23,159 nucleotides of DNA. Origin: a virus. Each line of letters starts with the position of its first letter. The first letter of the stretch is position 1. Below, piece by piece: positions 1-23,159 of the stretch. The stretch is taken from the IMG/VR virus record IMGVR_UViG_3300018048_000067, positions 1 to 23,159 of that record. One strand, given 5' to 3'. The notes below the pieces were generated by a model. It made no database searches. It saw only the letters and a list, made by a program, of their open reading frames with translations, and had not been told where the DNA came from. The translations under genes were made by a program, and so were the position numbers.

Positions 1-1
1 A

Positions 2-79
2 CTTACTGCTGAAGTAAATGCATTGAGGGTTAAGGTAGAGTTCCTTGAGAAAGAGAATGACCGATTAAAAAGTAGATGA
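2..79 (+). CDS. C-terminal end of a coiled-coil protein (partial, cut by window edge)
   Basis: An open frame enters from the left edge and stops at the TGA at 77-79. The 25 visible residues are charged with Val/Leu/Phe at heptad-like spacing and end in LEKENDRLKSR, as in a coiled-coil tail. The stop overlaps the next start in an ATGA arrangement (76-79), which supports translation of this frame as part of the lysis operon. Function cannot be told from this fragment; a small structural or lysis-accessory protein is possible. Confidence 0.6.
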   Translation, partial: LTAEVNALRVKVEFLEKENDRLKSR

Positions 80-354
80 CAAGTCCAAAGCTAAATGATG
101 ACAGTAGCTTATCCATTAACATCAAGTGGCTTATACAGATTGTTATTGGAGTAGGTACTGCTGTGTATCTATACTTTGGTTTAGAGAACAGAATAGCTAC
201 TAATGAAGATGAAATATCAGGATTAAGGTTCAATCAGAATACCTATGTATTTCCTGATATTAGAACACTAGAATCAGAGGTGATAGATTTTAAGTTAGAG
301 AGGGAACGAATCAGAAAAGACATAGCAAGACTAAACGAGAAAATCAATGAGTAA
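76..354 (+). CDS. Small membrane protein with one TM helix and a C-terminal coiled coil
   Basis: This 92-residue protein has one hydrophobic segment at about residues 17-36 (WLIQIVIGVGTAVYLYFG) and a highly charged C-terminal half (about 65-92, LESEV...LERERIRKD...LNEKINE) that reads as a coiled coil. It overlaps the gene before by 4 bases and the holin-like gene after by 8. Position just ahead of holin and endolysin fits a lysis accessory role such as a spanin-like or antiholin-like protein, but there is no lipobox or other diagnostic motif, so this is inferred from context only. Confidence 0.7.
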   Translation: MTSPKLNDDSSLSINIKWLIQIVIGVGTAVYLYFGLENRIATNEDEISGLRFNQNTYVFPDIRTLESEVIDFKLERERIRKDIARLNEKINE

Positions 355-778
355 GAAACCATTTAAAGAAACTAAAGTTGGTAAGCTACTAGGCAAGGTC
401 GGAGGACTATTGCCAGAGAGCGGTGTTTTAGGCGTTTTAAAGGAGGTTATAGACACAGATGATACTCTAACACCAGAAGAAAGAGAAGAGGCGCACAATG
501 CACTCCTAGAGGCTTATAAAGCAGAAGTATCAGATAGAGAGTCTGCAAGAAGTAGAGAGGTTGAGGTTGCTAAGGCAGGAGGCAAAGATTGGCTCTTTAA
601 TATAACAGGGTTAGTAGGTCTAGGAGCATTTGGAGTGATTATCTGGGCTATACTAGCATTAGATATACCAGAAACTAACAAGGAACTTTTTTACCACTTA
701 ATCGGGATTGTAGAAGGCGTTAGTCTCTCAATTTTCGGGTACTATTTTGGAACGTCAATGAAGGACGATAAGAAATGA
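347..778 (+). CDS. Holin-like membrane protein
   Basis: The 143-residue product has a basic, soluble N-terminal half with a charged helix (about residues 40-75, TPEEREEAHNALLEAYKAEV...), then two hydrophobic segments near 85-104 (NITGLVGLGAFGVIIWAILAL) and 115-134 (FYHLIGIVEGVSLSIFGYYFG), and a short lysine-rich tail. This plan resembles the 3TM holin family found in many phages. It would form lesions in the inner membrane to release the endolysin. Its stop overlaps the endolysin start in ATGA (775-778), a coupling typical of holin-endolysin pairs. The family call is by architecture and context. Confidence 0.75.
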   Translation: MSKKPFKETKVGKLLGKVGGLLPESGVLGVLKEVIDTDDTLTPEEREEAHNALLEAYKAEVSDRESARSREVEVAKAGGKDWLFNITGLVGLGAFGVIIWAILALDIPETNKELFYHLIGIVEGVSLSIFGYYFGTSMKDDKK

Positions 779-1158
779 AATTAACAGCACACTTCAGTAA
801 AGACGAGTTTGATTGCACAGACGGTAGTGAAATGCCGTTTGAGGTGCTTAACAACGTAATAGAAGTAGCTAATAACCTAGAAGTACTCAGAGCGCACTTT
901 GGTGCGCCTATAACCATCAATAGTGCCTACAGAAGTCCTGTGTACAACAGAAGTGTAGGCGGAGCTGTAAACAGCCAACACTTAGGAGGAAAAGCAGCTG
1001 ACGTTGTAATAGACGGAGTAACACCAGATGAAGTAGCTGACGCTATAGATTTCTTAATAGAGGTCGGTCTAATGAAAGAAGGCGGTCTAGGACGCTATGA
1101 TACTTTCACTCACTACGATATTAGGGGAACTAAGGCTCGGTGGGATTACCGAACATAA
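775..1158 (+). CDS. Endolysin, peptidase M15A (zinc D,D- or L,D-peptidase)
   Basis: The 127-residue protein has the complete M15 signature: NSAYRSP (residues 49-55), SxHxxGxAxD as SQHLGGKAAD (67-76, zinc ligands His69 and Asp76), and the His-x-Asp motif HYD (113-115). It opens with LTAHFSKDEFDC, the usual start of this family. It should cleave peptide cross-links in the host peptidoglycan once the holin opens the membrane. There is no signal peptide, so export depends on the holin. Length is normal for single-domain M15 endolysins. It is the last gene of the lysis operon and is followed by a structured terminator-like element. Confidence 0.9.
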   Translation: MKLTAHFSKDEFDCTDGSEMPFEVLNNVIEVANNLEVLRAHFGAPITINSAYRSPVYNRSVGGAVNSQHLGGKAADVVIDGVTPDEVADAIDFLIEVGLMKEGGLGRYDTFTHYDIRGTKARWDYRT

Positions 1159-1163
1159 TTAGG

Positions 1164-1254
1164 GCCTTACACTACTAGTAACTTTCGAGCCGCTTTAGTG
1201 CGGCTCATTTCGTTGGCAAGCCACATAGTGAAGGCGAAGTTACTACTTTTTTTT
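1164..1254 (+). terminator. Complex terminator / structured RNA with two competing stems
   Basis: Stem S2 pairs 1176-1187 (TAGTAACTTTCG) with 1235-1245 (CGAAGTTACTA), 11 pairs with one bulge, and is followed by a run of T at 1247-1254, as in an intrinsic terminator. Inside it are a hairpin GAGCCGC/GCGGCTC (1187-1193 with 1200-1206) and a small GG-CAAG-CC hairpin at about 1214-1223. Stem S1 pairs 1164-1174 (GCCTTACACTA) with 1226-1235 (TAGTGAAGGC), 10 pairs with one bulge. S1 and S2 interleave and leave no linker, so they cannot easily coexist. It ends the lysis operon. Confidence 0.75.
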
Positions 1255-1309
1255 GATAAAGTCAAGTAAAAGTACCAAACACCCCCTAAATGGAAAATAA
1301 AACTATAAT

Positions 1310-1344
1310 ATGGTAGGAATATATACAGGAATCTTGTATATTTG
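1310..1344 (+). promoter_or_regulatory. Bacteroidota-type promoter for the M15 homologue
   Basis: TATATTTG at 1337-1344 matches the Bacteroidota -7 element TAnnTTTG exactly. The -33 element is weak (only ATGG near 1310-1313 lies at about the right distance). It lies after the lysis terminator and before an isolated gene, and would give a leader of about 95 bases before the ATG at 1448. Confidence 0.65.
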
Positions 1345-1389
1345 AATCATCATTCATAATGGTAGATTTTTAGTTAGTTAATTAGTCAA

Positions 1390-1435
1390 GGGGAGGAGTT
1401 AAACTATTTTGGATTCTGGTGCGACCAACCTCCCC
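1390..1435 (+). promoter_or_regulatory. Leader hairpin covering a Shine-Dalgarno-like site
   Basis: GGGGAGG (1390-1396) pairs perfectly with CCTCCCC (1429-1435), and TTGG (1409-1412) can pair with CCAA (1425-1428) to extend the 3' side of the stem. The stem sequesters the purine-rich GGAGG sequence and the possible TTG start at 1409. Downstream of the promoter at 1337 it would be in the 5' leader of the next gene. Confidence 0.5.
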
Positions 1436-1447
1436 AAGATTAAAGAG

Positions 1448-1834
1448 ATGACAAAAGAAGAAGAGCTAGATAGAGAAGGACTGAAGGTGTTAAGGTGGTC
1501 TATGTTTGATTCACCTGATAAGAAAGGGTCTGGCTATATGTTTATGGAGAGAGAACCTGTAGTAGCACTAGATAGAGCTGCACATTATTATACATACATT
1601 CCAAATGTTATACTCGGTTACACATCTAAATACATTGCTGATAAGCTTGGTTTGGTTAGCGATAACCCTCACCGCATCGGTAAAGCTGTTCGGATTAGGT
1701 GTGTCGGACCTAAGAAGCGTCTTAAACTCGTTCGTTCGCTTATGGAGCAAGGGGTTCAGAGATTTGCTTTCGATAGGGAAACTGTTTATTTTGATACTGA
1801 CGAAATGAGGCCCCCTTCTATATACCTTTGGTAA
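1448..1834 (+). CDS. Degenerate M15 peptidase homologue with lost zinc ligands
   Basis: The 128-residue protein follows the M15 peptidase plan from end to end: GSGYMFMEREPVVALDRA (27-44), then IPNVILGYTS where active members have I-SGYRS, then H75-R-I-G-K-A-V-R82 where the family has HxxGxAxD, and V-Y114-x-D116 where it has VHxD, ending in IYLW. His75 remains but the zinc Asp is Arg82, the metal-binding His is Tyr114, and the conserved Ser and Arg of SGYR are Leu and Thr. I infer a catalytically dead protein. It has its own promoter (1337) and terminator (1871). ATG 1448 is preferred; a TTG start at 1409 with an upstream GGAGG would add 13 residues. Role unknown; cell-wall binding or control of lysis are guesses. 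Confidence 0.75.
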   Translation: MTKEEELDREGLKVLRWSMFDSPDKKGSGYMFMEREPVVALDRAAHYYTYIPNVILGYTSKYIADKLGLVSDNPHRIGKAVRIRCVGPKKRLKLVRSLMEQGVQRFAFDRETVYFDTDEMRPPSIYLW

Positions 1835-1870
1835 CAATTTCCTTTCTTTCCTGAATCTGTTGTTGATTCG

Positions 1871-1902
1871 AGAGGTCGCCCTAAAAAGCGGCCTCTTTTT
1901 TT
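1871..1902 (+). terminator. Intrinsic terminator
   Basis: AGAGGTCGC (1871-1879) pairs with GCGGCCTCT (1888-1896), nine pairs including one G-T wobble, around an 8-base loop, followed directly by T's through 1902. It closes the single-gene unit 1337-1902. Confidence 0.85.
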
Positions 1903-1911
1903 GTGCACAAC

Positions 1912-1942
1912 TTGTGTATGTCAATTACATATTGTAGCTTGC
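1912..1942 (+). promoter_or_regulatory. Probable Bacteroidota-type promoter
   Basis: TTGT (1912-1915), a 19-base spacer and TAGCTTGC (1935-1942) fit TTTG-N19-TAnnTTTG with mismatches. It sits directly after a terminator and about 20 bases before the ATG at 1963. Confidence 0.5.
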
Positions 1943-1962
1943 ACTTATAAATCAACAATACA

Positions 1963-2100
1963 ATGAAAAGAAACTACAGAAGTAATCAGGGGAGAAACCC
2001 CGACAGACAAGAAGTAAGGACTATGGCTATATTCGCTACATTCGTTATAGCCATACTATCAGTAATCTTTAATTTACTAAGACTATGGATTCTCCAGTAA
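1963..2100 (+). CDS. 45-residue single-pass membrane protein
   Basis: A short frame from ATG 1963 to TAA 2098-2100 encodes a basic N-terminus (MKRNYRSNQGRNPDRQEVRT) and one hydrophobic helix (about residues 21-44, MAIFATFVIAILSVIFNLLR), so it should be a small type II-like inner-membrane peptide. It lies just after a candidate promoter and overlaps the next start by 16 bases. No family is recognised. Small early membrane proteins of this kind often act on host functions, but nothing in the sequence shows which. Confidence 0.6.
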   Translation: MKRNYRSNQGRNPDRQEVRTMAIFATFVIAILSVIFNLLRLWILQ

Positions 2101-2267
2101 TAACCCTGTTTAAACAACTTAAAGACGCTTATGAGCAAGAAGCAAGAACTCGTGGAAGATTGGACATCAAAAAAACTCAACCTGATAACGGGTTGGAGAC
2201 AAGACTACTTGATGCGCAAGGAAGAGATATTACGCCAAAAAAGATGGCAACAGAATTTGGAAGATAG
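2085..2267 (+). CDS. Small hypothetical protein, 60 aa
   Basis: ATG 2085 starts inside the preceding gene and the frame runs to TAG at 2267. The N-terminal part is an amphipathic helix (VITLFKQLKDAYEQEART) and the rest is polar and basic. Third codon positions are AT-rich as in neighbouring genes. A second frame over the same DNA, ATG 2131 to TAA 2274 (47 aa, beginning MSKKQELVEDW, four Trp), is also open and plausible; I cannot settle which is translated, or whether both are. The promoter for the following operon lies inside its 3' end. Confidence 0.5.
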   Translation: MDSPVITLFKQLKDAYEQEARTRGRLDIKKTQPDNGLETRLLDAQGRDITPKKMATEFGR

Positions 2268-2286
2268 AAAATAATGTTTATATTTG
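2256..2286 (+). promoter_or_regulatory. Strong Bacteroidota-type promoter for the recombination operon
   Basis: TTTG (2256-2259), a 19-base spacer and TATATTTG (2279-2286) form a perfect consensus. The expected start near 2293 gives a short A-rich leader to ATG 2303 without a Shine-Dalgarno site, as usual in Bacteroidota. Confidence 0.85.
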
Positions 2287-2302
2287 TTAAAAATCATACG
2301 AT

Positions 2303-2869
2303 ATGTCAACAGAATCATTAACATTCAGAGAGAGGCTATCTGCTGTGCAGACACAGTTGAAGGCCCCAAAAAATCAGTTCAACGGCTTTGGTAAGTACAA
2401 CTACCGTAATCAAGAGGACATCTTGGAAGCGGTAAAGCCATTACTATCTAAGTATGGCCTTGCGTTAAAGTTGAGTGATACTGTAATCGAACTCGGTGGT
2501 GTTTTGTTTGTTGAGGCTAGAGCTTCCGTCTGGGATAGTGACGGAACTTTAGCTGAAACTACTGCACAGGCAGGAATTGATGTCGACAAGAAAGGTATGG
2601 ACCTATCACAAACTTTTGGCTCTGCTAGTAGCTACGCCAGAAAGTATGCGTTAAATGGTCTGTTCTTGATTGACGATACCAAAGATGCTGATGCAACAAA
2701 CAATCACGGAAAGGCTGCTCCAGAGCCTAAGAAGGTAAAGGAAAGTTTACCTAAATCAGGAGAGAAGTTTGAATCTGCAAAGAAGTACCTGCAGAACGGA
2801 GGGACTATGGAGCAGATTAAACAGAAGTATAGTGTAAGTAAACAAGTAGAACAATTATTAATTAAGTAA
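2303..2869 (+). CDS. erf: Erf-family single-strand annealing protein
   Basis: The 188-residue product has the Erf superfamily pattern: N-FNGFGKYNYRNQEDI (about 24-40), a stretch LLSKYGLALKLSDTV, and the diagnostic TFGSASSYARKYALNGLF-DD-KDAD (about 105-130). Erf proteins form rings that anneal complementary single strands in phage recombination and circularisation. A short linker leads to a C-terminal helical tail (about 155-188, YLQNGGTMEQIKQKYSVS...). It is the first gene after a consensus promoter, three bases upstream of the SSB-like gene, and a RecE-like exonuclease that could supply its substrate is encoded at 7221-8012. Confidence 0.88.
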   Translation: MSTESLTFRERLSAVQTQLKAPKNQFNGFGKYNYRNQEDILEAVKPLLSKYGLALKLSDTVIELGGVLFVEARASVWDSDGTLAETTAQAGIDVDKKGMDLSQTFGSASSYARKYALNGLFLIDDTKDADATNNHGKAAPEPKKVKESLPKSGEKFESAKKYLQNGGTMEQIKQKYSVSKQVEQLLIK

Positions 2870-2872
2870 ATT

Positions 2873-3175
2873 ATGGGAGCAATCATTCGCTACAGTTTAA
2901 ACCTAGACAAGTTAGACAAGTCTAAGGTTATCAAAGGGAAAAAAGGAACGTACTACGACCTTACCCTAACGGTTAATGACGAGATTAGCCAATTTGGTGA
3001 CAACGTATCTGTTTATGATACTCAGTCAAAAGAAGAGCGTCAAGCAAAAACGCAACGCAACTACGTTGGAAATGGCAAAGTTGTCTGGACCGACGGTACT
3101 GTAACTGCTGTACTTTCAGGTGAGCAGGCACAGCCAGCATCAGTAACAGAAGATGTTAGTGACCTACCATTTTAA
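2873..3175 (+). CDS. Single-stranded DNA-binding-like protein with SSB-type acidic tail
   Basis: A 100-residue protein with a beta-rich, basic body (DKSKVIKGKKGTYYDLTLTV, NVSVYDTQSKEERQAKTQRNYVGNGKVVW) and a low-complexity linker ending in DVSDLPF (94-100). That end copies the acidic, Pro-Phe terminal peptide of bacterial SSB (DDDIPF), which recruits replication and recombination partners. It directly follows erf, the usual place for a phage SSB. I see no classical full SSB signature, so the fold assignment is inferred from tail, size and context. Confidence 0.7.
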   Translation: MGAIIRYSLNLDKLDKSKVIKGKKGTYYDLTLTVNDEISQFGDNVSVYDTQSKEERQAKTQRNYVGNGKVVWTDGTVTAVLSGEQAQPASVTEDVSDLPF

Positions 3176-3189
3176 ATAAACCAGTCAAA

Positions 3190-3205
3190 GGGGGCTTCGG
3201 CCCCC
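3190..3205 (+). other. UUCG tetraloop hairpin upstream of the HNH gene
   Basis: GGGGGC (3190-3195), TTCG, GCCCCC (3200-3205) forms a six-pair stem with the very stable C(UUCG)G tetraloop. No T-run follows (next bases AAAGAC), so it is not a standard terminator; a barrier or RNA-stability hairpin is more likely. A near copy lies after the HNH gene at 3659-3676. Confidence 0.7.
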
Positions 3206-3226
3206 AAAGACATAACATTCGAGAGT

Positions 3227-3655
3227 ATGAAAACTTCAGCACAGACACTAGCCTTAAAGAAGGCTCACAGAAAGGGATATCACGTTACTAAGTCAGGGAT
3301 ATTATTAGACAAGAACGGAGATGCCGTTAAGACCTCAATCAGTAAAGATGGGTATAAGTACTTCACCTTTAAGTTCGTAAGGAGCGGTGAAGAGATATAC
3401 AGACAAGTTCACGTTCATAGGCTTCAGGCTTATGGAAAGTACGGGGATTCATTTATAAAGAAAAACACTCTAGCTAGACATCTAAACGGAGATAAGCTAG
3501 ACAATTCTTACAACAATATCTTTATAGGGAACGCTGCTGACAATAGAGAAGATTTCCTTAGGGTGTCTAAAGGAAGACGCTCCAAGACGGTCACATTCTA
3601 CAAGAAGAGCTTTGGAAGATACGAGTTGTTATTAAAGAAGAGAATAGTGGACTAA
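3227..3655 (+). CDS. HNH homing endonuclease
   Basis: The 142-residue protein carries the HNH core of phage homing endonucleases: QVHVHRLQAYGKYGD (about 62-76), then RHLNGDKLDN (84-93) and NNIFIGNAADNRED (96-109), where the histidines and asparagines would build the beta-beta-alpha metal site. The N-terminal part (DGYKYFTFKF) resembles the usual NUMOD/strand region and the C-terminus is basic. It probably cuts phage DNA lacking this gene and spreads by repair. It stands alone between two UUCG hairpins, interrupting the SSB-ATPase order, as expected for an inserted free-standing homing gene. Confidence 0.85.
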   Translation: MKTSAQTLALKKAHRKGYHVTKSGILLDKNGDAVKTSISKDGYKYFTFKFVRSGEEIYRQVHVHRLQAYGKYGDSFIKKNTLARHLNGDKLDNSYNNIFIGNAADNREDFLRVSKGRRSKTVTFYKKSFGRYELLLKKRIVD

Positions 3656-3658
3656 TAC

Positions 3659-3679
3659 AAGGGGCTTCGGCCCCTTTTT
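3659..3679 (+). terminator. UUCG hairpin terminator after the HNH gene
   Basis: AAGGGGC (3659-3665), TTCG, GCCCCTT (3670-3676) followed by T's to 3679. The core GGGGCTTCGGCCCC is identical to that of the hairpin at 3190-3205 on the other side of the HNH gene. Confidence 0.75.
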
Positions 3680-3691
3680 AAACCAACAACA

Positions 3692-4615
3692 ATGCTTACG
3701 GAAAAACAGGAAGAAACCATCCTCCTTATGGAGATGATGGAGGAAGAGTGCTATATTGACCCTAATGAAGAGATAGAACACCCTCCAGTAGCTATAAGCT
3801 ACAAAGAACATTCGTACAAGACTGGTGACGGATTTAAGTCTTATCCTACACCTATAGGAACCTATGGTAACTTTAGTTTTATTTACTCGGCTCCTAAACA
3901 CAAAAAGACTTTTTTAGTTAGCTTATTATCAGCTGCTTACTTAGGAGGTAATTCTAGTAAGTTTACTGGAGCTATAAAAGGACATAGAGATGGCAAGAGT
4001 TTATTTCACTTTGACACCGAGCAAGGACGTTTTCACGCCCAGCGTGTCTTTAAGCGACCACTACAGATGTCTGGAGTGGACAGTAGCTGTTACAGGACTT
4101 ACGGACTTAGAAGCAAGAACCCTAAAGAAAGGTTAGCTTTTATAGACTATAAGATAAAGTACGCTGACAATTTAGGCGTAGTAATCATTGATGGTATAGC
4201 CGACCTAATCAATGATGTTAACAACATAGACGAGGCTAATGCTGTGGTACAGAAGTTGATGTATTGGACTGAAACATACAACATCCATATCATTACTGTA
4301 ATACACAGCAACTGGGGTTCTACTAAACCTACTGGCCACTTAGGTAGTGCGTTAGAGAAGAAGGCAGAAACCCAGATATTGATAGAACGAAACGAAACAG
4401 ACCCTAGCTTAATGAATGTTAGGTGTAAGGCTAGTAGAAGCAGAAGCTTCGACAACTTTAGCTTCTTTGTGAATAACGCAGCGTTGCCAGAGATAGCCGA
4501 CAATGATATAGATATAATTGATATAATAGGTGGAAATAAAGCTAAACATACCGCTAAAGCCAATACCGCACCAGTCGGTGAGAGTAACCAAACGAGGGCA
4601 TACTTATCAGCCTAA
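3692..4615 (+). CDS. RecA-fold ATPase (RepA/DnaB-like, AAA_25 type)
   Basis: A 307-residue P-loop protein. The phosphate loop is IYSAPKHKKT (64-73), a variant Walker A in which lysine replaces the usual Gly before Lys72-Thr73. LFHFDTEQG (about 104-112) and VVIIDGIADL with Asp167 (Walker B) follow, then VIHSNWG near 205 and GHLGSALEKKAET, the order seen in RepA-type hexameric helicases and phage-encoded AAA_25 proteins. Likely role is DNA unwinding or loading in phage replication; no separate primase is visible in the window. The C-terminal 28 or so residues are encoded in DNA that also encodes the start of the RusA protein. Confidence 0.75.
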   Translation: MLTEKQEETILLMEMMEEECYIDPNEEIEHPPVAISYKEHSYKTGDGFKSYPTPIGTYGNFSFIYSAPKHKKTFLVSLLSAAYLGGNSSKFTGAIKGHRDGKSLFHFDTEQGRFHAQRVFKRPLQMSGVDSSCYRTYGLRSKNPKERLAFIDYKIKYADNLGVVIIDGIADLINDVNNIDEANAVVQKLMYWTETYNIHIITVIHSNWGSTKPTGHLGSALEKKAETQILIERNETDPSLMNVRCKASRSRSFDNFSFFVNNAALPEIADNDIDIIDIIGGNKAKHTAKANTAPVGESNQTRAYLSA

Positions 4616-4955
4616 GAAGATTACCGACTATAAGAAACAAGTTCAAGAAGCCGTCAGGGAACAACTCCCTGAGGGCTTTTGTTGTATTAAGGCGGACACC
4701 CCAATAGCGGTCACTCAGCTTCATTATGTGTTTGCTTACCCTAAGAGTATGCCTAAGTATAAACAAAATTCTTCGTATATTCAGTACAAGGTAACTAAAC
4801 CAGACCTACACGATAATTTAAATAAAGCGTTGTTTGACGCACTAGAAGGTGTATTATGGGAAAGGGACCAGAACGTAGTCGCAATGGACGGAGTAAAAAA
4901 GTACTACGGAGAAAGCGACGGAATAATATTAAATATACAATGCTTGAACTCTTAG
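4530..4955 (+). CDS. rusA: RusA-like Holliday junction resolvase
   Basis: The 141-residue product starts as RusA proteins do (IPLKPIPHQSVRVTKRGHTYQPKK) and has the core KPDLHDNLNKALFDAL-GVLW-RD (about 89-114), whose aspartates bind the catalytic metals, then GVKKYYGE. RusA dimers resolve four-way junctions in recombined or replicating phage DNA. Homology to the family N-terminus requires the GTG at 4530, which places the first 86 bases inside the ATPase gene in another frame. It sits next to annealing and helicase functions. Confidence 0.85.
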   Translation: MEIKLNIPLKPIPHQSVRVTKRGHTYQPKKITDYKKQVQEAVREQLPEGFCCIKADTPIAVTQLHYVFAYPKSMPKYKQNSSYIQYKVTKPDLHDNLNKALFDALEGVLWERDQNVVAMDGVKKYYGESDGIILNIQCLNS

Positions 4956-5485
4956 CAAGAAAACACAACCTGTGGATTAGTATGGTACTTGGCTTCGGCT
5001 GCGACTACGACACAGCTCAAGATATAGTACAGTCTATGTACCTGCGTATGAATAAGTACATCAAAGACGAAGGTAGAATAATGTACAAAGACGACGAGGT
5101 AAACCGCTTCTTTATATACGTCACCCTCAAGAATATGTACCGAACGTATGTTAGTGCAGAGAAAAAGTTTGTTTGGTATGAAGTCAGAGAGGATGATGCT
5201 ATAGATACTGAGATGATGGAGGGTGCTTTTGATGAAGCTATGGAGATTGCATTTCAGACGCTTGTAACGAGGATTGAGGGTGAGATGAAGACTTGGCATA
5301 GGTACGACAGGATATTGTCTGAGAAGTACCTTAAAAGCGATTACAGCCTAAGGGATATAGCAAACGGCTCAGGAATTAGTTTGACTAGCATATTCAACTC
5401 AATGAGGGAGAACAAGAAGATATTGAAAAAGAAGTTCGGTGAGGACTGGCAGGACTTTAAAAACGGAGATTATCACTTAATATAA
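4940..5485 (+). CDS. Sigma-70-like RNA polymerase sigma factor
   Basis: From ATG 4940 the product is 181 residues. The N-terminal part resembles sigma region 2 (MVLGFGCDYDTAQDIVQSMYLRM, compare DAEDIVQ-x-x-xLR), and the C-terminal part has a region 4-like helix-turn-helix at about 135-160 (YSLRDIANGSGISLTSIFNSM) followed by a basic helix KKILKKKF. It could direct host polymerase to phage promoters; unusual repeats in front of the late operon (14742-14774) are a candidate target. An ATG at 4856 is in frame but would overlap RusA by 100 bases and add a sequence with no family likeness. A terminase-small-subunit-like role is the main alternative. Confidence 0.65.
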   Translation: MLELLARKHNLWISMVLGFGCDYDTAQDIVQSMYLRMNKYIKDEGRIMYKDDEVNRFFIYVTLKNMYRTYVSAEKKFVWYEVREDDAIDTEMMEGAFDEAMEIAFQTLVTRIEGEMKTWHRYDRILSEKYLKSDYSLRDIANGSGISLTSIFNSMRENKKILKKKFGEDWQDFKNGDYHLI

Positions 5486-5489
5486 AACT

Positions 5490-5942
5490 ATGGATAGTAT
5501 TAGTAAATACGAAGAAAATCAAGAGTACTATGAAAACTTGGACAAGCGTACTAAAGAGTACAAGAAGTTCTCGGAATGGAAGGCGAACTACAATGCCGCA
5601 TCAGAGGGCTTGGGCGACAGCATTGAAAAGGTTACTGAAGCCACAGGAATCAAAGCAGCAGTTGAGTTCTTAGCAGGAAAAGACTGCGGATGCGATGATA
5701 GGAGAAAAAAATTGAATGTGATATTTCCCTACAATAAGCCAGAGTGTTTGCGTAAGGATGAATATGACTTTCTGGTGGACTTCTACTCTAACCCTATGTC
5801 AACCATTTCTGGACCAGACAAGGTAAGGCTTATTGGAATATACAACAGGGTATTTAAAACCAATAAGAAGATTACTTCTTGCGGACCCTGCTTGAAGTCA
5901 ACCTATGACCAACTGAAACAATATTTTGATTCGTATCAGTAA
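5490..5942 (+). CDS. Cys-containing hypothetical phage protein
   Basis: A 150-residue protein with a charged helical N-terminus (EENQEYYENLDKRTKEYKKFSEWK) and two cysteine clusters: DCGCDDRRKKLN (about 65-76) with a nearby Cys in NKPECL, and SCGPCL (about 135-140). Four to five cysteines in CxC, single and CxxC arrangement suggest a bound metal, probably zinc. Proteins with a GCG/CDDRRKKLN-type motif are familiar to me from Bacteroidota phages near the early or packaging genes, but have no known function. It follows the sigma-like gene by 4 bases and overlaps the next gene by 17. Confidence 0.65.
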   Translation: MDSISKYEENQEYYENLDKRTKEYKKFSEWKANYNAASEGLGDSIEKVTEATGIKAAVEFLAGKDCGCDDRRKKLNVIFPYNKPECLRKDEYDFLVDFYSNPMSTISGPDKVRLIGIYNRVFKTNKKITSCGPCLKSTYDQLKQYFDSYQ

Positions 5943-6324
5943 AGAGCAACAGCTATTTGATTGGCTAAAAGAGAATGCATACCCAGACCTGCTGATGGCT
6001 AAGAATCCCGTTAGCAGGTGGGATTGCTATTCTCCAGCAACAAGACACCGTATAGAGCTTAAATGCAGGGATAAGCACTATGACGACCTTATGGTCGAAA
6101 AGAAGAAGTACGATGCTGTTGTCAATGAATGTAACAAACACCTAGACGTTCCTATCTACATCAACAGCACACCCAAAGGAATCTTTAGGTTTAATATGCT
6201 TGAACACGATGGTTTCTGGGAAGTTAGGTATATGCCTAAGACTACGCAGTTCGCCAACAACAACTTCATTACTAAAGACGTTGGCTACTTTCATACCAAA
6301 AATGCTGACATTTTGTTAAAGTAA
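5926..6324 (+). CDS. PD-(D/E)XK-fold nuclease-like protein
   Basis: The 132-residue product has Asp33 in SRWDCYS, then IE44LK46, the spacing of the PD-(D/E)XK active site, followed by a basic helix (VEKKKYDAVV) as in the conserved Gln/Lys helix of this fold. The C-terminal half is beta-rich (IYINSTPKGIFRFNML). It could be a small structure- or end-specific DNase. The start is a TTG at 5926, overlapping the previous gene by 17 bases; the first ATG would remove the N-terminal helix. Homology was judged by motif only. Confidence 0.55.
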   Translation: MIRISKEQQLFDWLKENAYPDLLMAKNPVSRWDCYSPATRHRIELKCRDKHYDDLMVEKKKYDAVVNECNKHLDVPIYINSTPKGIFRFNMLEHDGFWEVRYMPKTTQFANNNFITKDVGYFHTKNADILLK

Positions 6325-6356
6325 TTTGTGTTATTCACATTTTGTTCCTATCTTCG
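6325..6356 (+). promoter_or_regulatory. Promoter with an embedded DnaA box
   Basis: TTTG (6325-6328), a 20-base spacer and TATCTTCG (6349-6356, one mismatch to TAnnTTTG) form a Bacteroidota promoter in the only real gap of the early region. The spacer contains TTATTCACA (6331-6339), a perfect match to the DnaA box TTATNCACA, so a DnaA-type protein bound here would block or alter transcription. The operon downstream encodes a DnaA domain IV protein. Confidence 0.65.
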
Positions 6357-6378
6357 TATAGAATTTAAAATGTAATCT

Positions 6379-6540
6379 ATGCAAATTGATGTTAAAGTCA
6401 CTCGGCTTCCGAAGGACGTTAAGAATGACAAGAACTTGTACGATGTCAAACTAAAGACCTACAAGCAAGAAATCTCAGGTAGATTTGAGCATTGGGAACT
6501 TAGGTATCTAATCCAACAGATTGATAATGCCATCTACTAG
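6379..6540 (+). CDS. 53-residue hypothetical protein
   Basis: ATG 6379 to TAG 6540, first frame after the promoter at 6325. The product is basic in its first half (MQIDVKVTRLPKDVKNDKN) with a Trp/Tyr-rich second half (FEHWELRYLIQQIDNAIY). It overlaps the next gene by 14 bases. No family recognised; accepted because it fills the gap in a tightly packed operon with phage-like codon use. Confidence 0.6.
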   Translation: MQIDVKVTRLPKDVKNDKNLYDVKLKTYKQEISGRFEHWELRYLIQQIDNAIY

Positions 6541-6835
6541 AAAACAGAAGCCAGTATTCTCTGGCGTACTCAAGTACTTTCCTGATGCTATTATGGAGGT
6601 TGCTAGATGCTCTTGGGCAGGTAACCAGCAGCATCACCCAGACAAACCTTTGTTTTGGGATAGAGATAAGTCCAATGACCATTTAGATGCTTTAGCACGT
6701 CACCTTATTCAAGCAGGTGAGATTGACGATGACGGAGTGCTCCACTCTGCTAAAGTAGCTTGGAGAGCGTTAGCGAACTTACAATTAGAAATAGAAAAAT
6801 CACAACAAGATGCCATTACCAAAACCAACAGCTAA
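6527..6835 (+). CDS. dATP/dGTP diphosphohydrolase-like protein (N-terminal domain type)
   Basis: The 102-residue product matches the all-helical pattern of phage dATP/dGTP diphosphohydrolase N-terminal domains: KYFPDAIMEVARCSWAG (about 16-32), W-DRDKS-NDHLDALARHLIQAGEIDD (about 43-69), and HSAKVAWRALANLQLEIE (about 73-92), ending just after as in compact members. Such enzymes hydrolyse purine dNTPs to monophosphates and shift nucleotide pools; relatives occur in phages with modified purines. No modification enzyme such as PurZ is seen here, so no modified genome is claimed. ATG 6527 is used; a TTG at 6521 is possible. Confidence 0.65.
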   Translation: MPSTRKQKPVFSGVLKYFPDAIMEVARCSWAGNQQHHPDKPLFWDRDKSNDHLDALARHLIQAGEIDDDGVLHSAKVAWRALANLQLEIEKSQQDAITKTNS

Positions 6836-6959
6836 TGAAACTCAAGAAGAGTTTGTTAGCAGATGTATGTCAGACAAAACTATGGTCGTAGAGTACAAAC
6901 GTCAAGACCAAAGATTAGCTGTGTGCTATGTAACTTGGAGAGATAGAAACAAGAAATGA
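6810..6959 (+). CDS. Conserved small phage protein (MPLPKP / RCM / AVCY type)
   Basis: A 49-residue protein beginning MPLPKPTANETQEEFVSRCM and containing MVVEY and QRLAVCYVTW. This pattern, a Pro-rich start, F-x-x-RCM, an E-Y, then QR-AVCY, recurs in many phages either as a small free protein or fused to prohead or portal proteins; its function is not known. Two Cys (19 and 39) might pair or bind metal. It overlaps the gene before by 26 bases and the next by 4. Confidence 0.75.
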   Translation: MPLPKPTANETQEEFVSRCMSDKTMVVEYKRQDQRLAVCYVTWRDRNKK

Positions 6960-7288
6960 TAGACAAACTAGCTAAAAATCAAAAAGACCTTGTGTATGAT
7001 GCAGCTATATTAGAGCTTGCTGGGTCTATAGCAGAAGCCCTGAAAAAGAAACCTAGCTCTAAGCTAATATCTATGAGCAAAGCTGTCACAGATATCGTCT
7101 TCTATGTAACTGACCTTAGGCTGGAGCGTTACACTTACGATGAATATATGAGAAAGCGTTTGATTAACGAGATTGAACTAAAAGAGAAAGTAAAAGAATT
7201 AGAACAAGAACTATATTCCTATGAAGATAACACTATTGAACGGAGAGCAGATTTCGAAGCCGACGCTGCTGTCGAAGATGCAAGATGA
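6956..7288 (+). CDS. Hypothetical helical protein, 110 aa
   Basis: Mostly helical and charged, with a coiled-coil stretch near residues 65-90 (YMRKRLINEIELKEKVKELEQELY). The start forms an ATGA overlap with the gene before. Its last 23 codons share DNA with the first 68 bases of the exonuclease gene in another frame. No family recognised; a small DNA-metabolism accessory protein is possible from position alone. Confidence 0.6.
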   Translation: MIDKLAKNQKDLVYDAAILELAGSIAEALKKKPSSKLISMSKAVTDIVFYVTDLRLERYTYDEYMRKRLINEIELKEKVKELEQELYSYEDNTIERRADFEADAAVEDAR

Positions 7289-8012
7289 TTCGTACTACTA
7301 CGGACATCTAGGCAAGCACGCTTTAAGCAGCTCGTCACTAAAGAAATTAATCCAGTCACCTAAAGCCTACAAGGCTTCTCTGGTTCAGTCTGAGAATAGC
7401 CAAGCCCTTCGAGATGGTCGTCTTGTACACTTATGTGTGCTTGAGCCTCACAAGGTAAAAGACCTTACTATACTAGAAGGAACTAAAGCTAGAAAGGAAT
7501 TTAAGGAAGCGTCAGCTGAATTAGGTTCAGAGATGGTTTATACTCAATCAGAGATGGAGTCAGCCTTCTGGATAGCCGAAGCGGTCAAGACTAACAACGA
7601 AGCAAGTTTTCTATTAGAAAACTGTAAGTACGAAGTTGCTGGTGCTGATATGATTGATGGACTACCTTTCAGAGCAAAGGCAGATGCCTTGAGTAACGAT
7701 GGTACTACAATCATTGACCTAAAGACTACAAGCAGTATAGGTACGGATGGAGAGGACTTCTACTGGTCAGCAAAGAAATTTATGTATGCATTGCAAGCTG
7801 CATTGTATATGCACATCTTCGGAGCTACAGAGTTTATCTTCTTGGTTATAGACAAGAATACAAAAGATATTGGTATATTTGATTGTAGCAGCGAGTTTCT
7901 GGATTTAGGTCAGAATCAAGTTGCTCAAGGTATAGAGGTGTACAAGCAGTACTTCACTACGCCAGACTCAAATAACCTAATCAATAATAATGTTATACGA
8001 AGAACTCTTTAA
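7221..8012 (+). CDS. PD-(D/E)XK exonuclease, RecE-like (DUF3799 type)
   Basis: The 263-residue protein has the start HALSSSSLKKLIQSPKAYK (about 33-51) and GRLVHLCVLEP that mark the RecE/DUF3799 exonucleases, then GLPFRAKADAL with Asp155 and IIDLKTTSS with Asp166-Leu-Lys168, the catalytic D...(D/E)xK set, followed by YALQAALYMHIF, the usual Gln-Tyr helix. It should resect double-stranded ends to give 3' single strands for the Erf annealase at 2303-2869, though the two genes are in different operons. ATG 7221 overlaps the previous gene by 68 bases. Confidence 0.85.
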   Translation: MKITLLNGEQISKPTLLSKMQDDSYYYGHLGKHALSSSSLKKLIQSPKAYKASLVQSENSQALRDGRLVHLCVLEPHKVKDLTILEGTKARKEFKEASAELGSEMVYTQSEMESAFWIAEAVKTNNEASFLLENCKYEVAGADMIDGLPFRAKADALSNDGTTIIDLKTTSSIGTDGEDFYWSAKKFMYALQAALYMHIFGATEFIFLVIDKNTKDIGIFDCSSEFLDLGQNQVAQGIEVYKQYFTTPDSNNLINNNVIRRTL

Positions 8013-8349
8013 ATACGACGGCAAGAACGAAAAAGAAACAGGCGACCACTTCTACATAGCTACGCTTATGTATTGGCTGTTGAACAACGAACTAGACATC
8101 TTCGATGAGGTTCTAATCTACTTTCAAGATAAGGAGCAGTATTTAGTTTGTCACGGAATCAACAGAGCAATAGAGAAGATAGAAGAAACTATCGAGCGTA
8201 GGTTCGATGAAGCAGCCTCAGAGGCTGAGAACGAAGAAGAGAAGGTCTATTCCGTTGAAGAGTACAAGAGAGTAAGTAAAGAAATTTTTAAAGATATATT
8301 ACTAGAGATTTATGAATCGCAGATTGAAAATGCTAAAGAACGAGGTTGA
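7990..8349 (+). CDS. Hypothetical acidic helical protein, 119 aa
   Basis: An acidic protein with an aromatic N-terminal half (DHFYIATLMYWLLNNELDIFDEVLIYF) and a charged helical C-terminal half (EETIERRFDEAASEAENEEEKVYSVEEYKR). It overlaps the exonuclease by 23 bases and the DnaA-like gene by 38, so it is translationally linked to both. No family recognised. Confidence 0.6.
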   Translation: MLYEELFKYDGKNEKETGDHFYIATLMYWLLNNELDIFDEVLIYFQDKEQYLVCHGINRAIEKIEETIERRFDEAASEAENEEEKVYSVEEYKRVSKEIFKDILLEIYESQIENAKERG

Positions 8350-8830
8350 GAACAGAGTAGGTCACAGTATAGACACTAAGACCCAGAAAAGACATTACAC
8401 TTATGCCAGAGCGGTGTATTGTAGAGTTGCTAGAGATATGAGCAACGGAACAATCACACATAAAGAGATAGGTGAGTCTATGAACAGGGACCATAGTACC
8501 GTACTCCATAACCTAAGTGTTATATTCCCATTTGCAATGCGTGAGGCGACGTTTAAGGAACTTTACGAAGACTTGAGTCTTATGTTCCAACCAGAACAAG
8601 AAAGTCCCTTATATGAGCTAGAATCGTGTAAGACAGAAGAGTTGCTTAAGAACAGAATACACAAGTTGATAGAGCAGAACAAAATCTACCGAACTAAGTT
8701 CAGGTTAATGGAAACTGCTGACAATATGTTCGGTCCATTATATGAAGACCTTAGTCACGAAGAACTCAAGGAGATTTATGACAAGCTAAACATAATGGTC
8801 AAAGCTATCAAGACTAGAGTCTATAGATAA
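8312..8830 (+). CDS. DnaA domain IV-like DNA-binding protein
   Basis: A 172-residue protein whose N-terminal 75 residues match the DNA-binding domain IV of DnaA: YTYARAVYCRVARDM (29-43), THKEIGESMNRDHSTVLHNL (49-68), including the DnaA signature DHSTVLH (60-66, compare DHTTVLH). There is no AAA+ ATPase part; the rest is helical and charged (about 95-172). It should bind DnaA boxes and could compete with host DnaA, mark a phage origin or regulate promoters. A perfect box, TTATTCACA, lies inside the promoter of its own operon (6331-6339) and another, inverted, at 4468-4476. Confidence 0.85.
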   Translation: MNRRLKMLKNEVENRVGHSIDTKTQKRHYTYARAVYCRVARDMSNGTITHKEIGESMNRDHSTVLHNLSVIFPFAMREATFKELYEDLSLMFQPEQESPLYELESCKTEELLKNRIHKLIEQNKIYRTKFRLMETADNMFGPLYEDLSHEELKEIYDKLNIMVKAIKTRVYR

Positions 8831-9120
8831 TGCCAAGAATAAAAAAGAATCAATTTCAGCTAGGTAGCCCTAAGGGTGAGAATCCGATAAAGGAAATGTC
8901 TTGGTGTATAAGCAAGCACACTTATGTTAGCTGTATTCCTGAAGCCGTCAAAGAGAATGGTTATTATAGGCAGACCAATAGGTATGCACTTACTATAAGA
9001 CAAGGACAGAACTACAGACAGAGTGATTTTATATACACAAAGGACAACATCCAAGATGCTATCCTAGATACGTACAGAGAAATATACAAAAGGAACTATG
9101 GCAAAACGACAGAAGAGTAA
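8830..9120 (+). CDS. Small basic hypothetical protein, 96 aa
   Basis: Start overlaps the preceding stop by one base (TAATG). The product is basic and aromatic (MPRIKKNQFQLG, YYRQTNRYALTIRQGQNYRQSDFIYTK), beta-rich in the middle with a C-terminal helix. It overlaps the terminase small subunit candidate by 23 bases. No family recognised; nucleic-acid binding is possible from charge. Confidence 0.6.
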   Translation: MPRIKKNQFQLGSPKGENPIKEMSWCISKHTYVSCIPEAVKENGYYRQTNRYALTIRQGQNYRQSDFIYTKDNIQDAILDTYREIYKRNYGKTTEE

Positions 9121-9505
9121 TGAAATCAGAAGTACCGACGGCAGGAAGCATAACAAGCGACTGCCGTCAAAGGTAGAACTAAGAGGCAAGGTTACTTCAA
9201 AGCCAGCTCGTATGAACGATGCTAAGAAGAAACTGCTTCCTAAGATAGCGGAGAGCGTAGCAATCAAAAGTCTAGGAGGAGCTGCTGGAATCTTTGAGCA
9301 GTTGGCTGAGGTGATTAAGTCTACGGATTCAGATGCTGTAAAGCTAAATGCTATCAAGATGTATTTAGAGCATTTGGAGAAGGGCGAGGTAAATCACACG
9401 CCTAGCAAATCAGCACCTACTATTAACTTCTCTTTCAATAACCAACCAGACGATACTACAATAGATATAACTCCAGAAGAGGATGAGTCAAGTACAACTG
9501 AATGA
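9098..9505 (+). CDS. Probable terminase small subunit
   Basis: A 135-residue protein with a very basic N-terminus (about 1-45), a central helical part (AESVAIKSLGGAAGIFEQLAEVIKS...KLNAIKMYLEHLEKGE, about 52-100) and an acidic tail (DITPEEDESS). It overlaps the large terminase by 23 bases, the standard position for TerS, and a basic DNA-binding end plus oligomerising helices and an acidic tail suit the role. I recognise no sequence signature, so this is a context call. Confidence 0.6.
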   Translation: MAKRQKSNEIRSTDGRKHNKRLPSKVELRGKVTSKPARMNDAKKKLLPKIAESVAIKSLGGAAGIFEQLAEVIKSTDSDAVKLNAIKMYLEHLEKGEVNHTPSKSAPTINFSFNNQPDDTTIDITPEEDESSTTE

Positions 9506-10694
9506 GAAATACCAAGCACTATTCAAAGACCCTAGCAGGTACTTTGTAGTTACTGGTGGTCGAGGTTCTGGTAAGTCTTTCGGTGTAGCTGTATTCTTAT
9601 TGAGTCTTACTTATGAAGAAGGGCATAAGATACTGTTTAGCCGTTATACGATGACCTCAGCACAGACTTCTATTATCCCTGAGTTCGTAGAGAAGATTGA
9701 CCTTATGGGTGTCCAAGATGACTTCCGTATCACTAAGGATGAGATTATCAATCTCACCACTAAGAACTCTATTATCTTCAAGGGTATTAGAACTTCATCA
9801 GGAAATCAGACCGCAGCCTTGAAATCCTTAAATGGAATCACTACCTTTGTACTCGATGAGGCAGAAGAACTTATTGATGAGGATACGTTCAATAAGATTG
9901 ACTTATCGGTCAGGGTGCAGGATAGGCCTAACAGATGTATTCTTATTCTTAACCCTACCACTAAGGAGCATTGGATATACCAACGCTGGTTTCAGAATGT
10001 AGGAGTGCCTGAAGGCTGGAACGGTCAAGAGGGCAACTGTACTTATATTCATACTACCTATATGGACAACAAGGAAAACCTTTCTGAGTCGTTCATAGAG
10101 CAGGTACAAGAGATGAAGCTAAAGCGTCCAGACAAATACCAGCACGCTATACTAGGTGGCTGGTTGAGTAAGGCAGAGGGTACTATCTATAAGAGATGGA
10201 AGGTAGGTGATTACCAACAGACAGAGCTAACTTGCTTTGGACAGGATTTTGGTTTCTCTACTGACTTAACTACTCTGGTGCAAATTAGTGTAGATGCAGA
10301 TAGTAAGACGATGTGGGTCAGAGAATGTTACGGACAGAAAGGATTAACTACGTCGGAGATTGCTAGAAAGAACAGACAGTTCTGTGGTATAGACCTTGTT
10401 GTCTGTGATAGTTCAGAGCCTAGACTAATATCAGAGTTGAAGTCTATGGACCTAAACATCAGACCGACTATCAAGAAGTCTGGCTCTATCTTGTCTGGTA
10501 TTGCACTTATGCAAGACTACGAGATAATAGTAGACCGTAGCTCTCACGGTATAATTAGAGAGCTGAATAACTATATATGGCAAGAGCGTAACGCTAAACC
10601 TATAGATAGTTTTAATCACTTTTTAGATGCCACTAGGTATGCCCTGCAATACTTGGTACAAGGCAGAAGTTTAGGCAGGTATGTAATACGATAG
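9483..10694 (+). CDS. terL: Terminase large subunit
   Basis: A 403-residue packaging motor with both domains. ATPase: Walker A GGRGSGKS (25-32) and Walker B TTFVLDEAEEL (about 117-127), then LILNPTTKEHWIYQRW, the coupling-region motif. Nuclease (RNase H fold): FGQDFGFSTDLTTLVQI (about 252-268), LVVCDSSEPRLISELK (about 302-317) and NHFLDATRYALQYL near the C-terminus, supplying the three metal-binding aspartates. It packages and cuts concatemeric DNA at the portal. Length is typical of PBSX/Terminase_3-type enzymes. The 21-bp repeats at 10952-11168 just downstream might be part of a packaging or origin region. Confidence 0.93.
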   Translation: MSQVQLNEKYQALFKDPSRYFVVTGGRGSGKSFGVAVFLLSLTYEEGHKILFSRYTMTSAQTSIIPEFVEKIDLMGVQDDFRITKDEIINLTTKNSIIFKGIRTSSGNQTAALKSLNGITTFVLDEAEELIDEDTFNKIDLSVRVQDRPNRCILILNPTTKEHWIYQRWFQNVGVPEGWNGQEGNCTYIHTTYMDNKENLSESFIEQVQEMKLKRPDKYQHAILGGWLSKAEGTIYKRWKVGDYQQTELTCFGQDFGFSTDLTTLVQISVDADSKTMWVRECYGQKGLTTSEIARKNRQFCGIDLVVCDSSEPRLISELKSMDLNIRPTIKKSGSILSGIALMQDYEIIVDRSSHGIIRELNNYIWQERNAKPIDSFNHFLDATRYALQYLVQGRSLGRYVIR

Positions 10695-10696
10695 AA

Positions 10697-10963
10697 ATGG
10701 AAAAATTATTAGCAGCTAGAACAAGCAGAGAATTAGCAAACGTACTTGGAGTAACGCACGCAGACGTGATAGACTTTTTTAAAGTGCTTGAATACGAAAC
10801 TAAGACAGCAAGAAGACTGTACTTACCAGTAGAAACTCACGATGACGCAGGAGTGTATTTAAATAGAATGCCCCTAATGTTCCGTATTCTTGCATTAGAT
10901 ACTTTTGTAAAGCAAGGTCAGATAAACCACAGGGACTTTGTTTCAACTGGGTCTTTAATATAG
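10697..10963 (+). CDS. Hypothetical protein, 88 aa, possible helix-turn-helix
   Basis: Two bases after terL. The N-terminal part RTSRELANVLGVTHADVIDFFKVL (about 8-31) has the look of a helix-turn-helix (ELANVLGV as first helix, THADVIDFF as second), so a DNA-binding role is possible. The last codons (Gly-Ser-Leu-Ile-stop) are formed by the first copy of a repeat that recurs five more times downstream. No family recognised. Confidence 0.6.
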   Translation: MEKLLAARTSRELANVLGVTHADVIDFFKVLEYETKTARRLYLPVETHDDAGVYLNRMPLMFRILALDTFVKQGQINHRDFVSTGSLI

Positions 10964-10984
10964 GACCCTTTAATGCAGGAGGGG
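10952..10984 (+). repeat. Two iteron-like repeat copies at the end of the small gene
   Basis: TCTTTAATATAGGACCC (10952-10968) and CCTTTAATGCAGGAGGGG (10967-10984) are copies of the repeat found four more times at 11088-11168. Here the spacing is 15 bases rather than 21. Copy one supplies the stop codon of the 88-residue gene. Confidence 0.7.
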
Positions 10985-11015
10985 TTGGTTAATTACAATA
11001 CTTTCTGTATATTTG
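10985..11015 (+). promoter_or_regulatory. Bacteroidota-type promoter for a short RNA
   Basis: TTGG (10985-10988), a spacer of 19 bases and TATATTTG (11008-11015), a perfect -7 element. Initiation is expected near 11022. The only thing between it and a strong terminator is about 60 bases of non-coding sequence. Confidence 0.75.
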
Positions 11016-11021
11016 TATTGT

Positions 11022-11081
11022 CGAACATTACAACGCTCTTGTTGTGAAAAGCTGGTGAAGAAAAGTAGCCAGCTTTTTTTT
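11022..11081 (+). ncRNA. Candidate small RNA of about 60 nt
   Basis: A promoter with a perfect -7 element ends at 11015 and an intrinsic terminator ends at 11081, so the transcript would be about 60 nt. It could fold into ACAAC-gctctt-GTTGT (11030-11045) and a terminator hairpin AAAAGCTGG/CCAGCTTTT (11047-11055 with 11069-11077) with a 13-base A/G-rich loop. It contains no start codon followed by a meaningful frame. It could be a true small RNA or an attenuated leader for the downstream genes. Confidence 0.6.
11047..11081 (+). terminator. Intrinsic terminator of the small RNA
   Basis: AAAAGCTGG (11047-11055) pairs with CCAGCTTTT (11069-11077) and T's continue to 11081. Nine pairs; it would also work in the opposite direction in part because of the flanking A's. 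Confidence 0.8.
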
Positions 11082-11087
11082 GTTCGC

Positions 11088-11168
11088 TCTTTAACGTAGG
11101 AGGGTGGCTCTTTAATGCAGGAGGGTTACTCTTTAATATAGGACCCCCCCTCTTTAATATAGGAGGGG
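11088..11168 (+). repeat. Four tandem iteron-like repeats with a 21-bp period
   Basis: TCTTTAA starts at exactly 11088, 11109, 11130 and 11151, each followed by (C/T)(G/A)(C/T)AGGA and then GGG or CCC. Consensus CTTTAAYRYAGGA plus three G or C. The exact 21-bp period places copies on the same DNA face, as for a binding array of a replication initiator, regulator or packaging protein. A six-base GC block alternating between G and C suggests inverted pairing between neighbours as well. Confidence 0.85.
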
Positions 11169-11551
11169 TATCAGACCCCCATTCAGGGCCGTTCTGGGTC
11201 TTGCCAGAGGCCGAAAATCGACCCATTTTGGACCATTTTCCGCTATTTTGTCCTATATGTTTCCTATATATGTCCACTATCGTACCTACGATTGTTTTAT
11301 TTGTCCTACGATTTTTTTGCCTGTCTGGGCCTCGATTTTTGCAAATATCGCAATAATTAGGACTTATTCCATAGGATTTTGAGGATTTTTTAGTGATTTC
11401 GCCATTTTTTACTGGAAAATATAGGAAAAATAGGCCCTTTCTTTGAGAATATCGCAATTTAGCCCCATTTCCTTATATATACCTATTATTGAATGGCTGC
11501 CGCACTGAAGCCCAGCCGTAAATCATTTAACTAATTGAAAATCAGTACATT
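11169..11551. other. T-rich non-coding stretch with short repeats
   Basis: No gene accepted here. The + strand is rich in T-runs and short repeats: CCTACGATT at 11285 and 11305 (20 apart), AATATCGCAAT at 11344 and 11448, TCCTATA at 11251 and 11262. A small hairpin GGCTG/CAGCC lies at 11495-11517 in the leader of the next gene, and TATTATTG at 11484-11491 is a weak -7 candidate. An AT-rich tract beside an iteron array has the look of an origin. A minus-strand frame of 154 codons covers it but I judge it spurious. Confidence 0.5.
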
Positions 11552-11758
11552 ATGAAACAAATGAAAACAATTTTTGCCCTGACTGCTATGCTGTCATTTA
11601 ATTATCTAGCTGGAGCTGTAGTATTTGCGGCCCTCCAGCATTACGGACTAAGCCAGATAGCCGAGCTCTTTCCAGAGATGGCTCTAGGCTTTCCTATCCT
11701 AGTGGCTCAGCTGGCCGCTATCAAATACGCTAACACTATTAAAAATTCACTAATCTAA
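11552..11758 (+). CDS. Small two-helix membrane protein, 68 aa
   Basis: MKQMKTIFALTAMLSFNYLAGAVVFAAL at the start could be a signal-anchor helix (about 6-28), and a second hydrophobic segment follows (about 42-57, MALGFPILVAQLAAI). Between them is a short acidic linker. It is the first of three genes with codon use unlike the rest of the window (AGCT-rich, CTG/CTA Leu). No family recognised. It precedes the 396-residue gene by 12 bases and is probably co-transcribed with it. Confidence 0.65.
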   Translation: MKQMKTIFALTAMLSFNYLAGAVVFAALQHYGLSQIAELFPEMALGFPILVAQLAAIKYANTIKNSLI

Positions 11759-11770
11759 ATTTCTACTATT

Positions 11771-12961
11771 ATGAGTAAGCAAATCAAATCACTAGACTTT
11801 CAACAATCATTCGTAAATCAGATGGCGGAGTTCAGCCGCTCTGTAGCTCTGAGCTACGGCTACTCTGAAGACTGGTGCAGCGTATCCGCTGACCGCCTAG
11901 AGCTATGGGAGGACCCTAGCGACCTAAGCCAGTACTGGCGCATAGCTTTATTAAGAGGCTCTAAGACTATCGGCTATAAGATGTACACAGCGGACGGCTG
12001 TAGGATATTAGCACAGGACAATTACGGCCGCCCACTGGTGCACAGAGATAGCAGAAGCTTATTTATCTCTGCTATAGACCATTCTGGGCTCTGGGGCTAC
12101 GAGCTGAATCGTAGATTTGATAAGGAGCTATCAATATGCAATCACTTATATTCTGGGAATGGAGCTCTGGACTATTCGACCCTAGACTACTGCGGTGACT
12201 TTAAATTCAACGACCCAGAAACGGCTACTTTCTTGCCAGCTGGAAAGCCAGCCTTAAAGGACTGCACCACTGGCGAAAACTGGGGCAAGATGCACCAGAG
12301 CCAGAAAATAGGGAAAGCTGTCCGCTATGTGCTGGACTGCTGCGGCCTAATGTATCAGGACCAGCATATTGAAGCTGTGGTAAATTATATAAAGGCGGCA
12401 AATACGCCGCTGGAGTTTTTGTATAGCAGCCAGACAGGCGAGAATATATCAGATGTTTACGATACGGAATCAGCGGAGGGGAACGGCTCGCTCAACTCTA
12501 GCTGTATGAGAGGTTATGGAGAGTACTACGAGGACCTAGACAGCTGCCCAGATGTAGAGGTGATTTATACGCTGGACCCAGAAAGCCGATTGACTAGCCG
12601 AGCTCTGCTGTGGACCACTAGAAAGGGCTCTAAAGTACTTGATAGGATATACGGCTCAGATAGTACAATCGAAGCCTATAAACAGCTGGCGAATGAGAAA
12701 GGCTGGTATCACAAAGAATATCAGAGCTACGATAGCACCAGACAATTTATCAATCCAGATGGTGAGGCTATCCGCTCCAGCTTTGCTATTAGCTGCGATA
12801 TGTTCAATAGCATAGAAAACAGCCGCTGCCCATATATGGATACGTGGAAATTCTACAGCGTAGAACAGGGGATTTTAACCAACGATTTAGATTTAGCCAA
12901 CGAATATGGAGGCTCAGTATATGAGCTAAGATGCACTAGCGGAGAAGCGGAGCTGTACTAA
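11771..12961 (+). CDS. Unknown 396-residue protein with SCMRG and LDRIYG motifs
   Basis: A soluble protein rich in Ser, Tyr, Asp and Cys. Its second half has an ordered motif set: NSSCMRGYGEYYEDL (Cys245-Met-Arg-Gly248), then VEVIYTLDPESRLTSRALLW, then KVLDRIYGSD (290-294 core) and IEAYKQLANEKGWY. I associate this arrangement with uncharacterised proteins in various phage genomes, but know no activity for it. A pair of cysteines (LDCCGL) and CTTGENWGK lie in the middle. No membrane segment or signal. GC content and codon choice (AGC Ser, CTG/CTA Leu, GAG Glu) set it apart from the early and late operons. It lies between a membrane protein and a peptidase gene. Confidence 0.7.
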   Translation: MSKQIKSLDFQQSFVNQMAEFSRSVALSYGYSEDWCSVSADRLELWEDPSDLSQYWRIALLRGSKTIGYKMYTADGCRILAQDNYGRPLVHRDSRSLFISAIDHSGLWGYELNRRFDKELSICNHLYSGNGALDYSTLDYCGDFKFNDPETATFLPAGKPALKDCTTGENWGKMHQSQKIGKAVRYVLDCCGLMYQDQHIEAVVNYIKAANTPLEFLYSSQTGENISDVYDTESAEGNGSLNSSCMRGYGEYYEDLDSCPDVEVIYTLDPESRLTSRALLWTTRKGSKVLDRIYGSDSTIEAYKQLANEKGWYHKEYQSYDSTRQFINPDGEAIRSSFAISCDMFNSIENSRCPYMDTWKFYSVEQGILTNDLDLANEYGGSVYELRCTSGEAELY

Positions 12962-13032
12962 AAATTGGTGATCTAGTGAAACGGCTGCGAGGCCGCATAA
13001 ACACTGACTTTATTAACTATTAATTTATTATT

Positions 13033-14037
13033 ATGAACACTACACTTTTGACAATTTTAGAAACCCAGACAGAAAGCTATAATACTAAAGCGATGGCCGA
13101 TACTATGGCGGCTCTGCTGCTTAGCTCTGGGGCTACCATAGAAACCGACAAAGCTGGCAATTTATTTGCCACTAAAGGAGCTCCACCAGCTGGCCAGTTT
13201 TACCCTTGTATAGCTGCACACCTTGACAGCGTGCACGATATTATTCCAGAGGGCCGCTATCATATCCTAGAGCTAGGCGGCAAAGCTTTCGCGATGGACA
13301 GCCAGACGCTCCGCTTCGCTGGAGTAGGCGGCGATGATAAATGCGGCCTGTATATAGCTCTACAGGTTTTACGCTCTGTTCCTTTCTGTAAGGTGGCTCT
13401 GTTCGTAGATGAGGAGGTGGGCTGCGATGGTTCTGGCGTTGCTTCGCTGGACTGGTTCGCTGACTGCGGCTATATCCTACAGAATGACCGCAGAGGCTAC
13501 GCCGACAGCGTCCGTACTATTATGGGCAGCCGCATAGCGTCCGACAGTTTTATAAATGCAGTGGAGCCCATCAATCGAAAATACCAGCGGAGCTGGTGCG
13601 ATTCTGGAGGCTTAACAGATGTATACACTTTAGCCACTAGAGGGCTGGAGCTGTCTATGCTAAACTTGAGCTGCGGCTATTATTTACCCCACCAGCCAGA
13701 GGAGTATATAGATATTGCAGAGCTCGAAGCTGTGCTACGTTTTAATATCGAGGTGGTCCGAAAGCTAGGCGGCACCAGATACGAGAACAAGGCCGAGCGG
13801 ACCAGCTACGGCTATGGCGGATACTATAGCCACCACTGGAGCGAGCCAGCAATTAAATCAGCTATAGACCCAGAGCCAGACGCTGAGCCCAGCTGCGACT
13901 ACTGCAAAGCTGAGAATAATCTAGAGCTGGATAGCTGGGGCTGGTGGTGCCATAACTGCGGCGGCTACAGCTACAGGCCAGACCGATATACAGAGGAGGA
14001 TACAGCCAGCATAGACTGGCCAGAGTGGGACGAATAG
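13033..14037 (+). CDS. M20-family zinc metallopeptidase with C-terminal zinc ribbon
   Basis: Residues 1-245 are an M20 peptidase (PepT/aminoacylase-like): AAHLDSVHD gives metal ligand His63 and Asp65, GVGGDDKCG gives bridging Asp102, VDEEVG gives catalytic Glu127 and metal Glu128, QNDRRG gives Asp152, and CGYYLPHQPEEY gives His220. All key residues are present, so it should be active on peptides or acylated amino acids; substrate unknown. There is no separate lid-domain insertion of usual size, so it is compact. Residues 288-309 form a zinc ribbon (C288xxC291, C306xxC309) after a Tyr/Ser linker, an unusual addition. Higher GC and distinct codon use indicate recent acquisition. Three terminators follow. 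A small CGGC/GCCG hairpin lies in the 71-base gap before it. Confidence 0.85.
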   Translation: MNTTLLTILETQTESYNTKAMADTMAALLLSSGATIETDKAGNLFATKGAPPAGQFYPCIAAHLDSVHDIIPEGRYHILELGGKAFAMDSQTLRFAGVGGDDKCGLYIALQVLRSVPFCKVALFVDEEVGCDGSGVASLDWFADCGYILQNDRRGYADSVRTIMGSRIASDSFINAVEPINRKYQRSWCDSGGLTDVYTLATRGLELSMLNLSCGYYLPHQPEEYIDIAELEAVLRFNIEVVRKLGGTRYENKAERTSYGYGGYYSHHWSEPAIKSAIDPEPDAEPSCDYCKAENNLELDSWGWWCHNCGGYSYRPDRYTEEDTASIDWPEWDE

Positions 14038-14052
14038 CCCACCAGAAACCAG

Positions 14053-14077
14053 AGCGGCCCTAGTGGCCGCTTTTTTT
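14053..14077 (+). terminator. Intrinsic terminator 1 after the peptidase gene
   Basis: AGCGGCC (14053-14059), loop CTAGT, GGCCGCT (14065-14071), then T's to 14077. A strong bacterial-type terminator 16 bases after the stop codon. Confidence 0.88.
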
Positions 14078-14086
14078 ATATCTCAT

Positions 14087-14111
14087 AGCCAGCAGAAACG
14101 CTGGCTTTTTT
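14087..14111 (+). terminator. Intrinsic terminator 2
   Basis: AGCCAGC (14087-14093), loop AGAAAC, GCTGGCT (14100-14106), then T's to 14111. Only ten bases after terminator 1. Confidence 0.88.
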
Positions 14112-14121
14112 ATTTTAAGCC

Positions 14122-14216
14122 ACTTTCTCGCCTATTGCTAGGGTCTTATATAGGAGCTCCGCAGAAAGTCCAGCAGAGGGCTTCTAAAGTAGCTCTACGG
14201 CTGTGCTGGTTTTTTT
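14122..14216 (+). ncRNA. Structured RNA candidate ending in terminator 3
   Basis: First domain: ACTTTCT (14122-14128) pairs with AGAAAGT (14163-14169), with CCTAT (14131-14135) pairing ATAGG (14150-14154) inside it and an AGCTCC tail. Second domain, immediately adjacent: CCAGCA (14170-14175) pairs with TGCTGG (14204-14209), with inner AGAG-GG-CT/AGCTCT pairing, followed by seven T's (14210-14216). Two abutting hairpins and a T-run in about 95 bases look like a small RNA. I found no clear promoter, so it may be read-through RNA. Confidence 0.5.
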
Positions 14217-14369
14217 CTAAGTGTCTGGAGTTCAGATGCGGCTCTGATAGCGTAGGTAACAATCTCCGAAGCTTTCACCGCCTCAACAGAGTAGGACCCC
14301 AGCCGCTCGCTGTGGCTCGCTCTGGTGAGCTCTGAGGGCCTCCAGCTGTCGAGCTCTGGAGCTCTAGGG
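14217..14369. other. GC-rich non-coding stretch with many potential stems
   Basis: No gene accepted. Possible pairings include GCGGCT (14238-14243) with AGCCGC (14301-14306), enclosing TCTG/CAGA; CTCCAG (14340-14345) with CTGGAG (14356-14361); and two GAGCTC copies at 14351 and 14359. It is more GC-rich than the phage genes on either side. It is not a tRNA: the 69-base stem-enclosed span lacks T-loop and anticodon features. From 14468 to 14700 I see nothing identifiable. Confidence 0.4.
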
Positions 14370-14467
14370 ACGTAAATCGAGGCGGGCCTAGTGTTAGTAG
14401 GTCGATTCGATGATTTCAACGTAAATCAAGGTAGGCTGGGTGTTAGTAACCCGTTTCGATGATTTCA
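14370..14467. repeat. 49-bp imperfect tandem duplication
   Basis: Units 14370-14418 and 14419-14467 match at 39 of 49 positions. The ends are conserved (ACGTAAATC and TTCGATGATTTCA, GTGTTAGTA in the middle). Differences cluster on both sides of the loop: unit 1 can pair GGCCTA with TAGGTC, unit 2 GGGT with ACCC, so each keeps a hairpin around GTTAG. The AAATC...GATTT outer arms are conserved in both. Confidence 0.8.
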
Positions 14468-14704
14468 AACGCATTTGACCTGACCTATAGGGAAGGGCAG
14501 AATACTACAAGGAAGACTAGAAGAAGTAGAGTATGGCCCCTCCTATTGCTTTAAAAACAGATTAAATGCTGGGTAAGTTGAATGTTGTTGGGGCCGACGA
14601 AAGCAATAAAGGATAGACAACGCAATCATTACACAGACTTAGGGTATCTGGACCAACTATATCTCTATAGAAGTTTAGGACCATAAGCTATCCTCGCTGT
14701 ATAA

Positions 14705-14798
14705 AGATAACCAAAATAATAATATCTGTTCATCAATAAATCTTATAGTGGTATAAGAAAAACTTATAGTGGTACAAAACAGAGAATAAAGGTTATCT
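14705..14798 (+). promoter_or_regulatory. Operator-like control region of the late operon
   Basis: CTTATAGTGGTA occurs at 14742-14753 and 14763-14774, exactly 21 bases apart. The first copy extends to the dyad CTTATA-gtgg-TATAAG (14742-14757). An 8-bp inverted repeat AGATAACC (14705-14712) and GGTTATCT (14791-14798) flanks them, ending six bases before the ATG at 14805. No TAnnTTTG element is present, so the late operon may need a phage activator or the sigma-like factor encoded at 4940-5485. Confidence 0.6.
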
Positions 14799-14804
14799 AT
14801 ATGT

Positions 14805-15527
14805 ATGAGTAAAGTAAAGCTACAGATTAGAATACCGCAAAGCTTATCTGATATTACACTAGAGCAGTATCAGAAGTACGTTAAGGTACTTGATGGCATC
14901 GACAAGGATGGCGAAACGGCATCGGAGTTCCTGAACTTAAAAGCACTTGAGATATTCTGTGGACTTGAGCTGAAAGAGAGCTATAAGCTCCCTATTAGTA
15001 TGTTTGACGACGTGATTTATAAACTGGCTGAGTGTCTGAATGAAGATACACCACTTATCAAGCGTTTCTGGTTCAGAGGTAGCAACGGAGTTGAGGTAGA
15101 GTTTGGATTGCATCCAGACCTACAGAACTTAACCTCTGGTGAGTACTTTGACTTAGACAACTATATTAATGACTTCCAAGATATGCATAAAGCAATGGCT
15201 GTGCTATATAGACCAATAACGGCTAGCAAGGGAGATTATTATGAGATAGAAGAATACGAAGGCACAGACAAGTATGCTGGGTATATGAAGTATGCTCCAG
15301 TCAATGTAGCAATAGGTGCTAGGCTTTTTTTTTATCGTTTAGGGATGAAATTGTCAAAACATACGATAGCCTCTTCTCTGAAGGAGATGAGTCCAGAGGA
15401 GCGTTTGCAAGTAGAGAGCAAGTTTTTGGAGCAAAATGGGGTTGGTATCAATCACTTTATGCACTCGCTGGAGGGGATGTCACAAGATTTGATGAAATTA
15501 CAAAACTTAGCATCCATAAGTGTTTAG
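14805..15527 (+). CDS. Tail assembly chaperone, unshifted product (gpG-like)
   Basis: The 240-residue product is acidic and helical in its first 170 residues (LSDITLEQYQKYVKVLDGID, DDVIYKLAECLNEDT, YFDLDNYINDFQDMHKAMAVLYRP), consistent with a tail assembly chaperone that coats the tape measure. Codons 173-176 read CTT TTT TTT TAT over a run of nine T's (15325-15333). After the run, this frame stays open for 64 codons. The -1 frame gives a second product (next entry). It is the first gene of the late operon, directly after an operator-like region, and the tape measure follows five genes later. Confidence 0.8.
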   Translation: MSKVKLQIRIPQSLSDITLEQYQKYVKVLDGIDKDGETASEFLNLKALEIFCGLELKESYKLPISMFDDVIYKLAECLNEDTPLIKRFWFRGSNGVEVEFGLHPDLQNLTSGEYFDLDNYINDFQDMHKAMAVLYRPITASKGDYYEIEEYEGTDKYAGYMKYAPVNVAIGARLFFYRLGMKLSKHTIASSLKEMSPEERLQVESKFLEQNGVGINHFMHSLEGMSQDLMKLQNLASISV

Positions 15528-15595
15528 TATGGCTATCCTTTGAGAAGGAGAAAACAGATTTAGAGAACAAGAGAATTAAAGACGCATATAAATGA
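14805..15595 (+). CDS. Tail assembly chaperone, -1 frameshift fusion (gpGT-like)
   Basis: Slipping back one base at T TTT TTT (within 15325-15333) joins 176 codons to an 87-codon -1 frame that is open to TGA 15593-15595, giving about 263 residues. The shifted part includes FGAKWGWYQSLYALAGGDVTRFDEI and LVWLSFEKEKTDLENKR, the pattern I know from C-terminal domains of tail chaperones (KWGW, LA-GD-TK, L-YL-Y-KDK). The next gene starts with ATG 15592 overlapping this stop as ATGA, which couples it to the shifted frame. The same product would result from polymerase slippage adding one U to the T9 run. Confidence 0.82.
15325..15333 (+). promoter_or_regulatory. Slippery T9 run for -1 frameshifting
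   Basis: Nine T's after C in frame as C TTT TTT TTT A; zero frame CTT TTT TTT TAT. Shifted reading continues TTA TCG TTT AGG. No strong downstream pseudoknot was found by eye. Confidence 0.75.
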
Positions 15596-16056
15596 CCACT
15601 ATCTACGACATAATTGAGAAGGTAAAGACTAATCTAAGGGCAAACCCTATAGTTAATACCGTGACTTTCGGCGACATCAGTCAAGTTGACCTCAACAAGA
15701 CTACTATGTTTCCACTAAGCCACTTCCTACTGGGTAACGCTCAGATGACTGAACATACCATCAGGCTTACATTAAGCTTCTTATTCATTGACGTAGTAGA
15801 CTACAGCAAGGAATTTAACAGCAACGACGAAGGCAATAGACAAGATGATACCAATCTGGTTGATGTTTACAATACTCAACTACAGATTGCTAATGAGCTG
15901 ATTAGTGAGTTCCGTAGAGGCGACCTATACAGAGAAGGGTTCCAGATAGTAGGCGAACCAATATGTGAGCCGTTTAAGGATAGATTCGAGAATGAGTTAG
16001 CTGGTTGGTCAGTAGACCTAACACTAGACGTTTCTAATAATATTTCAGTATGCTAG
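15592..16056 (+). CDS. Probable tail terminator or head-tail completion protein
   Basis: A 154-residue protein with an N-terminal helix (TTIYDIIEKVKTNLRAN) and beta-rich rest, ending in WSVDLTLDVSNNISVC. Size, the phrase TIRLTLSFLFIDVVD and position between the chaperone and a gp10-like gene suit a tail terminator or neck protein. It also contains a stretch of polar acidic residues (EFNSNDEGNRQDDTN). Start overlaps the frameshifted chaperone stop by 4 bases. Function by context only. Confidence 0.6.
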   Translation: MTTIYDIIEKVKTNLRANPIVNTVTFGDISQVDLNKTTMFPLSHFLLGNAQMTEHTIRLTLSFLFIDVVDYSKEFNSNDEGNRQDDTNLVDVYNTQLQIANELISEFRRGDLYREGFQIVGEPICEPFKDRFENELAGWSVDLTLDVSNNISVC

Positions 16057-16556
16057 GAGCGGACTTAAAGGCTTTATTTCAGTTATACGGTGAAAGGTTT
16101 GTAAATGACCTTGTTCAGCGTATGAATGATACTAATGTAAATGCTACTGGTACTGCTGCAAGAAGTTTAAGATACAAGGCAACCCAAAGAAAGCTGACTA
16201 TAACAGCAGCTCAGTATTTAGGAGCTGTAGACTCTGGTCTTAACCAAAACACAAAACAACCACCTGTTAGTAAAGATGGAAAGAACCTTACAGAATTAGA
16301 CAAGTGGGTACAAGCGAGGGTTCGTCCAGACTTAGACGGAAAGGACCTTAGGAAACTTTCTTTTGCTATAGCTAAAACTATAAAAAGAAGAGGAACTATA
16401 AAGCGTTTTAAGTATCAAGGAGCTGATTTGGTTGACTTTGTGCTTAATAAGCAACTAACGCCGCTAACAGAAGATATAGCAGAACATATTTTAAAGGATA
16501 TTGACAAGGAGTTCAATCTCAGACTATCAACACACAAGAACATAAAGGTAAAGTAA
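16050..16556 (+). CDS. HK97 gp10-like tail completion protein
   Basis: The 168-residue protein resembles the gp10/minor capsid family: N-terminal helix (LKALFQLYGERFVNDLVQRM), NATGTAARSLRYK, YLGAVDSGLN (like the usual Y-x-x-x-ve-G-x), RPDLDGKDLRKLSFAIAKTIKRRGTIKRF, and a helical C-terminus. Members join head and tail or organise the tail end. It overlaps the gene before by 7 bases and is one base from the next. Family match is moderate. Confidence 0.6.
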   Translation: MLGADLKALFQLYGERFVNDLVQRMNDTNVNATGTAARSLRYKATQRKLTITAAQYLGAVDSGLNQNTKQPPVSKDGKNLTELDKWVQARVRPDLDGKDLRKLSFAIAKTIKRRGTIKRFKYQGADLVDFVLNKQLTPLTEDIAEHILKDIDKEFNLRLSTHKNIKVK

Positions 16557-16557
16557 G

Positions 16558-17562
16558 ATGGCAACCAACATAAAAGCAAACGTAAGAAGTCCCAGATACT
16601 ACGAAATGACAGGTTCTGGTTCTAAGACACTCAATCTAAAGATATGGGTGGGAGATATAGTGTCTACACCAGCTTCTAATACTTATACACTAACCAAAGA
16701 TGCGGTTGGAGGTCAAGCGGTGTTTGAAATAGCTGAGTTGGTTAGAGATTATATTGACCAATCATTTACTGGTTCTTACAGCTCTGCTTCTGCTTGGGTT
16801 AAGATTAACTCTGATACAGCAATTCCTGCATTTGATGGATATGGCTACTACGACGAAGGAGCTAACTCTTCTTTAAGCACCAGAGCCTTAATCAGCAATA
16901 CTACTATCTGGATTCCTCAATCTGGAACAACTAGAGTCCCTGTATATACTAGTGCATCTAGCAATGCAGTAAGTTCTGTTAAATACTACTCTGGAGGTTC
17001 TTTAGTAGAATCAGACACTATTACACCTAGCGGCTATAGTAGTGCCCAGATTGCTTATCCATCTTCTACAGCTACTATTGACGAGGTGAGAGTTTATTAT
17101 AACTCAGATGCTAGCTATGACAGCTTCTCTGTTAGATATATGGACTGCTCTAAGTTCGACACTTACAAACTAACCTTTGTAAATAAGTTTGGTGCATTAC
17201 AAGACCTTTACTTTACTGGCAAGTCTACAGAAACAATCTCTGTACAGAAAGATGGCTATAAGTCAAATGTACTTGACATTGCAACGCAGAGCTATGCAAC
17301 AACTGACCATCAGTTTAGAGATTTTGACGTAAAAGGTCGTCAGAATATGATACTGAACACAGGAAACGTATCTGAAGACTATAACGAGCCAATTAAACAA
17401 CTATTGCTGTCGGAGAAAGTATGGATGACTGTAGGTAGTGATGTTATTCCTGTGAATGTAGCAACAAACACTCTTACAATGCGTACTTCACTAAATGACA
17501 AGATGGTGAATTACACGGTAGAAGTAAACTTTGCTCACGACACTATTCAAAACGTAAGATAG
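16558..17562 (+). CDS. Tail structural protein (possibly major tail or tail-tip protein)
   Basis: A 334-residue beta-rich protein full of Ser, Thr, Tyr and Gly, starting NIKANVRSPRYYEMTG with a strand pattern LNLKIWVGDIVSTPASNTYTLT. The second half has KLTFVNKFGALQDLYFTGKSTETI and VEVNFAHDTIQ, which recall proteins in flavobacterial phages assigned to tails. There is no collagen-like or enzymatic motif. It follows completion proteins and adjoins the baseplate-type gene, so tail tube, distal tail or fibre are all possible. Confidence 0.55.
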   Translation: MATNIKANVRSPRYYEMTGSGSKTLNLKIWVGDIVSTPASNTYTLTKDAVGGQAVFEIAELVRDYIDQSFTGSYSSASAWVKINSDTAIPAFDGYGYYDEGANSSLSTRALISNTTIWIPQSGTTRVPVYTSASSNAVSSVKYYSGGSLVESDTITPSGYSSAQIAYPSSTATIDEVRVYYNSDASYDSFSVRYMDCSKFDTYKLTFVNKFGALQDLYFTGKSTETISVQKDGYKSNVLDIATQSYATTDHQFRDFDVKGRQNMILNTGNVSEDYNEPIKQLLLSEKVWMTVGSDVIPVNVATNTLTMRTSLNDKMVNYTVEVNFAHDTIQNVR

Positions 17563-19569
17563 ATGCAGTCTATACAACTATACATAGGGACAGATAGGGT
17601 AGAAATGTTCGATGATGAGAGCGTTTCTATCACTCAGTCTATCAAGAATGTTAAGGACATCTCAAGGGTGTTTACTACATTCACTAGACAATTTACTGTT
17701 CCTGCTTCTAAGCCTAACAATAAGATATTCAAGCACTACTATAACTATGATATAGACAATGGTTTTGATGCTAGAACTAGGAAAGACGCTACTATAGAGC
17801 TTAACTACCTTCCGTTTAGAAAGGGAAAACTGAAGTTGGATGGTGTAGATATGCGTGACAATAAACCCTATGCATACAGGCTAACCTTCTTTGGTAGTGT
17901 AGTAGAGTTAAAAGACATTCTGGGAGAAGATAAGCTGCCTTCTTTGACTGCTCTTAATATAGACTTTAAATATGACCCAGATAGTATTCTAGCCAACCTA
18001 AAAAGGCTTACTTCATATAATGCAGCAGGTTCTGCTCAAGATGGATATTCACTACCACTAATTACCCATAGCCAAAGATTGTACTATGATTCTGGTAGAG
18101 AGTCTGAGCAATCTGGCAACTTATACTCTGGAGGCAGTAAGGTTCAGGGATTGAAGTATAATGAATTAAAGTATGCAGTAAGGTTAGATAAGATTATTGC
18201 TGCTATAGAGTCTGAGTATTCAGACATTAACTTTGCCTCTGGTAGTTTCTTTGACCCAGCAGAAGATACAGACATCAAACATCTGTATATGTGGTGTCAC
18301 AGAAAGAAAGGCAAACTAGAAGACACTAGCGGTACAATTATACACATACCGTTTACAGGAACTGGTAGCTATTCTTACTTTACTGGAAGCACTTTTACAC
18401 TAGGCTCTGCTGGAGATACATTAACATTAACTGTAACGCCAGACAATGACAACCATCCGTTTGACCTTATTATCAACAGAAACGGAACGCTGTATGAAAG
18501 AAGGTCTAATGTTACTGGAGAGCAGGTATTTACCATTACTGACAACTTGCTAATTACTAGTGGGACTTACTTTACGTTCCAATTACAAGTATATGAGCAG
18601 CCAGTTACGGCAGATGTTTCATTAGAGTTCGTTACTACAACGGCTCAGACAGATACCTACAGTCTTACTGACGAGTCTTTTGATGACACTTATAGATTCA
18701 ATATACAAGAGCAGATACCAGAGATGACTATTATAGACTTCTTATCTAGTTTATTTAAGATGTTTAATCTGGTTGCTTATGTAGATGATAACGGAGATAT
18801 AGACGTACAACCACTAGACACTTTCTACCAGTCTACAGAACACGATATCAGCAAATACGTTGATATTAATAAGTCTGCCATCAATTCTGCATTACCATAC
18901 AAAGAAATCTTCTTTAAGTATGCAGATACAGGCACTATACTGGCCAAACAGCATTTACAGCAGATAGCTCAAGTAGAGTGGGGTGGAAATGAATATACAA
19001 ACGCAGAAAACCTAGATGGAGAGATATATAAGGTAGAACCTAACTTTCATCACGCTAAATATGAGAAACTACTAGATAGCTACAATCTATCTGTAGATAC
19101 TGGTATTCAGGTAGGGTACTTTGTAGATGACAACGAGGAAGCTTACTTAGGCAAGCCCTTACTGTTATTTATCAACGCTAAGTCTGGTAACAAGAATATA
19201 AAGTTTGTAAAGTTAGGAGAAACAACAGAGATTACCACTTCTAGCACGCTGAATATGCCTACTAACTTGAAGACAATAGATAGTAATTCGTCTAACAATA
19301 TACATTTTGATGTAGAGCGTAACGAATATACTAATTCTGACGCTACAGGAACACTTTTCAGTAGGTTTTACAATGACTATATAGTAAATGTGTTCAACGA
19401 GAAGAACAGGCTCACAAAAGTGTCCGCTGTGCTTCCTGTAGGTAAAGTAATAAGTATAGAACTGTCTGACATTATAGTTATTAATGGAAGAAAGTATAGA
19501 ATCAACTCTATGAATACTAGCTTGAAAGATGGAAGAACTGATTTTGAACTAATAAACTACTATGCTTAG
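17563..19569 (+). CDS. Tail tip / baseplate-type structural protein
   Basis: A 668-residue beta-rich protein. The N-terminal 110 residues (LYIGTDRVEMFDDESVSITQSI, VFTTFTRQFTVPASKPNNKIFKHYYNYDI, RKGKLKLDGVDMRD) follow a pattern I know from large tail proteins of Bacteroidota phages. The middle is Thr/Ser/Gly-rich with IgG-like strand repeats (about 255-360) and the end has GRKYRINSMNTSLKDGRTDFELINY, as in tail-associated or hub proteins. Likely part of the tail tip that contacts the host. It begins directly at the previous stop and overlaps a small gene at its end. Confidence 0.65.
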   Translation: MQSIQLYIGTDRVEMFDDESVSITQSIKNVKDISRVFTTFTRQFTVPASKPNNKIFKHYYNYDIDNGFDARTRKDATIELNYLPFRKGKLKLDGVDMRDNKPYAYRLTFFGSVVELKDILGEDKLPSLTALNIDFKYDPDSILANLKRLTSYNAAGSAQDGYSLPLITHSQRLYYDSGRESEQSGNLYSGGSKVQGLKYNELKYAVRLDKIIAAIESEYSDINFASGSFFDPAEDTDIKHLYMWCHRKKGKLEDTSGTIIHIPFTGTGSYSYFTGSTFTLGSAGDTLTLTVTPDNDNHPFDLIINRNGTLYERRSNVTGEQVFTITDNLLITSGTYFTFQLQVYEQPVTADVSLEFVTTTAQTDTYSLTDESFDDTYRFNIQEQIPEMTIIDFLSSLFKMFNLVAYVDDNGDIDVQPLDTFYQSTEHDISKYVDINKSAINSALPYKEIFFKYADTGTILAKQHLQQIAQVEWGGNEYTNAENLDGEIYKVEPNFHHAKYEKLLDSYNLSVDTGIQVGYFVDDNEEAYLGKPLLLFINAKSGNKNIKFVKLGETTEITTSSTLNMPTNLKTIDSNSSNNIHFDVERNEYTNSDATGTLFSRFYNDYIVNVFNEKNRLTKVSAVLPVGKVISIELSDIIVINGRKYRINSMNTSLKDGRTDFELINYYA

Positions 19570-19711
19570 ACAGATAATAGACTTTTTGAATCAGTCTGAC
19601 TGGATTATTGGCGACCCAGATATAGACTTTGCAAAAGGAGGGAATAAACTACCAACAACACTAAAGGAAGCTAAACAACTAATAAAACGCAACAATGGCC
19701 GACATAAATAA
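19562..19711 (+). CDS. 49-residue hypothetical tail-operon protein
   Basis: ATG 19562 to TAA 19709-19711; overlaps the tail-tip gene by 8 bases and the tape measure gene by 17, filling what would otherwise be a 125-base gap. The product begins MLRQIIDFLNQSDWIIGDPDID and is basic at the end. No family recognised. Confidence 0.65.
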   Translation: MLRQIIDFLNQSDWIIGDPDIDFAKGGNKLPTTLKEAKQLIKRNNGRHK

Positions 19712-21758
19712 AACCATACTATTTGAGCTAGACCTCAAGACAGGAAAGATAACTGACCAAACTGGAAGAGCTGTCAAGAGCTTTGGTGACTTAGCAAAGC
19801 AGTATGATAGAGCTACTGCCGCAGGTAAAAGATACAACAAGGAGCAAAAAAATATAAATAAACTACAAGAGGACCAAGCTAGGTCTGCTGGTTTAGCTGG
19901 TGCTGCTGCGTTCGAATTAGGTAGAACTATATCAGATTTACCTTTCGGTATTGTTGCTATAACGAACAACATTTCTCAATTAGGAACCTTATTTGCTGCC
20001 TTAGTTTCTAACGCTGGAAGTGTTCGAGAGGCGTTTAATAAGCTTCTTGGTCAACTTATTGGCCCTGCTGGTGTGCTTATTGCCTTTCAAGCACTAACCG
20101 CTGTTTTGACTGTGTTTGGACAAAAGAGTGCTAAAGCAGAAAAGGCTGCTAAAGACTTTACAGAGTCTATTCTTGAACAGAGATTAGAGCTTCTTTTGTT
20201 GCGCAAGGAGCTTGCTAAAGAAAATCTTACAGAAGAAGAAAGAGCTGAAATATACGAACGCCAGAAACTATCTGTAAAAGATTTAGGTGAGGCCGTTAAG
20301 CTAGGTTTAATTAGCAGAGAAAGAGAACTTGAGATACTTCAGGAGCTAGAACTTATAACAGACAAAAGAAGAGAGATAGCCAGAGAAGATGTAAAGAACG
20401 CAGAGGAAAACGAGAAGATACTAGAAAGGATAATTGAACTTGAGAATCAAAGAGCAGAAAAGATTGCGGCTCAAGAAGAAGAAAGAAGAAAAAGGCTTCC
20501 TACATTAACAGCAGCTCAGGCAGCTGAAATGGAACTTGGGTTTAAACAAAAGATTGATTATATCAACTCACAGATAGCTCAGCAAGAAGAAAGGTCTTTG
20601 ATGATTAACGCAAGAAAGAATCAGCTAAATGCAGAGATATCTAAGACTGTAGCTTCGTTAAACAACGAGGTTTCTAAGCTAGTAGATTCTGAAGAAAAGA
20701 GAAGTGATATTATCGCTGGAACAATAGATTACTACAACGAACAAATATCTAAACTAGAAGAAACTAAAGAGTCTACAGCTACAACGACTGAAGAGATAAA
20801 GAAGTTTAATGACGAGATAGCGTTCCTTCAATTTCAGCTTGAAGCTCTTGTTGAAGGAGAGCCTTTGAAGATAGATAATATCATCGAAACAAAAGGCATA
20901 AGCGAAAATCTTTCCGCTGTATTAGTAACTAATCTTAAAGGTAAAAAGGTATGGAAGGTAGTTAAGAAGACCGTGACGGACCAGCTAGCAGAAACGCTGG
21001 ACCCAGAGCAAATGACTAAAGACCTTCAGGCTACTACTAATTTCAATGAAAACCAGCTAGACTTAGACAGGCTTTTCAAGTTGTCTGAGCAAGCAAAAAA
21101 GATAGGGGAGAAGGCAGATTTGGTCAAAAATATAGCTTCTTCGCTAAATGACATCTTATCCGCTCAGGCAGACAGAGAGATTGCTATAGAGAAAAACAAG
21201 ACCACTAAACTCAATGACCAGCTCAAATCTAGGCTTGCTAATGAGCAATTATCTGCTGACGAAAGAGATAAAATCAACCAACAGATATCCAGAAACGAAG
21301 CTGCTCTTGTAGAGCGTCAGAATAAAATAGCTAAGAAGCAATTTCAGAGAGAAAAAGCGTTGAAGATAGTTATGGCTCTTGCAGACACAGCGTCTTCTGC
21401 TTCTAAGGCTTATCTGTCTCAATTCTTGCCTATACCAACGCCAGATTCTCCTGCTAGAGGTACAGCTGCCGCTGCTTTAGCTACGGCATTTGGTCTTGCA
21501 CAGGTTGCAGCTCTTAGTAGAATGAAGTACACAGAGCAAGGTATGCCTACACCTAACCTAACATCTCAAGGCGGAGGTGGTTTATCAGGTGGAGTTCAAG
21601 CTCCGTCTTTTAACGTGGTAGGTTCTTCTGCTCAAAACCAGTTAGCTGCTGCTGTTGCTGGCTCTCAATCTAAGCCAGTAAAGGCTTATGTAGTATCATC
21701 TGATGTAAGTACAGCACAAGAGATGGACCGCAAGATTGTAGAGGGAGCGTCAATTTAA
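19695..21758 (+). CDS. Tail tape measure protein
   Basis: A 687-residue protein with typical tape measure structure: long coiled-coil or helical stretches rich in Ala, Glu, Lys and Gln (about 40-60 and 160-600, for example ERAEIYERQKLSVKD, NEKILERIIELENQRAEK), a hydrophobic part around 60-135 (AGLAGAAAFELGRTISDLPFGIVAITNNISQLGTLFAAL and IGPAGVLIAFQALTAVLTVFG) that could insert in the host membrane, and a Gly/Ser-rich C-terminus. At about 1.5 Angstrom per residue it predicts a tail near 100 nm. Length and position after the chaperone fit. Confidence 0.88.
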   Translation: MADINKTILFELDLKTGKITDQTGRAVKSFGDLAKQYDRATAAGKRYNKEQKNINKLQEDQARSAGLAGAAAFELGRTISDLPFGIVAITNNISQLGTLFAALVSNAGSVREAFNKLLGQLIGPAGVLIAFQALTAVLTVFGQKSAKAEKAAKDFTESILEQRLELLLLRKELAKENLTEEERAEIYERQKLSVKDLGEAVKLGLISRERELEILQELELITDKRREIAREDVKNAEENEKILERIIELENQRAEKIAAQEEERRKRLPTLTAAQAAEMELGFKQKIDYINSQIAQQEERSLMINARKNQLNAEISKTVASLNNEVSKLVDSEEKRSDIIAGTIDYYNEQISKLEETKESTATTTEEIKKFNDEIAFLQFQLEALVEGEPLKIDNIIETKGISENLSAVLVTNLKGKKVWKVVKKTVTDQLAETLDPEQMTKDLQATTNFNENQLDLDRLFKLSEQAKKIGEKADLVKNIASSLNDILSAQADREIAIEKNKTTKLNDQLKSRLANEQLSADERDKINQQISRNEAALVERQNKIAKKQFQREKALKIVMALADTASSASKAYLSQFLPIPTPDSPARGTAAAALATAFGLAQVAALSRMKYTEQGMPTPNLTSQGGGGLSGGVQAPSFNVVGSSAQNQLAAAVAGSQSKPVKAYVVSSDVSTAQEMDRKIVEGASI

Positions 21759-21788
21759 AACGAATATTAACTATTAAGTTATCCTTAT

Positions 21789-22718
21789 ATGGAAGTCTTT
21801 GAATTATTTATAGATGAAGAAAGCCTAGATTCAGGCATTCAGGCTATCTCTATAGTAGAAAACCCTGCTATTGAAGAGGATTTTGTGGCCCTAAAGTCAC
21901 AAAAGATAGAATTAGCAGAGGTAAACAACGAAAAACGAATCCTAATGGGTCCTGCGCTTATCCCAAACAAGAAAATCTACCGTAGAAACGAACTTGGAGA
22001 TGAGTACGAGATATTTTTTAGTGAAGATACCGTTAGAAAGGCCTCTCAGCTGTTTTTAAGCAGAGGAAACCAGAATAACTCGACCTTAGAACACGAATAT
22101 GCCCTAAAAGGGATGTCTGTGGTCGAATCTTGGATTGTAGAGGACGAAAAGAAGGATAAATCATCATTATATAACTTAAATATGCCAAAAGGCACTTGGA
22201 TGGTGTCTGTAAAAGTAAACAATGAAGAAGTTTGGGAAGAATTTGTTAAGACGGGCAGGGTTCGTGGCTTTAGTATCGAGGGCTATTTTAGCGATAACAG
22301 CAATAGACCTAAAGAAGACGTTGAAGAAGAACTTTGCGCAGATTGCTTTGAGGAACTACAAGCGGAATATGCTCTTTTAGAGGCTTTATCAGCCTTTGAA
22401 GAGGAAGTGGAGCTAGAATCTTATGGAGGTTATCCAGAGAGTGCTTCAAACAACGCTAAACTAGGTATCGAACGCAATAAAGAGGTAAATAACAAATGCG
22501 CAACTCAAGTAGGGAAAGTAAGAGCTCAACAACTGGCACGGAAAGAGAAATTCACAGTACCAACTTTGAAGAGGATTTACAGCTACCTAAGCAGAGCAGA
22601 AGCGTATTACGACCCAGCAAAGCCAGAGGCTTGCGGTACAATAAGCTACCTTCTATGGGGCGGTAAGTCAATGAAGAACTGGGTTGAGTCTAAACTTAAA
22701 GGACTAGATGAGATTTAG
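21789..22718 (+). CDS. XkdF-like prohead serine protease
   Basis: A 309-residue protein. Residues about 15-180 match XkdF-type phage protease domains: SIVENPAIEEDFVALK, RILMGPALIPNKKIYRR (52-68), YEIFFSEDTVRKASQLFL, STLEHEYALKGMSVVESWIV (about 98-118, with the conserved His), WMVSVKVNNEEVWEEFVKTGRVRGFSIEGYF (about 138-168, with the conserved GFSIEG). The C-terminal 90 residues (YPESASNNAKLGIERN...KCATQVGKVRAQQLA) are a helical domain commonly attached to phage protease or portal proteins. It processes head scaffold or capsid protein. A capsid gene should lie downstream. Confidence 0.8.
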   Translation: MEVFELFIDEESLDSGIQAISIVENPAIEEDFVALKSQKIELAEVNNEKRILMGPALIPNKKIYRRNELGDEYEIFFSEDTVRKASQLFLSRGNQNNSTLEHEYALKGMSVVESWIVEDEKKDKSSLYNLNMPKGTWMVSVKVNNEEVWEEFVKTGRVRGFSIEGYFSDNSNRPKEDVEEELCADCFEELQAEYALLEALSAFEEEVELESYGGYPESASNNAKLGIERNKEVNNKCATQVGKVRAQQLARKEKFTVPTLKRIYSYLSRAEAYYDPAKPEACGTISYLLWGGKSMKNWVESKLKGLDEI

Positions 22719-23094
22719 AAGTAGATACAACCCAAGCAGAACAAGCCCTAGAGAAAACAGAAGGGCTTGTTTGTGTAAAAACGGAAAGTATAGTCGTAAG
22801 TGCTGTAATGGCAATATGATTAATCAAGGCATAGGAAGTATTTATGGCGAAGCAGGGCTTTCCACAAGTGTTTGGTACGGATATATAATTGAAAGTTGTG
22901 ATGACCAACACACGCATCACGTTCACGTTCACGACAATCCATTAGAGGTTGGTAAGACCTACTTCTTTACACTTGAGAACGGACATAATGAGTGTTATAC
23001 AGTAACAGAGGAAAAGCAATCTGAAGGCTTACACACAGAGAGCGTGTCTGTTGCTTATGCAAGTTGTGCTGAATGTCAAGCAGCTAACCCATAG
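22708..23094 (+). CDS. Cys-rich phage structural-module protein (MRFRSRYNPSRTSPRENRR type)
   Basis: A 128-residue protein. The basic start RFRSRYNPSRTSPRENRRACLC, then GKYSRKCCNGNMINQGIG, is a pattern I recognise from Bacteroidota phages, where the gene usually sits near capsid genes. Cys-rich segments (ACLC, KCC, SCDDQHTHHVHVH, SCAECQ) and a His cluster suggest metal binding. The middle is beta-rich (YGYIIESC, TYFFTLENGHNECYTV). It overlaps the protease by 11 bases. Function unknown. Confidence 0.7.
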   Translation: MRFRSRYNPSRTSPRENRRACLCKNGKYSRKCCNGNMINQGIGSIYGEAGLSTSVWYGYIIESCDDQHTHHVHVHDNPLEVGKTYFFTLENGHNECYTVTEEKQSEGLHTESVSVAYASCAECQAANP

Positions 23095-23150
23095 TTGAAA
23101 ATACAACAGAATAAGTAATCAATAGTTAACCTAATATAAATTAAGTATTT

Positions 23151-23159
23151 ATGAAAGCA
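23151..23159 (+). CDS. Start of the next gene (possible capsid-module gene, cut by edge)
   Basis: ATGAAAGCA at the right edge, after a 56-base AT-rich gap with an A-rich leader. Only Met-Lys-Ala is visible; identity cannot be told. A scaffold or capsid gene would be expected from the order of genes. Confidence 0.4.

Follow-up and report, generated by a model that had tools for sequence, protein, structure and literature searches.

The gene at positions 1448-1834 (+ strand) of the viral DNA analysed here encodes a 128-amino acid protein, hereafter the pseudo-M15 protein, with a predicted fold derived from phage M15_3 endolysins but without their zinc-site and catalytic residues, and this loss is fixed throughout a family of 45 distinct proteins. 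We consider it rather probable that this protein is a neofunctionalised, cytoplasmic and probably early-expressed pseudoenzyme. It would have been put to new use, because it is kept beside early DNA genes whatever lysin the phage carries, and this new use is probably inside the cell.

The window, i.e. the whole stretch of DNA analysed, is the complete 23,159-base virus record IMGVR_UViG_3300018048_000067, with most of its genes on the + strand. Its host is likely flavobacterial, because the isolates nearest by terminase are the Nonlabens phages P12024S and P12024L (52% identity). The lysis module, at the left end of the window, includes a holin-like membrane protein (347-778, + strand), for which holin is a putative name given its hydrophobic C-terminal segments and whose PHROG matches are only to families without function, and the intact M15_3 endolysin (775-1158, + strand; PF08291, E 3e-22; phrog_894, E 1.9e-36) already recognized as complete when the sequence was read without database searches. 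After the pseudo-M15 gene, the early module starts with an Erf-type ssDNA annealing protein (2303-2869, + strand; phrog_155, E 1.4e-43; PF04404, E 3.5e-36), and continues with an SSB-like protein (at 2873), named from its acidic DLPF-type tail and genomic place rather than from a named family, an AAA protein (at 3692), RusA (at 4530) and a sigma-factor-like protein (4856-5485) with weak matches to phrog_1740 (sigma-factor) and to helix-turn-helix families. The latter is conserved across the early modules of most relatives and is a candidate phage transcription regulator. Elsewhere in the window, the gene at 13033-14037 resembles by eye an M20/M42 metallopeptidase (AAHLDSVHD, VGGDDKCG, DEEVGCDG), which is unusual for a small phage, and is preceded by an unannotated gene for a 396-amino acid product (11771-12961).

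Homology and predicted fold

Translation was taken from the ATG at 1448; a TTG at 1409 would be possible, but Met at the 1448 position is near-universal in close relatives. Used alone as a query, the protein gave no Pfam match (nothing at E <= 5), no PHROG or PDB match, only chance matches in NCBIfam, and no acceptable tblastn match among isolated phages (50,697 phage records). Relatives were found in IMG/VR: ten proteins at 79-86% identity, whose profile led to 27 members with identities down to 43%, and, by scanning for the signature GSGYxFMERxP, 52 contigs that yielded 45 distinct pseudo-M15 proteins once duplicates were removed. These records are metagenomic fragments. PF08291 was detected in none of 24 members and a weak match to the phrog_894 endolysin in nine of 24. 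Prophages were sought in 84,980 bacterial and archaeal species genomes and none had a pseudo-M15 gene with the patterns used, suggesting that the carriers are virulent phages and not temperate ones.

Intact phage M15 endolysins starting with FDSPDxxGSG were gathered by DNA pattern as a reference set of 76 sequences. An HMM of intact FDSPD-type M15s matched all 29 pseudo-M15 members tested, with E values from about 9e-14 to 1.4e-23 (1.8e-19 for the window protein). When the FDSPD...GSG stretch was removed, leaving 82 columns, the 29 members still scored 19-49 bits (35 for the window protein), against 9 bits at best from 1,450 shuffled sequences; this motif-free control rules out that the homology comes from the shared FDSPD..GSG motif alone. 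Profile-profile comparison (hhalign) of pseudo-M15 and intact M15 proteins gave 99.6% and E 4e-24. The AlphaFold2 model of the window protein (pLDDT 93.3) has its core strands and helices in the order of those in the model of the intact window endolysin, and Foldseek placed the Zn DD-peptidase 1lbu as its top PDB match (probability 1.00, E 2e-3). The endolysin model, taken as the fold control (pLDDT 96.9), also had 1lbu first (E 3.9e-5). In BFVD, 31 matches to the pseudo-M15 model were obtained at E <= 1e-3, the named top ones being peptidases or wall hydrolases, mostly M15. On profile and model evidence, the pseudo-M15 protein is a true M15_3-derived protein over its whole length, and the full-length M15 homology that the sequence-only reading had judged by eye was borne out by profile searches and structure prediction alike.

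With the FDSPDxxGSG endolysins of the Peptidase_M15_3 type (PF08291, phrog_894), the protein shares, besides homology over the whole length and the predicted fold, the FDSPD..GSG start, GY.S, SH..G.A, the framework of the HxD region and a C-terminal W. It differs from them in lacking the zinc Asp, the HxD His and the SGYR Arg, in falling below a Pfam match, in having new invariant residues (W17, E34-R35 and R76), and in that its gene goes with the early module. The nearest solved structures, the Streptomyces albus G Zn DD-carboxypeptidase (1lbu, M15A) and phage M15 endolysins such as LysB4 (6akv), have the same fold and differ in being active zinc peptidases that keep the ligands equivalent to His154 and Asp161. 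The structural matches also included the N-terminal signalling domain of Hedgehog, an M15-type fold in a non-peptidase binding use. Hedgehog is a secreted animal signal in which the zinc site is kept, and there is no evidence that its function and that of the pseudo-M15 protein descend in common.

Loss of the active site

The 45 distinct pseudo-M15 proteins were aligned with the 76 intact relatives. The zinc Asp of SxHxxGxAxD, present in 76/76 intact sequences, is missing from all 45 dead ones, where the position is occupied by R (29), Q (8), K (6), M (1) or T (1). Likewise, the His of HxD and the Arg of SGYR are found in every intact sequence and in no dead one, Tyr taking the place of the His in 41 of them. 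In the window protein these regions read H75-RIGKAVR82, Y114 and L56-GYTS60, confirming the substitutions (Arg82, Tyr114 and LGYTS) noticed at first reading. In turn, the first His (H75) and the Asp of HxD (D116) are each retained in 43/45. The first His and Asp positions align with His154 and Asp161 of 1lbu, which we take to be zinc ligands, and the cleft Arg of SGYR is presumably the substrate-binding residue. Four positions are invariant in the dead family (W17, E34, R35 and R76), of which E34 and part of the set fall inside the signature used for the scan, and the computed pI of members is around 8.2-9.5. As the zinc Asp, the HxD His and the SGYR Arg are missing from 45/45 distinct relatives, a one-off mutation in the window copy is ruled out; copies of the dead family with an intact active site were not found.

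From this loss of residues, peptidoglycan cleavage by the pseudo-M15 protein is predicted to be absent. Strong conservation at the former site positions (H75, R82/K/Q, Y114 and D116) could be taken as a sign of a new active site, either metal-independent or with a different metal dependence, but position 82 can be R, Q, K, M or T and the residue set corresponds to no known chemistry, so that a protein that is still an enzyme seems very unlikely. Because of its lost zinc site and a score under the Pfam cut-off, the protein should be classified neither among M15 peptidases nor among endolysins.

Binding of wall substrate and a block of superinfection at the wall were among the roles first proposed, and in a broader form the M15 cleft would hold a stem peptide or a peptidoglycan precursor, blocking either superinfection or host wall synthesis. 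This would fit the M15 fold and the retention of H75 and D116, and is compatible with the independence of lysin class described below. We nevertheless regard it as improbable: all members lack the SGYR Arg as well as two of the three residues presumed to hold the zinc, and retained binding of wall substrate is not expected because that Arg was lost along with the zinc site. No signal peptide or membrane segment was seen in the protein, which argues against a role at the wall, and it has neither an export signal nor a wall-binding domain.

Phylogeny and selection

The dead proteins group in the tree as a single clade (support 100/100) on a stem of 2.1 changes per site, and the endolysin type of the window sits in another clade, apart from them. 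This topology is consistent with a single loss followed by a burst of change; long branches and an alignment of 130 columns limit what can be said about the exact M15 parent, which is uncertain with a protein this short and a stem this long. Intermediates between intact and dead M15 proteins were not found. A recent duplication of the adjacent endolysin was considered and ruled out, as there is no BLASTP alignment between the two proteins and they belong to separate clades.

Within the window clade, mean identity is 79.0% for the pseudo-M15 protein versus 67.8% for the adjacent endolysin, the former being higher in 41 of 45 pairs, and the pseudo-M15 protein is also more conserved than the holin-like protein, Erf, SSB, AAA and RusA. 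Across the whole family the gap with the endolysin narrows, and Erf slightly surpasses the pseudo-M15 protein in conservation. The pN/pS ratio was 0.22, compared with 0.26-0.31 in three neighbours, as rough values with synonymous sites near saturation. These figures indicate that the gene is under strong purifying selection. With 45 distinct intact reading frames carrying fixed substitutions, this low ratio and a conservation above that of the neighbours, the probability that we are looking at a one-off mutation or a decaying pseudogene is negligible.

Genomic context and neighbouring lysins

The lysis enzyme encoded upstream was tallied in the 33 loci having more than 1.6 kb before the pseudo-M15 gene. 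It was an M15_3 endolysin of the window type in 14, an FDSPD-type M15 in six (L025 being a seventh), a GH24 lysozyme in six and an Amidase_2 in four. Four types of lysis enzyme (two M15, GH24 and Amidase_2) thus occupy one fixed genomic place in otherwise syntenic phages (L022, L030, L161, L163, L179 and others). Swaps are seen even inside close groups, with an amidase in L161 versus an M15 in L030 and L180, and a GH24 enzyme in L022 within the window clade. PF08291 was not found in the GH24 and amidase records in searches of the whole records, which are fragments and include some of 32 and 41 kb. On the other side of the gene, 36 of 37 loci have Erf, downstream and in the same orientation. 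In L198 the upstream region consists of unrelated genes on the opposite strand and the early module is unchanged. As a side observation, a tRNA-Ala(tgc) lies directly downstream of the pseudo-M15 gene in one clade (8394-8468 in L035 and 5365-5439 in L037).

These data bear on the proposal, made from the sequence, that the protein titrates the real endolysin, and on the more general possibility that it regulates lysis time by pairing with or shadowing either the adjacent M15 endolysin or its cytoplasmic substrate. The two proteins have the same fold, and over half of the loci whose upstream region is available have an intact M15 endolysin 0.2-1.4 kb before the pseudo-M15 gene. However, the main argument against titration is that the lysin varies while the pseudo-M15 gene and Erf stay: an M15 titrator would not be expected to persist in phages with non-M15 lysins, and the gene is kept beside GH24 or Amidase_2 enzymes in records where no M15_3 was found, with swaps within close groups. 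In addition, the window endolysin has no similarity to the pseudo-M15 protein detectable by BLASTP, the dead clade is separate in the tree, and the gene has its own unit and terminator in the window clade. Regulation of the endolysin is thus quite unlikely. The neighbours that stay constant serve early recombination and replication, which also speaks against the lysis and wall roles put forward at first.

The gene is accessory and missing from related phages with the same module. A search with the Erf protein, in a sample biased by peptide patterns and including some short loci, found it in only one of 80 loci, and the region examined in the Nonlabens phages P12024S and P12024L has the endolysin and Erf and lacks the pseudo-M15 gene. 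In phages with an M15 endolysin and Erf and no pseudo-M15 gene, the slot may be occupied by NinG (PF05766, L213:1811-2185) or by a PDDEXK_5 protein (PF11645, L214:5247-5621); by direct reading, the small ORF that precedes the pseudo-M15 gene in the L163 group precedes NinG in L213 instead. At most, this hints that early functions of the recombination type reside in the slot.

Transcription unit and leader

The sequence-only reading had also assigned the gene its own promoter, leader hairpin and terminator. Direct reading locates a candidate Bacteroidota-type -7 promoter element, TATATTTG, at 1337-1344 (+ strand). The Bacteroidota -7 consensus is TAnnTTTG. A -33 TTG was not seen at the usual spacing from the element, and a sigma70 scan gave no + strand site at 1337-1344. 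TAnnTTTG occurs within 145 nt upstream of the gene in 20 of 47 loci, when 5.6 would be expected from dinucleotide shuffles. The leader hairpin (1390-1435, + strand) is formed by GGGGAGG (1390-1396) and CCTCCCC (1429-1435) and stops 12 nt before the ATG. It is present in around 14 close relatives and absent from other clades, and changes on both sides of the stem were identified in L007 and in L021/L177; these changes were read by hand, as the MAFFT alignment of the leaders set the stem arms out of register. Searches in Rfam assigned the leader to no family, with only chance-level matches to RyhB and GcvB. Downstream of the gene there is an intrinsic terminator (1870-1897, + strand) with 10 pairs, including 6 G-C, and a T run behind them, and direct reading showed terminator-like hairpins 3' of the gene in many relatives.

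The arrangement varies among clades. Just before the start codon, L025, L029 and L096 have a compact hairpin that is terminator-like, has a T run after it and resembles an attenuator, and in the clade of L030, L160 and L161 the promoter motif lies directly before the start codon. In L021 and L177, an additional ORF (MKLVTKAGTYEADTFW...), about 38 codons long, separates the leader hairpin from the pseudo-M15 gene, and its stop overlaps the pseudo-M15 start. A private promoter is not universal, because TAnnTTTG is missing from the near upstream sequence in the L163/L175 group, where a small ORF precedes the gene. Separate control is therefore supported for the window clade, with hairpin and terminator as first described and the promoter identified by its motif, and does not extend to the whole family.

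Possible function

Pseudoenzymes are well known from animals and plants. Like other pseudoenzymes, the pseudo-M15 protein would have kept the fold and lost the chemistry; no published family of fixed phage pseudo-endolysins was found in the open-access literature. In the explanation we favour, the ancestor would be a phage M15_3 peptidase, probably an FDSPD-type one, from which the zinc site and the substrate Arg were lost once, and the dead lineage would have gained basic and aromatic invariant residues, some at former cleft positions, with strong purifying selection maintaining the protein since then. It would be made as a soluble cytoplasmic product from its own unit at the boundary between late and early genes, most likely together with the latter, as its position, the promoter motif and the terminator suggest. 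There it may act as a binding protein through its remodelled basic/aromatic cleft, and would be neither a lysis enzyme nor a partner of the endolysin. Conservation beside the lysis module could also mean a role late in infection.

As to what is bound, a nucleic acid, or some other anionic partner during recombination and replication, is a guess that we hold with some doubt, basic charge alone being weak evidence. A host protein inhibited early in infection is about equally likely, the M15 fold then serving only as a scaffold for host takeover or counter-defence. Such a role would suit an accessory gene that heads the early module, has a promoter motif and a terminator of its own, and whose product is very conserved and found in a single one of 80 Erf loci. 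However, no positive sign of a host target was obtained, and PADLOC returned no known defence or counter-defence family, with only a chance-level match to DpdH in 2 of 24 members (E 0.03). We consider this possible, if somewhat doubtful, and it overlaps with the pseudoenzyme explanation, from which it differs solely in the ligand.

In practical terms, annotation by fold or remote homology would wrongly label the pseudo-M15 protein as an endolysin. The family constitutes a clean case for study: the loss apparently happened once and is shared by 45 distinct members, no intermediates were found, the same genomes carry intact relatives, and exchange of the adjacent lysis enzyme leaves the gene in place. 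It makes it possible to test what an M15 cleft binds once zinc is gone. Our tentative proposal, a step beyond the pseudoenzyme assignment itself, is that a wall peptidase fold was converted once to an early effector in nucleic-acid metabolism or host take-over, with a structured leader RNA, attenuator-like in some cases, in part of the family. If true, this would define a new class of phage effectors with the M15 fold as their scaffold.
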